A DNA stretch of 58,409 bases from Azoarcus sp. (lineage in GTDB: Bacteria > Pseudomonadota > Gammaproteobacteria > Burkholderiales > Rhodocyclaceae): assembly GCA_031289095.1 (NCBI GenBank), contig JAITQD010000068.1:1-58409 (forward strand). Direction: 5' to 3'. Below the pieces are notes generated by a model. The model searched no databases, was not told the origin of the DNA, and worked only from the letters and a program-made list of their open reading frames with translations. Positions 1 through 58,409 of this stretch are shown piece by piece. Position 1 is the first letter of the stretch. Each line of letters begins with the position of its first letter. The translations under genes were made by a program, and so were the position numbers.

Positions 1-1097
1 CCGCCGGGGTCGTCGTGCTCGACCGGCAGGATTGCATCGAACAAGTCAACCGCGCCGCCGAACGGCTGCTGGGCGAAGGGCTGGCGGGGCAAAACTGGCA
101 AACCGTGGCCGCTACGCTCCAGCCCACCGAAACATCGGGCGAAATGAGCCTGGAACGCAGCGGCGGCGCGCGTCGGCTGGCCGTATCCGGCACCGCGCTC
201 GGCTCCGGCGAAGGGCGCATCCTGCTCTTGAGCGATGTCACCGAAACGCACCAGATGCGGCAAGCGGTGGAACGCAACGAGCGTCTGGCGGCCATGGGCG
301 AGATGGTCGCCGGACTGGCGCACCAGTTGCGCACACCGCTGGCGGCGGCCCTGCTCTATACCGGCAGTCTGCGCCAGCCCGAACTGGGGCCGGCGGAGCG
401 CGCCAAAGTAGCTGAACGCGCCCTCGAACGCCTGCATTACCTCGAACGCCTGATCCGCGACATGCTGTTGTTCGCACGCGGCGACAACCTCGGGCGGCAA
501 AACTTCGATGCCGCCGAACTGGTCGCTGAACTCGTCCACACCCTCGAACCGCTCGCCAAAGCGAGGCAGATCGAATTCCACAGCCATTGCGATTGCGACG
601 GCGCCATCGTGCATGGCGACCGCAAGGCGCTGGGCGGTGCGCTCGCCAACCTGATCGAAAACGCTCTCCAGGCCACCGCCGCCGCTGGCGTCGTGAGCTG
701 CGAAGCGGTGCGCGGCGCGTGCCGCAACGGGCTGGCGGGAGAAGAAATACGGTTTATCGTCCGCGACAGTGGGCGCGGCATCGCCCCCGAACTGCAAGCG
801 CGGTTGTTTGAACCTTTCTTCACCACCCGCGCCGAAGGCACCGGGCTTGGGCTGGCCATTGCCCGTGGTGTGGCGCGCGGACACGGCGGCGACATCCTGC
901 TCGAATCCACCCTTGGCGCAGGTTCCGTCTTCACTCTCACCCTGCCGCTGATGCCGGCGGACTGGCAATACCGCGAGCGCCGCAGCGGCGAAGGCGACCG
1001 GCGTCGCAACGGCGAGGGCCTCGACCGCCGGGCGACGCCCTCACCAGAAGCGATGCCGGAAAAGAAAAAAGCCGTGGCCGGAGCGCGAACAACATGA
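1..1097 (+). CDS. fleS: Flagellar sensor histidine kinase FleS/FlrB, 5' truncated by window edge
   Basis: The reading frame is open to the window edge (codons from base 3), so the true start lies upstream. The visible part begins inside a PAS-like domain (VVVLDRQDCIEQVNRAAERL). The H-box LAHQLRTPLA follows, with the phospho-acceptor His at codon 321-323. Next come the N-box (NLIENALQAT), G1 (DSGRGIAPE), F (LFEPFFTT) and G2 (GTGLGLA) motifs of the HATPase domain. The tail of about 45 residues is charged and probably disordered. No membrane segment is visible, which fits the cytosolic FleS/FlrB class. Its stop overlaps the start of the sigma-54 activator by 4 bases and fliE comes next, so the pair should phosphorylate FleR and switch on class III flagellar genes. 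The assignment rests on context plus domains. Confidence 0.88.
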   Translation, partial: AGVVVLDRQDCIEQVNRAAERLLGEGLAGQNWQTVAATLQPTETSGEMSLERSGGARRLAVSGTALGSGEGRILLLSDVTETHQMRQAVERNERLAAMGEMVAGLAHQLRTPLAAALLYTGSLRQPELGPAERAKVAERALERLHYLERLIRDMLLFARGDNLGRQNFDAAELVAELVHTLEPLAKARQIEFHSHCDCDGAIVHGDRKALGGALANLIENALQATAAAGVVSCEAVRGACRNGLAGEEIRFIVRDSGRGIAPELQARLFEPFFTTRAEGTGLGLAIARGVARGHGGDILLESTLGAGSVFTLTLPLMPADWQYRERRSGEGDRRRNGEGLDRRATPSPEAMPEKKKAVAGARTT

Positions 1098-2485
1098 TCG
1101 AACACCTGAACATTCTCGCCGTCGAAGATGATGCCGCCCTGCGCGACGCAGTCTGCTTTACCCTGGAAATGGCTGGCCACGGCGTTACCGGCGTCGACGG
1201 CGGCCCGGCGGCGTTGATCCAACTCGAACAGCAAAACTTCAACCTCGTACTCTCCGATCTGCGCATGCAGCCCATGGACGGCCTGGAACTGCTCGGCGAA
1301 ATCCACCGCCGCCAGCCGCAACTGCCGGTGCTGCTGATGACCGCCTACGGCGACGTCGACAAAGCGGTCGCCGCCATGCGCGGCGGAGCCTGCGACTTCC
1401 TGATGAAACCCTTCGAGCCGGACGTACTGCTGGAGAGCGTGCGCCGCTACGCCATCGCGCCGCCGGAAGCGGACGACACCCTTGCTGAAGACCCCCGCAG
1501 CCGCACACTGCTCGCGCTCGCCGCCAAAGTAGCCGAAAGCGACGCCACCGTACTGCTCACTGGCGAATCCGGCACCGGCAAAGAAGTCTTTGCGCGCTAC
1601 ATCCATCACCATTCGCCGCGCCACACCGCACCGTTCATCGCAATCAACTGCGCGGCCATTCCCGAAAACCTGCTCGAAGCCACCCTGTTCGGCTACGAAA
1701 AAGGCGCATTCACCGGCGCACAAAGTGGCCAGCCCGGCAAATTTGAACAAGCGCAGGGCGGCACCCTTCTGCTCGACGAAATCTCCGAAATGCCGCTTGC
1801 CCTCCAGGCCAAACTCCTGCGGGTCTTGCAGGAGCGCGAAGTCGAACGGGTCGGCGGCAAAAAACCGGTGCCGCTCGACATCCGTGTGCTGGCCACGAGC
1901 AACCGCGACATGCCAAAAGAAATCGCCGCCGGACGCTTCCGCGAAGACCTGTATTACCGGCTGAACGTTTTTCCCTTGGTCATCCCGTCGCTGCGCGAAC
2001 GTCCGGGCGACATCGTACCGCTGGCGCGTCACTTCCTCACCCGTCACGCCGCACGCGCCGGACGACAGGCGTGGTTCTCGCCCGCCGCCGAAGCGCTGCT
2101 GCCGCGCTACGCCTGGCCGGGCAATGTGCGCGAACTGGAAAACACCATGCACCGCGCCCTGATCCTGACCACGGGCGACACCATCGACGCCGACACCCTG
2201 CGCCTGTGCCTGCCGAACTGGACGGACGAAAGCACTGCCGCCGCCTCGCCCGCGACCGGCACGGAAAGCACCCCACCGGTAAATTTTGCCTCCCCTGTCG
2301 CCGTCCCGGCATCCGCCGTTGCGGCAAAACCGGGCAACATGCGCGACCTCGAACGCGAACACATTCTCGCCACCCTGCGCGAGATGGGTGGCTCGCGCAA
2401 AAAAACCGTCGAAAAACTGGGCATCTCGGAACGCACTTTGCGTTACAAACTTCAGCAATACCGCGACGAGGGTTACGATGTCTGA
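1094..2485 (+). CDS. fleR: Sigma-54-dependent flagellar response regulator FleR/FlrC
   Basis: The 463-residue protein has three domains. The N-terminal receiver carries acidic pocket D12/D13, phospho-acceptor D55, T83 and K105. The AAA+ sigma-54 activator domain has Walker A GESGTGKE (about 157-164), the sigma-54 contact motif GAFTGA (214-219) and Walker B LLLDEI (about 235-240). A Fis-type helix-turn-helix sits near 415-460 (GSRKKTVEKLGISERTLRYK). The ATG overlaps the fleS stop (ATGA), implying translational coupling. A consensus sigma-54 promoter lies 15 bases after its stop, in front of fliE. In Pseudomonas and Vibrio the FleSR/FlrBC pair drives hook-basal-body genes. The general class is certain; the flagellar assignment is strong from the adjacent fliE. 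Confidence 0.93.
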   Translation: MIEHLNILAVEDDAALRDAVCFTLEMAGHGVTGVDGGPAALIQLEQQNFNLVLSDLRMQPMDGLELLGEIHRRQPQLPVLLMTAYGDVDKAVAAMRGGACDFLMKPFEPDVLLESVRRYAIAPPEADDTLAEDPRSRTLLALAAKVAESDATVLLTGESGTGKEVFARYIHHHSPRHTAPFIAINCAAIPENLLEATLFGYEKGAFTGAQSGQPGKFEQAQGGTLLLDEISEMPLALQAKLLRVLQEREVERVGGKKPVPLDIRVLATSNRDMPKEIAAGRFREDLYYRLNVFPLVIPSLRERPGDIVPLARHFLTRHAARAGRQAWFSPAAEALLPRYAWPGNVRELENTMHRALILTTGDTIDADTLRLCLPNWTDESTAAASPATGTESTPPVNFASPVAVPASAVAAKPGNMRDLEREHILATLREMGGSRKKTVEKLGISERTLRYKLQQYRDEGYDV

Positions 2486-2499
2486 GCGGATGGCGTTGA

Positions 2500-2515
2500 T
2501 GGCACGGCGATTGCT
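2500..2515 (+). promoter_or_regulatory. Sigma-54 (-24/-12) promoter of fliE
   Basis: TGGCACG, four bases, then TTGCT matches the RpoN consensus TGGCACG-N4-TTGCW at every defined position. The expected transcription start is near 2526, and the fliE ATG is at 2560 with a GGAG ribosome site at 2548-2551. It lies just after the gene for a sigma-54 activator, so FleR is the obvious activator. No clear enhancer dyad was identified. Confidence 0.9.
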
Positions 2516-2559
2516 CTGCTATTCTCGGAAGAACTGAATCCGCTCCTGGAGCAACGGTC

Positions 2560-2883
2560 ATGGATACCCGCGGAATCGAACAGATGCTCTCCGAACTGCG
2601 CTCGGTGTCGCAGGCGGCGCAGAACAGGCCCGTACAGGGCAACGACCCACCAGCGGGCGGCGTCAGTTTTGCCGACGTACTCAACAGCGCCCTCAAAGAC
2701 GTCAGCGCGGCGCAGCAGGAAGCGCGCACCATGGCGCAGGACTTTTCCGGCGGCGATCCCAACACCAACCTGCAAGACGTTATGGTGAACCTGCAAAAAG
2801 CCAACCTCTCGTTTCAGCAAATGGTGCAGGTGCGCAACCGCCTGGTTTCGGCGTACCAGGACATCATGAACATGTCGGTGTAA
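2560..2883 (+). CDS. fliE: Flagellar hook-basal body protein FliE
   Basis: This 107-residue protein has the typical FliE length and pattern. A variable N-terminal part is followed by SFADVLNSALKDV, then the conserved C-terminal helix (QDVMVNLQKANLSFQQMVQV, RNRLVSAYQDIMNM). FliE joins the MS ring (FliF) to the rod in the periplasm and is exported by the flagellar type III system. It has a ribosome site (GGAG) 8 bases upstream and a sigma-54 promoter. Unusually, the next plus-strand gene is a peptidase rather than fliF, so the expected fliEFGHIJ run is interrupted directly after fliE. Confidence 0.93.
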   Translation: MDTRGIEQMLSELRSVSQAAQNRPVQGNDPPAGGVSFADVLNSALKDVSAAQQEARTMAQDFSGGDPNTNLQDVMVNLQKANLSFQQMVQVRNRLVSAYQDIMNMSV

Positions 2884-2981
2884 CGGCGGTTCGTGTCGCG
2901 CTCCAAAACGGGTGTTTATCGCGATACGGAATTGTTGCTGCAATTCTGCTGCCGGTTTGAACCGTCTGTGTGAGTGCGTGC

Positions 2982-4778
2982 ATGTCTTTTATCCGTTACG
3001 CCATTCGTCCTTCGCGCCCCGAGGCGCATCTGTTTGAAGTCCGTTGCACGGTGCCGGAACCTGCTCCGGACGGGCAGGTGTTCAGCTTGCCGGTGTGGAT
3101 TCCCGGCAGCTACATGATCCGCGAGTTCGCTCGCCATATCGTGAGCCTGAAGGCGGAAGCCGATGGGCGGGCGGTGGCGCTCGACAAGCTCGACAAGCAC
3201 TCCTGGCGGGCGGCAAAGGTGCCGCGCGGACAGGCGCTGACGCTCATCTACGAGGTCTATGCCTGGGATTTGTCGGTGCGCGCCGCACATCTTGACCTGA
3301 CGCACGGTTTTTTCAACGGCGCCAGCGTTTTTCTTGCCGTCGGAGGACAGACGGACGTTAAATGTCGTGTGGATATTCAGCCGCCGTCAACCTGTGCCGA
3401 AAACTGGCGCGTGGCGACCGCTCTGTCGAGCGCCGAAGGCGAACCCGGCGAGGCGGCGGCCTATGGTTTTGGCCTTTATCGCGCCGACAGTTATGACGAA
3501 CTGATCGACCATCCGGTCGAGATGGGTGCATTCACGCTCGATCATTTCGAGGCCGGCGGCGTGCGGCACGACGTCGTGCTCAGTGGCCGCCACGACTGCG
3601 ATATGGCAAGGCTCAAGGACGATCTTGCCAGCATATGTCAATGGCAAATCGACCTCTTTGGCGCGCCACCGCCGATGGCGCGCTATCTTTTTCTCACGCA
3701 GCTCGTGGGCGATGGCTATGGCGGTCTCGAACATCGCGCCTCGACGGCCCTCATCGCCAGCCGTGACGATCTGCCCTATCCCGGCATGGAGGGCCTGCCC
3801 GATGGCTACAAAATCTATCTCGGCCTGTGCAGCCATGAATATTTCCATTCCTGGAACGTCAAGCGGATCAAGCCGGCGGCGTTTATGCCTTACGATTTGG
3901 CGCGCGAGAACCACACCCGGCTGCTGTGGGCGTTCGAGGGGATCACTTCGTACTACGACGATCTGGCTTTGTTGCGGGCGGGGGTCATCGGCATCGACGA
4001 TTACCTCGGGCTGCTGGCGAAAAACATCACGTCGCTGCTGAAGACGCCGGGACGGCGTCGGCAGAGCGTGGCTGCCGCGTCGTTCGACGCCTGGACGCAT
4101 TATTACCGGCAGGACGAAAACTCGCCCAACGCCACCGTCAGTTACTACATCAAGGGGGCGCTGATCGCACTCGCGCTCGACCTGCAACTGCGTGCTGATA
4201 GCGCAGGGCGCCGCAGCCTCGACGATGTAATGCGCGCGTTGTGGCGGCAATACGGATGCGGCGATGCCGGTGTGCCCGAGGACGGCATTTTTGTCGTGGT
4301 GGGTGAAATCGGCGGCCTTGCCCTCTCGCGCTGGTTGCGCCGGACGGTGGAAGGTGTCGGCGATCTGCCGCTGGCAAAACTGCTCAGGCGCTTTGGTGTG
4401 CATTGGCAGGCCAGCGTGGCAAGCGCAGCGCCAGCGCTCGGCATCAGGCTTGCAGTTGGCAAGGAAGCGCGTATTGCGTCGATTCATGACGATGGCCCGG
4501 CGCAAAAAGCGGGACTGTCGGCGGGCGACGTACTGATCGCCGTCGATGGCTTGCGGGTGGATGGCGATCGGTTGGCGAAACTACTCGGGCGTCGCCGCGC
4601 CGGGGATCGGGTGGAAATCCATGCTTTTCGCCGCGACGAATTGATGCGCTTCGACGTCGAACTTGGCGTCGCGCCCAAGGATACGGTCAAGCTGCGCCTG
4701 GATGAGCACGCGGACAGGGACGCCGACACACTGCGCCGGGGTTGGCTGGGGGAGCGCAGGGCGGAGAAAGGGAAATGA
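2982..4778 (+). CDS. M61 family metallopeptidase with C-terminal PDZ domain
   Basis: The protein has 598 residues from the ATG; an in-frame GTG 12 bases upstream (2970) is the alternative start. It has the M61 (glycyl aminopeptidase-like) layout. An N-terminal beta domain contains PVWIPGSYMIREFARH. The gluzincin motif HEYFH (first His about residue 285) sits inside SHEYFHSWNVKRIKP, the family hallmark, with a downstream Glu in LLWAFEGITSYYDD as the likely third zinc ligand. The C-terminal PDZ domain spans about 480-565 (SIHDDGPAQKAGLSAGDVLI). No signal peptide is seen, so it is probably cytosolic. The family trims N-terminal Gly/Ala residues, but its physiological substrate is unknown. Confidence 0.88.
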   Translation: MSFIRYAIRPSRPEAHLFEVRCTVPEPAPDGQVFSLPVWIPGSYMIREFARHIVSLKAEADGRAVALDKLDKHSWRAAKVPRGQALTLIYEVYAWDLSVRAAHLDLTHGFFNGASVFLAVGGQTDVKCRVDIQPPSTCAENWRVATALSSAEGEPGEAAAYGFGLYRADSYDELIDHPVEMGAFTLDHFEAGGVRHDVVLSGRHDCDMARLKDDLASICQWQIDLFGAPPPMARYLFLTQLVGDGYGGLEHRASTALIASRDDLPYPGMEGLPDGYKIYLGLCSHEYFHSWNVKRIKPAAFMPYDLARENHTRLLWAFEGITSYYDDLALLRAGVIGIDDYLGLLAKNITSLLKTPGRRRQSVAAASFDAWTHYYRQDENSPNATVSYYIKGALIALALDLQLRADSAGRRSLDDVMRALWRQYGCGDAGVPEDGIFVVVGEIGGLALSRWLRRTVEGVGDLPLAKLLRRFGVHWQASVASAAPALGIRLAVGKEARIASIHDDGPAQKAGLSAGDVLIAVDGLRVDGDRLAKLLGRRRAGDRVEIHAFRRDELMRFDVELGVAPKDTVKLRLDEHADRDADTLRRGWLGERRAEKGK

Positions 4779-4835
4779 AGGGAAGATGAGTTCGGGGTAC
4801 ATTCACTCGTTCCATGTTTCCCCGGTGTCGCCCCA

Positions 4836-5678
4836 ATGTTGACCGTCTTTGACCACAACCGCAACCTTGGCGGTTTTACCTATGTCTATCCGGTGCTGTC
4901 CCGGCGCGCGGGTGGGGTGTCGCTGGGGATCAATCTCAATCCGAACAACGCATGCAACTGGCATTGCGCTTACTGTCAGGTGCCCAACCTGACACGGGGC
5001 AGGGCGCCGGCAATCGACCTCGACAGGCTCGAAGCCGAGTTGCGGGGGGTTCTTACCGCCCTCTGCCGGGGTGACTGGCTTGCCCGCAATGCGCCGGAAG
5101 GAATGCGGGTGTTGAAGGATCTGGCGTTTTCTGGCAACGGCGAACCGACGAGCGCGGTGGCATTTGCCGATGCCGTGGCGCGGGTGGCGCGCTTGCGTAG
5201 CGAATTTTCGCTGGACGAAAAAGTTGTGCTGCGCCTGATCAGCAATGGCAGCCTGCTCGGGCAGGCGCGGGTGCGGGAAGGGATTCGCCGTCTGGCGCGA
5301 GCGGGTGGCGAGGTGTGGTTCAAGCTCGATGCCGGCAGAGCTGACACCATTGCGAAAATCAATGGCGTCCGTTTGTCGCCGCGCACCGTCGCCCGCCATC
5401 TGGCGACTTGCGCAGCCTTGTGTTCCACCTGGGTGCAAACCTGTGTTTTTCGCTGGGATGACCAGCCGCCCGCCGCTGCCGAACTCGATGCCTGGCTCGA
5501 CATGCTCGGCAGAGCAAATGACGAGGGAGGGAGGATCGAAGGCGTGTTGCTCTATGGCGTCGCCCGCCCGTCCCTGCAACCCGAGGGAGTGCATATCAGC
5601 CCCCTGTCGGCGGAGGAACTTGCCGCGATCGTGGGCCGCATACAAGAAAAAGGGCTGACGGTTCGCGTCAGCCCTTGA
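4836..5678 (+). CDS. Radical SAM protein (COG0731-like)
   Basis: This 280-residue protein carries the radical SAM cluster motif as C40-x3-C44-x2-C47 in NACNWHCAYCQVP. A GNGEPTS segment near residue 105 is the usual GGEP-type motif that contacts S-adenosylmethionine. It resembles small standalone radical SAM proteins of the Fe-S oxidoreductase group related to the TYW1 catalytic domain, but it lacks the flavodoxin half, so the substrate cannot be named. The start is taken at ATG 4836; the upstream ribosome site is weak. Its last ten codons form one arm-loop-arm of a hairpin that also serves as the terminator of the convergent HTH gene. Confidence 0.8.
   Translation: MLTVFDHNRNLGGFTYVYPVLSRRAGGVSLGINLNPNNACNWHCAYCQVPNLTRGRAPAIDLDRLEAELRGVLTALCRGDWLARNAPEGMRVLKDLAFSGNGEPTSAVAFADAVARVARLRSEFSLDEKVVLRLISNGSLLGQARVREGIRRLARAGGEVWFKLDAGRADTIAKINGVRLSPRTVARHLATCAALCSTWVQTCVFRWDDQPPAAAELDAWLDMLGRANDEGGRIEGVLLYGVARPSLQPEGVHISPLSAEELAAIVGRIQEKGLTVRVSP
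5646..5676 (-). terminator. Intrinsic terminator of the HTH gene, embedded in the radical SAM CDS
   Basis: Arms AAGGGCTGAC (5650-5659) and GTCAGCCCTT (5667-5676) are perfectly complementary, with a 7-base loop. Read on the minus strand the stem is followed by a T-run (5646-5651 complement), as expected for a rho-independent terminator of the HTH gene that ends at 5700. On the plus strand no T-run follows. The whole hairpin lies inside the last codons of the radical SAM gene, whose TGA begins on the last arm base. Confidence 0.8.
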
Positions 5679-5699
5679 AGATACCTGTCAGCGCGGCGA

Positions 5700-5999
5700 T
5701 CAGACTTTTTTCTTCTTGGAAGCCCGTGCTCCCTTTTTCAGATCCTTGTACAGCTCAGGGTTGCTGGTCTTGAGGTATTCGGCAACGTCGAAATCTTCCT
5801 TTTTGACCTTGGTGATGTCGATCTGCTCGATATGCACCAGACGCAGGAGCGCCTGTACGGGGCGAGGAATGTTGCGACCGCTCTCGTAGCGCGAGCCGCC
5901 GCTTTGGGTTACGCCGATCTTCGACCAGAACTGCGACTGGTTCAGACCGAGCTTGCGGCGGATTTCACGAACGTCGATGGGCTGTTCGGTGGTTTTCAT
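5700..5999 (-). CDS. Small XRE-type helix-turn-helix regulator
   Basis: A 99-residue protein. Residues about 10-65 form an HTH of the Cro/CI type (IREIRRKLGLNQSQFWSKIG, then VTQSGGSRYESGRNIPRP). The C-terminus is highly basic (GARASKKKKV) after a short helical stretch. A good ribosome site (AAAGGA) precedes the ATG. It is transcribed away from the cysK-cysE-encapsulin operon. Its predicted promoter is overlapped by an inverted repeat whose half-site recurs in front of cysK, so autoregulation and control of the sulfur operon are plausible. It resembles antitoxin-type HTH proteins in size, but no toxin gene is next to it. The exact function is unknown. Confidence 0.85.
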   Translation of the reverse strand: MKTTEQPIDVREIRRKLGLNQSQFWSKIGVTQSGGSRYESGRNIPRPVQALLRLVHIEQIDITKVKKEDFDVAEYLKTSNPELYKDLKKGARASKKKKV

Positions 6000-6075
6000 G
6001 GCTATATCCTTTGATTGAGTTGCGAGGAAAGCTCGTTGGTTGAGTTTGGCCTGTCGGGTTATCCGAGTGATGCAA

Positions 6076-6105
6076 AGTATAGTGCAACCCTCATGGACTA
6101 TACAA
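6076..6105 (-). promoter_or_regulatory. Probable HTH gene promoter overlapped by an inverted-repeat operator
   Basis: On the minus strand TTGTAT (plus 6100-6105) and TATACT (plus 6076-6081) are spaced by 18 bases. The inverted repeat GTATAGT (6077-6083) / ACTATAC (6097-6103), 13 bases apart, covers both boxes. That placement suits an autorepressor site for the HTH protein. Binding is inferred, not shown. Confidence 0.55.
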
Positions 6106-6610
6106 TGGGAATAATTAACGACATGCGGTTATCCACAATAGTGCGGTGCATGACAAGGAGATACTTGGTGCCGAGTAAATTCCCGATCCTCGATTCATTG
6201 TGAAGCTCCCTGGTTACTGGAAAGGACGTTATCCAAATCTACCCTCCGTCCCGCAGCACGCTACATCATGTCGTCAATATATCACCACAGGAACGAGCGT
6301 GAAAAATTACCGCACTTTTTGTGTGTGATTGCGACATTTCCTTGTGTACCCGCACAATAACTACTTGTGCGTAGCGCCAACATCCCGCTCCTGATGGGGG
6401 TATCGGCACTCCGCGTCCGGCATTTAGACCGCGATGGCGGTCGGGTGACAATCTGGACGGAAAAATGACACAGTGACACAGAATATGTGGAACGCGCCCG
6501 CCGCGCATATGTGCATGATTTTGTCAGTGACCGGCATGCAGCCCGAGAGAGAGCACCCGGCAAGCGTGCAGTGCGCATTTTCGATGTACCGGGGATAGGT
6601 CGTACGGTGG

Positions 6611-6660
6611 CTATACAGTTTTTTGCATAAAGAAGACTATACATATAACTTGGCTATAGT
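6611..6660. promoter_or_regulatory. Cluster of CTATAC-type half-sites upstream of cysK
   Basis: CTATAC at 6611-6616 and 6637-6642, and CTATAG at 6654-6659, lie 60-110 bases before the cysK ATG. ACTATAC at 6636-6642 matches the right arm of the operator in front of the HTH gene exactly. TTGCAT (6623-6628) with TATAAC (6644-6649) could form a weak promoter with a short 15-base spacer. This is a candidate control region for the sulfur operon; the assignment is inference. Confidence 0.4.
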
Positions 6661-6720
6661 TGGAAGCTTTGGGGCGTTCTCTTTACAGTGCGAACACTGT
6701 TGTTACCCTAGGAGATTGCC

Positions 6721-7695
6721 ATGACCCAGTTTTCCAACAATGCCCGCACCATCGGGTACACCCCTCTTGTTCGTCTCAGCCGTATCGCCGATGGCGCCGG
6801 GGCCACCATCCTGGCCAAGATCGAGGGCCGCAACCCCGCCTACTCGGTGAAAGACCGGATTGGCGTGGCGCTGGTCGAGGACGCGGAAAAGCGCGGTCTG
6901 CTCGGGCCCGGCAAGGAACTGGTGGAGCCGACTTCCGGCAATACCGGGATTGCGCTTGCTTTTGTGGCGGCGGCGAAGGGCATTCCTCTCACGCTGACGA
7001 TGCCGGAGACGATGAGCGTCGAGCGGCGCAAGCTGCTGGTGGCTTTCGGGGCCAGGCTGGTGCTGACCGAAGGGCCGAAGGGCATGTCCGGCGCGGTCGC
7101 CAGGGCGGAAGAAATTGTTGCTTCCGATCCGGGCAGGTACGTGCTGCTGCAACAGTTCAAAAACCCGGCGAACCCGGCGATCCACGAAACGACCACCGGC
7201 CCGGAAGTGTGGGACGACACTGAAGGCAAGGTCGATATTTTCGTCTCCGGCGTCGGCACGGGCGGCACCATCACCGGCGTGGCCCGCTACATCAAGAACA
7301 CCAAGGGCAAAGCGATCCAGGCGGTGGCGGTAGAGCCGGAAGCAAGCCCGGTGCTGTCGCAGAAAAAGGCGGGGCTGCCCCTGCAACCCGGCCCGCACAA
7401 GATTCAGGGCATCGGCGCGGGTTTCGTGCCTGACGTGCTCGACCTGTCGCTCGTTGACGCCATCGAGAAAGTGAGCAACGACGAAGCCGTCGCCTACGCT
7501 CGCCGGCTGGCGAAGGAGGAAGGCATCCTCTCCGGCATTTCCTCCGGGGCTGCGGTGGCGGCTGCCGTGCGTCAGGCGAAAAAGCCCGAAAATGCAGGCA
7601 AAACCATCGTGGTGATCTTGCCCGATTCCGGTGAACGTTATCTTTCGTCCGTCCTGTTCGAGGGCGTGTTCGACGCTACGGGTAACGCGCTGTGA
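6721..7695 (+). CDS. cysK: Cysteine synthase A (O-acetylserine sulfhydrylase)
   Basis: The 324-residue protein is a fold-type II PLP enzyme making L-cysteine from O-acetylserine and sulfide. The PLP lysine is K44 in [11 protein letters not shown]. The substrate loop TSGNTG is at 71-76, and the phosphate-binding glycine loop GTGGTITG is near 179-186. The C-terminal [12 protein letters not shown] segment is also typical. Length and motifs match CysK rather than cystathionine beta-synthase (no CBS domains). GGAG lies 6 bases before the ATG. It overlaps the serine acetyltransferase gene by 4 bases, so both steps of cysteine synthesis are co-expressed with the encapsulin genes downstream. Confidence 0.94.
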
Positions 7696-8678
7696 GCAAA
7701 CCCTTTTCGGCCTTGCCAGCGGAGGAGGGGGAATCCGCCGCTGACGACGGGCCGTCCTCCGGCCTGCGGCTGGATATCGACGGACTGGTCTCCGAATTGC
7801 GCGCCTTGCGCGTGCATTCGCTGCAAACGAGAAGTCGCATCGGCAGACCGCCCAAGCTGCCGTCGCGCAAGGCGCTGGCGGGCATCGTCGATGGCCTGTC
7901 GGCGGCGATCTTTCCCAACCGGCTGGGTGCGCCGGAACTGACCGACGAGGGACTCGATTATTTCGTCGGGCATACCCTCGACCGTTCGCTGCGCGCCCTG
8001 TACGACGAAGTGCGCCGCGAGCTGCGTTTTGCCGCCAACCTGACCCCGGAGACGCAAAGCGCCGGTCTTGATGCCGAAGCGGCGGCGACCGTAAAAGGGC
8101 TCGCGGCGCAGTTGCCAAAAGTGCGGGATTTGCTTGACCGCGATCTGCGCGCTGCGTTCCAGGGCGATCCGGCGGCGCGCAGCATCGACGAGGTGCTGGT
8201 CTGCTACCCGGGGATCGTCGCCATCACCTACCACCGCCTCGCGCACGAGCTTTACCTGCGCGGCGCGCCGCTCACTGCGCGGATCATCGCCGAGATCGCG
8301 CATTCATCCACCGGCATCGACATCCATCCCGGCGCCAGCATTGGCGGCAGCTTCTTCATCGACCACGGCACAGGTGTGGTGATCGGCGAGACCGCCGTCA
8401 TTGGCGAGCGGGTGCGCATCTACCAGGCCGTCACCCTGGGCGCGAAACGTTTCCCGGTCGATGAAAATGGTAACCTGATAAAAGGTGGGGCGCGGCACCC
8501 GATTGTCGAGGATGACGTGGTGATTTACGCCGGAGCCACCCTTCTGGGGCGCATCACCATTGGGCGCGGATCGTCCATCGGCGGCAGCGTGTGGCTCACG
8601 CGCAGCGTGCCGCCCAACAGTTACATCACGCAGGCATTGGCGCAAAGCGAAGTTTTTACCGCCGGTGGCGGTATCTGA
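7692..8678 (+). CDS. cysE: Serine O-acetyltransferase (EpsC/CysE type)
   Basis: A 328-residue enzyme that makes O-acetylserine from serine and acetyl-CoA. The start is a GTG overlapping the cysK stop (GTGA). The C-terminal half has left-handed beta-helix hexapeptide repeats ([20 protein letters not shown], then [20 protein letters not shown] and [15 protein letters not shown]) with the catalytic His in DHGTG. The N-terminal about 190 residues are longer than in E. coli CysE (273 residues in total). That fits the long EpsC-type acetyltransferases that often accompany Family 2A encapsulins. It ends 30 bases before the encapsulin start, so one operon is likely. Confidence 0.93.
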
Positions 8679-8708
8679 TCGTTTGAGGAAACTCGGGAGG
8701 AAATGGGA

Positions 8709-9641
8709 ATGACCGATATTCATGATGCACAAACCGCACTGGGCGACGTTGCCGCCCGAACGCTTGCAAACGCGACCAAGACTGTGCCCATGCTGGGGCG
8801 CATCACGCCGCGCTGGCTGCCGCAATTCCTGCAATGGGTGGGGGTCGAGGCGGGCATTTACCGCGTCAACAAAGTCAAGGACGAGTCCGCCATCGCGGTG
8901 AACTGTTCGGGACGCAACGATGAAAAGGAGTTGCTCCAGACCTTTGTCGATTACGAAGAGTGGGGCCGGGAATACGCGTTGAGTGCAGTCAATGCCGTGG
9001 TCGATGTGCACACCCGCGTCTCCGACCTCTACAGCAGCCCGCACAACCAGATCCAGGAGCAATTGCGGCTCACCATCGAAATTATCAAAGAGCGCCAGGA
9101 AAGCGAACTCATCAACAACCAGGAATACGGCCTGCTCAACAACGTCGCCGGGCATCAGCGTTTGCAACCGCTCGTCGGCGCGCCGACGCCGGACGATTTC
9201 GACGAACTGCTCTCCCTGGTGTGGAAAGAACCAGCCTTCGTCCTGCTCCATCCCCGCACCATCGCCGCTTTCGGGCGCGAATGTACGCGGCGCGGCGTGC
9301 CGCCTCCCACCGTGTCGCTGTTCGGTTCGCAGTTCATCACCTGGCGCGGCGTGCCGCTTGTGCCAAGCAACAAGGTAGAAATCAAGGATGGCAAAAGCAG
9401 CGTCCTGCTGCTGCGCACGGGCGAGGGCCGGCAGGGCGTGGTCGGCCTCTATCAGCCCGACTTGCCGGGCGAACAGAGCCGGGGCCTGTCCGTGCGCTTC
9501 ATGGGGATCAACCACAAGGCGATTGCTTCGTACCTGGTCTCGCTTTATTGCTCGCTTGCGGTGCTGACGGATGACGCCCTCGCCGTACTCGAAAACGTGG
9601 AAGTGGACAAGTACCATGACTACGCACATCAGTATCGCTGA
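8709..9641 (+). CDS. Family 2A encapsulin shell protein (SrpI-like)
   Basis: A 310-residue protein recognised as a Family 2A encapsulin (SrpI/MMPI group, HK97-type fold). Supporting segments are an N-terminal helix region, LQTFVDYEEWGREYALSAVN, VDVHTRVSDLYSSPHNQIQE, INNQEYGLLNN, PAFVLLHPRTIAAFGRECTR and the C-terminal SYLVSLYCSLAVLTDDALA. Such shells form icosahedral compartments loaded with a cysteine desulfurase, and the next gene encodes one. ATG 8709 is preferred over ATG 8703 because GGGAGG (8695-8700) is then 8 bases away instead of 2. It overlaps the desulfurase gene by 26 bases. Assignment is by recognition of the family plus the gene neighbourhood; no structure search was run. Confidence 0.9.
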   Translation: MTDIHDAQTALGDVAARTLANATKTVPMLGRITPRWLPQFLQWVGVEAGIYRVNKVKDESAIAVNCSGRNDEKELLQTFVDYEEWGREYALSAVNAVVDVHTRVSDLYSSPHNQIQEQLRLTIEIIKERQESELINNQEYGLLNNVAGHQRLQPLVGAPTPDDFDELLSLVWKEPAFVLLHPRTIAAFGRECTRRGVPPPTVSLFGSQFITWRGVPLVPSNKVEIKDGKSSVLLLRTGEGRQGVVGLYQPDLPGEQSRGLSVRFMGINHKAIASYLVSLYCSLAVLTDDALAVLENVEVDKYHDYAHQYR

Positions 9642-11202
9642 CGCCTCCCCGGTCACGCCCGAAGCCCTGGGCCTGCCCGGCGAAGCGGAACTGGCGCAGT
9701 TGGCGGCGCGGTTTTTCAACGCGCCGCCCGCCCCGCTGGAACTGGACGAAGCCCGCCCGGAACCGATCGTCGGCGGGGGCGCGGCCCGGACGCCGTTCGA
9801 TGTGCCGTTGCCGGACATCCGGGAACTGGCGGTCTGGAAAACTCCGCCCGCCCCGACGGTCGCCCCTTACTATTTTCTGAACAATACGCCGTCCTTCCCG
9901 TCCGGCATTGATGTGCCTGTCACCCGCCCCGCGCCGGGGCCGAACGCTTTTTCGGCGGGACAGGCGGTGCCGGGGCAGGCGTTCGACGTCCACGCCGTCC
10001 GTAAGGATTTTCCGCTGCTCGCGGAAACGGTCAATGGTCGCCCGCTCGTCTGGCTCGACAATGCCGCCACCACGCAAAAACCACAGTCCGTCATCGACCG
10101 GTTGGCGTACTTCTACGCGCACGAGAACTCCAACATTCACCGCGCCGCGCACGAACTGGCGGCGCGCTCGACCGATGCCTACGAGGCAGCGCGCGAGACC
10201 GTACGCCGTTTTGTGAATGCGCGCTCGGTCAATGAAATCGTGTTCGTGCGCGGCACGACCGAAGGCATCAACCTTGTCGCGCAAAGCTGGGGACGGCAGA
10301 ACCTGAAACCCGGCGACGAAATTCTCGTCACCTGGCTCGAACACCACGCCAACATCGTGCCCTGGCAACAACTGGCGGCGCAGACCGGCGCGGTGCTGAA
10401 AGTCGCGCCGGTCGACGGTCGTGGCGCAGTCTGTCTCGACGAGTACGAAAAACTGCTTGGCCCAAAGACGAAACTGGTCGCCTTCACCCAGGTATCCAAC
10501 GCGCTCGGCACCGTCACCCCGGCGGCGGAAATGACGCGGCTTGCGCATGCCAGGGGTGCGAAAGTCCTGGTCGATGGCGCGCAATCCGTCTCCCACATGC
10601 GTACTGACGTGCTGGCGCTCGGCTGCGACTGGTTCGTGTTCTCCGGGCACAAAGTATTCGGCCCGACGGGCATCGGCGCGCTCTACGGTAGGGAAGACCT
10701 GCTCAACGCCACCGATCCCTGGCAAGGCGGCGGCAACATGATCCAGGACGTCACCTTCGAGCGCACGCTCTACCAGGACGCTCCGGCGCGTTTCGAGGCT
10801 GGCACCGGCAACATCGCCGACGCCGTGGGGCTGGGCGCGGCGCTGGAATACGTCGAAAGAATCGGTATCGACAACATCGCCCGCCACGAACACGACCTGC
10901 TCCTGTACGGTACGCGCCTGCTCTCGGAAATACCTGGGCTGCGCATCATCGGGCAGGCGGCGGAAAAAGCGGGCGTACTTTCTTTTGTGCTCGACGGGCG
11001 CGACACCGTGAAAATCGGCAGCGCGCTCAACAAGGAAGGCATCGCCGTGCGCGCCGGACACCACTGTGCCCAGCCGATCCTGCGCCGTTTCGGGCTGGAA
11101 GCCACCGTGCGCCCATCGCTGGCGCTCTACAACACCCATGCCGACCTGGATGCGCTGGCGGCGGCGGTGTGGAAAATCGTGCGCGCCGGCAAAGCGGGGT
11201 AA
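9616..11202 (+). CDS. SufS-like cysteine desulfurase with long N-terminal extension, encapsulin cargo
   Basis: The 528-residue protein has a class II cysteine desulfurase (SufS/CsdA-type) domain from about residue 120. The PLP lysine is K346 in FSGHKVFGPTG and the catalytic cysteine is C484 in RAGHHCAQP. The first ~115 residues are Ala/Pro-rich and look disordered, with two short conserved-looking hydrophobic segments: LAQLAARFF (26-34) and PYYFL (84-88). SufS enzymes normally lack this part. In Family 2A systems such an N-terminal domain directs the enzyme into the shell. The start at ATG 9616 lies inside the encapsulin gene. The reaction is L-cysteine to alanine plus enzyme-bound persulfide. 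A terminator follows 22 bases after the stop. Confidence 0.92.
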   Translation: MTTHISIADASPVTPEALGLPGEAELAQLAARFFNAPPAPLELDEARPEPIVGGGAARTPFDVPLPDIRELAVWKTPPAPTVAPYYFLNNTPSFPSGIDVPVTRPAPGPNAFSAGQAVPGQAFDVHAVRKDFPLLAETVNGRPLVWLDNAATTQKPQSVIDRLAYFYAHENSNIHRAAHELAARSTDAYEAARETVRRFVNARSVNEIVFVRGTTEGINLVAQSWGRQNLKPGDEILVTWLEHHANIVPWQQLAAQTGAVLKVAPVDGRGAVCLDEYEKLLGPKTKLVAFTQVSNALGTVTPAAEMTRLAHARGAKVLVDGAQSVSHMRTDVLALGCDWFVFSGHKVFGPTGIGALYGREDLLNATDPWQGGGNMIQDVTFERTLYQDAPARFEAGTGNIADAVGLGAALEYVERIGIDNIARHEHDLLLYGTRLLSEIPGLRIIGQAAEKAGVLSFVLDGRDTVKIGSALNKEGIAVRAGHHCAQPILRRFGLEATVRPSLALYNTHADLDALAAAVWKIVRAGKAG

Positions 11203-11217
11203 TAACGCGCCAAACCG

Positions 11218-11266
11218 CGCTGGCAGAATCGGGTTTCAGTTCCGATTCTGTCGGCGGCGTTTTTTT
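11218..11266 (+). terminator. Rho-independent terminator of the encapsulin operon
   Basis: CAGAATCGG (11224-11232) pairs with CCGATTCTG (11242-11250), and the stem extends outward with wobbles to about 11218/11256. Seven T follow at 11260-11266. It closes the cysK-to-desulfurase operon and abuts the stop of the convergent DUF465 gene. Confidence 0.85.
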
Positions 11267-11484
11267 CAGGCGAGATCGTCCGGTTCGATCAAGCGTTCGA
11301 GCGCGCTGATGCGATCCTTGAGCGCCAGCTTGCGCTTTTTCATTCGTCGCACGAGCAACTCATCGCCGGTCTGGGATTCGGCCAGGCGGGCGATGGCGTC
11401 GTCGAGATCGCGGTGTTCATCGTGCAAGCGTGCGAGACGCTCATGCAGCGTCCCGGTTGTATCGAAAATATCGTCGTTCATCAT
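11266..11484 (-). CDS. DUF465 (YdcH-like) small protein
   Basis: A 72-residue helical, highly charged protein (TLHERLARLHDEHRDLDDAI, then VRRMKKRKLALKDRISALER). This is the pattern of the DUF465/YdcH family, short two-helix proteins of unknown role common in proteobacteria. ATG 11484 is chosen because GAGG precedes it closely; ATG 11496 or 11481 are possible. It is divergent from greB and convergent with the encapsulin operon, whose T-run touches its stop. Confidence 0.75.
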   Translation of the reverse strand: MMNDDIFDTTGTLHERLARLHDEHRDLDDAIARLAESQTGDELLVRRMKKRKLALKDRISALERLIEPDDLA

Positions 11485-11605
11485 GGCCTCGGGCATGTCG
11501 ACGGGCGGGTTTTACCCGTGGCTATGGTATGTGTCCACAGGCGGGAAAACAATCGCCGTCCCGGAAGAATCCGGTTAACATCGGCCCATTCGAGCGGAAC
11601 GGATC

Positions 11606-12166
11606 ATGAACAAGGCTTTCGTCAAGGAATCCGAGGGCGACGACGAAGAAGAATTGTCGCCTTCGCTGCGTCTGCCGCCGGGCAGCAAAAACTACATGAC
11701 GCCGCGCGGCTACCAGGCGCTGCGCGAGGAACTCGAACAGCTTCTGCGCGTCGAGCGTCCGAAAATCGTGGAGATCGTGTCCTGGGCCGCTGGCAACGGC
11801 GACCGTTCGGAGAACGGCGACTACATCTACGGCAAAAAGCGTCTGCGCGAAATCGACCGCCGTCTCCGCTTCCTGAGTAAGCGCATCGACAATGCCGAAG
11901 TCGTCGATCCCCGTGCGCAACAAGGTTGCGATCAAGTGTTTTTCGGGGCCACGGTGACGATCTGCGATGCCGGCGATGCCGAGACCCTCGAACAGAACTG
12001 GCAGATCGTCGGCATCGACGAAGCCGACGTCGCCGCTGGCAGAATCAGCTGGATATCGCCGCTCGCCCGCGCCCTGCTCAAGGCGCATGAGGGCGACATG
12101 GTGCGCTTCGCCAGCCCGGCAGGCGTGCGGGAAGTAGAAATCGTCAGGGTCAGGTATGACGGGTAG
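11606..12166 (+). CDS. greB: Transcription elongation factor GreB
   Basis: A 186-residue Gre factor. An N-terminal coiled-coil domain carries the acidic tip ENGDYIYGKKRLREIDRR. The C-terminal FKBP-like domain holds VFFGATVTICDAGD, then the conserved GISWISPLARALLKA-type segment. GreB stimulates RNA polymerase to cleave backtracked RNA. It has a short acidic N-terminal addition (EGDDEEELS), and the GKKRLREIDRR sequence fits GreB better than GreA. Its 3' end overlaps the convergent guaD by 17 bases. Confidence 0.92.
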   Translation: MNKAFVKESEGDDEEELSPSLRLPPGSKNYMTPRGYQALREELEQLLRVERPKIVEIVSWAAGNGDRSENGDYIYGKKRLREIDRRLRFLSKRIDNAEVVDPRAQQGCDQVFFGATVTICDAGDAETLEQNWQIVGIDEADVAAGRISWISPLARALLKAHEGDMVRFASPAGVREVEIVRVRYDG

Positions 12167-13463
12167 ACGCGGGTTCGCCGAGGATGTGGGTGGCGGCCAC
12201 ACAGCGGTCGTCGCCGAGCGTCATCAGCACGAACAGCCGTTCCGTGCGCGTGGTGGCGCGGGACATGCGGTACTCCAGCAATGGCGTGGCCTTCGGGTCG
12301 AGGACGATGAAATCGGCTTCGCGCCCGGCGGCGAAGCTGCCGATGAATTCATCCAGGCAGAGGGCGCGCGCGCCACCGAGCGTGGCGATGTAGAAGCCCT
12401 GCTCGGGCGTGAGCGTCTGTCCGCCTAGTTGCAGCACCTTGTAGGCTTCGTTGAGCGTTTGCAGCAGGGAAAAACTGGTGCCTGCGCCGATGTCGGTGCC
12501 GAGTCCGACCCGCAGCCCGAATTGACGCGCCCTGGCGAGATCGAACAGGCCGGAGCCGAGGAACAGGTTGGAGGTGGGGCAAAAGCTCACTGCCGCGCCG
12601 TGCAGGGCCATGCGGCGGCGGTCTTCATCGTCGAGCCAGATGCAGTGGGCGTAGAGACTGCGCGCGCCGAGCAGGCCGTGGCGTTCGTAGACATCGAGAT
12701 AGCTGCGCGCCTCCGGGTGCAGTTTTGCTACCCAGGCCACTTCCGCGCGCTGCTCGGCGAGGTGCGATTGCAGGTATAGTCCGGGAATGTCGGCGAGCAG
12801 CCGCCCGATGCGCCGCAGTTGTTCCGGGGTGGAAGTCGGGACAAAACGGGGCGTCACGGCGTAGGCGAGGCGCGCGCGTCCATGCCATTTTTCGATCAGC
12901 GCCCGGGTGTGGGCGTCGCCCGTGTCGGCGTCCTCGTGCAGGTAGGCGGGGCAATTGCGATCCATCAACACCTTGCCGGCGATGAGGCGCATCTGGCGCG
13001 CGTGCGCCGCCGCGAAGATAGCGTCGACCGATGCCGGATGCACGGTGGCGAAGGCCATCGCCGTGGTGGTGCCATTGCGCAGCAGTTGATCGCAGAAAAA
13101 ATTCGCCTCGGCGGCGGCATGGGCGGGATTGGCGAACTGGCGTTCGGCAGGAAAGGTGTATTTCTCCAGCCAGGCGGTGAGTTGTTCGCCGTGGCTGGCG
13201 AGTGCGGCGGTTTGCGCGTAATGCGTGTGGGTGTCGATGAAGCCGGGCAGGATCAGCTTGCCGCGATAGTCGAAATGACGCGCATCGGTCGGGAGATTCG
13301 GCAGCAACGCATTGGCCGGGCCGCAATGCAGAACGTGACCGTCTGAGATGACGAGCAGCCCGTCGGGGATGTGCTCACAGGCGGATTCGCCCTGCTCGGC
13401 GGGATCGGCGGTGAAGTGAACGACTTCGCCGCGCACGGCGAGAAAGGATGGGTGAGCGCTCAT
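12150..13463 (-). CDS. guaD: Guanine deaminase
   Basis: A 437-residue amidohydrolase that converts guanine to xanthine and ammonia. Metal ligands appear in the GFIDTHTHYAQ motif. The GuaD-typical ALASHGEQLTAWLEKYTFPA and the later YAHCIWLDDEDRRRM, VSFCPTSNLFLGSGLF and GLGTDIGAGTSFSLL segments follow in order. The start is ATG 13463; a TTG further upstream is less likely. It lies alone, convergent with greB (3' ends overlap by 17 bases) and downstream of recQ on the same strand. Confidence 0.92.
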   Translation of the reverse strand: MSAHPSFLAVRGEVVHFTADPAEQGESACEHIPDGLLVISDGHVLHCGPANALLPNLPTDARHFDYRGKLILPGFIDTHTHYAQTAALASHGEQLTAWLEKYTFPAERQFANPAHAAAEANFFCDQLLRNGTTTAMAFATVHPASVDAIFAAAHARQMRLIAGKVLMDRNCPAYLHEDADTGDAHTRALIEKWHGRARLAYAVTPRFVPTSTPEQLRRIGRLLADIPGLYLQSHLAEQRAEVAWVAKLHPEARSYLDVYERHGLLGARSLYAHCIWLDDEDRRRMALHGAAVSFCPTSNLFLGSGLFDLARARQFGLRVGLGTDIGAGTSFSLLQTLNEAYKVLQLGGQTLTPEQGFYIATLGGARALCLDEFIGSFAAGREADFIVLDPKATPLLEYRMSRATTRTERLFVLMTLGDDRCVAATHILGEPASTRHT

Positions 13464-13565
13464 GCCGCAGTGTTGCAAAATCGGGTAGCGCTGAAAAGCC
13501 CACTGGACGCATTCCTCGTTTTCGACAAAGCACCGCGCCTTGCACGCAATTGTGGAAAGGCAGCG

Positions 13566-15407
13566 CTATCCGCACGCCGCCACGATTTCCAGTATTTCCT
13601 TGCCGTAGGCTTCGAGCTTGTGGTCGCCGATGCCTGAAATTTGCCGCAAATCGCCGGACGCGCCGGGTCGGGCGATGGCGATGTCGCGCAAGGTGGCGTC
13701 GTGCAGGATGACGTAGGCGGGCACATTGCGCGTTTGCGCGGTGGCGGCGCGCCAAGCGCGCAGACGGTCGAACAGGGTGGTCGGTACGCCGCCGGGAATA
13801 TCGTGGGTCGTCGCCTTGTGCCGGGTTCTGGCTTTGCGGGCCTGTTCCGGAGCCACCCGGATCAGGAAGTCGACTTCGCCGCGCAGCAGGGGACGGGCCG
13901 CATCGGTGAGCGCCAGCGCGTTGTAGCGTTCGTGGTCGACGCTGATGAACTCATGGGCGATGAGCTGGCGGAACACCATGCGCCAGCGTTTTTCGTCGAG
14001 ATCGTTGCCGATGCCGAAAGTGGAGAGGCTTTCGTGCCCGCGATCCCGTACTTTGTCGGTGAGTTCGCCGCGCAGTACGTCGATCAGGTGTCCGGCCCCA
14101 TAGCGCTGGCCAGTGCGATAGACGCAGGACAACGCCTTGCGCGCGGCCTCGGTGGCGTTCCAGGACTGGGGCGGTTCGAGGCAGTTGTCGCAATTGCCGC
14201 AAGGGGGGGATTCCTCGCCGAAATAGGCGAGCAGATGCTGGCGGCGGCAGGTGGTGGTTTCGGCAAGGCCGACCAGGGCATCGAGCCGGTTGCGGGCAAG
14301 CCGGCGGTAAGTCTCGTAATTGTGGTCTTCCACGCCATCGCCGGCGTCGATCATGCGGCGCTGGCTGACCACGTCCTGCGCGCTCCATGCCATCCACGCC
14401 CGCGCCGGCTGGCCGTCGCGCCCGGCGCGCCCGGTTTCCTGGTAATAGCCTTCGATCGAGCGCGGCAGATCGAGATGAGCGACGAAGCGCACGTCGGGTT
14501 TGTCGATGCCCATGCCAAACGCGATCGTCGCCACCATCACGAGGCCGTCTTCGCGCAGGAAACGGTTCTGGTGCGTGGCGCGGATGTCGGTGGGCAGCCC
14601 GGCGTGGTAGGGCAGGGCGGCGATGCCTTGTTCCTGCAACCAGGCGGCGGTTTCCTCGACCTTGCGTCGCGACAGGCAGTAGATGATGCCCGCCGCGCGC
14701 GAAGACTGGGGATGGATTTCGTCGCGGATAAAGTTGAGCAACTGGCGGCGCGGGTCGTTTTTTTCCACGACGGTGTAGCGGATGTTGGGCCGGTCGAAAC
14801 TGGAGATGAAGCGTCGCGACGTCTCCAGATGCAGGCGTTGCACGATTTCGTCGCGGGTTTGGCGGTCGGCGGTGGCGGTGAGCGCGATGCGCGGAATCGC
14901 CGGATAGCGGTCGGGCAGAATCGACAGTTGCAGGTATTCGGGGCGGAAATCGTGTCCCCATTGCGAGACGCAATGCGCCTCGTCGATAGCGAAAAGGGCG
15001 AGTTTCTCGGTGTCGCGCAGATGGTCGAGCCGGTCGAGAAACCTCGGTGTCATCAGGCGCTCGGGGGCGACGTAGAGCAGATCGAGACTGCCTTCGTGGA
15101 GGGCGCGTTCGGTGGCGCGCGCCGTACCGGCATCGAGGCTGGAATTAAGATAGTCCGCCGCCACGCCGGCTTCCTTGAGCGCGCTCACCTGGTCGTGCAT
15201 GAGCGCGATGAGCGGCGAGACCACGATGGCCGTGCCGGGCCGCATCAGAGCCGGAATCTGGTAGCACAGCGACTTGCCGCCGCCGGTGGGCATCAGCACG
15301 AGGGCGTCGCCGCCGCTGGCGACGTGCTCGATGATTTCTTGTTGTTCGCCGCGAAAAGCGTCGTAGCCGAAGACGTGGGCGAGAATGTCGCGCGCGTCGC
15401 GGCTCAT
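13566..15407 (-). CDS. recQ: ATP-dependent DNA helicase RecQ
   Basis: A 613-residue superfamily 2 helicase of normal RecQ length. It has Walker [17 protein letters not shown], Walker [25 protein letters not shown], motif [14 protein letters not shown], the RQC zinc site ([21 protein letters not shown]) and a C-terminal HRDC domain ([14 protein letters not shown]). It unwinds DNA during recombinational repair and fork restart. The open frame extends further upstream, but the ATG at 15407 starts the conserved sequence and overlaps the stop of the upstream rfaE2 gene (ATGA), so the two are coupled. Confidence 0.95.
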
Positions 15408-15913
15408 GGGCAGGGTGCGCCCGTGGCGCGGATGCGTTCGACGAGTGCGGAGGTGGAGCGTTCGACCTCGAACGGGATCGAATGCACGCTGCCGCCCCAG
15501 GCGTGCACTTCGGGTGCGCCGACGATGGCCTCCGCCGGCCAGTCGCCGCCCTTCGCCAGCACCTCTGGGCGGGCTTCGAGGATGCGGGCGAGCGGTGTGT
15601 CTTCCTCGAACCAAGTGACGAGATCGACGCTCTCCAGCGCGGCGATGACTGCGAGGCGATCTGCGAGCGGGTTCAGTGGCCGATCCGCGCCCTTGCCGAG
15701 CCGGCGCACCGAATCGTCGCTGTTGATCGCCACCACCAGCGCTGCGCCCAGGGCGCGTGCGCGCGCAAGGTAAGTGACGTGGCCGCGATGGAGAATGTCA
15801 AAACAGCCATTGGTAAACACCAGAGGGCGCGGTAGCCTGGCGGCGCGCGCGGCAAGCTCCTGCGGCGGGCAGAACTTGGACTCGAATATTGGGCGTTTGC
15901 AGGACATTGACAT
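15404..15913 (-). CDS. rfaE2: D-glycero-beta-D-manno-heptose 1-phosphate adenylyltransferase
   Basis: A protein of about 169 residues that corresponds to the C-terminal (E2) half of HldE. The nucleotidyltransferase signature appears as [18 protein letters not shown] (HxGH-type), then [19 protein letters not shown] and the [12 protein letters not shown] segment. It adenylates heptose-1-phosphate to make ADP-heptose for the lipopolysaccharide core. The kinase half (rfaE1) is not in the window, as expected where the two activities are separate genes. The ATG at 15907 is an alternative start. Confidence 0.9.
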
Positions 15914-15999
15914 GTTCACAGGAAGGTGAGGACGTATTGTAAGCCAGTCGCCGGTAAATGATATTGGAATACACGATGGTTGGATGCGCCGTCGGGATT

Positions 16000-16028
16000 T
16001 TGCGCCTGACCCGGCATGTGGGCACAAT
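16000..16028 (+). promoter_or_regulatory. Possible ampD promoter
   Basis: TTGCGC (16000-16005) and CACAAT (16023-16028) are separated by 17 bases, about 40 bases ahead of the ampD ribosome site. The boxes are imperfect, so this is only a candidate. Confidence 0.3.
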
Positions 16029-16064
16029 AATAAATTCTGACGGATGCGGATGGAGGAACAGGGG

Positions 16065-16589
16065 ATGCGGCAAGGCTGGTTGCGTGGGGTGAAGCGGATT
16101 GAATCGCCCAATTTCGATGCCCGTCCCGAAGGCGAACGCGTCAGCCTGATCGTGATCCACGCCATCAGTCTGCCGCCGGACGAATTCGACGGCCCCGGTG
16201 TGATCGAACTCTTCACCAACCGGCTTGATCCGACGGCGCATCCTTACTACGAGGGTATTCGCCACCTGCGGGTGTCGTCGCACTTTTTCATCCGCCGCGA
16301 TGGCGAACTGATCCAGTTCGTTTCCACAGCAAACCGTGCCTGGCACGCCGGGGCGTCAATATGGAAAGGACGCGAGCGGTGCAATGATTTTTCACTCGGC
16401 ATCGAACTCGAAGGCTGCGACACGCTGCCGTTCGAGGAAAGCCAGTACGTTGCCCTGGCGGCGCTCCTTCGGCGGCTGGCGCGGCATTATCCGGGGTGCG
16501 ACGTTGCAGGGCATTCCGATATCGCGCCCGGTCGCAAGACCGATCCAGGGCCGTTTTTCGACTGGGCGCGCCTCGGCCCTCGCCCGTAA
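16065..16589 (+). CDS. ampD: 1,6-anhydro-N-acetylmuramyl-L-alanine amidase AmpD
   Basis: A 174-residue N-acetylmuramoyl-L-alanine amidase (Amidase_2 fold) for cytosolic cell-wall recycling. Zinc ligands are in VIHAISLPP, WHAGAS and AGHSDIAPGRKTDPGP; the last segment carries the catalytic Lys and the final metal ligand. SPNFDARPEG near the N-terminus and the absence of a signal peptide fit AmpD. ATG 16065 is chosen over 16044 and 16050 because GGAGG (16052-16056) is 8 bases upstream. The next gene is a lytic transglycosylase, whose anhydro-muropeptide products are the AmpD substrate. Confidence 0.92.
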   Translation: MRQGWLRGVKRIESPNFDARPEGERVSLIVIHAISLPPDEFDGPGVIELFTNRLDPTAHPYYEGIRHLRVSSHFFIRRDGELIQFVSTANRAWHAGASIWKGRERCNDFSLGIELEGCDTLPFEESQYVALAALLRRLARHYPGCDVAGHSDIAPGRKTDPGPFFDWARLGPRP

Positions 16590-16686
16590 CCGCTGGCGGC
16601 GCTGCGCATCCGCACGCAAGCCCCGCCATTGCGGGCGATCCGACGCCTGTTTGCAACATGCTCGCTCCCGTGGGGAATCTTTTTGG

Positions 16687-16715
16687 TTGATCTATGTCAA
16701 TTCAGACGTTAGAAT
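16687..16715 (+). promoter_or_regulatory. Sigma-70-type promoter of the lytic transglycosylase gene
   Basis: TTGATC (16687-16692) and TAGAAT (16710-16715) are spaced by 17 bases in an A+T-rich stretch. The expected start near 16722 leaves a leader of about 85 bases before ATG 16808. Confidence 0.55.
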
Positions 16716-16807
16716 AGAATTTTGCTGCGGTGCAACAATCCGTATCCGCGCTTTTGCATGCTTTGCGCCAGGCGGCGCACCCCCTTGACCAGGAGGATAA
16801 CGCCAAC

Positions 16808-17443
16808 ATGAGTCACCGCATTTTTGCTTTCTTTTCCCGCCGCACGGCGCGCCGTTTCGGTCGCGTCAGCCTGTTCGCCACAGGGCTGGCGGTTGTGTTC
16901 TACCTTTTTCATGCCGACCTCGGGCGGGCGATGTCCGGGACGGATGCTGGGGCGGGCGTAAACGAAGCGCGGAAACTTTCGCGCGAAATGGCGCAGGTGA
17001 GCGGCTGGCTGTCGCGGCGCTACAAGGTTTCGGCTGTGGCGATCGAACCCGCCTTGCGCGCCGCCGAGGACTCTGGTCGCCGCTTCGGTGTCGATCCCAT
17101 GCTGCTGGTGGCGATGATCGCGGTGGAATCGAGCTTCAATCCGTTCGCCGAAAGCCAGGTCGGTGCGCAGGGGCTGATGCAGGTGATCCCGCGCTATCAC
17201 ATGGACAAGATTGGCGCGGGGGCCGGCAAGGACGCGCTTTTCGATCCCGAACTCAACGTGCGGGTCGGGGCGCAAGTGTTGCGCGAGGGCTTGCGCCGCT
17301 ACGGCAGCTTGCAAGCCGCTTTGCAATACTACGGCGGGGCGCTGAACGACCCCGGCGCGGCCTACGCCAACCGCGTGCTGTCGATGAAACAGCGTTTGAC
17401 CGCCGCCGGACGCAGCAAGGGAAGCACGGCGCTGGCGGCGTGA
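16808..17443 (+). CDS. Lytic transglycosylase (SLT domain), membrane-anchored
   Basis: A 211-residue protein. An N-terminal hydrophobic segment (about 20-40, SLFATGLAVVFYLFHADLG) acts as signal or anchor. The SLT domain starts near 95, with the catalytic Glu in IAVESSFNPFAESQVGAQGL followed by MQVIPRYH, and the later NVRVGAQVLREGLRRYG and QYYGGALND motifs. It cleaves peptidoglycan glycan strands in the periplasm to give anhydro-muropeptides. ATG 16808 follows an AGGAGG site (16791-16796). It is a single-domain enzyme of family 1 type, so no specific Mlt name is given. A terminator follows. Confidence 0.85.
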   Translation: MSHRIFAFFSRRTARRFGRVSLFATGLAVVFYLFHADLGRAMSGTDAGAGVNEARKLSREMAQVSGWLSRRYKVSAVAIEPALRAAEDSGRRFGVDPMLLVAMIAVESSFNPFAESQVGAQGLMQVIPRYHMDKIGAGAGKDALFDPELNVRVGAQVLREGLRRYGSLQAALQYYGGALNDPGAAYANRVLSMKQRLTAAGRSKGSTALAA

Positions 17444-17486
17444 GGCGGGACGTTTTCGGACAGACCGGATAATTTTTCCTCGTTTG

Positions 17487-17522
17487 GCCCACCGCGCATG
17501 TAACGGGCGGTGGGCTATTTTC
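17487..17522 (+). terminator. Intrinsic terminator after the transglycosylase gene
   Basis: GCCCACCGC (17487-17495) pairs perfectly with GCGGTGGGC (17507-17515), followed by TATTTTCTTT. It separates the transglycosylase from the malic enzyme. A TACAAT box at 17533-17538 just behind it may be the -10 of the malic enzyme promoter, although no good -35 is seen. Confidence 0.8.
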
Positions 17523-17606
17523 TTTGCTTTTGTACAATAGCGATCCAGTCTCGCGGCGGGAACGCTCCCGCCGCCCCACGCAGTCACCAAGAAGGACGCA
17601 GCACAC

Positions 17607-19883
17607 ATGGACGAACTGTTACGCGCTGCGGCGCTCGACTATCACCGGCTTCCCCTGCCCGGCAAAATCGCGGTGACGCCGACCAAGGCGCTGACCAATC
17701 AGCGCGACCTGTCGCTGGCCTATTCACCCGGCGTGGGAGCTGCCTGCGACGCCATCGTGGCCGATCCGGGCGAGGCCGCCAGCCTCACTGCGCGCGCCAA
17801 CCTGATTGGCGTCATCACCAACGGCACCGCCGTGCTGGGGTTGGGCAACATCGGCGCGCTCGCCGCCAAACCGGTCATGGAAGGCAAGGGCGTGCTGTTC
17901 AAGAAGTTCGCCGGCATTGACGTGTTCGACCTCGAAATCAACGAGTCCGACCCCGATCGCCTGATCGACATCGTCGCCGCACTGGAGCCGACTTTCGGCG
18001 GCATCAACCTCGAAGACATCAAATCGCCCGAGTGCTTCTACATCGAGAAGAAACTGCGCGAGCGCATGAAAATTCCAGTCTTCCACGACGACCAGCATGG
18101 CACCGCGATTGTGGTTGGCGCGGCGGTTCTCAACGCCCTGCACATGCAGGGCAAGGATCTGAAACAGGTCAAGCTCGTCACCTCGGGTGCAGGCGCGGCG
18201 GCGCTGGCCTGTCTCGATCTGCTGGTGATGCTCGGCATTCCGGTGGAGAACATCTGGGTGACGGACATCGAAGGCGTGGTCTACGAGGGCCGCACGACGC
18301 TGATGGATCCGATCAAGACGCGCTACGCCAAGAAAACCGACGCCCGCAGCCTTGGCGAAGTCATCGAGGGGGCCGATATTTTTCTGGGGCTATCGGTCGG
18401 CGGTGTGCTCAAAGGTGAGATGGTGGCGAAAATGGCGGCCAGACCGCTGATTCTGGCTCTGGCCAATCCGACCCCGGAAATCATGCCCGGTCAGGTGAAG
18501 GAGGTGCGCGACGACGCTATCATCGCCACCGGGCGTTCGGATTACCCGAACCAGGTCAACAACGTGCTCTGCTTCCCGTTCATTTTTCGGGGGGCGCTGG
18601 ACGTGGGCGCGACCACCATCACCGACGAGATGAAACTCGCGGCGGTGCGGGCAATCGCCGAACTGGCGCGTGTCGAGCAAAGCGACATCGTGGCCTCCGC
18701 CTATGGCGAGAGGGTGGACGGCTTTGGGGTCAGCTACATCATCCCGCGCCCGTTCGACCCCCGGCTCATCGTCAAAATCGCGCCGGCAGTGGCCGAGGCG
18801 GCGATCGCCTCGGGCGTGGCGACGCGACCGATCACCGACTGGGACGCCTACCGCACCCAGCTCAACAACTTTGTCTGGCACTCCGGCATGTTGATGAAGC
18901 CGGTATTCGCCGCCGCCCGCAACGCGCCGCAACGCATCGTTTTCGCCGAGGGCGAATCCGAACGGGTGTTGCGGGCGGTGCGCACCGTCATCGACGAAGG
19001 CATGGCGTGGCCGATCCTGATCGGGCGCACGGAAGCGATTATCGGTGCCATCGACCGCCTTGGCCTGCGCATGAACCCCGTGCTGCACTACGAAATCATC
19101 GATCCGGGCCACAACCCGCACTTCGATGAAATGTGGCAGCGTTACCACAGTCTCATGGAACGGCGCGGCATCACGGAGGACGAAGCGCGCAAGCGGCTGC
19201 GCCGCAATCCTACCCTGATCGGTGCGCTGATGCTCGTGCTTGGCTACGGCGACGGCTTTCTTTGCGGCACCGACGGCGTGCATCGCAAGCATCTCGCCAA
19301 CGTCGAGGCCACGGTGGGCCGTCGTCGCGGTGTGAATCACTATTACACGGTCAACGTGCTGAACGTCCCTGGTCGGACGCTCTTTCTCGCGGACACCAAC
19401 GTCAACTACGATCCGACATCTGAACAGATCGTCGAAATGACCGTGCTGGCGGCGGAAGAAGTACGGCGTTTCGGACTGGAACCGAGGGTCGCCCTGCTGT
19501 CGCACTCGTCTTTCGGCACGGCGGACACCCCGAGCGCGCTGAAAATGCGCACCGCCTTGCGTCTGCTGCACGAGCGCCATCCCGACCTTCAAGTCGAAGG
19601 CGAAATGCAAGGCGATGCGGCGCTCGACGTCCGCCAGCGCCTGCATCTCCTTCCGGGCGCCGGCCTGCGCGAAGAAGCCAATCTGCTGATCTTTCCGACC
19701 CTGGACGCAGCCAACATCGCTTTCAATCTGCTGAAAGTCGCCTCAGGCGGGGGCGTGACGGTGGGGCCGATCCTGCTTGGCGCGGCCCGGCCAGTTCATG
19801 TGTTGACATCTTCTGCAACAGTGCGCAGGATTATCAACATGACCGCGCTGACCGTGGTCGAGGCGGGAAACCAGATCGGCTGA
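17607..19883 (+). CDS. maeB: NADP-dependent malic enzyme fused to phosphotransacetylase-like domain
   Basis: The 758-residue protein has the MaeB layout. The malic enzyme part has [32 protein letters not shown] and [16 protein letters not shown], with the NADP-binding domain ([16 protein letters not shown]) in about the first 430 residues. A phosphate acetyltransferase-like domain follows ([16 protein letters not shown] through [14 protein letters not shown]). It decarboxylates malate to pyruvate and supplies NADPH. In the family the C-terminal domain is usually regulatory, binding acetyl-CoA, rather than catalytic. It stands alone with a terminator upstream. Confidence 0.95.
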
Positions 19884-20067
19884 AGCTGTCGGGCGGGTCG
19901 CCACACAGGACGGTGTTCAGTGTGATTTTTGACACTACGGCACTGTCGATGCGGGTTGAAATATGCTAAAATGAAGATGTCTTTTGCTTGAAACAGCTTT
20001 AAAAAGTTTCGGTATCCTGTTATTTTGCTGCGGGTTACCAGAAACCCCTTGACTGAGAGAGGTGGCC

Positions 20068-21174
20068 ATGAAGCCTCGTATCCTGTTTGCAGCCTTGCTG
20101 GCGCTGGTCGTTTCTGTGGTGGGGAGCGCCCCTGCCATGGCGGCTCCCGCCAAGTGTGCCGGGGTGGCGAAAACGAAGGCGTGCAAGCCTGCGCCGACAG
20201 AACTGGCCCGGAAGAAAGCGCTTGGCAAAAAAGCGGGCAAAGTTGCGCGTGCCGGTCGGAATGCCGCCAGGCTCACGGCGCGAGGTAAGCGTGTGCTCAC
20301 AGGGAAACTGGCCGCAGCAAGAAGGCAGGCTGCCCGCGCCCGTATTGCCCGTATCCAGATTGAGGACGAACCGCTTACCGTCAGACTGGACGCATTTGGT
20401 CAGCCCCGGCTGAGTTCGTCGGCCTTCTACGTCGTCAATCAGGGCACGGGCGAAGTGCTGCTTCAGCAGGGCGCCCGCCATGTGATGCCGATCGCCTCAA
20501 TCACCAAGCTCATGACGGCGATCGTGGTGCTTGAATCGCACAGCAGCCTGAATGAAAGCCTCACCATCACCGAAGACGATATTGATTATCTGAAAGGCAC
20601 CGGTTCCCGGCTGGGTGTGGGAACCCGCCTGACGCGTGAGGAAATGCTGCAACTGGCGCTGATGTCGTCGGAAAACCGCGCCGCCTCGGCGCTGGCGCGC
20701 AACTACCCGGGCGGACGCACCGCCTTCGTGGAAGCGATGAATGCCCAGGCCCGCCTGCTTGGCATGAACGATACACATTTTTACGACAGCACTGGGCTGA
20801 CGCCGCGCAACGTTTCCAGCCCGCGCGATCTTTCCCAGATGGTGATGGCGGCGGCCCGTTATCCGTTGATCCGCGAATTCACCACCACCACCGAGCGGTA
20901 TGTCGACATTGAGGGGCAGGTGAAGCGTTTTCGCAACACCAATGGGCTGGTCAAGAATCCGGATTGGAATATCGGCGTTTCCAAGACGGGATACATCAGC
21001 GAAGCCGGGCGTTGCCTGGTGATGCAGGCGTGGATGGGCGGGCAGCCGTTGGTGATCGTGCTGATGGACGCGAATGGTCGCAACATGCGTGTCGTCGATG
21101 CGCAGCGGGTACGCTTGTGGCTGGAAGAACGTCCGGAGTTGCTGGCCGCCAACCGCAAGCAGCCGCAAGGCTGA
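20068..21174 (+). CDS. pbpG: D-alanyl-D-alanine endopeptidase (PBP7-like, S11 family)
   Basis: A 368-residue exported penicillin-binding protein. A clear signal peptide (ILFAALLALVVSVVGSAPAMA) is followed by an unusually long Lys/Arg/Ala-rich linker, about residues 30-95. The catalytic domain has SITKLMT (SxxK), SSEN (SxN) and SKTGYISEAG (KTG). It cuts D-Ala-meso-DAP cross-links in peptidoglycan. The basic linker is longer than in E. coli PBP7 (about 310 residues in total) and may bind DNA, RNA or anionic wall polymers; that is speculation. The ATG is preferred to the GTG 6 bases upstream. Confidence 0.9.
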   Translation: MKPRILFAALLALVVSVVGSAPAMAAPAKCAGVAKTKACKPAPTELARKKALGKKAGKVARAGRNAARLTARGKRVLTGKLAAARRQAARARIARIQIEDEPLTVRLDAFGQPRLSSSAFYVVNQGTGEVLLQQGARHVMPIASITKLMTAIVVLESHSSLNESLTITEDDIDYLKGTGSRLGVGTRLTREEMLQLALMSSENRAASALARNYPGGRTAFVEAMNAQARLLGMNDTHFYDSTGLTPRNVSSPRDLSQMVMAAARYPLIREFTTTTERYVDIEGQVKRFRNTNGLVKNPDWNIGVSKTGYISEAGRCLVMQAWMGGQPLVIVLMDANGRNMRVVDAQRVRLWLEERPELLAANRKQPQG

Positions 21175-21211
21175 GTCAGGCCGGCGAGCCGTTGCTGTAG
21201 CGCAAGATGCA

Positions 21212-21241
21212 AAAAGCGCGGAGGTTTTCCTCCGCGCTTTT
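21212..21241. terminator. Bidirectional intrinsic terminator between pbpG and folA
   Basis: AAAAGCGCGGAGG (21212-21224) and CCTCCGCGCTTTT (21229-21241) are perfect complements around a TTTT loop. The A-rich and T-rich flanks let the hairpin work for pbpG on the plus strand and for thyA-folA on the minus strand. Confidence 0.88.
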
Positions 21242-21291
21242 CATTTCAGGGTGTGCCGCGAAAATTGCTTTCGGACAAGGCCGGTGAGTTG

Positions 21292-21801
21292 TCACTGGAT
21301 GCGGCGATACTCGACGAATTCAGTCGCATATTCGTTGTCTGCGTCGGCGGGGCTGGGCTGGCGGGAGATTTCCCTGAAACGGGTGCGCTCGAAAGCGGGA
21401 AAGCGGGCGCCGCCTTCCACTTCGGCGGCAACTTCGGTCAGGAGCAGCGTATCCGCCCTCGCCAGCAGGGTGCTGTAGATTTCCGCGCCGCCGATCACGA
21501 ACACGCGCGCCGCGTCGGCGACAACGGCCAGGGCGTCGTTGGCGGACGGGAAGATTTCCGCCCCCGGCGCGACATAGTCCGGCTGCCGGGTAAGCACGAG
21601 GTTGCGGCGTCCGGGCAGTGGCCGGCCAAGCGATTCCCAGGTCTTGCGTCCCATCAACACCGGATGCCCGAGCGTGAGGGCGCGAAAGCGGGCGAGATCG
21701 GCCTTCAGCCGCCAAGGCAGGGCGTTGTCGCGCCCGATCACGCCGTTGCGGGCGACGGCGGCGATGATGACGATTTCAGGGGTGATTGTGGGCGCGCTCA
21801 T
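21292..21801 (-). CDS. folA: Dihydrofolate reductase
   Basis: A 169-residue DHFR that reduces dihydrofolate with NADPH. Its motifs are [20 protein letters not shown] (Met20-loop region), the catalytic acidic residue in [34 protein letters not shown] and [13 protein letters not shown]. The ATG overlaps the thyA stop by 4 bases. ThyA produces dihydrofolate during dTMP synthesis and FolA recycles it, so the pair forms a functional operon in the order thyA-folA. Confidence 0.95.
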
Positions 21802-22592
21802 ACGGCCACCGGGGCCTTGATGTGGGGATGGGGATCGTAGCCGCTCAAAGTGAAATCCTCGAAGCGGAAGGCAAAAATATCCTCGATCACCGGGTTGATT
21901 GTCATGGTCGGCAGCGCGCGCGGCGCGCGCGCGAGTTGTTCGCGGGCCTGTTCGATATGGTTGAGATACAAGTGGCAATCGCCCCCTGTCCAGATGAAAT
22001 CGCCGGGCCGATAGCCGCAGACCTGCGCCATCATCAGGGTGAGCAGGGCGTAAGAAGCGATGTTGAACGGTACACCCAGGAAAATGTCGGCGCTACGCTG
22101 GTAGAGTTGACACGATAATCTGTCGTTGGCGACATGAAACTGGAACAGGATGTGACACGGGGGCAGGGCCATGCGTTCGATTTCGCCTGGGTTCCACGCC
22201 GTGACGAGATGGCGGCGGGAATCGGGATTGTTTTTCAGACTGGTGGCGAGCGTGGCGATCTGGTCGATGCTGCGACCGTCGCCGCCTTCCCAGCGCCGCC
22301 ATTGCTTGCCATAGACGGGCCCCAGTTCTCCGGCTTCGTCCGCCCATTCGTTCCAGATCGAGACACCGTTATTTTTCAGGTAGCGGATGTTGGTGTCACC
22401 TTGCAGAAACCACAACAATTCGTGGATGATCGAGCGCGTGTGGAGTTTCTTCGTGGTAAGCAGTGGAAATCCCGCCCGGAGCGGAAAGCGCATTTGCCAG
22501 CCGAAGACCGACAGGGTGCCGGTGCCGGTGCGGTCGGGTTTTTCGTCGCCGTGTTCGAGAACGTGGCGCATCAGGTCTAGGTATTGTTTCAC
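21798..22592 (-). CDS. thyA: Thymidylate synthase
   Basis: A 264-residue protein, the same length as E. coli ThyA. It converts dUMP and methylene-tetrahydrofolate into dTMP and dihydrofolate. It contains [19 protein letters not shown], the catalytic-loop Cys in [16 protein letters not shown], the [20 protein letters not shown] segment and GDCHLYLNH. The start is GTG 22592 ([15 protein letters not shown]), with GGGAG 6 bases upstream. An upstream in-frame ATG would add 24 non-conserved residues. Confidence 0.95.
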
Positions 22593-22654
22593 TGCGGCTC
22601 CCGGTTGAAACTGTTGAATTCTATCTTTATCCGGGCGCTGAACGGGGTCAAGAA

Positions 22655-24031
22655 ATGGCGACAATAGACATGGACGAATCCTCCAACCCGGTTTCCGGCA
22701 ATGAGGGTGTGACGCGCGTCAATCGTGCCGGGGGGATCGCGGCCGCAGCGAAACGGTATATCGAGGCCTTGCGTCTGGAGAACTCTGCGCTGCCCATGGC
22801 GGCGCAGGCCGCGTCCGCCCTGGAGAGTTTTCTCGATGCGCTCGCGCTCCTCTGTCCCGAGCGGGAAACCGGGCCGGATCGGGCGCGCTGGTCGATGGCG
22901 GCGCGCTTGTCGATGCGCGAGGTCGTCGACGCCCTGCGGGTCGTCGACCGGGCCTCGCCGGGGGTGGTGTCCGCCACGGTGCTGGCGCGGGCCGCCGCTG
23001 AGGCGGTCAGGTGGGATCTCGTCGATCGCCATACTTCCGATGCCGGGTTGTGGGCCTGGCTCGGAGAATTGTTCGTCACCGCGCATGACGAGGCATTGCA
23101 GGTGACAGGGGAAGGCGACACGGTGGCGCGCGAATATCTGCGGGCAGTCGCTTACCATGCTGCCGCGCTGGATCAGCAAATGCTGAAGGCGGGGTTCGCC
23201 ATCGCGCAACTGATCGACTTGATATTGCCGTCCCTGCTTCTCGTGCGCGAATACACGGACGCCGCGCTTTACGGGGTCGACGTGGCGCACCGCAGCGTAC
23301 CGGTGCGGTTGGCGCGCGCCGCGCCTTTCGAGGGCTGGCGCTTCGTGACCGTATCGGCGGCGGACATGTTGTCCGATATACATGGCGATCTGACTCATGG
23401 GCAGCGTCCCTCAGGGTTGGGCAAAACGGATCTGGAGGAATTGCGGGCCGCCGTGGCCCATTTGCGGCGGCAGTGGTCGTCCAGCCCGCCGATGCGGCGG
23501 TTCCGGCGCTATCCCTTCGATATTCGCCTGAACGTGGTGGGCGGTTATGACGAGACCAAGAGCCTTTTGCGCGGCGATGCGCCGGAAGCTGTCGCCCTGG
23601 GGACGGGCGTCTGGCGCGTCACCGACCTGAGCCGCGGCGGCGTGGGTGCGACGGCGTCGATCCACATTCAGGGAGGGGCGCCGGCGGCTGGCGATCTGGT
23701 TGCGTTCTGCCCTGAGGAAGGAACCCGTTGGCATATTGGAATTGTACGCCGTGTGCGGATAGCGGAGTCCTACACCGAAATCGGTATTGCAACCTTGTCG
23801 GACAGACCCGATCTCGCCCAGGTGGATGACGGTCGCGTCGCGCGCGAACTGTTCGCCTGCGACCCGGTGCGCCGCGGTGAGGCGATCCGTCTCGTCGGCC
23901 CCGTGGGCAGTCTGGGCGACGACGATCCGCTGTTTGTTTTTGCGAAAGGTTCCGTCGTCCACAAATTGCGGCCCTTGGCGAGCGCGCTGAGGGGCAAGAG
24001 TTTCGATCTGCGCGTCTATCAGGTTGTCTGA
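22655..24031 (+). CDS. PilZ-like domain protein of unknown function
   Basis: A 458-residue protein without signal peptide or membrane segment. The first ~260 residues are helical and unrecognised ([36 protein letters not shown]). The C-terminal part has a PilZ-like pair of motifs: R281-R-F-R-R285 (RxxxR) and D324-L-S-R-G-G (DxSxxG), then [20 protein letters not shown]. In standard PilZ domains these motifs bind cyclic di-GMP. Here they are about 40 residues apart, longer than usual, so binding is uncertain. It is divergent from thyA across 62 bases. I do not recognise the N-terminal domain. Confidence 0.65.
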
Positions 24032-24168
24032 CAGCCGCGCCGCGTCCATTCCCAGAACGCATCGAAAAGCCTTTTCCCGGAGGGATGTGGCGCGAAGTGG
24101 CAAGACCTGCGTGTTTTGCCCCTGTTTCGTCGTCCCGGCGCGTCACCATCTTGCACATCAGGGCGGAA

Positions 24169-25467
24169 TTATCGCGCCATGTCCGCCACGATACGCCGCG
24201 CGCACTCGACTCCCGTGCGCACGGCAGCTTCCAGCGTAGCCGGATAATTGCTGTCGACGTAATCTCCGGCCAGCCACAGGCCAGGCAGCGGCGTGACGAC
24301 GCTGGGCCGCGAAAGTCCGGGCCGGCAGGCGAAGGCCGCACGTTTTTCGACGATGACCTGCGCCCATTGCGTCCGGGGCAGGCGACAGCCGAGTTCACGT
24401 TCGAGCTGGGCAAGCACTGCGACGATCAAGGCATCGTGGTCTCTCACGTCGGCTTCCCGGCAGGCGCTGATGACGGCGGCGATCAACCCTTCGGGGCCGC
24501 CGCATCGACCCCGATCGAAGGCCCACTGCGCCGGGCCGCTGGCAAGGCCGATCATCGGCGCGGGTAGGCGCACGCCGACGCCGAGCGCGAGGTAAATAGT
24601 GGCGATCGGCTCGGAAGACAGGGCGGCGATCTGGGACGCGAGCGCGGGACACGCTCCGGTGGAAGCGAGCAACGGTGCGGCATGATGGGGCGCGGCAGCG
24701 ATGACGACATGCGGCCACGAGTGCTCGCCGGGATCGCCGTCGAGGCGAAAGCCTGCGCCGTTCGGCGCGATGGCGGCGATAGCGTTGCGGGTGAAGATAC
24801 GTCCATCGCGGGTGGCGAGGTAGCGGGCCGCAGGCACCGGGAAAAGCTCGGAAAGATCGACGCGGGGAATCAGTAATTCGCTCGCGGCGGCGGAGGCTGC
24901 CAGCGTATCGCGCAGCACGTTGGCGAAAACCTGGGCCGAGGCTTCCGGCGCGGGGGTGTTGAGCGCGGCCAGGCACAGCGGCTCCCATACCAGATTGCGC
25001 AGTTTTGCGGGCTGGCGGCAGGCAGTGAGCAGATCAATGACGCTTGTCGTGGCGGGAAGCTGAAAGCGGCGGCGTTTGAGATAACGCAATAGCGCGAACA
25101 GGGCAAAACGCTCGCGCCAGCCCAGACCGTGTGCGCGCGCGAGTCCCACCGCCAGATGGGCTGGGGCGGGCAGGGCGGCGGCGCGCAGATGCAGTTGTCC
25201 GGGAACGTGGAGCGTGAGCGGCAGACGTTCGAGCCAGCGCGGCGACACGCCGGTGAGGCGCAACAGGCGGGTGAGTTCGCTGTAAGCGCCCAGAAGCAGG
25301 TGCTGGCCGTTGTCGACCGTCCAGCCATCTTTATGCACCACGCGCGCCCGTCCGCCCAGGGTGCGCGAGCGCTCGAACACGGTGACTTCGACGCCCTGGC
25401 GCGCCAGTTCCACTGCGCAGGCCAAACCCGCATAGCCAGCGCCGACGATGGCGGCTTCGCGCTTCAT
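24169..25467 (-). CDS. hpnE: Hydroxysqualene dehydroxylase HpnE
   Basis: A 432-residue FAD-dependent amine-oxidase-like protein. The dinucleotide motif is AIVGAGYAGLACAVELARQG, followed by TVFERSRTLGGRARV, and the C-terminal FAD motif is LPGLWLAGDYVDSNYPATLE. In hopanoid-type loci HpnE reduces hydroxysqualene to squalene. It is the last gene of hpnC-hpnD-hpnE, 5 bases after hpnD. Without that context it could be read as a phytoene desaturase-like enzyme; the operon makes HpnE much more likely. Confidence 0.9.
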   Translation of the reverse strand: MKREAAIVGAGYAGLACAVELARQGVEVTVFERSRTLGGRARVVHKDGWTVDNGQHLLLGAYSELTRLLRLTGVSPRWLERLPLTLHVPGQLHLRAAALPAPAHLAVGLARAHGLGWRERFALFALLRYLKRRRFQLPATTSVIDLLTACRQPAKLRNLVWEPLCLAALNTPAPEASAQVFANVLRDTLAASAAASELLIPRVDLSELFPVPAARYLATRDGRIFTRNAIAAIAPNGAGFRLDGDPGEHSWPHVVIAAAPHHAAPLLASTGACPALASQIAALSSEPIATIYLALGVGVRLPAPMIGLASGPAQWAFDRGRCGGPEGLIAAVISACREADVRDHDALIVAVLAQLERELGCRLPRTQWAQVIVEKRAAFACRPGLSRPSVVTPLPGLWLAGDYVDSNYPATLEAAVRTGVECARRIVADMAR

Positions 25468-25472
25468 CGTTT

Positions 25473-26306
25473 TCAGCCTTTCAGCCAGGTCAATCCGGCG
25501 AGCCAGACCTTGCGCAAGGGGGTGAGCGAGGTGCGGCGGTCGAGCACGAGGAAGCCGTCCCGGGCGATTTCGCGCAACAGGCTGCGGTAGATCGTCGCCA
25601 TGATCAGCCCCGGACGTTGCCTTTTGCGATCCGCGGTGGGCAGGCTGTCGAATGCCCGTTCGTAGAAGGATTCGGCGCGCTCGGCCTGGAAAGCCATCAG
25701 GGCGCGGAAATTGTCGCTGTAGCGGGCGGCGTGCAGATCGGCGACGGGGACATCGAACCGCTGCAACTCATCGCCTGGCAGGTAGATGCGGCCACGGCGG
25801 GCATCCTCGCCGACGTCGCGGATGATGTTGGTGAGTTGCAACGCAATGCCGAGGTCGTGGGCGTATTTGAGCGTGCGTGCATCGTCGTACCCAAAAATAA
25901 CGGCGGCGAGCAGCCCGACGGTGCTGGCGACGTGGTAGCAATAGTCTTGCAGGGCGGGGAAATCGGGATAGCGGCTATGTTGTAAATCCATCGCCATGCC
26001 GTCGATGATCTCAAACAGGCGCTCGCGTGAAAGTTCGGCATGGCCGCGTACGTCCTGCAAGGCCAACCCGACCGGATGGGTCGCCTCACCCGTGAAAACG
26101 CGGGCGATCTCCTGCCGCCACCATTCGAGCCTGGCGTGTGCGAGCGCCGGATCGCGGCACTCGTCGACCGTGTCGTCGACCTCACGGCAAAAAGCGTAGA
26201 GCGCAGTGATGGCCCGTCGCCGCGCTGGATCGAGAAACAGAAAGCTGTAATAAAAACTCGACCCGCCAGTGGCGGCCTTGTCCTGACAATACTGATGTGG
26301 CGTCAT
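25473..26306 (-). CDS. hpnD: Presqualene diphosphate synthase HpnD
   Basis: A 277-residue trans-isoprenyl diphosphate synthase (squalene/phytoene synthase fold). The two aspartate-rich motifs appear as FCREVDDTVDECRD and IIRDVGEDARRGRIYLPGDE, with YCYHVASTVGLL between them. In the HpnCDE pathway it condenses two farnesyl diphosphates to presqualene diphosphate. The ATG overlaps the hpnC stop by 4 bases. A phytoene-synthase reading is possible by fold, but the paired HpnC and HpnE argue for squalene. Confidence 0.9.
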   Translation of the reverse strand: MTPHQYCQDKAATGGSSFYYSFLFLDPARRRAITALYAFCREVDDTVDECRDPALAHARLEWWRQEIARVFTGEATHPVGLALQDVRGHAELSRERLFEIIDGMAMDLQHSRYPDFPALQDYCYHVASTVGLLAAVIFGYDDARTLKYAHDLGIALQLTNIIRDVGEDARRGRIYLPGDELQRFDVPVADLHAARYSDNFRALMAFQAERAESFYERAFDSLPTADRKRQRPGLIMATIYRSLLREIARDGFLVLDRRTSLTPLRKVWLAGLTWLKG

Positions 26307-27139
26307 GCGCGTGGGCGCGGATAGTTCAGGGCGTACCACGCCACGGACAGCTTATCGGCGAACCCGAGGCGGGGACGCCGGGCAAACACATCGTAGCCGA
26401 CGGCCTCGATGCGGTCGAGAATGCGCAGGCCTCCCCCCACGATCAGGCGCAATTCCCAGCCGATGCGACCGGGCAGGCGGCGGGCGAGCGGCGCGCCTGC
26501 GTTCAGCGTCGCGCGTGCGCGCGCCACCTCAAAAGCGAGCAGTGCTTGCCAGCGTTCGTCGCAGCGGGACGCGGCAATGTCCGTCTCTGAAATGTCGAAG
26601 CGGGCCAGATCCTGGCGTGGCAGGTAGATGCGCCCCTTGTTCCAGTCCGACGCCACGTCCTGCCAGAAATTTGTCAGTTGCAAGCCGGTGCAGATGCAGT
26701 CGGAGAACGGAAAGTTTTCGCGCGCGGTCGCGCCGTACAGCGAGAGCAGCAGGCGTCCGACGGGGTTGGCCGAGCACCGGCAATAATCGAGAAGATCGGT
26801 GAAATCTTCGTAACGTTTCTTGGTGACATCCTGCCGGAAAGCGTCAAGCAGGTCGTGGAAAGGCTTCAGCGGCAGGTGATGCTCGATGATGCAGCGGGTG
26901 AGGCGAGCGAAGAATGGCGGTAGTCCGCGCGCGGCCGCCACGCCTTCCGTCTCGATGGCGTCGAGCGCGTGGCGGTAGGTGGCGAGCTGTTTCAGGCGTT
27001 GCTCGGCAGAGGCGTCGCCTTCATCGGCGATGTCGTCGGCGCTGCGGGCGAAGGTGTAGATGGCCTCGATCGGTTCCCGCAAGTGGGCGGGCAGGAGGAA
27101 GGAGGCAACCGGGAAATTTTCGTAATGGTCGATGGACAT
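26303..27139 (-). CDS. hpnC: Hydroxysqualene synthase HpnC
   Basis: A 278-residue paralogue of HpnD with the same fold. The motifs are SADDIADEGDASAEQRL, DYCRCSANPVGRLLLSLYG and TNFWQDVASDWNKGRIYLPR. The FWQDVxxDxxKGR form is typical of HpnC. It turns presqualene diphosphate into hydroxysqualene. The start at ATG 27139 gives MSIDHYENFPVASFLLP, the usual HpnC beginning; the frame is open further upstream. It is the first gene of the squalene operon. No squalene-hopene cyclase lies in the window, so the end product is not settled here. Confidence 0.9.
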   Translation of the reverse strand: MSIDHYENFPVASFLLPAHLREPIEAIYTFARSADDIADEGDASAEQRLKQLATYRHALDAIETEGVAAARGLPPFFARLTRCIIEHHLPLKPFHDLLDAFRQDVTKKRYEDFTDLLDYCRCSANPVGRLLLSLYGATARENFPFSDCICTGLQLTNFWQDVASDWNKGRIYLPRQDLARFDISETDIAASRCDERWQALLAFEVARARATLNAGAPLARRLPGRIGWELRLIVGGGLRILDRIEAVGYDVFARRPRLGFADKLSVAWYALNYPRPRA

Positions 27140-27178
27140 GACGTAGAGAAGCGCATCCGAATGGGGAAAGTATGCGGC

Positions 27179-27206
27179 AGTATAGCGAATCGCTCGGCAT
27201 TGACAG
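27179..27206 (-). promoter_or_regulatory. Possible hpnC promoter
   Basis: On the minus strand TATACT (plus 27179-27184) has CTGTCA (plus 27201-27206) 16 bases upstream. It is placed about 40 bases before the hpnC ATG. The boxes are acceptable but not strong. Confidence 0.35.
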
Positions 27207-27228
27207 TTCAAAACGGCGCACGGGCCGC

Positions 27229-27257
27229 TTGGAGGAGGGTGCGCGAACGGATAAAAT
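27229..27257 (+). promoter_or_regulatory. Promoter of tRNA-Leu
   Basis: TTGGAG (27229-27234) and TAAAAT (27252-27257) are spaced by exactly 17 bases. The expected start near 27264 lies 8 bases before the mature tRNA 5' end. Confidence 0.6.
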
Positions 27258-27271
27258 CCACAGATTTCCTT

Positions 27272-27356
27272 GCCCCGGTGGTGAAACTGGTAGACACGCT
27301 TGACTTAGGATCAAGTGCCGCAAGGCTTGGAGGTTCAAATCCTCTCCGGGGCACCA
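27272..27356 (+). tRNA. leuW: tRNA-Leu (anticodon UAG)
   Basis: The 85-base gene folds as a class II tRNA. Acceptor arms GCCCCGG and CCGGGGC pair, with discriminator A and encoded CCA (27354-27356). The anticodon stem CTTGA/TCAAG encloses loop CTTAGGA with anticodon TAG at 27306-27308. There is a long variable arm, and T-arm GAGG-TTCAAAT-CCTC. It reads CUA and, by wobble, other CUN codons. A DUF1778/GNAT toxin-antitoxin pair begins about 100 bases downstream. Confidence 0.96.
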
Positions 27357-27408
27357 TCTAATTATTCGTTTGTTTTCAATTTGTTGGGAAAGTCGGGACG
27401 GGAATTAA

Positions 27409-27438
27409 TTGACTTTGTACGGCAATTTGCCGTATTAT
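27409..27438 (+). promoter_or_regulatory. Toxin-antitoxin promoter with palindromic operator
   Basis: TTGACT (27409-27414) and TATTAT (27433-27438) are spaced by 18 bases. A perfect palindrome TACGGCAA-T-TTGCCGTA (27418-27434) fills the spacer and touches the -10. AGGAGG follows at 27445-27450, before ATG 27459. The arrangement is what an autoregulating ribbon-helix-helix antitoxin would use. Confidence 0.75.
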
Positions 27439-27458
27439 TGGGTCAGGAGGATAAAACC

Positions 27459-27734
27459 ATGCCCGCAGCTACCGCCCGTCTCGAAGCCCGCATCAGCACC
27501 GATCTGCATTCGATGCTCAAGCGCGCCGCTGAACTTCAGGGGCGCACCCTCACCGACTTCGTGATTGCCGCCGTCCAGGACGCGGCACAACACGCCATTG
27601 AGCAAGCCGAAGTCATCCGCCTGTCTTTGGCCGATCAAGCGTGCTTTGCACAGGCGCTGCTGTCGCCGCCGGTGCCATCGCCGGCCCTGGAACGCGCCTT
27701 CTCTCGTCGCAACAAGCTGTTGCGTGCTCAATGA
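27459..27734 (+). CDS. DUF1778 (TacA-like) ribbon-helix-helix antitoxin
   Basis: A 91-residue protein. The N-terminal ribbon-helix-helix is TARLEARISTDLHSMLKRAA, then ELQGRTLTDFVIAAVQDAA, the standard DUF1778 start. The C-terminal tail (about 60-91, ALLSPPVPSPALERAFSRRN) is the usual toxin-neutralising segment. It would dimerise on the palindrome in its own promoter and, with the toxin, repress the operon. It overlaps the toxin gene by 4 bases (ATGA). The start has a strong AGGAGG site 8 bases upstream. Confidence 0.9.
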   Translation: MPAATARLEARISTDLHSMLKRAAELQGRTLTDFVIAAVQDAAQHAIEQAEVIRLSLADQACFAQALLSPPVPSPALERAFSRRNKLLRAQ

Positions 27735-28237
27735 GTGTGCTGTTTCGCGTTGCGCCGCTGGATGCCGCGTATGACCGCGCTGCGTTCAGCAGCGGTTCCG
27801 AACCGCTAGACTGCTACTTCCGGGAACAAGTCACCCAGGACGTTCGCCGCCGCGTGGCGGCCTGTTTCGTGGCGCTGGCTGACGGACAATCCATCGCGGG
27901 CTACTACACCCTGGCGTCGGCAAGTCTGCTGCTGTCCGGCCTTCCGGCCAGCGCTGGCAAAAAGCTGCCTCGCTATCCGACCGTGCCAGCGGTGCGCATG
28001 GGCCGCCTGGCAGTCGATCGGGCATTCAAGGGGCAAGGTCTGGGCGGGGCGCTACTGGCCGATGCGCTCGACCGTACCTCACGGTCGGAGATTGCCGCCT
28101 ATGCCTTGATGGTGGACGCCAAGGATGAGACCGCAGCGGCCTTCTACCGGCATCATGGCTTCATTGCTCTGCCCGACTCTTCGCTGGCGCTGTTCTTGCC
28201 ATTGGCAACCGTCCTGCCTTGTCTGAAACAACCTTGA
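27731..28237 (+). CDS. GNAT-family toxin (TacT-like acetyltransferase)
   Basis: A 168-residue GNAT N-acetyltransferase. The acetyl-CoA loop is in VRMGRLAVDRAFKGQGLGGA (K-G-Q-G-L-G) and the candidate catalytic Tyr is in ETAAAFYRHHGFIALPDS. The early SSGSEPLDCYFREQVTQDVR segment is typical of DUF1778-partnered toxins. TacT-type toxins acetylate the amino group of aminoacyl-tRNAs and stop translation; the particular tRNA target cannot be told from sequence. It is translationally coupled to its antitoxin. Confidence 0.88.
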   Translation: MSVLFRVAPLDAAYDRAAFSSGSEPLDCYFREQVTQDVRRRVAACFVALADGQSIAGYYTLASASLLLSGLPASAGKKLPRYPTVPAVRMGRLAVDRAFKGQGLGGALLADALDRTSRSEIAAYALMVDAKDETAAAFYRHHGFIALPDSSLALFLPLATVLPCLKQP

Positions 28238-28458
28238 CCCGTCGGGCGGTGCGCCCAGCCCAACCTTGCCTCATGGCCTATGGGCGGCGCGCAGTTTGAG
28301 GGAATGGCTGATGCGCAATCCCGCTCGTGACACACTTACATCGTCGTCGCCCTGACTGGACAAGGCATTGTGGTTACTGGCGCAGTGGCGCTTGCCCTTC
28401 ATTTTTTATAAAATCGTTTCCGCAACTAAAATCGAACCCGCGTGGTTACTGGATATTG

Positions 28459-28488
28459 TTGGAAAGTATTAATGTTTTCTTGTATGAT
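28459..28488 (+). promoter_or_regulatory. Promoter upstream of the sensor kinase gene
   Basis: TTGGAA (28459-28464) and TATGAT (28483-28488) with an 18-base spacer make a reasonable sigma-70 promoter. The predicted start near 28495 is followed directly by the 22-base palindrome. Confidence 0.55.
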
Positions 28489-28511
28489 ATTTGTGTTTAT
28501 TTTTATGCACA

Positions 28512-28533
28512 GTTGCGGAAACGTTTCCGCAAC
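28512..28533. promoter_or_regulatory. Perfect 22-base palindrome, LacI-type operator candidate
   Basis: GTTGCGGAAAC (28512-28522) is followed at once by its exact reverse complement GTTTCCGCAAC (28523-28533). The central AAACGTTT resembles LacI/PurR-family operators. A full half-site GTTTCCGCAAC recurs at 28416-28426, 107 bases upstream, which could allow looping. No LacI-family gene is in the window. Confidence 0.7.
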
Positions 28534-28627
28534 CAATGTGATCACCTCGCGGGGTTGACGGTTCGCCGCGCCGCCAGTAGACGCGCTCGATGCTCTGCCA
28601 AGCTGGCGCGATCACGCGGGATGCGGC

Positions 28628-29764
28628 ATGAATGACACAGAAACGACGACTGAGGCGGCGGCGGACGGCGGGGCCCGTGAGCGCCTGGAAGCGGTGCTTG
28701 ATGGGCTGGATGCCGCCGTGTACGCGGCAGATGCGCGCGATGGCGAGGTTCTTTTCGCCAACCGCGCTTTTCAGGCGCTGCACGGCGCCGGTACCGTGGG
28801 CTGGGTTTTGCGCGGTCTGGTCGTGCCCTTGCCGGAACGCGGCGATTACCGGGTTGATCCGCGCGGTCTGGGCGTCGCGGATGTGCCTTGCGAACTGTTC
28901 GACGGCGAATTGCCGCAACCGCGCACCGGACGTTGGTATCACGTGCGCGAGCAGGCGATGCGCTGGGTGGATGGGCGCGTCGTCCGGTTGGGCATCGCCA
29001 CCGACATCACCGACCGCAAGGAAACCGCCGAAATCGCGCGCCGCCAGGAGGAACGCATTTCCCGCACCGCGCGCCTGATCACCATGGGCGAAATGGCCTC
29101 GATGCTGGCGCACGAGATCAACCAGCCACTGGCGGCGATTGCCAATTACTGCAACGGCTGCGCCGCGCGCATGCAGGCAGGCGCGGAGGCGCGGGAACTG
29201 TTGCCGGCGATGCAGAAGGCAGCGGCCCAAGCCGAGCGCGCCGGCAAGATCATCCGCCGCATCCGCGAATTCGTGAAAAAAAGCGAGCCGCAGCGTAGCG
29301 CGGTTTCCGTTGCCGCCATCCTCGACGATGCGCTCGCCTTTGTCGACATCGACGCGGGCCGGCGGGGTATACGGCTGGTGGTTGATGTTGCGCCTGACTT
29401 GCCGGCGGTGTATGCAGATAGCATCATGATCGAACAGGTTGTCCTCAATCTGGTGCGCAACGGCTTCGATGCGATGCGGGACGCTGCGGGCGATGAGCGT
29501 GTGCTGACCGTGCGGGTGAGCGCATGGGGCGAACGGCAGGTGGAAATCGCGGTGATCGACCGCGGTCACGGCATTGACGAGGAAGACCGCGAGCGCCTGT
29601 TTCAGCCCTTTTTTACCACCAAGGACGATGGCATGGGCATGGGGCTGGCCATCTGCCGCTCGATCGTCGAATTCCACGACGGACGGCTCGCCGTCGAATC
29701 CAACCCCGAAGGCGGTACCATATTCACTTTTACCCTGCCCGTGGAGGAGACCGCCTGTGAATGA
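28628..29764 (+). CDS. PAS-domain sensor histidine kinase
   Basis: A 378-residue soluble kinase. An N-terminal PAS-like domain (about 15-135, VLDGLDAAVYAADARDGEVL through RLGIATDITDRKETAE) is followed by a coiled linker. The H-box is MLAHEINQPLAAIANYCNGC with H162, then N-box LNLVRNGFDAM, G1 VIDRGHGIDEEDR, F-box LFQPFFTT and G2 GMGMGLAICRS. The kinase core resembles the FixL/TodS group. No haem-binding signature is certain, so the signal is unknown. It overlaps the FixJ-type regulator gene by 8 bases, and that regulator overlaps a K+/H+ antiporter gene. Confidence 0.88.
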   Translation: MNDTETTTEAAADGGARERLEAVLDGLDAAVYAADARDGEVLFANRAFQALHGAGTVGWVLRGLVVPLPERGDYRVDPRGLGVADVPCELFDGELPQPRTGRWYHVREQAMRWVDGRVVRLGIATDITDRKETAEIARRQEERISRTARLITMGEMASMLAHEINQPLAAIANYCNGCAARMQAGAEARELLPAMQKAAAQAERAGKIIRRIREFVKKSEPQRSAVSVAAILDDALAFVDIDAGRRGIRLVVDVAPDLPAVYADSIMIEQVVLNLVRNGFDAMRDAAGDERVLTVRVSAWGERQVEIAVIDRGHGIDEEDRERLFQPFFTTKDDGMGMGLAICRSIVEFHDGRLAVESNPEGGTIFTFTLPVEETACE

Positions 29765-30389
29765 GGCGCGCACCGAGCAAGAGGTTTTTGTCGTCGACGA
29801 CGATGAGGCGCAACGCGATTCCCTGGTCTGGCTGCTGGAGTCGCACGGTTACAAGGTCAGGGCTTTTTTGTGCGCCGAGGATTTTCTCGCGGCGTGGAAC
29901 GAGGCGCTCGCTGGCTGCCTTGTACTCGACGTGCGCATGCCGGGAATGAGCGGCCTGGAACTGTTCGAGGAACTCGGGCGGCGGCACTCGGTGTTGCCGG
30001 TGATTTTCATCACCGGCCACGGCGATGTGCCGATGGCGGTGGCGGCGCTCAAGAAAGGGGCGGCGGATTTCATCGAAAAACCTTTTGCCGCCGAAGACAT
30101 GCTGCGTCTCGTCGACAGTTGCCTTGTGCGTGAGCGCGAGGAGCGCGCGCGCCGCCGCAGCGGCGCCGATACCTCGCGGCGGCTGGCGCAACTCACCACG
30201 CGCGAACGCGAAGTGCTCGATCTCATCATCGCCGGCAAGCTCAACAAACAGATTGCCGATGTGCTTGGCATCAGCATCAAGACGGTGGAAGTCCACCGCG
30301 CCCGGGTGATGGAAAAGATGGGCGCGCAGTCGCTCGCCAACCTGATCCGGCAGATCGTCTCCGTCGAGACGGACGGGACGGGGCGCTGA
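29757..30389 (+). CDS. FixJ/NarL-type response regulator
   Basis: A 210-residue regulator starting at GTG 29757 inside the kinase gene. The receiver domain has the VFVVDDDEAQRDSL acidic pair, D58 in LVLDVRMPGMSGLE, the ITGHGDVPMAVAALKKGA segment and the Lys in DFIEKPF. The C-terminal LuxR-type HTH (about 148-205) is LTTREREVLDLIIAGKLNKQ, then IADVLGISIKTVEVHRARVM. It pairs with the kinase upstream. Its stop and the antiporter ATG share a base (TGATG), so all three genes are probably co-expressed. Confidence 0.92.
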   Translation: MNEARTEQEVFVVDDDEAQRDSLVWLLESHGYKVRAFLCAEDFLAAWNEALAGCLVLDVRMPGMSGLELFEELGRRHSVLPVIFITGHGDVPMAVAALKKGAADFIEKPFAAEDMLRLVDSCLVREREERARRRSGADTSRRLAQLTTREREVLDLIIAGKLNKQIADVLGISIKTVEVHRARVMEKMGAQSLANLIRQIVSVETDGTGR

Positions 30390-32137
30390 TGGAAGGCTTG
30401 AACATCTTCTTTCTGGGTGCGGGGTTGCTGCTCTTCATCAGTGTGCTGGCAAGCACCTTGTCGGCGCGTCTGGGGATGCCCCTGTTGCTGTTGTTCCTGA
30501 TCGTGGGGATGCTCGCCGGGGAAGACGGGCCGGGTGGGGTCAGGTTCGACGACTTCCGCACCGCCTACCTGGTCAGCAGTCTGGCGCTGGCGGTCATCCT
30601 GCTCGATGGCGGCCTGCGCACGCGCACGTCCAGCCTGCGGGTGGCCCTGTGGCCGGCAGCGGTGCTGGCGACCTGGGGCGTCATCGGCACCACGGTCATC
30701 CTCGGAGTGTTCGTGACCTGGCTTTTCGGCGTGGACTGGCGCATGGGCATGTTGCTCGCGGCCATCGTTGGTTCAACCGATGCGGCGGCGGTGTTTTTCC
30801 TGTTGCGCAACGGCGGGGTGCGCCTCAACGAACGGGTGCAATCGACGCTCGAAATCGAATCCGGCGCCAATGACCCCATGGCCATCCTGCTCGTGACCGT
30901 ACTGGTCGACATGCTGGTCAAGCCGGGGGAAGGGGGGCTGCTCCCGTTTTTGCGCATACTGGCCGCGCAGATGGTGCTCGGGGGCGGACTCGGCTTTCTC
31001 GGCGGCATCGTGCTGGCGCGCCTGCTCCTGCGCCTGCGGCTGGCCGAAGGGCTGTACGCGCTGCTCATCGTCTCCGGCGGCATGATGATCTTTACCGCTG
31101 CCAACCTCTTGGGCGGCAGTGGCTTTCTCGCCGTCTATTTCGCCGGGGTGATCGTCGGCAACCGGCGTTGCCACGCCACCGAGCATGTGTTGCGGGTCAT
31201 GGACGGTCTGGCCTGGCTCGCGCAAGCCTGCATGTTCCTCGTGCTCGGCCTGTTGGTGAAGCCGGTGCAACTGCTCGACCGCGCCCCCGAGGCCATCGCC
31301 ATGGCGGTGTTCCTGATGCTGGTCGCCCGTCCGATCGCCGTTCTGGTGGGGGTGTGGCCGTTCCGCTTTCCGCGCCGCGAAATCGCCTACATGTCGTGGG
31401 TGGGGTTGCGAGGCGCGGTGCCCATCGTGCTGGCGATTGTGCCGGTGGTGAGCGGGGTGCCGGAGTCGATCCTGCTGTTCAACATCACCTTTGTGGTCGT
31501 GCTGCTTTCGCTGCTTGTGCAGGGAGCCACCGTGCCGATGGCGGCGAACTGGCTGAAGGTGTCGGTGCCGCCCCGCGACGAACCCATCGACCGGCGCGAG
31601 ATTTGGGTCGATGACCGCGCCACCCTCGATCTGGTCGAATTTCGTGTCGAGGCCGGTTCCGGCGCCGAGAGCCGTCACCCCGACGATGTGGCCGCCGAAT
31701 GTGGCGGCCTGTCGGTGCGCTGCGTGTCGCTGGTGCGCGGCGGCGAGGTGCAGCCCTTGCGCATCGACACCCGGCTGACCGCAGGAGACCTGGTGTGGTT
31801 TGTCGCTGGCGGAGAACATGCTGAGCGCATCGCCAGACTTTTTGCGCGCAGCGGCACCGATACCGAATTGAGCGCTCACGCGGGCTTCTTCGGCGAATTC
31901 ATCGTCGATCCGTCCTGCGCCGCCGGCGAACTGGCGGCGGCCTACGGCTTCGAGCTTGCGGCGGAAGAAAAGCCGCTGACATTGGGCGAACTGCTGCGCA
32001 AACGCATTGGCCGCCGCGTTGTGGTCGGCGACCGTGTGGGCATCGGCCTCTTTGAGCTGACGGTGCGCGATGTCGACGGTGAAGGCATGGTGACGGGAGT
32101 CGGTCTGAAGTGCCCTGACCGTTTCGTCATTACCTGA
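30389..32137 (+). CDS. Potassium/proton antiporter, CvrA/NhaP2 type
   Basis: A 582-residue CPA1-family antiporter. About 12-13 membrane segments cover residues 5-390, including LLLLFLIVGMLAGEDGPGG, the ion-site region AAIVGSTDAAAVFFLLRNGG and ESGANDPMAILLVTVL. Cytosolic C-terminal domains follow: a TrkA-C-like part (about 415-500) and a CorC/HlyC-like part (FGEFIVDPSCAAGELAAAYG to the end). That domain order is typical of CvrA/NhaP2, which exchange K+ for H+ at the inner membrane. Overlap with the response regulator gene suggests the two-component pair controls ion or pH homeostasis. Confidence 0.9.
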   Translation: MEGLNIFFLGAGLLLFISVLASTLSARLGMPLLLLFLIVGMLAGEDGPGGVRFDDFRTAYLVSSLALAVILLDGGLRTRTSSLRVALWPAAVLATWGVIGTTVILGVFVTWLFGVDWRMGMLLAAIVGSTDAAAVFFLLRNGGVRLNERVQSTLEIESGANDPMAILLVTVLVDMLVKPGEGGLLPFLRILAAQMVLGGGLGFLGGIVLARLLLRLRLAEGLYALLIVSGGMMIFTAANLLGGSGFLAVYFAGVIVGNRRCHATEHVLRVMDGLAWLAQACMFLVLGLLVKPVQLLDRAPEAIAMAVFLMLVARPIAVLVGVWPFRFPRREIAYMSWVGLRGAVPIVLAIVPVVSGVPESILLFNITFVVVLLSLLVQGATVPMAANWLKVSVPPRDEPIDRREIWVDDRATLDLVEFRVEAGSGAESRHPDDVAAECGGLSVRCVSLVRGGEVQPLRIDTRLTAGDLVWFVAGGEHAERIARLFARSGTDTELSAHAGFFGEFIVDPSCAAGELAAAYGFELAAEEKPLTLGELLRKRIGRRVVVGDRVGIGLFELTVRDVDGEGMVTGVGLKCPDRFVIT

Positions 32138-32176
32138 CGGGGCTGTTAAAATCCGCCGTTTTTTCGGGAGCATCCG

Positions 32177-33040
32177 ATGAGTGCACATTCAATCGACGGC
32201 AAGGCGCTGGCGGAAGAACTGCGCGCCTCGTTCAAGGCGCGCGTAGCGGCGCTGGCGGCGCGCGGGCATCGTCCCGGCCTCGCGGTGCTCCTGGTTGGGG
32301 AAGACCCGGCCTCCCAGGTCTACGTGCGCAACAAGGTTGCCGCCTGCGAGGCGGCGGGCATTTTCTCGCAAAAACTCGTCTATCCGGCGGACGTGGAGCA
32401 AGGCGTGGTGCTGGCGAAAATCGGCGAACTGAACGCCGACCCGCACATACACGGCATCCTTGTGCAACTGCCGCTGCCGCGCCATGTCGACGAAAAAGCC
32501 GTGCTCGAAGCCATCGCCCCGCAAAAGGACGTCGACGGCTTTCACGCCGAGAACGTCGGTGCGCTGGCGCAGGGCCAGCCCCGCTTCATCCCCTGCACAC
32601 CCTACGGCGTGATGAAAATGTTTGAGGCGAACGGCGTCGACCTGACGGGTAAGGATGCTGTCATCATTGGCCGCTCCAACATTGTCGGCAAGCCGATGGC
32701 GCTCTTGCTCATCAACGCGGGCGCGACGGTGACGGTGTGCCACTCCAAGACGCGCGATCTTGCCGCGCATACCCGACGCGCCGACATCCTCGTGGCCGCC
32801 GTGGGCAAGCCGCGTTTCGTCACCGCCGACATGGTCAAACCCGGTGCGGTCGTCATCGACGTGGGCATCAACCGCCTGCCGCCGGAAGAAGGCGGCAAGC
32901 TCTGCGGCGACGTGGATTTTGCGGCGGTGCGGGAGGTCGCGTCCCTCATCACCCCCGTTCCCGGCGGCGTTGGGCCGATGACCATCACCATGCTGCTGGC
33001 GAACACCATCGAGGCGGCGGAACGGGAGGCAGGGCAATGA
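32177..33040 (+). CDS. folD: Methylenetetrahydrofolate dehydrogenase/cyclohydrolase FolD
   Basis: A 287-residue bifunctional enzyme of standard length that interconverts methylene- and formyl-tetrahydrofolate with NADP. Motifs are [20 protein letters not shown] (catalytic Lys region), [26 protein letters not shown], the [15 protein letters not shown] nucleotide loop and [19 protein letters not shown]. It supplies one-carbon units for purine synthesis. It overlaps purE by 4 bases, forming a folate/purine operon. Confidence 0.96.
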
Positions 33041-33540
33041 CAACCGCCGCGCAAGCGCCGCTCGTCGGTGTCGTCATGGGTTCCGATTCCGACTGGCCGA
33101 CGATGCAGGCCGCCGCCCGCATCCTCAAGGATTTTGGCGTGCCGTTCGAGGCGCGCGTTGTTTCCGCCCACCGCACGCCCGATCTTCTTTTTGAATACGC
33201 CGATACCGCAAAGGCGCGCGGCCTGAAGGCCATCATCGCCGGTGCGGGCGGTGCGGCGCATCTGCCCGGCATGCTGGCGGCGAAAACCGTCGTGCCGGTG
33301 CTGGGCGTGCCGGTGCAATCGCGGGCACTTTCCGGCGTCGATTCGCTGCATTCCATCGTGCAGATGCCGAAAGGCATTCCTGTCGCCACGTTTGCGATTG
33401 GCGAAGCAGGCGCGGCCAATGCGGCGCTGTTCGCGGTGGCGATGCTGGCGAATGAGGATGCGGCGCTGTTTGGCAAATTGCAAGTCTTTCGCCAGCAGCA
33501 GACCGGGAAAGTTCTCAGCATGACTTTGCCGGAAATCTGA
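33037..33540 (+). CDS. purE: N5-carboxyaminoimidazole ribonucleotide mutase PurE
   Basis: A 167-residue class I PurE with [18 protein letters not shown], the catalytic-loop [15 protein letters not shown] and [20 protein letters not shown]. It moves the carboxyl group made by PurK to give CAIR in de novo purine synthesis. The ATG overlaps the folD stop. Its natural partner purK lies 2.2 kb downstream, separated by the low-GC AlbA_2-ParA cassette. Confidence 0.96.
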
Positions 33541-33559
33541 TGAGAGAAGGAAGAAGCCG

Positions 33560-34744
33560 ATGCTGACGCCAGAACAGTTACAAACGCTATTGCTCGATCT
33601 CGAATCGGATTGCGTTGAACGCACAATATCGACCAGTAATACAGATAAATTTGCGCAAGCGGTATGTGCGTTTGCCAACGATTTGCCCCATCATCGCAAG
33701 CCGGGTTATTTATTGATTGGCGCTGATGACAAAGGCGTTCCGGCGGGATTGACAGTAACAGACCAGTTATTGCAAAACCTTGCCGCGCTGAGATCGGATG
33801 GCAATATTTTGCCTTCGCCCATGTTGAACGTGGAGAAGATTTCACTCCCCAATGGAGAAATCGCCGTTGTAGAAGTACATCCCTCCAATATGCCGCCCGT
33901 TCGTTATAAAGGGCAAGTCTGGGTGCGCGTCGGGCCGCGTAAGGCGTGGGCCAGCGAACAGGAAGAACGCACACTGTCAGAACGGCGCGCCAGTCTGGCG
34001 AAAACCTTTGATGCCCAGGCGTTGCGTGAGGCAAAGATCAGCGATCTTTCCATGCGTCTCTTCGATGAATACCGGGCACAAACCATAGACGCGGAAATCA
34101 TTGCGAACAATCACAGAACAAGCGAAGAAAAACTGGCTTCGTTGCGCTGCCTTGATTTGACAGCACATGCACCTACCGTGGCGGGTATTTTGTTGTTTGG
34201 CGACAATCCAAGATATTTTTTGCCCGGAGCCTATGTTCAGTTCCTCAAGTTCTCGGGAACTTCAATGACCGAACGGCCAGAAGATGAATTTGTCGCTTCA
34301 GGAGATTTGCGCTCGGTGCTGGAGACGATGCGTCAGAAGATTATGGCGCACAATAACAGGGCAATTGTGCAAGGAGAAGGGTTTAGAGACAAAGAGGTTC
34401 CAGATTACCCGGAATGGGCCTTGCGAGAATTTTTTCATAACGCCATCATGCATCGTGATTACCAATCGAATACGCCGATCCGTTTTTACTGGTTTTCTGA
34501 CCGGATTGAAATTCAAAGTCCTGGTGGCCTCTACGGAGAAGTGACGAAGGAAACGCTTGAACGTCGCAACAGCTATCGAAACCCCATTCTCGCAGAGGCA
34601 ATGCGTTCCATGGGGTATGTGAATCGCTATGGCTATGGCATTCAGCGTGCGAAGGTGCTATTGCAGGAAAATGGCAATCCGCCTCCTGAACTTGACCCTG
34701 ACGACAAGGTTTTCCCCATCACGATCTACCGGAGGACGGCATGA
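33560..34744 (+). CDS. AlbA_2 (Schlafen-like) / HATPase_c_4 protein
   Basis: A 394-residue protein with two recognisable parts. The N-terminal AlbA_2-type putative nucleic-acid-binding domain is about 15-120 (VCAFANDLPHHRKPGYLLIG, then ADDKG; VWVRVGPRKAWASEQE). The C-terminal GHKL-type ATPase fold typical of so-called RecG-like proteins is about 280-390 (ALREFFHNAIMHRDYQS, DRIEIQSPGGLYGEV, then NRYGYGIQRAKVLLQE). Such proteins are common in mobile and defence-rich regions and in transcriptional regulation. Base composition is far lower in GC than the flanking pur genes. It overlaps the ParA-like gene by 4 bases. The function is unknown. Confidence 0.8.
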   Translation: MLTPEQLQTLLLDLESDCVERTISTSNTDKFAQAVCAFANDLPHHRKPGYLLIGADDKGVPAGLTVTDQLLQNLAALRSDGNILPSPMLNVEKISLPNGEIAVVEVHPSNMPPVRYKGQVWVRVGPRKAWASEQEERTLSERRASLAKTFDAQALREAKISDLSMRLFDEYRAQTIDAEIIANNHRTSEEKLASLRCLDLTAHAPTVAGILLFGDNPRYFLPGAYVQFLKFSGTSMTERPEDEFVASGDLRSVLETMRQKIMAHNNRAIVQGEGFRDKEVPDYPEWALREFFHNAIMHRDYQSNTPIRFYWFSDRIEIQSPGGLYGEVTKETLERRNSYRNPILAEAMRSMGYVNRYGYGIQRAKVLLQENGNPPPELDPDDKVFPITIYRRTA

Positions 34745-35736
34745 AAACTGTCGCCTTTTTCAACAATAAAGGCGGGGTTGGCAAAACCTCGCTCGTGTAT
34801 CACTTGGCATGGATGTACGCAGAACAAGGATTACGTGTTCTGGCGGTCGATCTCGATCCGCAGGCCAACCTGACTTCTATGTTTTTGGGTGAAGACCGGC
34901 TTGAAGATCTTTGGCCTGACGGCGACCATCCCGAAACAATCTATGGTGCGATTTTCCCCATCCTTCGGGGGGTTGGTGACATCAATCCGCCTCATGTGGA
35001 AAACCTGTCGGATTGTTTGGGTTTGATTCCTGGAGACTTGGGCTTGTCTCGTTTCGAGGATAAACTCTCGGATGCCTGGCCACGTTGTCATAACCGTGAT
35101 GAAGCGGCTTTTCGTACGATGACAGCCTTTCATCGTTTGACATATAGCGGTGCTGAACGGTGCAATGCGGATATTGTTTTAATGGATGTTGGTCCCAATT
35201 TAGGCGCTATCAATCGTGCTGCCCTGATTGCCGCTAATCATGTTGTCGTTCCTCTGGGGGCGGATTTGTTTTCTTTGCAGGGTTTGAAAAACCTTGGCCC
35301 AGTTATGAGAGATTGGCAAGAAATATGGACAAGTCTTTTGTCCAAAGCACCCAATGATATGAATGTACCAAAAGGGCAGATGGAGCCTATCGGTTATGTT
35401 GTCAGTCAGCCGGGAATGAGGGAAAGTCGCCCGGTGAAAGCGTATCAGCGCTGGGTTGATCGGATTCCCGTCATTTATCGCCAGTTCGTATTAAACGAAG
35501 ATGTTGAAGGTGCCGTTCCAAAACCAGAAAATGATCCGCATGCACTGGCGCTGCTTAAAAATTACCGTAGCCTCATGCCCATGGCGATGGACGTCCGCAA
35601 ACCCATGTTTGCCTTGAAATCGTCCGATGGCGCCATTGGCGCACACATCGAAGCGGTGCACAAGTGCCGCGAAGACTTTCTGCTTCTTGCAACAAAAATC
35701 GCCGAAAAGGTCGGTGTTTCGCTGAACAAGTCATGA
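34741..35736 (+). CDS. ParA/Soj-like ATPase
   Basis: A 331-residue P-loop ATPase. The deviant Walker A with signature lysine is FFNNKGGVGKTSLVYHLAW (K10, K15), A' is VLAVDLDPQANLTSMFLG, and Walker B is DIVLMDVGPNLGAINRAALI. A long middle insertion and a C-terminal helix (HIEAVHKCREDFLLLATKIA) follow. No ParB-like gene or parS repeats are adjacent, so a plasmid-partition role is unlikely; ParA-type switches also position other complexes. Low GC content and the 4-base overlap with the AlbA_2 gene mark a co-transferred pair. Its stop overlaps the purK start, preserving coupling in the pur operon. Confidence 0.82.
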   Translation: MKTVAFFNNKGGVGKTSLVYHLAWMYAEQGLRVLAVDLDPQANLTSMFLGEDRLEDLWPDGDHPETIYGAIFPILRGVGDINPPHVENLSDCLGLIPGDLGLSRFEDKLSDAWPRCHNRDEAAFRTMTAFHRLTYSGAERCNADIVLMDVGPNLGAINRAALIAANHVVVPLGADLFSLQGLKNLGPVMRDWQEIWTSLLSKAPNDMNVPKGQMEPIGYVVSQPGMRESRPVKAYQRWVDRIPVIYRQFVLNEDVEGAVPKPENDPHALALLKNYRSLMPMAMDVRKPMFALKSSDGAIGAHIEAVHKCREDFLLLATKIAEKVGVSLNKS

Positions 35737-36887
35737 TTCTTCCTCCTTCCACGCTCGCCATGTTGGGCGGCGGCCAGTTGGGCCGCTTTTTCGTTTCCGC
35801 TGCGCACGAGATGGGTTACGCGGTTTGGGTGCTCGATCCGGATGCGGAAAGCCCCGCCGGACGCATCGCCGACCGCCACTTGTGCGCGGCTTACGACGAC
35901 CGCGCCGCGCTCAACGACATCGCCGCCCATTGCGCGGCGGTAACGACCGAATTCGAGAACGTGCCCGCCGACACGCTCGCGTATCTGGCCCAGCGGCTGC
36001 CGACGCATCCCTCGGCGCAGGCGGTGGCGACCTGCCAGAACCGCATCGCGGAAAAAAGCTTCCTGCGCGATAACGGCTTTCCGCATGGCGATTTCGCCAT
36101 CGTCCGCAACGAGACGGATATCGAAACCGCCAATGCCGGACTGTTCCCCGGCATTCTCAAAGTCGCCCGTTTCGGCTACGACGGCAAGGGACAGACGGTG
36201 GTGGAGAGCCGCGACGCGGCGCTGGCGGCGTTTCGCGCTTTCAAGGGCGAAGCCGCCGTGCTGGAAAAAAAACTCAGGCTCGATTTTGAAGTCTCCGTCG
36301 TGCTCGCGCGCGATGCGGCAGGCCGGGTGCGCTGTTTTCCCACGGCGGAAAACCGCCACACGCGCGGCATCCTCGACGTTTCCATCGTTCCGGCGCGCGC
36401 GACGGCGTGCCTTGCCAGCGACGCGCAGGAAATCGCCGGGCGCATCGCTGCGGCGCTGGGCTACGTGGGCGTGCTGGCGGTGGAATTCTTTGTGAGCCAG
36501 GGACGGATTTTTGTCAACGAAATGGCTCCCCGTCCGCACAACAGCGGCCATTACACGCTCGACGCCTGCCTCGTGAGCCAGTACGAACAGCAGGTACGCG
36601 CCCTTTGCGGCCTGCCGCTGGGCGAGGCGGGGGCGCATTCGGCTTCGGTGATGGTGAACCTGCTCGGCGATCTCTGGTTTCGGGAGGGCGCGACCCGCGT
36701 TGTTGAACCCGATTGGGCGCGCCTCTATGCCGTGGCTGGCCTGACACTGCATCTCTACGGCAAGCGCGAGGCGCGCCCTGGCCGCAAGATGGGACATTTC
36801 ACCGTCGTCGGCGACAGGCTGGATGCGGTGCTGGAAACGGCGTTGGCGGCGCGGCGCACGATCGGCGTCGGTGTCGACGACGATTGA
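35733..36887 (+). CDS. purK: N5-carboxyaminoimidazole ribonucleotide synthase PurK
   Basis: A 384-residue ATP-grasp enzyme that carboxylates AIR with ATP and bicarbonate. The N-terminal AMLGGGQLGRFFVSAAHEMG is followed by TTEFENVPADTLAYLAQRLP, the ATP-grasp core (VARFGYDGKGQTVVESRDAA, AAVLEKKLRLDFEVSVVLAR) and the metal site NEMAPRPHNSGHYTLDACL. The ATG overlaps the ParA-like gene stop (ATGA). High GC content resumes exactly here, showing that the foreign segment ends at or near the overlap. Confidence 0.96.
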   Translation: MILPPSTLAMLGGGQLGRFFVSAAHEMGYAVWVLDPDAESPAGRIADRHLCAAYDDRAALNDIAAHCAAVTTEFENVPADTLAYLAQRLPTHPSAQAVATCQNRIAEKSFLRDNGFPHGDFAIVRNETDIETANAGLFPGILKVARFGYDGKGQTVVESRDAALAAFRAFKGEAAVLEKKLRLDFEVSVVLARDAAGRVRCFPTAENRHTRGILDVSIVPARATACLASDAQEIAGRIAAALGYVGVLAVEFFVSQGRIFVNEMAPRPHNSGHYTLDACLVSQYEQQVRALCGLPLGEAGAHSASVMVNLLGDLWFREGATRVVEPDWARLYAVAGLTLHLYGKREARPGRKMGHFTVVGDRLDAVLETALAARRTIGVGVDDD

Positions 36888-36904
36888 CAGGCGGACAAGC
36901 GGAC

Positions 36905-37939
36905 ATGGCTTCGACTCCCGAACGCTTGCAGCAGGCGGTGCGATGCCTGCTGGCGGGCGAACTCGTCGCGCTGCCCACCGAAACCGTCTACGGCCTCGGC
37001 GCGGATGCCGCCAACCCCGAAGCCGTCGCCCGCATCTACGCCGCCAAGGGCCGTCCCGCCGATCATCCTTTGATCGTTCACCTTGCCGCCGCTGAACACC
37101 TTGCGCAGTGGGCGGCGGACGTGCCGACTGCGGCGCACGCGTTGGCCGCCGCTTTCTGGCCGGGGCCGCTCACGCTGATCCTGAAGAAGCAGGACTGGGT
37201 GCCGCTGGCTGTCACCGGCGGGCAGGATACCGTGGGTTTGCGCGTGCCCAATCATCCGCTCGCGCTGGAACTCCTTGCGGCGTTCGCAGCGGCGCGCGCG
37301 CCCGCGCCCGCCGGGGTTGCCGCGCCGTCCGCCAACCGCTTCGGGCGCATCAGTCCCACTACGGCGGCGCACGTGCGCGAGGAATTGGGCGGCCAGGTTG
37401 CCCTGATTCTTGACGGCGGGCCGTGCGAGGTCGGCATCGAATCCACCATTGTCGATTTTTCGCGCGCCGCGCCGGAAATCCTGCGCCCCGGCGCGATTAC
37501 CGCTGACGACATTGCCCGCGTCACGGGCATCCCGCCGCGTTTGCGCGGCGGGGCAGGGGAGGCGCACGCTTCCGTCGGGGAACCCGCGCCGCGTGTGCCG
37601 GGGGCGCTCGCCGCGCACTATGCGCCGCGTACGCCCTTGCGGTTGGCGGCTGCCGCCGGTTTCGATGCGGAACTCGCGCGTCTCCTCCGCGCTGGCCGAC
37701 GGGTCGCGGCGCTCGTGGTCAGTGGCGACGCGCCCCGCGATGCCGGTTCGTGCGCGGGCTGGCATGCCGCGCCCGCCGACCCTGCTGGTTACGCGCGCCA
37801 GCTTTACGCCAGCCTGCGCGCGCTCGATGCACTTGGCGCGGATTTCATCCTTGTCGAAGCGCCGCCGGAGACGCCAACGTGGCGCGCCGTCGCCGACCGC
37901 CTGCGCCGCGCTGCCGCAGGGGCGGGGATGCCCGCCTGA
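36905..37939 (+). CDS. L-threonylcarbamoyladenylate synthase, Sua5 type
   Basis: A 344-residue protein. The YrdC-type domain is about 5-205 (LPTETVYGLGADAANPEAVA, IYAAKGRPADHPLIVHLA, APSANRFGRISPTTAAHV, IESTIVDFS). A Sua5 C-terminal domain starts with the linker RVPGALAAHYAPRTPLRL. It makes threonylcarbamoyl-AMP for t6A in tRNAs reading ANN codons. The start is ATG 36905, 17 bases after purK. A second, shorter YrdC/YciO-type protein is encoded at 48381-49013. Confidence 0.93.
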   Translation: MASTPERLQQAVRCLLAGELVALPTETVYGLGADAANPEAVARIYAAKGRPADHPLIVHLAAAEHLAQWAADVPTAAHALAAAFWPGPLTLILKKQDWVPLAVTGGQDTVGLRVPNHPLALELLAAFAAARAPAPAGVAAPSANRFGRISPTTAAHVREELGGQVALILDGGPCEVGIESTIVDFSRAAPEILRPGAITADDIARVTGIPPRLRGGAGEAHASVGEPAPRVPGALAAHYAPRTPLRLAAAAGFDAELARLLRAGRRVAALVVSGDAPRDAGSCAGWHAAPADPAGYARQLYASLRALDALGADFILVEAPPETPTWRAVADRLRRAAAGAGMPA

Positions 37940-37945
37940 CACCCT

Positions 37946-37983
37946 AAAAAAAACGGGTGCGCCGTGGGTACGGCGCGCCCGTT
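37946..37983 (-). terminator. Intrinsic terminator of the pilVWX-pilY1 operon
   Basis: AACGGGTGCGCCGT (37952-37965) pairs, with one wobble, with ACGGCGCGCCCGTT (37970-37983) around a GGGT loop. On the minus strand the stem is followed by eight T (complement of 37946-37953), just beyond the pilY1 stop. On the plus strand it lies right after the Sua5 gene, but only the minus orientation has the T-run. Confidence 0.85.
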
Positions 37984-38007
37984 GGGAAAGACAGCGGCAG
38001 ACGGGCG

Positions 38008-41000
38008 TCAGTCGTTCAGTTCGCGCCAGGAGACGCGACCTCGGTAGGAAACGCCTGTTTCCACGTTCACACAACCCACTGAGCCGTCCGGTGTGCCAAA
38101 GCAGATCTGCTTCCCCCCCTGCCCACCCAGCATCTCGAGGTTGCGGATCATGCCTTTGATCTTAATCCCAACAGGTATACCTGTTGGGCCGGGGATAATG
38201 TCTTTGTCATTCACTACGCCGTCGCCATTAAGATCCAGGAACGGGAAGTCGGGCGCTCCGCCGCCAAAGACTTCAATGTTGAAGATGTCACTGTCGCCGC
38301 CTGCTGCGCACGGATCGCCCTCGGTTGGAATGATGGAAGGAATGGTGAGCACAGCACCGCGACTGACGATGGTGACGAGGCCGGAATCTATCACTCGTTC
38401 ACCTGCGTCGCTGGGAATGTTGAAGTCGACGTACCAGCCCCGCATGCCGTCCATGTCGCCAGCGTTGGCTACTTGGGCTGTGCGTTGGCCGATGGAGTTG
38501 ACGCCGAGATGGCGTTGTCTGAGCTGACTGCGGGCGATCGTCGTGTTGCCGTCGTCGATGAGGCCGTAATAGCTCTGGATGTCCTTGTTCGACTTGTCGG
38601 CGGCGGTCAGGTAACTACCGGTGCCAAAGAGGACGTAAGTTCGCGGCGGCGTGGCGTCATTGTCGACCGCGATCAGGGGGGCTGCGGTAATCGGCTGGAA
38701 CTTGCCGCTCAATACGGCGGTGAACATCGGCACGTTGTCCGCGCCGCCGAACCGGACTTTCCAGTCGCCGGGGTTGCTGGAGCTCAGGTCGAAGCGCCAC
38801 AGGCTGCCGTAGAGGTCGCCGGCATAGACGACGTCGACCTTGCCGTCGCCATCCGCGTCCAGGAGGGCTGGCGCGGAAAGGCCGTTGGAAGTGACGCCGG
38901 GCAAGATGGGCGCGTCGAGCCGCTTTTTTACCGCGCCAGTGGCGATATTCACGATGTAGAGCGCGGCCCTGCCGTAGCAACTGTTGTAGCCGTTGCCGAC
39001 GAGGGCGTAGGTGTTGCCGTCGTTGAGGGTGGCGATCATCGGCTTGCTGAGCACAAGACCCATGTTGTCGCGGTTTGCATCGCCGCCGCACGCCGTCCAG
39101 TTGGTGGGGCCGTTGAGTTCCCACTTCACGTCGCTGGCCGAGAAAGCGGCCGGGTTTGTGATGTCGAGACCGTACAGTCCCTTGCCGCCGCGCCCGGGCG
39201 CGCCGATCAGGTAGGTGCGCGACCCCACGGCGGCGGCCTGGGTTTCGCCATCCACGTAGTAATCGTGGGTGTAGTCGATGCGCGTGAGCTGCGGCAGCCG
39301 GGGAATCATCGCGGAGGGGATGTAGGCGAACAATTCGTTGCCGTTGGCGGTGTCGAAGGCGTGCAGCATGCCGTCGTTGGCGCCGAGGTAAACAGTCTTG
39401 GTGGTCTTGACGTACAGCGGTGTGTTGTTCGGGCTGTCACCGAGCGGGCTTGGCGCGCCGCTCACGCGGGTACGGTCGCGGAAGCTCCCGCCGCGCGTCA
39501 CTTCCTTGCTGTCGCTGCCGCGCACGTAGTCGATGACGTCTCCGGCATTGAGGAAATAGAAACCGGACAGGGAAGCCTGCTGCGCCGGGTTTAGCTTGTT
39601 CAGGCGGAATTCCACGCCCGTGCTGGCGATGTCGGCCTCGCTGGCGTTGTTGCGGGTGAAAATCCTGCGGCTGTTGGCAGCCGCCAGTTTATCGGCGGCC
39701 CGCCATTTGACCGGGCCAAGGCCGTCCGGGTTGCTATCGCTGACCGGAACGATGACGGTAGCGATGAGATCGCCGCTCCAGTCGGCGGGATCGTATCGCG
39801 TGGAGAAACCCAGCGTTTCGGTTGCGCCGAAAATCTCGCTGCTGGTGTCGATGCCGCCGGAACTGGAAGCGCCTTCCTTGATGGAATTGAGGGCCTTTTC
39901 CAGCGCGTCCTGAAGCCCCAGCGCATTGCGCACGAGGAAGTAGTTGTCGGGCGTCCCGGTGCCGGTGCTGTCCCATTTTCCCGGCACGTCCGGCCAGTGC
40001 TTGGCGTCGGTGCTGCGGTCGCGGAAGCCGCCCCATTTGGCGGCGTACCAGAGCGGGTCTTTCAGCAGGGTGGCCGCACTGGCGTTCGAGGACGGGGTGA
40101 AAGTGCGCGTGCTGAACTGACCGCCGCAGCTCCCGAAGGTGCCGCTGTTGCAGGCGGGCAGGGCCGCGCAACCGGTCTGGTTGCTGGTTGAGCACCAGCC
40201 GACGTCTCTACTGTCCGGAACGTTGAGGTAGTAGTAAGGGGGTGAATCGCTGCGGCTCACCACGACGATGTAGGGGCCGTCCTTGGTGGTGCCGGAAATG
40301 TTGTAGCCGATGTTCAGGGTGATACCCGCCGACTGGTAGGTCGGCGTGACATTGACCTTGACGGTGTTGTCCGCCTGGTGCCAGACCTCGTATTCGGCGA
40401 TGACGTCCATGTCGTGGTCGGCGCCCTGTTCCATGTCCTCGTAGCTGACCAGGAAGACGGCGTGATAGCGCCCGCCGTTGGACGGGTCTTGCGGGTTGAT
40501 GCTTTTGATGTAGAACTCCACAATCTGGTTGGCAGGCTGGAAATTCCCCTTGTTGGCGTTGATGTTGTAACCGCTGCCCTTGGTCGATTTGCCGAAGGGA
40601 ATGATGGTGACGGTGCCTTGGGGCGTCGGCACCTCGATTTTGGGCAGCGGCGAGGCGAGGGCGACGACGTAGGTATCGACCTTTTGATTGTCGTGGCCCG
40701 CCGCAGTCTGGATACCTTCTTTCTTGCCGTAATAGGCTACTGCGGCGGAGTAATAGCTGCCTTCCTTGCCGGGTTCCTCGGGGGCGAGGCCGCGCACGGT
40801 GGAGAGCGTGGAGACGCTCTTGGCCGTCGGCGCCCAGTCGACCGTGGAGCCGGACTGACCGATGAAGTAGTTCTTGCTGTGGATGTTTTCTTTTACGCCG
40901 ATGTCATCTGTGAGCGTGCCGACGTTGAGCGTGCCAAAAGACCCGGTAAAGCTCGTGCTGCCCGGCGTGTTGCAGGCGTTGGTGTTGATGAGGTTGTTGG

Positions 41001-42477
41001 TCGTGACCGTGGAGCAGCTCTTGAATCTGGCGCCCGGCAACTGATCCGAATCGAACGAGGGGTTGATGTCCGAGAGCACGAGGATGTTGGGCTTGGTGCA
41101 CCATGGCACGCGGGTATAGGGTTTGTCCCAGGTGGCGACCCTGGGCAGGCCGACGGCCTGGTCGTGGCTGCCGCTGGTGTCGAAAGCCGCAGTGGGCGCG
41201 CCCGTGTTGCCCAGATAGCGAAGGGATTCGTACATCATTTCGGCGATCGGGTTGCCCCAGTCGGGAAATTCTCCTTCGTTCATGATGCGGCCACCGACCC
41301 ATGCACTGCCGCCGTTATGGTTCACGTATTGTGTGGCGCCGCTGTACTCGAAGCTGCGAATCATCAGCCGGTCGAAGGTCTGGACAATGGTGGCGCTGCT
41401 GGTGAACTGGCCGGTCTGCGGGTTGACCTCGCTCGCAAACGTTCCCATTGCCTTGCGCAGTACGCCGCCCGACAGGTTCTTGTTGTAGCTGCCGGTGAGC
41501 AGCCCGAACTGCATGGAACCATTCTCGCCAAACTTGTGGAGCAGGCCACTGGGCTTGAACACGGTGAGTCCGGCGGTGTTCGTGTAAGGCTTGCAGTTGT
41601 CGCCGCGATAGTTCTGGGTGCCGTCCGGGAGGGTGTAAGGCGTTTGGCACACTTCCACCTGGGCGACGTATTTCTGGTTTGACGCGCCGATGGCGCTGTC
41701 GCTGAACAGGCTGCCGGAGTCGGCGGCGGCCCAGTCCCAGATGCGCTTGCCAGCGGCGGCGTTCTGGGCTACGTGCAGCACGGGCGCGTAGGAATCGCGG
41801 CAGTTGCTTGCCGTCGCGCAGCTTCCAAGCATGGTGTAGCTGCCAAAGAAATGGCGTTTGTTGGCGCTTGGCAGGGCTAGCGGAGTGAAATCGCTGATGT
41901 TGTATTTGTCTTCTGCGACGCTGGTGTATTCCTTGCCCCAGCCGTGCGCGTCGCGTGGGACGTAGGCGCGGCGCAGAATGGTCTGGGTGGCGGTGTCGAC
42001 CGAACGCAGGCCGCCGTAGAGCACCTTGCGCAGGGCGTCCATGCGGCTGGTGGTGACGTAGTTGAGGAAATTCCCCGACCATGCTCCGGAGCAATTCTTG
42101 CGTTCCAGCGTGAGCACCGGGCCGCTGGCATAAAAATAATCGGCTGCGACGGTGTAGGCGGTGCTTGTGACGGTGCCGGTGATGTTCTTTCCCTTGCCCT
42201 TGTAGCACAGCTTGCTGTCGAACAGCCCGTAATACTCGATGGTGGGATCGAAGCGGATGTTGTAGTTGCCGTCGCCGTTAAGGTCGGCGGCGTCGTTGTA
42301 GGCTTCGTAGAACAGTTTGTGATCCTTGCCCGCCACCAGCATGACCAGCGGCGGATTGCTCTGGCCGGAATTCAGGGGGATGGGCGGAATGGCGATCTGC
42401 GCCGCAACGGGCGCGGCGAGAACGGGCAGAATTATGCAGGCGAGGCGCACTGCGGCGCGCGGCGAAATGGCATTCAT
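38008..42477 (-). CDS. pilY1: Type IV pilus tip adhesin/assembly factor PilY1 (PilC)
   Basis: A 1489-residue exported protein. It has a signal peptide (VRLACIILPVLAAPVAA) and a large N-terminal region with cysteines and a VWA-like stretch (NILVLSDINPSFDSD). The C-terminal Neisseria PilC beta-propeller domain contains YLGANDGMLHAFDTANGNEL, GSRTYLIGAPGRGGKGLYGL, LDADGDGKVDVVYAGDLYGS and FGTGSYL. DADGDGKVD (about 1207-1215) matches the PilY1 calcium-binding loop that controls pilus extension and retraction. Two further Asp-rich loops are DLNGDGNYN near the N-terminus and DLNGDGVVND near the C-terminus. The start is ATG 42477. It is the last gene of the minor pilin operon, 13 bases after pilX. 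Confidence 0.93.
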   Translation of the reverse strand: MNAISPRAAVRLACIILPVLAAPVAAQIAIPPIPLNSGQSNPPLVMLVAGKDHKLFYEAYNDAADLNGDGNYNIRFDPTIEYYGLFDSKLCYKGKGKNITGTVTSTAYTVAADYFYASGPVLTLERKNCSGAWSGNFLNYVTTSRMDALRKVLYGGLRSVDTATQTILRRAYVPRDAHGWGKEYTSVAEDKYNISDFTPLALPSANKRHFFGSYTMLGSCATASNCRDSYAPVLHVAQNAAAGKRIWDWAAADSGSLFSDSAIGASNQKYVAQVEVCQTPYTLPDGTQNYRGDNCKPYTNTAGLTVFKPSGLLHKFGENGSMQFGLLTGSYNKNLSGGVLRKAMGTFASEVNPQTGQFTSSATIVQTFDRLMIRSFEYSGATQYVNHNGGSAWVGGRIMNEGEFPDWGNPIAEMMYESLRYLGNTGAPTAAFDTSGSHDQAVGLPRVATWDKPYTRVPWCTKPNILVLSDINPSFDSDQLPGARFKSCSTVTTNNLINTNACNTPGSTSFTGSFGTLNVGTLTDDIGVKENIHSKNYFIGQSGSTVDWAPTAKSVSTLSTVRGLAPEEPGKEGSYYSAAVAYYGKKEGIQTAAGHDNQKVDTYVVALASPLPKIEVPTPQGTVTIIPFGKSTKGSGYNINANKGNFQPANQIVEFYIKSINPQDPSNGGRYHAVFLVSYEDMEQGADHDMDVIAEYEVWHQADNTVKVNVTPTYQSAGITLNIGYNISGTTKDGPYIVVVSRSDSPPYYYLNVPDSRDVGWCSTSNQTGCAALPACNSGTFGSCGGQFSTRTFTPSSNASAATLLKDPLWYAAKWGGFRDRSTDAKHWPDVPGKWDSTGTGTPDNYFLVRNALGLQDALEKALNSIKEGASSSGGIDTSSEIFGATETLGFSTRYDPADWSGDLIATVIVPVSDSNPDGLGPVKWRAADKLAAANSRRIFTRNNASEADIASTGVEFRLNKLNPAQQASLSGFYFLNAGDVIDYVRGSDSKEVTRGGSFRDRTRVSGAPSPLGDSPNNTPLYVKTTKTVYLGANDGMLHAFDTANGNELFAYIPSAMIPRLPQLTRIDYTHDYYVDGETQAAAVGSRTYLIGAPGRGGKGLYGLDITNPAAFSASDVKWELNGPTNWTACGGDANRDNMGLVLSKPMIATLNDGNTYALVGNGYNSCYGRAALYIVNIATGAVKKRLDAPILPGVTSNGLSAPALLDADGDGKVDVVYAGDLYGSLWRFDLSSSNPGDWKVRFGGADNVPMFTAVLSGKFQPITAAPLIAVDNDATPPRTYVLFGTGSYLTAADKSNKDIQSYYGLIDDGNTTIARSQLRQRHLGVNSIGQRTAQVANAGDMDGMRGWYVDFNIPSDAGERVIDSGLVTIVSRGAVLTIPSIIPTEGDPCAAGGDSDIFNIEVFGGGAPDFPFLDLNGDGVVNDKDIIPGPTGIPVGIKIKGMIRNLEMLGGQGGKQICFGTPDGSVGCVNVETGVSYRGRVSWRELND

Positions 42478-42490
42478 ATTTTTATATCCC

Positions 42491-43063
42491 CTATTCCGTG
42501 GCGTATATGGACTGCAAAACCACCCTGGCGCGGTTGCCGCCGTCATCGTCGCTGGCGGCGGTGATGCGGAAACGTTTGCAATTTCTGGCTGACGCGGGGG
42601 TTGCAGGGTTGCAGGGCGCCCTGTCCTCGATGAGTTCGACGATGTAGTAGGGCGCGAGCGACAGTCCGGCATTGCCGAACGTGATGTCGGTTGAGGCTTC
42701 GTTATTCGCGCGGTGCCAGAAGGTGGCGGGTTGTTCCCAGAGCGGCGTGCAATTGACGTTGGCGGCGTTCGTCATGTTGTACAGGCCGGTGGCGGCATTG
42801 GCGGTCGGGCAGCTTGTGGACGCGCCGGGGGGCGAGGCGAGGCCGCCGGAACCCCATTTTTCCGCCTGGCGTTCGCCCATGCGCAGGGCGACTTCCGCAG
42901 ACTGGAAAGCCAGATCGCGGTCGTGGGCGTTGGCGCTCATGCGTTCCTGCAAGGCGGTGCCGCGCAGGGAGGTTGCCGCCAGCAGCGACATGACCAGCAG
43001 TAGAACCAGGGCGACGACCAGGGTGGAACCGCGCTGGCGCCGGGGAAGGGTAAATCCGGTCAT
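42491..43063 (-). CDS. pilX: Minor pilin assembly protein PilX
   Basis: A 190-residue PilX-type pilin-like protein. The basic leader RRQRGSTLVVALVLLLVMSL has a hydrophobic N-terminal helix but no Glu at position +5, as is common in PilX/GspK-like tip pseudopilins. It is followed by LQERMSANAHDRDLAFQSAE, conserved in PilX. Several cysteines occur in the C-terminal half. ATG 43063 shares a base with the pilW stop. It works with PilV, PilW and PilY1 to prime type IV pilus assembly. Confidence 0.88.
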   Translation of the reverse strand: MTGFTLPRRQRGSTLVVALVLLLVMSLLAATSLRGTALQERMSANAHDRDLAFQSAEVALRMGERQAEKWGSGGLASPPGASTSCPTANAATGLYNMTNAANVNCTPLWEQPATFWHRANNEASTDITFGNAGLSLAPYYIVELIEDRAPCNPATPASARNCKRFRITAASDDDGGNRARVVLQSIYATE

Positions 43064-43998
43064 TACAGCGCGCTCCTGTTCCGGAGGGTGACGGTCTGGG
43101 TGAAAGTGCGGCTGATCTTGCCCGAACCGGGCGTGATTCCGGCATTGCGTTCCAGCTTGAGTTCGATCTGGACGGCGATGACGTTCGGCCATTGGCCGCT
43201 GGGGATGGAAGCGGCGGAGACGTAATTGTCGGCTTCCGGCAGGAGATATGATAGCGTCATGCTTGCGACATCGGGGGCGACTTCTTCGGGCTCCTTGAGG
43301 AGTTCGGTGTTGCGATAGAGGGACGCGCCGCCACGGGGGTTCAGGCCGACGAACCAGGCTTCGGCATTGACTCTGGACACGATGCGGATCGCGGGCAGGG
43401 AGTAGGAGGAGGAGATGATGATGGTGTTCCCGGTGATGGCGGCGCTTGGCTTGAAAATGATGCCCACGCCCGTGTGGTTGCAGCCGAACAGGATGGGCTG
43501 CGGGCCGTTCGCGGTGAGTCCCTGGTAGGATTTGACCGTCAGTGGGGAAACGTTGGTGACGGCGCTCGCGCCTGCGGAAGCGGAAATGGCGATGAAGGCG
43601 TCGCTGCTGGCGGTGGGCGAACCGATCGAGCCTTTGGCTGCGGGGGGGAGACTGTCCGTGGAGCCATACCCTTTGAAAGCGCCCTCGAAGTTCGCGCCGC
43701 CCGTCCACCAGTTGCTTGAGCTGAGTCCCGCCAAACTGATCTGCGCGGGCGGTACCCCGCAGGCGTTGCCGCCGGCCTCGCGCAGCGAGCGGCTCATCAG
43801 GTCGAGCGCGATGCGGGCGTTTTCCTGGATGCGGGCGAGGTCGTCGGTTCTGCGGCTGGTTTCGCTGCTGCCGAGAAAAACGCCGAGCACGCCGCCGATG
43901 ACAAGGAGTCCCAGCAACATGGCGATCATCAGCTCAATGAGCGTCATGCCGGCATGGCGGCGGTGTGGAGCCGGGGAAAAGACGGGGCGGCGGCTCAT
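43063..43998 (-). CDS. pilW: Minor pilin assembly protein PilW
   Basis: A 311-residue protein with a type III-signal/prepilin leader HRRHAGMTLIELMIAMLLG (cleavage G/M, Glu at +5) and a hydrophobic helix to about residue 45. SETSRRTDDLARIQENARIA then LDLMSRSLREAGGNACG follow, typical of PilW. The ATG overlaps the pilV stop by 4 bases. It acts in the inner membrane/periplasm as part of the pilus tip-initiation complex. Confidence 0.9.
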   Translation of the reverse strand: MSRRPVFSPAPHRRHAGMTLIELMIAMLLGLLVIGGVLGVFLGSSETSRRTDDLARIQENARIALDLMSRSLREAGGNACGVPPAQISLAGLSSSNWWTGGANFEGAFKGYGSTDSLPPAAKGSIGSPTASSDAFIAISASAGASAVTNVSPLTVKSYQGLTANGPQPILFGCNHTGVGIIFKPSAAITGNTIIISSSYSLPAIRIVSRVNAEAWFVGLNPRGGASLYRNTELLKEPEEVAPDVASMTLSYLLPEADNYVSAASIPSGQWPNVIAVQIELKLERNAGITPGSGKISRTFTQTVTLRNRSAL

Positions 43999-44501
43999 AA
44001 ACGGCTCCGGGTGCTGACTTCCTGCGCTTCCTTGCCACCCAGGGAGCGGCTGTTGTTCCATTTGATCGTAACGGTGCACAGGTTCTTGTCCGCCGCTTCG
44101 CACTGGATCTTGCCGCAGGCATCCGGGCCGAGGCTGTCCTGGATGTTTCTGATCCATCTCTTGAGGTCGTTGCCGGCCAGGTCGCTGCCCAGCGCACCCG
44201 ATTCGCTGCAAACGTAGCTGCCCATCCTCGCGCTGTATTCGGGCCGAACCTCCAGGATGCTCAGATTTTTGGATTCCGTACTGGGGGAGGTCATGCTGGC
44301 GCGCATGGACTCGAAAATGGAATGGGTGAGCATGACGACCGCGCTTTGTTCGAGCGAGCCTTCGTTGTTGCGCAACGCGCCGGTCTGCATGGCGGCGATG
44401 CCCAGAATGCCGATGGCGAGGATGAAGACGGAAACGAGCACTTCGATCAGGCTGGAACCGGCCTGGCCGGAGAGCGTTCGAGGTGTTCCGGGGGTTCTCA
44501 T
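43995..44501 (-). CDS. pilV: Minor pilin / pilus modification protein PilV
   Basis: A 168-residue prepilin-like protein. The leader QAGSSLIEVLVSVFILAIGI, with Glu at about +5 after the cleavage Gly, runs into LGIAAMQTGALRNNEGSLEQ, the PilV signature. Four Cys occur in the C-terminal part. It is the first gene of pilV-pilW-pilX-pilY1. A fimT/fimU homologue and pilE, often found at the two ends of this operon, are not present in the window. Confidence 0.88.
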   Translation of the reverse strand: MRTPGTPRTLSGQAGSSLIEVLVSVFILAIGILGIAAMQTGALRNNEGSLEQSAVVMLTHSIFESMRASMTSPSTESKNLSILEVRPEYSARMGSYVCSESGALGSDLAGNDLKRWIRNIQDSLGPDACGKIQCEAADKNLCTVTIKWNNSRSLGGKEAQEVSTRSRL

Positions 44502-44823
44502 CGTGGGGTTTTCCCGTTGGGGGGCTGGGTTGGGCGGGAGTATTTTTGTTGGCGGTTTGGCCGCCAGTGTTCAGGCTGCCCCGCATCTGTCACTTGCTGC
44601 GACAATTCTCGGGCGCGCCTCGGCGCACCGGGCGCGACCTTTGTCACATCCACCCGGGGCATTGACATGCGGGCGGTAATCCATCACGCGAAAAAAACGG
44701 CCTCCATGGCGTCCGTCACGCGCAGAACCCGTTTTGACCCGCTGCCGTGCGCGTTCCCTTGAATGCGGGAAATTACGCCCCACATGGTGGATATTCATCC
44801 GGTTTACAGACAGGACTTTCGCC
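44502..44823. other. Divergent intergenic region between pilV and clpB
   Basis: This 322-base stretch has no credible gene. It holds a short hairpin at 44551-44565 (GGCGG/CCGCC) in the presumed pilV leader and the heat-shock promoter of clpB near 44758-44785. No clear sigma-70 or sigma-54 promoter for pilV was found. Confidence 0.55.
44758..44785 (+). promoter_or_regulatory. Sigma-32 heat-shock promoter of clpB
   Basis: CTTGAAT (44758-44764), 13 bases, then CCCCACAT (44778-44785) closely matches the RpoH consensus CTTGAAA-N(11-16)-CCCCATNT. The start is predicted near 44792, 32 bases before the clpB ATG. Confidence 0.85.
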
Positions 44824-47409
44824 ATGCGCCTCGACAAACTCACCACCCGCTTCCAACAGGCTCTCGCCGACGCCCAGAGCCTCGCCGTCGGCAACGACCA
44901 GCAATTCATCGAAGCACAGCATCTCCTGCTTGCCCTGCTCGAAGAGGAAGACGGCGGCGCGGTCTCGCTGCTGCAACGTGCTGGCGTCAACGTGCCGCCG
45001 CTGAAGGCGGCGCTCAACCGTGCGCTTGAGCGGTTGCCCAAGGTCGAAGGCCACGGCGGTGACGTGACGGTGGGGCGCGATCTCACCAATCTTTTGAACC
45101 TCACCGACCGCGAAGCCCAAAAGCGCGGCGACCAGTTCATCGCCAGCGAAATGTTTCTGCTCGCGCTGGCGGGCGACAAGGGCGAAGCCGGGCGGCTGTT
45201 GCGCGAGCACGGCCTGAACCGCGAAGCGCTGGAAGCCGCAATCACCGCCGTGCGCGGCGGCGGCGCGGTCGACAACCAGGATGCCGAGGGACAGCGCGAG
45301 GCACTGAACAAATACTGCACGGATCTCACCGAACGCGCCCGCGCCGGCAAGCTCGACCCGGTTATCGGACGCGACGACGAAATCCGCCGCGCAATCCAGA
45401 TATTGCAGCGCCGCTCCAAGAACAATCCGGTGTTGATCGGCGAACCCGGCGTCGGCAAAACGGCCATTGTCGAAGGGCTGGCGCAACGCATCGTCAACGA
45501 CGAAGTGCCCGAAACGCTCAAGGGCAAACGGGTGCTGTCGCTCGACATGGCGGCCCTGCTCGCCGGGGCCAAATATCGCGGCGAATTCGAGGAACGGCTC
45601 AAAGCGGTGCTGAAAGAAATCGCTCAGGAAGAAGGGCGCATCGTCCTGTTCATCGACGAGCTGCACACCATGGTGGGTGCAGGCAAGGCGGAAGGGGCCA
45701 TCGACGCTGGCAACATGCTCAAGCCGGCGCTGGCGCGGGGCGAACTGCACTGCGTCGGCGCGACCACGCTCGACGAATACCGCAAGTACATCGAAAAAGA
45801 CGCCGCGCTGGAACGGCGCTTCCAGAAAGTGCTGATCGAAGAACCGACGGTGGAAGCGACCATCGCCATCCTGCGCGGCTTGCAGGAAAAATACGAAATC
45901 CACCACGGCGTCGAAATTACCGATCCGGCCATCGTCGCGGCCTCGGAACTGTCGAACCGCTACATTACCGACCGCTTTCTGCCCGACAAGGCCATCGACC
46001 TGATCGACGAGGCCGCCGCCCGGATCAAGATGGAAATCGACTCCAAGCCCGAAGTCATGGACAAGCTCGACCGCCGTCTCATCCAGCTCAAAATCGAGCG
46101 AGAAGCGGTCAAAAAGGAAAAGGACGAAGCCTCGCAGAAGCGCTTTGCCCTGATCGAAGAAGAAATCGCCCGCCTGTCAAAAGAATATTCCGATCTGGAA
46201 GAAATCTGGAAAGCGGAAAAAGCGCAATTGCAAGGTTCCAAGCACGTCAAGGAAGCCATCGATCATCTCAAGGTGCGGATGGCCGAATTTCAGCGCAAGG
46301 GCCAGTTCGACAAACTGGCCGAACTGCAATACGGTGAATTGCCGCGCCTAGAAGCGCAATTGAAAGTCGCCGAAAAGGCCGATGACGGTGCGGCGAAAAA
46401 AACCAACCGGCTATTGCGCACCCAGGTGGGTGCGGAAGAAATCGCCGAAGTCGTGAGCCGCGCCACCGGTATTCCTGTCGCCAAAATGATGCAGGGCGAG
46501 CGCGAAAAGCTGCTTGGCATGGAAGACCGCCTGCACAGCCGCGTGGTCGGGCAGGATGAAGCCGTGCGGCTGGTGTCGGACGCCATCCGGCGCTCGCGCG
46601 CCGGGCTATCCGACGAGAACCGGCCCTACGGCTCCTTTTTGTTCCTCGGCCCTACCGGCGTGGGCAAGACGGAGCTTTGCAAGGCGCTGGCGAATTTCCT
46701 TTTCGACTCTGAAGATCGCCTGATCCGCATCGACATGAGCGAGTTTATGGAAAAACACTCGGTCGCGCGGCTCATTGGCGCGCCGCCGGGATACGTCGGC
46801 TACGAAGAAGGCGGCTACCTCACCGAACAGGTGCGTCGCAAACCCTATAGCGTGATCCTTTTCGACGAAGTGGAAAAAGCGCACCCCGACGTATTCAACG
46901 TCCTGCTGCAAGCGCTCGACGACGGGCGCATGACCGACGGGCATGGGCGCACGGTGGATTTCAAGAACACCGTGATCGTGATGACCTCCAACCTTGGCAG
47001 CCAGATGATCCAGCAAATGGCGGGCGACGATTACGGCCTCATCAAACTCGCGGTGATGGCTGAGGTCAAAACCTATTTTCGTCCCGAATTCATCAACCGC
47101 ATCGACGAAGTGGTGGTGTTCCACGCGCTTGACGAGCGGCATATTGCCGGCATCGCTCGTATCCAGCTGCAATACTTGGAAAAGCGCCTGGCGCGGCTCG
47201 ACATGGGGCTGGAAGTCGACGAAGCGGCGCTGGCTGAACTTGCCAAGGCGGGGTTCGACCCCGTGTTTGGGGCGCGACCCCTGAAGCGCGCAATTCAGGA
47301 ACGGCTGGAAAACCCGCTTGCCAAAGCCATCCTCGAAGGCGGGTTCGCGGCCAAGGATACGATCAGGGTGACGGGCGAAGGCGGGAGCCTGCGGTTTGCG
47401 AAAGGGTGA
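44824..47409 (+). CDS. clpB: ATP-dependent disaggregase ClpB
   Basis: An 861-residue Hsp100 chaperone, close to the usual 857. The N-domain has [23 protein letters not shown]-1 has Walker A GEPGVGKT (about 206-213) and [18 protein letters not shown] coiled-coil M-domain (about 410-525, [20 protein letters not shown]) marks ClpB rather than ClpA. AAA-2 has Walker A GPTGVGKT (about 609-616) and pore-loop [13 protein letters not shown]. There is no ClpP-binding IGF loop. It resolves protein aggregates with DnaK. ATG 44824 has AGGA 8 bases upstream and a sigma-32 promoter. Confidence 0.97.
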
Positions 47410-47525
47410 GCGGGCCGCTTTCTTGCGCGAAATGAAGTGCAATCCGGCGATGTTAATCGCATAGATGGCGTCAAGACAGCGATAGCGCCTTCAGGAACTG
47501 GCGCGGGTTTTGCTATCATCGCGCG

Positions 47526-48371
47526 ATGAACGCCGATCTGCATTGCCATTCCACCGTCTCCGACGGCTGTCTCGAACCCGCCGCGCTGGTGCGCCGTGCG
47601 CACGCCAACGGGGCCGAACTGCTGGCGCTGACCGACCACGACGAGCTGGGCGGGGTCGCCGAGGCAGCGGGGGAGGCGGCGCGGCTTGGCATGCGCTTCG
47701 TGCCCGGGGTCGAAATTTCCGTTTCTTTAGGTGAGGACACGACCGTCCATATCGTCGGCCTCGGGGTCGATCCGCTCGATCCGGCGCTGCTTGTGGGGCT
47801 GGCGAAGGTGCGCGACGGACGCAGGGAGCGGGCGCAACGAATAGCGGCGGATTTCGACCGCATTGGCCTGCACGGTACGCTGGAAGGTGCGTACCGCTTC
47901 GCAAGCAACCCGGAGATGATCGGGCGCGCCCATTTTGCGCGTCACCTCGTGGCCAGCGGTACGATGCCCGACGTCAACACGGTTTTCGATCATTATCTCG
48001 CGCGCGGCAAGCCCGGTTTTGTGCCGCATCGCGGGGCGGGCCTCGCCGAGGCGGTGGACTGGATTCGCGGCGCGGGCGGCATTGCCGTCATCGCGCATCC
48101 GGCGCGCTATCACCGCTTGTCGAAGGCGGAATTCAACCGTTTCGTCGATGATTTCATCGCCGCCGGCGGCGAGGCCGTCGAAGTGGTGGCGGGGGCGCAT
48201 ACGCTGGACGAAATGCTGCGTTTTGCCACGCTCGCCCGTCGTCGCGGGCTGCTCGCTTCGCGCGGTTCGGATTTTCACAGCAAAACCGAGAGCGCGGTCG
48301 ACGTTGGCCGTTGCAATCCGCTGCCGCCCGATCTCGCGCCGGTCTGGTCGCGTCCTCCTTTCGTCGGCTGA
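47526..48371 (+). CDS. PHP-domain phosphoesterase (RNase AM / YciV type)
   Basis: A 281-residue PHP protein. The metal-binding motifs are ADLHCHSTVSDG, LALTDHDELGG, the VPGVEISVS segment, AVIAHPARY and SRGSDFHSKTE. Length and motif order match YciV (RNase AM, also described as a 3',5'-nucleotide bisphosphate phosphatase). That enzyme trims the 5' ends of rRNA and degrades small RNA fragments. It heads a run of closely spaced plus-strand genes with yciO, an M50 protease and scpAB. Confidence 0.88.
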   Translation: MNADLHCHSTVSDGCLEPAALVRRAHANGAELLALTDHDELGGVAEAAGEAARLGMRFVPGVEISVSLGEDTTVHIVGLGVDPLDPALLVGLAKVRDGRRERAQRIAADFDRIGLHGTLEGAYRFASNPEMIGRAHFARHLVASGTMPDVNTVFDHYLARGKPGFVPHRGAGLAEAVDWIRGAGGIAVIAHPARYHRLSKAEFNRFVDDFIAAGGEAVEVVAGAHTLDEMLRFATLARRRGLLASRGSDFHSKTESAVDVGRCNPLPPDLAPVWSRPPFVG

Positions 48372-48380
48372 ATTTCCACA

Positions 48381-49013
48381 ATGGCCCAGTTTTTTTCCCT
48401 CCATCCAGAGTCGCCCCAGCCCAGGCTGATCCGTCAGGCCGCCGGAATCGTGCGCGATGGCGGCCTGATCGCTTTTCCGACCGATTCCGCCTACGCGCTC
48501 GGCGGGCGTCCCGGCGACGCGGCGCTGCTCGACCGCATCCGCCGCCTGCGCGGGGTGGACGACCGGCACCATTTCACCTTGTTGTGCCGCGACCTTTCCG
48601 AGATCGCCACCTTCGCGCGGGTCGACAATGTGCAATACCGCCTGCTCAAGGCGAGCACGCCCGGCCCGTACACGTTCATCCTTGAAGGCACGCGCGAGGT
48701 GCCGCGCCGCCTGCTTCACCCCAAGCGCAAGACCATCGGCCTGCGGGTGCCCGAGCATCCGGTGGTCGCGGCCCTGCTTGCGGAACTGGGCGAACCGCTG
48801 CTTTCGTCGACCCTGCTCCTGCCGGGCGAGGCGCTGCCGCTCACCGACGCCGGGGAAATCCGCGAGCGGCTGGAAAAAGACGTCGATCTGGTGATCGAGG
48901 CCGGTGCGTGCCGGCCCGAGGCGACCACGGTGATCGACCTCTCCGGCGGTACGCCGGAACTGGTGCGAGCGGGGCGCGGACGTCTCGAACCCTTTGGCCT
49001 TGCCATGGAATGA
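48381..49013 (+). CDS. yciO: YciO-type Sua5/YrdC-family protein
   Basis: A 210-residue YrdC-fold protein. GLIAFPTDSAYALGGRPGDA, IRRLRGVDDRHHFTLLCRDL and KASTPGPYTFILEGTREVPR are followed by PKRKTIGLRVPEHPVVAALL. Replacement of the canonical KxR/SxN surroundings by these forms, and the neighbour YciV, identify YciO rather than TsaC. E. coli YciO is only weakly active in making threonylcarbamoyl-AMP. It starts 10 bases after the PHP gene. Confidence 0.88.
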   Translation: MAQFFSLHPESPQPRLIRQAAGIVRDGGLIAFPTDSAYALGGRPGDAALLDRIRRLRGVDDRHHFTLLCRDLSEIATFARVDNVQYRLLKASTPGPYTFILEGTREVPRRLLHPKRKTIGLRVPEHPVVAALLAELGEPLLSSTLLLPGEALPLTDAGEIRERLEKDVDLVIEAGACRPEATTVIDLSGGTPELVRAGRGRLEPFGLAME

Positions 49014-49020
49014 GAACACG

Positions 49021-49653
49021 ATGCTCCAGGGAATCCTGATCTGGGCCTTGCCGGTAGTGCTGGCAATTACCGTGCACGAAGCGGCGCACGGCTACGTGGC
49101 GCGCGCCTTCGGCGATCCGACCGCTGCACTGGCCGGACGCATCACCCTCAATCCGCTGCGCCACATCGACCCGATCGGGACGATCGCCGTGCCCCTGGTT
49201 CTTTATCTGCTCTCGGGCACCCTGTTCGGCTGGGCCAAGCCGGTGCCGGTCAATTTCAACCGCCTGCGCCACCCCAAGGCCGACATGTTGTGGGTGGCCG
49301 CCGCCGGGCCGTTCTCCAATCTGGTCATGGCGCTGGGCTGGGCCTGTCTGGCCGCGCTGCTGCACGGGAGTGCGCTAGGCAGCTATGGGCATGGTCTCAC
49401 GCTGATGGCCGGCCCCGGCGTCGCCATCAACGGTGTGCTGCTGTTTCTCAATCTGCTGCCGATTCCGCCACTCGACGGGGGGCGCATCACGTTCAGCCTG
49501 CTGCCCGATCATCTGGCGAAAAAATACGCCCGCATCGAACCGTATGGTTTCCCGATCATGCTCGTGCTGCTGGCGACGGGAGGGCTTGGCGTCATTCTCG
49601 AGCCGTTGCTGAACGGGTTCATGGCGGCCTTGCTGCGCCTGTTCGGAAACTGA
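49021..49653 (+). CDS. Site-2 protease family (M50) membrane peptidase
   Basis: A 210-residue integral membrane protein with about 5-6 hydrophobic segments. The zinc site HEAAH lies in ITVHEAAHGYVARAFGDPTA within the first membrane helix, and the third ligand is in LLPIPPLDGGRI (NxxPxPxxDG form). It is the short prokaryotic type without PDZ or CBS domains. Substrates are unknown. In many betaproteobacteria this gene sits next to scpA, as here (8 bases apart). Confidence 0.9.
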   Translation: MLQGILIWALPVVLAITVHEAAHGYVARAFGDPTAALAGRITLNPLRHIDPIGTIAVPLVLYLLSGTLFGWAKPVPVNFNRLRHPKADMLWVAAAGPFSNLVMALGWACLAALLHGSALGSYGHGLTLMAGPGVAINGVLLFLNLLPIPPLDGGRITFSLLPDHLAKKYARIEPYGFPIMLVLLATGGLGVILEPLLNGFMAALLRLFGN

Positions 49654-49660
49654 GGCTGCG

Positions 49661-50506
49661 ATGGCGAATGAAACGGCAGCGGTGGCAGACGCGAACGCGG
49701 TGGCTCAGGCTGTGCTGCCGCTGGCGTCCGGGGATGCGCTCGCCCGCCTCTATGGCGAACCGATGCTCGAACTGCCCAAGGACTTGTACATTCCGCCCGA
49801 TGCGCTGCGGGTGTTCCTCGAAGCCTTCGAGGGGCCGCTTGATCTGCTGCTGTATCTCATCCGCCGCGCCAACGTCGACGTGCTCGACATTCCGATGGCG
49901 CCGCTCACCGTGCAATATCTCGAATACGTCGAGGCCATGCGCGCGACCAATCTGGAACTGGCGGCGGAATATCTGCTGATGGCGGCGATGCTGCTCGAAA
50001 TCAAGTCGCGCATGTTGTTGCCCCGTCCGCCGCGCGCGGAAGCGGTGGAGATCGACCCCCGCGCCGAACTGGTGCGACGTCTGCTTGAATACGAACAGAC
50101 CCGGTTTGCGGCGGCGAGGCTTGATGCCTTGCCGAGGGCGGGGCGCGATTTCGAGCGGGTCAGCGTGTTTGTGGCGGAAAAGATTATCGAACGCATGCCG
50201 GAAGTCAGCCTGCACGATCTGCAACTGGCGTGGCTGAGGCTGATGAAGCGGGCGCGCCTCGTGCAGCGCCACCAAGTCGGGCGCGAGGAATTGTCGGTGC
50301 GCGAACACATGACGATTATCCTGCGCAAATTGCACGGCGGCGTTTTCGTCGTGTTCGATACCCTGTTCGATGTGGAAAAGGGCGCGGCGGGTGTGGTGGT
50401 GAGTTTTCTCGCCGTGCTGGAACTGGTCAAGGAAGCGATGGTGGTCATTACCCAGAATGAGGCGTTCGCGCCGATTTACGTGAAGCTGGCCGATGAGCAA
50501 GGCTGA
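49661..50506 (+). CDS. scpA: Segregation and condensation protein A
   Basis: A 281-residue kleisin. It contains [40 protein letters not shown] and [20 protein letters not shown], the SMC-neck-binding N-terminal domain. A C-terminal winged helix ends in [20 protein letters not shown], then [11 protein letters not shown]. It bridges SMC heads in the bacterial condensin. An N-terminal extension of about 45 residues precedes the conserved part. It overlaps scpB by 14 bases. Confidence 0.94.
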
Positions 50507-51149
50507 GAAACGCGCCGCTGCGCCGAAAGATTTGCCGGATGCAGAGGCTGCCGCCTCCGTGCGTCTGGCCGGCCCTGCGGACTACAGGCGCGTCATCGAA
50601 GCCGCCTTGCTCGCCAGTTCCGCGCCGCTGGGTGTGACCGCGCTGCGTCTACTGTTCGAGCCGGAGCCGGGCGGCGACCTCGTTCGCCGTCTGCTCGACG
50701 ATCTGCGCGCCGACTGGGAGGCCGCCGGGCGCGGCGTCGAACTGGTGCAGACCGCTGGCGGCTGGCGTTTTCAGACGCGGCCCGAATATCAGATTTACCT
50801 GGATCGGCTGAAGAACGAAAAGCCGCCGCGTTATTCGCGCGCGGTCATGGAGACGCTGGCGATTGTCGCCTATCGTCAGCCGGTGACGCGGGGCGACATC
50901 GAGGATATCCGCGGCGTTGCCGTTTCACCCAGTGTGCTCAAGACGCTGGAATCGCGCGGCTGGGTCGACATCGTTGGCCACCGCGACACGCCGGGCCGCC
51001 CGGCGCTTTTTGCCACCACCAAACGTTTTCTCGATGACATGGGCTTGCGCGGTCTTGCCGAACTGCCGGCGCTGCCCGAAATTGAAAGGATGATGGATCT
51101 TGTCGACACCGCGAACGTCGAAGCGCACGCCGCTCCGCCAACCGAATGA
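50493..51149 (+). CDS. scpB: Segregation and condensation protein B
   Basis: A 218-residue winged-helix protein. [78 protein letters not shown] and [19 protein letters not shown] follow in order and define ScpB. It dimerises and binds ScpA in the SMC complex. The gene overlaps scpA at its start and rluB at its end. Confidence 0.94.
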
Positions 51150-52062
51150 GGATTCCCGCCGCACCCGGCGACGTATCGCGCGCCGGGGCGAGGGCAGGGA
51201 AGATGACGCCGTTGCGCCTGTAGAGCCGTCCGCGCCGCGCCCGTCCCGCGCCGGGCAGGATCGGCCCGGCGACGAACCCGAGCGCCTGCAAAAAGTGCTT
51301 GCCCGCGCCGGTCTCGCCTCGCGCCGCCAGATCGAGGAATGGGTGGAGGAAGGCCGCATCCTGGTCAACGACCAGCCCGCCGAGCCGGGGCAGAAAGTCG
51401 GCCCCGGCGACCGCGTAAAGCTCAACGGGCGGCTGGTGCCGTTGCGCTTCGGGACGCGCTCGCCGCGCGTGCTGCTCTATCACAAGCCCGAAGGCGAAAT
51501 CGTCTCCCGCAACGACCCCGAAGGCCGTCCCACCGCGTTCGAGCGTCTGCCGATGTTGCGCCGCGGGCGCTGGCTGGCGATAGGGCGGCTGGACTTCAAC
51601 ACGTCGGGTCTTTTGTTGTTTACAGATGACGGCGGTCTTGCCAATCGCCTGATGCATCCGCGCTACGGGCTTGACCGCGAATACGCGGTCAGGCTGCTCG
51701 GCGAGCTGACTGGCGAGCAAATCCAGAGCCTCACCAGCGGCATCGCGCTCGAAGACGGCAGCGCCCATTTCGACACCCTGCGCCACGAGGGGGGGGAGGG
51801 CGTCAATCAGTGGTATCGCGTCACGCTCTCGGAAGGCCGCAACCGCGAAGTGCGCCGCATGTTCGAGGCCGTCGGCCTCACCGTGAGCCGCCTGATGCGG
51901 GTGCGCTACGGCCCGGTTGAACTGCCGCCCCGCCTCAAGCGCGGCATGTGGATGGAAATGCCAGAGGCGGACGCCTGCCGGCTGGCGGGGCTTCCGGCGC
52001 CACAGCAGGAAAAGGGGCGCGAGCGTCCGGTAAAACTGCGGCGGACGGTGCCGAGGCAGTAG
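51100..52062 (+). CDS. rluB: 23S rRNA pseudouridine synthase, RluB type
   Basis: A 320-residue protein. The basic, disordered N-terminus is about 60 residues, the S4 RNA-binding domain is about 62-105 ([20 protein letters not shown]), and the catalytic domain has [20 protein letters not shown] with the active-site Asp in [28 protein letters not shown] is also typical. RluB modifies U2605 of 23S rRNA; RsuA/RluE are related but shorter. The start is set at TTG 51100, inside scpB; no ATG lies between it and the S4 domain, so the exact start is uncertain. It follows scpAB as in many proteobacteria. Confidence 0.88.
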
Positions 52063-52117
52063 GGCGGACGCGCCTGCCGTCTTTTCGCCTGCGCAGCCTG
52101 GTGGCCGGAGCGCCCGT

Positions 52118-53125
52118 TCAATGCGCCGTGGCGCGCACGCATTCGCGTACGAGGCCAGGGCCGCGATAGATCAATCCGGTCATCACCTGCACCAGCGCAG
52201 CGCCCGCGTCGATTTTTGCGCGGGCGGCAGCGCCGTCGAGCACGCCGCCGGAGGCGATGACCGGCAATTCACCTGCCAGCGCCTGCACGAGCTGGCGCAG
52301 CACGGTGTTCGAGCATTCCAGCAGCGGTGCGCCGGACAGGCCGCCGGTCTGACCGGCATGGCGCAATCCCGCTACCTTGTCGCGCGCCAGCGTGGTGTTG
52401 GTGGCGATGGCGGCGTCGATGCGGTGACGGCGCAGGGCGTTGGCGATGGACGAGACGCCGTCCGCGTCGAGATCTGGTGCGATCTTCAGCGCCAGCGGCA
52501 CGTAGCGGCCATGGCGGTCGGCGAGACGGCCTTGCGCTTCCTTGAGCCGTCCGAGCAGATCGTCGAGTTCGGACACGTCCTGCAACTGGCGCAGATTCTT
52601 GGTGTTGGGCGATGAAATGTTGATCGTCACGTAACTCGCCAGCGCATACACCTTGTCGAGCGCGGCAAGGTAATCGTCGGCGGCGCGCTCGATGGGCGTG
52701 TCGAAGTTCTTGCCGATGTTGATGCCGAGGATGCCCTTGTACCTGGCCGCGCGCACGTTGACAACGAGGGCGTCGACGCCATGGTTGTTGAAGCCCATGC
52801 GGTTGATGACAGCGCGCGCCTCCGGCAGCCGGAACAGGCGTGGGCGCGGATTGCCCGGCTGCGGACGCGGTGTGACCGTGCCGATTTCGAGAAAGCCGAA
52901 TCCCATCCGCGCCAGGCCGTCGATGGCCTCGCCGTTTTTGTCCAGCCCGGCGGCAAGGCCGATGCGGTTGGGGAAGTCTAGCCCCATCGTCGTCATTGTG
53001 GGCGCGGGTTCGGGGCGTCCTGGCGGGAGCAGGCAACCGGCGGCATGCAGCGCGGCGATCGCGCCATTGTGGGCGGTTTCGGGGTCGAAGGAAAACAGGA
53101 AAGGACGGGCGAGGTCGTAGAACAT
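52118..53125 (-). CDS. pyrD: Dihydroorotate dehydrogenase (quinone), class 2
   Basis: A 335-residue membrane-associated class 2 enzyme. The N-terminal amphipathic region [20 protein letters not shown] is typical of quinone-linked Pyr[41 protein letters not shown], the catalytic Ser in [18 protein letters not shown], and LIGASGGV-like [10 protein letters not shown] follow. It oxidises dihydroorotate with FMN in pyrimidine synthesis. It is a single gene on the minus strand. Confidence 0.95.
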
Positions 53126-53215
53126 GATGGGCGTGATTGTAGCGGCTCCGTGCGGAGTGTTGTTGGGGCTGCGGCGGGATCGGTCTGGTGTGCAGGTTTG
53201 CCGGATATTTGATTG

Positions 53216-53297
53216 TTGTCGGAATATTTAACAAAATTGGCGCTTGTCCTGCCCCCGTGCGGGGTTATCACGGGGGAATATTGTCGGAATACTTGAC
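53216..53297. repeat. Direct repeats flanking a hairpin
   Basis: TTGTCGGAATATTTAAC (53216-53232) and TTGTCGGAATACTTGAC (53281-53297) differ at two positions and are 65 bases apart. Between them CCCCCGTG (53252-53259) and CACGGGGG (53269-53276) form a perfect 8-pair hairpin. The set could be a regulator binding array upstream of pyrD or of the candidate sRNA. Confidence 0.6.
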
Positions 53298-53317
53298 GCA
53301 AGTGATTTTCGTCACAG

Positions 53318-53346
53318 TTGTTTTCCTTATTTTTCAAATGTATACA
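53318..53346 (+). promoter_or_regulatory. Sigma-70-type promoter of candidate sRNA/leader
   Basis: TTGTTT (53318-53323) and TATACA (53341-53346) are spaced by 17 bases in a strongly A+T-rich stretch. The predicted start is near 53353. Confidence 0.55.
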
Positions 53347-53352
53347 TATCTG

Positions 53353-53465
53353 GCATGAATGTTGCTGATATGAAAGCAACTTGGCGGTGGTTATATCGCC
53401 GCTAACGTGAAGCTCCCCCTTTCACCCCGTAGCACACCGGTTCCGGTGGTTACGGGGTGTGTTTA
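53353..53465 (+). ncRNA. Candidate small RNA with C-rich loop and terminator-like stem
   Basis: Behind the promoter the transcript would fold into GTTGC/GCAAC (53361-53380) and GGCGGT/ATCGCC (53383-53400). A third hairpin is GTGAA/TTCAC (53407-53425) with loop GCTCCCCCT. A strong two-part stem follows, with outer CACCCCGTA (53423-53431) / TACGGGGTG (53451-53459) and inner CACCGG/CCGGTG, then TGTTTATT. The C-rich loop is complementary to Shine-Dalgarno sequences, a common sRNA feature. The third hairpin and the last stem share bases, so they exclude each other. It could instead be a leader of the protease gene with attenuator-like folding. No known RNA family was recognised. Confidence 0.45.
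53423..53459 (+). terminator. Terminator-like two-part hairpin
   Basis: Outer arms CACCCCGTA (53423-53431) and TACGGGGTG (53451-53459), and inner arms CACCGG (53435-53440) and CCGGTG (53443-53448), form a very stable stem. The following TGTTTATT is only a weak T-tract, so termination may be partial. Confidence 0.5.
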
Positions 53466-53567
53466 TTGCATCGTGGAACCGACGCCGGCCTGAAACCCCG
53501 CCCTTCACGGTTTGTCGCGGATTGCTGCTACCATGCGACACGGTTTCTTTTCCTGCGCCTGTTCGTG

Positions 53568-54956
53568 ATGCCTGTTCCCTCCGCGCGCTTGCTGTTTTCG
53601 CTCGTATGCCTGTGCTTCGCATTCGGCGTGGCACGCGCCGGAGACGAGGACGGAGCCGGGCGCGCCGCTGGCGTGGCCACCGTGACGGAGGAAGCGCCCA
53701 GGGAACTGTCGGCGACGGCTGAACGGGTGTTCGGCGAGGCGCGGCCTCGCCTGCTGCAAATCCGAACCTTGCTCAAGTCCGCGCAAAAGCAGTCATCCAT
53801 CGGGTCGGGTTTCCTCGTCGGCACGGACGGACGGGCACTTACCAATTACCACGTGGTTTCCCTCCATGCGCTGGAGCCCGAGCTTTACCAGATCGAATAC
53901 GTCGCCGCTGACGGTGCGCGCGGACGTCTGCGGCTGCTCGCCATCGACGTCGGTAACGATCTCGCTGTCGTGCGAATCGACGCGCCGCCCGGCGAGCGGT
54001 TCGAGGCTTTCGCGTTCGACCGCGCCGCGGTAGAAGGCCGTCTGGTCAAGGGCGAACGCTTGTTCTCGATGGGCAATCCGCTCGATCTTGGCTTTACCAT
54101 CGTCGAAGGCGCCTATAGCGGGATGGTCGACAAGAGTTATCAGGCGAGAGTGCATTTCACTGGCGCGCTCAACCCGGGCATGAGCGGCGGGCCGGTCGTC
54201 ACCCGGGACAACCATGTGGCTGGCGTCAATGTCGCGCGGCGCATCGGCGGCGATCTCGTGAGTTTCCTGGTGCCCGCCGACGCGGCGGTGCGCCTGCTCG
54301 ACCGGACGCGCGACAGCGGCGAACTGGATGCCGCCGCTGTGCGCAAGGAAATCGGCGCGCAGATGGATGTATGGCAAAAGGATTTTTTCACTGCGCTCAG
54401 GGCGCGGGGTTTCCACGAGGCGGCGTTGGGGCCATACCGCGTTGCCGAGAGCAACGCTGACTGGTTCAATTGCTGGGCGCGCACGAACCGCGAGGATCGG
54501 AGCAAATTGCGCGTGCTGATCAACCATTCCCGGTGCGATACGCGCACCCGGCTTTTCCTCGCCGACGACCTGTCCGCTGGCGAGGTGGAAATCTCTCATA
54601 CCCACATGAAAAGCCTCGATCTCGATGCCTTGCAGTTCATGCAACGGCTCGACGTGCATCCCCCCAACCTTTTCCCTGGCGCCGACAACCGCCACACGCC
54701 TTTCCGTTGCTACGAAAACTTTCTCGCTGGCGGCGACGGTTCGCCGCCGCGTCCCGGATCGCGGGTCGCCTGGTGCGTGCGCGCTTACAAGGATTTCCCC
54801 GACCTGTACGATGTTTCCGTGGTCTCGGTCACGCAGGACAGCGACCGCGAGGCCCTGGTGTCGAACGCCGTCCTGACCGGCGTCCGGTTCGAGAGCGCGT
54901 TGGCCTTTACGCGCGATTTCCTCCTTGCCCTGAAGGTTCGGCGTGATCTGGATTGA
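53568..54956 (+). CDS. Exported trypsin-like serine protease with Cys-containing C-terminal domain
   Basis: A 462-residue protein. The signal peptide (SARLLFSLVCLCFAFGVARA) is followed by an HtrA-like protease domain with the full triad: H95 in LTNYHVV, D131 in GNDLAVV and S206 in NPGMSGGPVV. No PDZ domain is seen. Instead the C-terminal about 210 residues form an unrecognised domain with several Cys (FNCWARTN, INHSRCDTRTR, FRCYENF, VAWCVRAYKDFPDLYDVSVV). It probably acts in the periplasm. The start at ATG 53568 gives the signal peptide; the frame is open further upstream. It overlaps the FHA gene by 14 bases, so protease, FHA protein and phosphatase form one operon. Confidence 0.85.
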   Translation: MPVPSARLLFSLVCLCFAFGVARAGDEDGAGRAAGVATVTEEAPRELSATAERVFGEARPRLLQIRTLLKSAQKQSSIGSGFLVGTDGRALTNYHVVSLHALEPELYQIEYVAADGARGRLRLLAIDVGNDLAVVRIDAPPGERFEAFAFDRAAVEGRLVKGERLFSMGNPLDLGFTIVEGAYSGMVDKSYQARVHFTGALNPGMSGGPVVTRDNHVAGVNVARRIGGDLVSFLVPADAAVRLLDRTRDSGELDAAAVRKEIGAQMDVWQKDFFTALRARGFHEAALGPYRVAESNADWFNCWARTNREDRSKLRVLINHSRCDTRTRLFLADDLSAGEVEISHTHMKSLDLDALQFMQRLDVHPPNLFPGADNRHTPFRCYENFLAGGDGSPPRPGSRVAWCVRAYKDFPDLYDVSVVSVTQDSDREALVSNAVLTGVRFESALAFTRDFLLALKVRRDLD

Positions 54957-55977
54957 AACGCTGTCGCGCCATCGTGAAATCGTGGCCCGCGTCCATGCCG
55001 GTGATACGGCGACGATCGGGCGCGGCTACGACAACGACGCCATCGTCGACGATCCCTGCGTCGCGCCCCGCCATGCGCGCGTGTGCCGCAACGAAGACGG
55101 CGCCCTCATCGTCGAAGACCTCGCCAGCCGCAACGGTATTTACGACGAAGATGGCAAGCGCCGTCAGGCCGTGCGCCTGACCGGCAATACCCTGTTCCGC
55201 GTCGGTCAGACCTGGCTGCGGGTGCGGGACGAAACATTCCGGGTCGCTCCCGAATGCGTCATGTTGCCCGGAAAACGCCTGTGGCCCTGGCTGCTGCTGG
55301 CGCTGACGCTGGCTTTCGGCACCTGCTTTCTGAGCCGGTGGCAGGCCGACGTCTTCGAGCGCTCCAATGTCGTCACCCAGTATGGGATGCCGTTGTTGTG
55401 GTTTGCCCTGATCGCCTCGGTCTGGGTTGTTTTCTGGGCCGTGCTGACACGCCTGTTCGCGGGGCGCACGCGCGTGATTCCGCACGCCATCGTCGCGCTG
55501 ACGGGATTCGCCATTGTCACCGTCGCCGACTCCTTGCGAAGCTGGCTCAGTTTTGCTTTTTCCTGGCGTGCGCTTGCGGATTACGGTTTCGTATTCTTCT
55601 GGTTCCTGGCCGCTGTCGTTTTCTATGCCCATCTGCGCATCATCAGTGCACGACACCTGCCGCACAAGGCTGCCATCGTGTCGGTGCTGGCGCTCTGCAT
55701 CTGTCTGGCGCAATGGTTGGAAAGCAATCCTTTTTCCGGTGAAGATGTGTCCGACTCGGGCTTCTATCCTGGAAAGCTCTATCCGCCTTCCTGGCGCATC
55801 GTGGAACCCAGGACGGAGGAACAGTTTTTCGGGCATGTGCGGGCGCTCAAGGGCGCGGTCGACGAACTGCGCGCCCGCAGTGCCAGGACGGAAACTCCCG
55901 CTGGCAAAGACGACGCGCATCCGGAAGGCAACCGGACGCCACAGGCAAAGGGCGAGACATGGGACGGTACAAAATGA
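54943..55977 (+). CDS. FHA-domain integral membrane protein
   Basis: A 344-residue protein from GTG 54943. The N-terminal FHA domain (about 18-95) has the core motifs ATIGRGYDNDAIVDD, APRHARVCRN and VEDLASRNGIYDEDGK (GR, SxxH-like RH, and NG), which bind phosphothreonine peptides. About five hydrophobic segments follow (WPWLLLALTLAFGTCFLSRW, GMPLLWFALIASVWVVFWAV, IVALTGFAIVTVADSL, YGFVFFWFLAAVVFY, AAIVSVLALCICLAQW). A soluble, charged tail of about 85 residues ends the protein. The topology and the kinase partner are unknown. It is sandwiched between an exported protease and an exported phosphatase with overlapping ends. Confidence 0.85.
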   Translation: MIWIETLSRHREIVARVHAGDTATIGRGYDNDAIVDDPCVAPRHARVCRNEDGALIVEDLASRNGIYDEDGKRRQAVRLTGNTLFRVGQTWLRVRDETFRVAPECVMLPGKRLWPWLLLALTLAFGTCFLSRWQADVFERSNVVTQYGMPLLWFALIASVWVVFWAVLTRLFAGRTRVIPHAIVALTGFAIVTVADSLRSWLSFAFSWRALADYGFVFFWFLAAVVFYAHLRIISARHLPHKAAIVSVLALCICLAQWLESNPFSGEDVSDSGFYPGKLYPPSWRIVEPRTEEQFFGHVRALKGAVDELRARSARTETPAGKDDAHPEGNRTPQAKGETWDGTK

Positions 55978-56576
55978 ATGCAAAGTCTTTTCTGGCGGTA
56001 TTACTGGTCGTGGCAATGAGCGGCGGCGCTGTCGCGGCCCCGCCGTCCGAGGAACGCCCCGCTGGCTGGGCGCAGCCCGTCGCGCCGGTCGCGCCGGAGA
56101 ATTTTTATCAGGTCAGCCCGGATCTGTTCCGATCCGCCGCGCCGAAGCAGGAGCACATCGAGGCGCTGCACAAGGCCGGGATAAAAACCATCATGAACCT
56201 GCGGCAAAGGGAAGAAAAAAGCGTATTTCAGGCGGCGGGCTTCATCGTTCACCATCGCCCGATGGACGCCGGGTCGGTGTCGGAGGCCGATTTGCTGGCG
56301 GTGCTGAAACTGCTGCGCGCCTCGCCCAGACCGGCGTTGGTGCATTGCTGGCACGGCTCTGACCGGACGGGATTCATCGTCGCCGGCTACCGCATCGTCG
56401 AACAGGGATGGCGCAAGGAAGACGCAATCAGCGAACTCAGGCAGGGCGGCTTCGGTTTTCACGAGCTATGGTACGGCAACATCATCAAGACGCTGATGGC
56501 GATCGACGCTGGCGCGCTGCGGCGGGAATTGGACGGGAACGATATGTCGCCCGGGCAGGCGGCGGTTGTGGACTGA
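55974..56576 (+). CDS. Exported dual-specificity/tyrosine phosphatase-like protein
   Basis: A 200-residue protein with signal peptide (SFLAVLLVVAMSGGAVAA) and a cysteine-based phosphatase domain. The signature is VHCWHGSDRTGFIVAGYRI: C125-x5-R131, preceded by GIKTIMNLRQREEKS and the DxxxxS-like general-acid region HRPMDAGSVSEADL. It resembles bacterial DSP/Siw14-like enzymes that hydrolyse phosphotyrosine or inositol pyrophosphates. The HCxHGxDR variant is common in secreted bacterial DSPs. ATG 55974 overlaps the FHA stop (ATGA); ATG 55959 would add five residues. The substrate is unknown. Confidence 0.83.
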   Translation: MNAKSFLAVLLVVAMSGGAVAAPPSEERPAGWAQPVAPVAPENFYQVSPDLFRSAAPKQEHIEALHKAGIKTIMNLRQREEKSVFQAAGFIVHHRPMDAGSVSEADLLAVLKLLRASPRPALVHCWHGSDRTGFIVAGYRIVEQGWRKEDAISELRQGGFGFHELWYGNIIKTLMAIDAGALRRELDGNDMSPGQAAVVD

Positions 56577-56581
56577 CCCGG

Positions 56582-57310
56582 TTACGCCGTCCGGCTTTTA
56601 TCCGACAGCCAGCCGAGCCTGCGGAAAATCAGCCATACCAGCCAGGCGCTGAACCAGGTGACGTAGAACGCGAACACGACGTCGCTCAGGAAATGCCCAC
56701 CCTGACTGATCCGTCCCAACCCGGTGAGACCGCCGAGCACGAGGCCGAGCACCGTCCAGCGCCGCCACGCCGCCGCACCGCCAAGAAAAGCAAAGCTGGT
56801 GAAGAAAAAACCGGCGGAGGCGTGACCGCTTACGAAGGAACAGTTCTGCTCGCATTGATTGGAAGGCGCGAAGGCGGGGGTGAAGCGGGCGTTGCCGCCG
56901 AATTGAACGACGTTTTCCGGACGGGCGCGACCGATATGGTCTTTCAGCGCCACGTCGATGATGAGTCCCTGCCCGAGGGCGAGCGCGGCGACGAGGAAGC
57001 CCGCGCGAATACGCCAGTCGCGCCCGCGCGGGCCCCGAATGAAAAAGCTGATGGCGAACGCCGCCACGACGAGCACGATGACGCATTTCGACAGGTCTGG
57101 GACAAAGCGGTAGGCCCACATGACCAGCGCCTGGTTTTCACCCGTGAAATAGCGGTTTTCCGGGCAATAGAAGCGCGTGCTGACGCGCAGATCGAGTTCC
57201 GGCCACAACATGAACAGCGCCGCTGCCGCCAACATGGAAAGCAGCATCGCCAGCGCAAACAGGCGAATGCTGCGTGCCGTGCGATCCGGCGCGGGGGAAG
57301 GGGTTTCCAT
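56582..57310 (-). CDS. PAP2-family membrane phosphatase
   Basis: A 242-residue protein with about six membrane segments and the three PAP2 motifs: KDHIGRARP (KxxxxxxRP), CSFVSGHASAGFF (PSGH-like, with catalytic His) and GLGRISQGGHFLSDV (SRxxxxxHxxxD-like, G/SR). The RARPENVVQFGG and EQNCSFVSGH details resemble LpxE/lipid A phosphatase-type members. It probably dephosphorylates lipid phosphates on the periplasmic face. It lies downstream of a glycosyltransferase gene on the same strand, 14 bases apart, suggesting a common role in envelope lipid modification. Confidence 0.87.
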   Translation of the reverse strand: METPSPAPDRTARSIRLFALAMLLSMLAAAALFMLWPELDLRVSTRFYCPENRYFTGENQALVMWAYRFVPDLSKCVIVLVVAAFAISFFIRGPRGRDWRIRAGFLVAALALGQGLIIDVALKDHIGRARPENVVQFGGNARFTPAFAPSNQCEQNCSFVSGHASAGFFFTSFAFLGGAAAWRRWTVLGLVLGGLTGLGRISQGGHFLSDVVFAFYVTWFSAWLVWLIFRRLGWLSDKSRTA

Positions 57311-57324
57311 GGTTTATGGCATAT

Positions 57325-58409
57325 TCATGGCGTGGCATTGTCGACTTGCGGCGAGGCGATGGCGGACGGGCGGACGACCGCGATCCCGGCGCGCCGATAC
57401 AAAATATCATAACCCTGCTCCGGCAGGCGGTCGATACGGGTAATCGCCAGTTCTCCCGCCTGCGGCGGACGCGACAGGGTGACGGCGTTGCGGTAGACGC
57501 TGATGCTGGGCAGGGTCAGTTTCCAGGTGACGACGGGTTCAGGGCGGTCGCGCACAAAAAGCGCTGCTTCCTTGGCCGGCCCTTGCAACATCGTGATGAT
57601 CCAGGGCGCGAAAGCAAGCGCGAGCGCCAGGGTTTGCAGGACGGCGGCGGCGAGCAGACGGTTCCACAATGCGCCGCGCAATGCAAAAAGCGCCACCAGC
57701 CAGAGCAACAGGGCGCTGCCGCAAACGGCGTAATAGGCCGCGCCCGCCTGTGAGGCCGCCTCGGCGGCCAGGGCACGGTAGTAGGCGTCGCCGATGATCT
57801 CCCCGGAGGCGAAGAAGGCGCACAGCTCGGGCAGGATAAGGAACAGAACGAAGCACGCCGTGGGGAGCGCCAGGTGCGCGAACGGACGGCGCAGACCGTC
57901 GCGGTGCGTGGCGATCAGCAGAAACAAGGGTGTTGCGCCATAGAGCGCGTAATGCGGCAGTTTGGTGCCGGAGAGCGAGAAGAAAACGATGACGAATCCC
58001 GCCCAGATCCACAGATAGCGCCGCAGGCCACTGCCGCCCTGGGCACTGAAATCGTCCCTGATCCGGCGCAGGCTGGCGAAAAGCGGCCCCGTCCAGGGCA
58101 GTAGCAGAACCGGTACGATGATGATGTAATAAAACAGGCTGCCGGCGTGGCCTTCGAGCGTGCTGGTGAAACGTTCGACGTTATGCTTGAGGATGAAGCC
58201 GTCGATGAAATTCTGTCCGTGGATGGCGAGCGCCGCGCCATACCACGGCACCGTCAGCGCGGCGAGGATCAGCCAGCCGCGCGGGTCGCCGAGCGCGCGC
58301 AACCAGATGCGCCAGTCCCGGTGCAGCGCGCAGTACAAAAACGTCACCGCGCCCGGCACGATGAGCGCAATCGGCCCCTTGGTGAGCACGCCCAGACCGA
58401 TCCAGGCGT
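57325..58409 (-). CDS. ArnT/PMT-type membrane glycosyltransferase, 5' part missing
   Basis: The frame is open to the window edge, so the N-terminus, including the catalytic Asp-containing first loop, is outside. The visible ~361 residues start inside WIGLGVLTKGPIALIVPG, a motif of ArnT-like PMT-family enzymes. About eight membrane helices follow, with FFSLSGTKLPHYALYGATPL, the ArnT-typical TKLPxY segment. The C-terminal soluble domain holds YRNAVTLSRPPQAGELAITR. ArnT-type enzymes transfer sugars from polyprenyl phosphate to lipid A or proteins. It is co-oriented with the PAP2 phosphatase. Confidence 0.83.
   Translation of the reverse strand, partial: AWIGLGVLTKGPIALIVPGAVTFLYCALHRDWRIWLRALGDPRGWLILAALTVPWYGAALAIHGQNFIDGFILKHNVERFTSTLEGHAGSLFYYIIIVPVLLLPWTGPLFASLRRIRDDFSAQGGSGLRRYLWIWAGFVIVFFSLSGTKLPHYALYGATPLFLLIATHRDGLRRPFAHLALPTACFVLFLILPELCAFFASGEIIGDAYYRALAAEAASQAGAAYYAVCGSALLLWLVALFALRGALWNRLLAAAVLQTLALALAFAPWIITMLQGPAKEAALFVRDRPEPVVTWKLTLPSISVYRNAVTLSRPPQAGELAITRIDRLPEQGYDILYRRAGIAVVRPSAIASPQVDNATP

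Follow-up and report, generated by a model that had tools for sequence, protein, structure and literature searches.

Four genes were found in a row on the forward strand of the window, that is, the whole stretch of DNA analysed here (58,409 nt). By sequence, they encode a cysteine synthase (CysK), a serine O-acetyltransferase (CysE), an encapsulin shell protein and a cargo cysteine desulfurase (Table 1). The genes are tightly packed: according to their coordinates, cysK and cysE overlap by 4 nt, a gap of 30 nt separates cysE from the shell gene, and the shell and desulfurase genes overlap by 26 nt, given a desulfurase start at 9616. A longer desulfurase ORF is possible from 9571, and the start at 9616 was adopted because in the nearest relatives, too, the desulfurase starts 26 nt ahead of the end of the shell gene. 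Between positions 6000 and 11700, 9 terminator-like sites were observed, compared with a mean of 6.2 in shuffled sequences, a count that is not above chance. The four such sites on the + strand were all located outside the four genes, the best being the hairpin listed in Table 1. These features agree with the original prediction of tightly linked genes closed by one terminator, and cysK, cysE, the shell gene and the desulfurase gene are probably carried on one transcript. Judged from the sequences compared, the gene order is far beyond chance, because the same order was seen again in other genomes.

Table 1. Positions of the genes and sequence features of the operon in the window
Feature	Position	Strand	Description
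Conserved block ACTATACATATAACTTGGCTATA	6636..6658	+	candidate promoter or regulator site, in front of cysK
cysK	6721..7695	+	cysteine synthase A (O-acetylserine sulfhydrylase), 324 aa; TIGR01139, PF00291
cysE/epsC-type serine O-acetyltransferase	7692..8678	+	328 aa; NF041874 and hexapeptide repeats
CysE C-terminal tail	8649..8675	+	EVFTAGGGI, CysK-docking type (Gly-Ile end)
Family 2A encapsulin shell protein	8709..9641	+	310 aa; NF041162, PF19307, SrpI chain 6x8m
Cargo cysteine desulfurase	9616..11202	+	528 aa; NF041166, TIGR01979, solved 8kg1
Loading motif 1	9691..9717	+	LAQLAARFF (published LARLANEFFS)
Loading motif 2	9868..9879	+	YYFL in VAPYYFLNN (published AASPYYFLDG)
Terminator-like hairpin	11218..11256	+	16 pairs, then GCGTTTTTTT (T run)

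The shell protein scored 510 bits against the Family 2A model NF041162 (cut-off 380) and 413 bits against the 2B model NF041163, which is also above the cut-off of that model and lower than the 2A score. An inserted cyclic-nucleotide-binding domain in the shell is the mark of Family 2B. PF19307 (346 bits) was the sole Pfam family in the 310 residues, and since the protein has no cyclic-nucleotide-binding domain, it was placed in Family 2A. It aligned collinearly with the solved SrpI chain 6x8m over residues 6-307 (488 bits) and was 74.3% identical to SrpI of Synechococcus elongatus across 99% of its length. The Family 2A assignment, which had been proposed earlier, was thus confirmed, and an HK97 fold is predicted by homology to 6x8m, a solved HK97-fold shell.

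The desulfurase scored 847 bits against NF041166, the encapsulin-cargo model (cut-off 800). Its SufS-type domain (TIGR01979, 542 bits) begins at residue 127, and the match to the solved structure 8kg1 (633 bits) covers residues 121-522, so that, with the start at 9616, an N-terminal loading region of about 120 residues lies ahead of the domain. The available text of PMC8049743 describes two motifs in this region, LARLANEFFS and AASPYYFLDG, and states that loading requires the N-terminal region and that encapsulation raised desulfurase activity about sevenfold. Recognisable forms of both motifs were present in the protein of the window, which, together with the NF041166 score, supports the earlier view of a desulfurase of the encapsulin-cargo type. 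Among 78 N-terminal regions of such desulfurases, a strict pattern detected both motifs in only 7. The pattern was loosened after the sequences had been read and was assessed on 42 of the 78 regions; of the 36 left out, 2 were too short and 34 had no match to the catalytic anchor pattern. The loosened pattern detected motif 1 in 31 and motif 2 in 38 of the 42 regions, where shuffled sequences would give 0.1 and 0.2. Even so loosened, it did not find motif 1 in six near relatives (L002-L005, L007 and L008) or motif 2 in two others (L010 and L011).

The cysK product scored 452 bits against TIGR01139 (cut-off 351), CysM models remained below their cut-off, and both the TSGNTG loop and the Gln-Phe (QF) pair are retained in the translation. 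The acetyltransferase scored 166 bits against the CysE equivalog TIGR01172, which is below the cut-off of 210.65, and 159 bits against the EpsC-type model NF041874, which is above the cut-off of 150; its best solved relative was 3f1x (257 bits). We named it CysE for its reaction, despite the fit to the EpsC model. The original prediction held that the first two enzymes of the operon make cysteine, and two cysteine biosynthesis genes indeed directly precede the shell gene. In the source genome (98% complete, 126 contigs), a search for the cysK/M family led to three places: the operon, a CysM on contig C31 that scored 524 bits against the CysM model, and, on contig C73, a weak match below the cut-off. 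A CysE search led to two places, the operon and contig C60, whose protein ends in GELSKMVD. On the basis of these family searches, the only CysK-type synthase and the only CysE with a docking isoleucine found in the genome, and therefore the only docking-competent pair found, appear to be those of the operon. The operon had been described as complete, which is loose where the cysteine pathway is concerned, as a second serine acetyltransferase and CysM are encoded elsewhere in the genome. Additionally, contig C8 carries a group of two PAPS-reductase-family and two NIR_SIR matches, and these PAPS-reductase and sulfite-reductase families are consistent with a supply of sulfide from sulfate. Six aminotransferase-V proteins, the cargo included, were found in the genome.

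Upstream of cysK, at a distance of about 720 nt, lies a divergent HTH gene. The block in front of cysK was recognisable in 8 aligned relatives, with the ACTAT and TATAA columns invariant, and no sigma-70 type site was found at this block on the + strand. When up to 3 mismatches were allowed, its pattern had a single match in the genome, at its own place, and a reversed control had none. A sulfur regulon using the block was rejected, since the pattern matches nowhere else in the genome. A known RNA element, such as a riboswitch, between the HTH gene and cysK was rejected as well, because Rfam gave no match at or above the gathering score there; the only such match in the window was a tRNA at 27272-27353. 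The HTH gene (5700-5999) was also rejected as a dedicated regulator. It is not tied to the operon: in 5 of 5 genomes of the genus in which no shell gene was found (G008-G012), it sits beside a radical-SAM gene and the stretch retrieved has no cysK, and it was not found in G014, a genome with a shell. Two further genomes (G004 and G005) gave no shell match and were left out of this operon-lacking count, as each has a cysK fragment beside the HTH gene at a contig end.

Among the best 80 of 424 confirmed stretches, the ten nearest shell relatives were 92-96% identical and belonged to metagenome genomes named Azoarcus or Zoogloeaceae bacterium, a series that we presume to come from termite guts. 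A shell gene was detected in 9 of the 20 genomes of the genus, in 17 of 398 genomes of a phylum sample and in 7 of 369 of a class sample, and the system is therefore widespread but patchy. In the available text of PMC8049743, the founding locus of the family is placed on pANL of S. elongatus, and that of PMC8346489 counts 1,281 such 2A operons, whose most frequent accessory genes encode serine O-acetyltransferases and rhodaneses. The original prediction had hinted that it is uncommon for the two biosynthesis genes to lie in a single run. This was not supported: the gene order is that of pANL, and in a biased sample cysK immediately preceded cysE for 74 of 165 distinct CysE proteins. By its sequence, the operon is an unremarkable representative of a widespread system, and its layout is already known. 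Overall, the earlier reading was mostly right.

The available texts of PMC12895370 and PMC9547175 describe the C-terminal isoleucine of CysE as essential for CysK docking, with a contribution of about 80% to the binding energy, and complex formation as relieving the feedback inhibition of CysE. The CysE of the operon ends in a tail of this docking type, and among its relatives the tail followed cysK linkage. Across 165 distinct CysE proteins, a GI tail was present in 68 of the 74 with cysK directly upstream versus 10 of the 91 without it. These proteins were drawn from 224 loci, 22 of which had no cysE by our criterion; from the other 202 we dropped those with less than 400 nt before cysE or with identical last 150 residues. 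The 165 comprise 71 discovery cases, 92 held-out cases and 2 others used in trees only, and the sample is biased towards near relatives and one other order and is dominated by a few orders. The idea of the tail arose on reading relatives, and the held-out loci were fetched afterwards. In the discovery set, the GI tail was present in 23 of 25 CysE with cysK and in 6 of 46 without, and the held-out loci, some of which are close relatives of discovery loci, gave 43 of 47 and 4 of 45 (Fisher p 1e-16, a statistic that ignores descent). The linkage rule, a cysK of at least 60% identity within 600 nt, was fixed only at the held-out count.

The exceptions comprise six operons in which cysK is present and the GI end is missing (L063, L083, L182, with GGGV as the end of CysE, L207, L250 and L251) and ten with a GI end in the absence of an upstream cysK. 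In 7 of the 165 cases cysE lies downstream of the desulfurase gene instead of upstream of the shell gene, and these include four of the latter ten (L025, L034, L039 and L134). The phi coefficient with cysK was 0.81 for the tail versus at most 0.51 for 625 other CysE residue states. No statement of this tail rule was present among the literature matches listed, a non-exhaustive set that lies mostly outside subscription journals. At the sequence level, the case that selection retains the docking tail where the operon also makes the CysK partner is strong but not closed.

Common descent might give rise to the same pattern if one CysE lineage carried both cysK and the tail and another carried neither, with no functional tie between them. 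Closely related operons are indeed alike in both states, and the dominance of few orders in the sample would favour such an outcome. However, at least 17 changes of cysK linkage and 21 of the tail were required on a tree of the CysE core without the tail, and at least 19 and 21 on the shell tree. Each tree offered 8 supported independent pairs differing in cysK, in which the tail differed the same way in 4.7 pairs on average and the opposite way in 0.1 on the CysE core tree (median sign-test p 0.0625), and in 5.7 and 0.1 on the shell tree (median p 0.031). The ranges of these p values extend up to 0.625, and the weakness of the sign tests speaks for descent. Likelihood tests of dependent change gave p values of 2.9e-8 (full) and 1.9e-9 (tail depending on cysK) on the CysE core tree and 3.9e-13 on the shell tree, with some rates at their bounds and both trees being quick ones. 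Tests of this kind, comparing dependent with independent change, tend to overstate. The two trees also disagree on the source of the signal, which was tail loss without cysK on the CysE core tree (7.8 versus 0.7) and tail gain with cysK on the shell tree (150 versus 0.7). Because the sign tests on 8 pairs are weak though the likelihood tests are strong, an association of tail and cysK beyond phylogeny is suggestive, not closed. With so many changes on both trees, the concordance within pairs and a tail tied to cysK far more tightly than any other residue state, we regard common descent as a rather unlikely explanation of the link.

Taken together, the operon probably encodes a cysteine-desulfurase nanocompartment of the SrpI type (Family 2A), supplied by a cysteine synthase complex of its own and serving as a sulfur store. 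CysE would make O-acetylserine from serine, and CysK would join O-acetylserine with sulfide to give cysteine, while the Gly-Ile tail of CysE would enter the CysK active site and tie both enzymes together. Cysteine would then pass into the shell, where the encapsulated desulfurase would take off its sulfur; the sulfur would be kept inside as a reserve, and alanine would exit. N-terminal loading, desulfurase activity in the shell, sulfur storage and docking through isoleucine are assumed here by analogy with published work on relatives, and we infer that encapsulation, formation of the CysE-CysK complex and sulfur storage also occur in this organism. Sulfur storage is the reading given to such systems in the available text of PMC12407261. 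The reserve or a recycling role may matter most in sulfur starvation, because the shell and cargo of S. elongatus increase under that condition according to the available text of PMC8049743.

Instead of storing sulfur, the compartment might relay it, for instance to a rhodanese or into the synthesis of iron-sulfur clusters and cofactors, with the shell restricting the acceptors and CysK and CysE maintaining the cysteine pool. A relay of this kind is proposed in the available text of PMC8346489, which counts rhodaneses among the neighbouring genes with the highest enrichment, and a rhodanese gene follows cyd on pANL and another precedes epsC in Variovorax. No rhodanese was found among the genes scanned beside the operon, a scan that covered part of the ORFs of the window, and later work is cited for storage in the available text of PMC12407261; we therefore consider a relay unlikely. 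It is very unlikely that the operon serves chiefly to make cysteine in a small genome, with a historical shell and cargo of little importance. In favour of this, the only CysK-type synthase found is the operon's, and shell genes turned up in just 9 of 20 genomes of the genus, where the unit is therefore dispensable. However, shell and cargo are intact, the shell is 94-96% identical to those of the nearest relatives, and CysM and the second CysE could cover general needs.

Returning to the storage reading, two regulatory types might exist among such operons. In one, a docking CysE and a CysK from the same operon would couple the supply of cysteine to sulfide and O-acetylserine, whereas in the other, cysK would be gone, the tail lost and the supply uncoupled. 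Since the only docking-competent CysE/CysK pair found belongs to the compartment, the complex would here be dedicated to sulfur storage. We put this forward tentatively, as a possibility short of an even chance. If the tail rule holds, it provides a sequence mark that separates sulfur nanocompartments coupled to a synthase complex from uncoupled ones, and it makes the way in which the shells are fed directly testable. It is this testable regularity between tail and cysK that is new here, the gene layout itself being known.

Among known systems, the pANL locus of S. elongatus PCC 7942 (NC_004073.2) most resembles the operon in its layout, with cysK, epsC (cysE), srpI and cyd on one strand, the same 4-nt overlap of cysK and epsC, a CysE tail (ESGGGI) that likewise ends in GI, and an SrpI 74.3% identical to the shell of the window. 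The two differ at the junction of the shell and desulfurase genes, with a gap of 234 nt between srpI and cyd on pANL and an overlap of 26 nt in the window. On pANL, cyd is followed by a rhodanese gene, and in the window the cargo gene is followed immediately by a terminator-like hairpin; the loading region is also shorter in the window. In Acinetobacter baumannii (locus L147), the genes for CysE, shell and desulfurase are in the same order, but no cysK was found within 4 kb upstream of the shell gene, and CysE ends in NHIAG. The Family 2A desulfurase encapsulin of A. baumannii reportedly stores elemental sulfur. Meanwhile, the operon shares with the enteric cysteine synthase complex the C-terminal isoleucine of CysE and the TSGNTG loop and Gln-Phe pair of CysK, whereas its CysE is of a longer, EpsC-like type below the CysE equivalog cut-off, and its complex is predicted from sequence.

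The HTH gene divergent from cysK was detected in 13 of the 14 same-genus genomes searched, and its protein was 85-96% identical across these genomes, compared with approximately 68-83% for the adjoining radical-SAM protein. In some of them, the HTH gene was found in two copies close together; at locus L007, both copies were 92-93% identical to the window gene. A similar pair of HTH genes was also observed in genomes G004 and G007.

Features in the window and in L007
Feature	Location	Strand	Evidence or position
RsaL-like HTH protein	window 5700-5999	-	PF22495, 92 bits
Conserved non-coding stretch around GGGAATAATTAACGACATGCGGTTA	window about 6095-6140		alignment of 8 relatives
HTH gene, two copies	L007 3315-3611 and 5042-5335		between radical-SAM gene and cysK
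Schlafen/AlbA-type protein	window 33560-34744	+	PF04326, PF13749
PilY1-type pilus tip protein, 1554 residues	window 38008-42672	-	PF05567

The non-coding stretch was strongly conserved in seven of the eight aligned relatives, the eighth having a gap at that place, and its TTAAC and GTTAA arms were present in most of them. This stretch may act as the operator for the divergent HTH gene.

Searches for the shell gave no match in G004 (locus L117) or G005 (locus L120). At both loci, the HTH gene was adjoined by a cysK fragment at the contig end, and the operon may therefore have been cut by assembly. Elsewhere in the window, the Schlafen/AlbA-type gene had a third-position G+C of 0.53, versus about 0.7-0.8 for its neighbours, and looks like a recent acquisition.

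In three operons with an adjoining cysK, CysE lacked the terminal Ile of the published CysK-docking tail: the tail ended in GGGV at L182 (G961) and terminated early, at ..QAQVRS, at L250 (G1033) and L251 (G1037). Docking in the absence of Ile could be tested on these naturally occurring variants.
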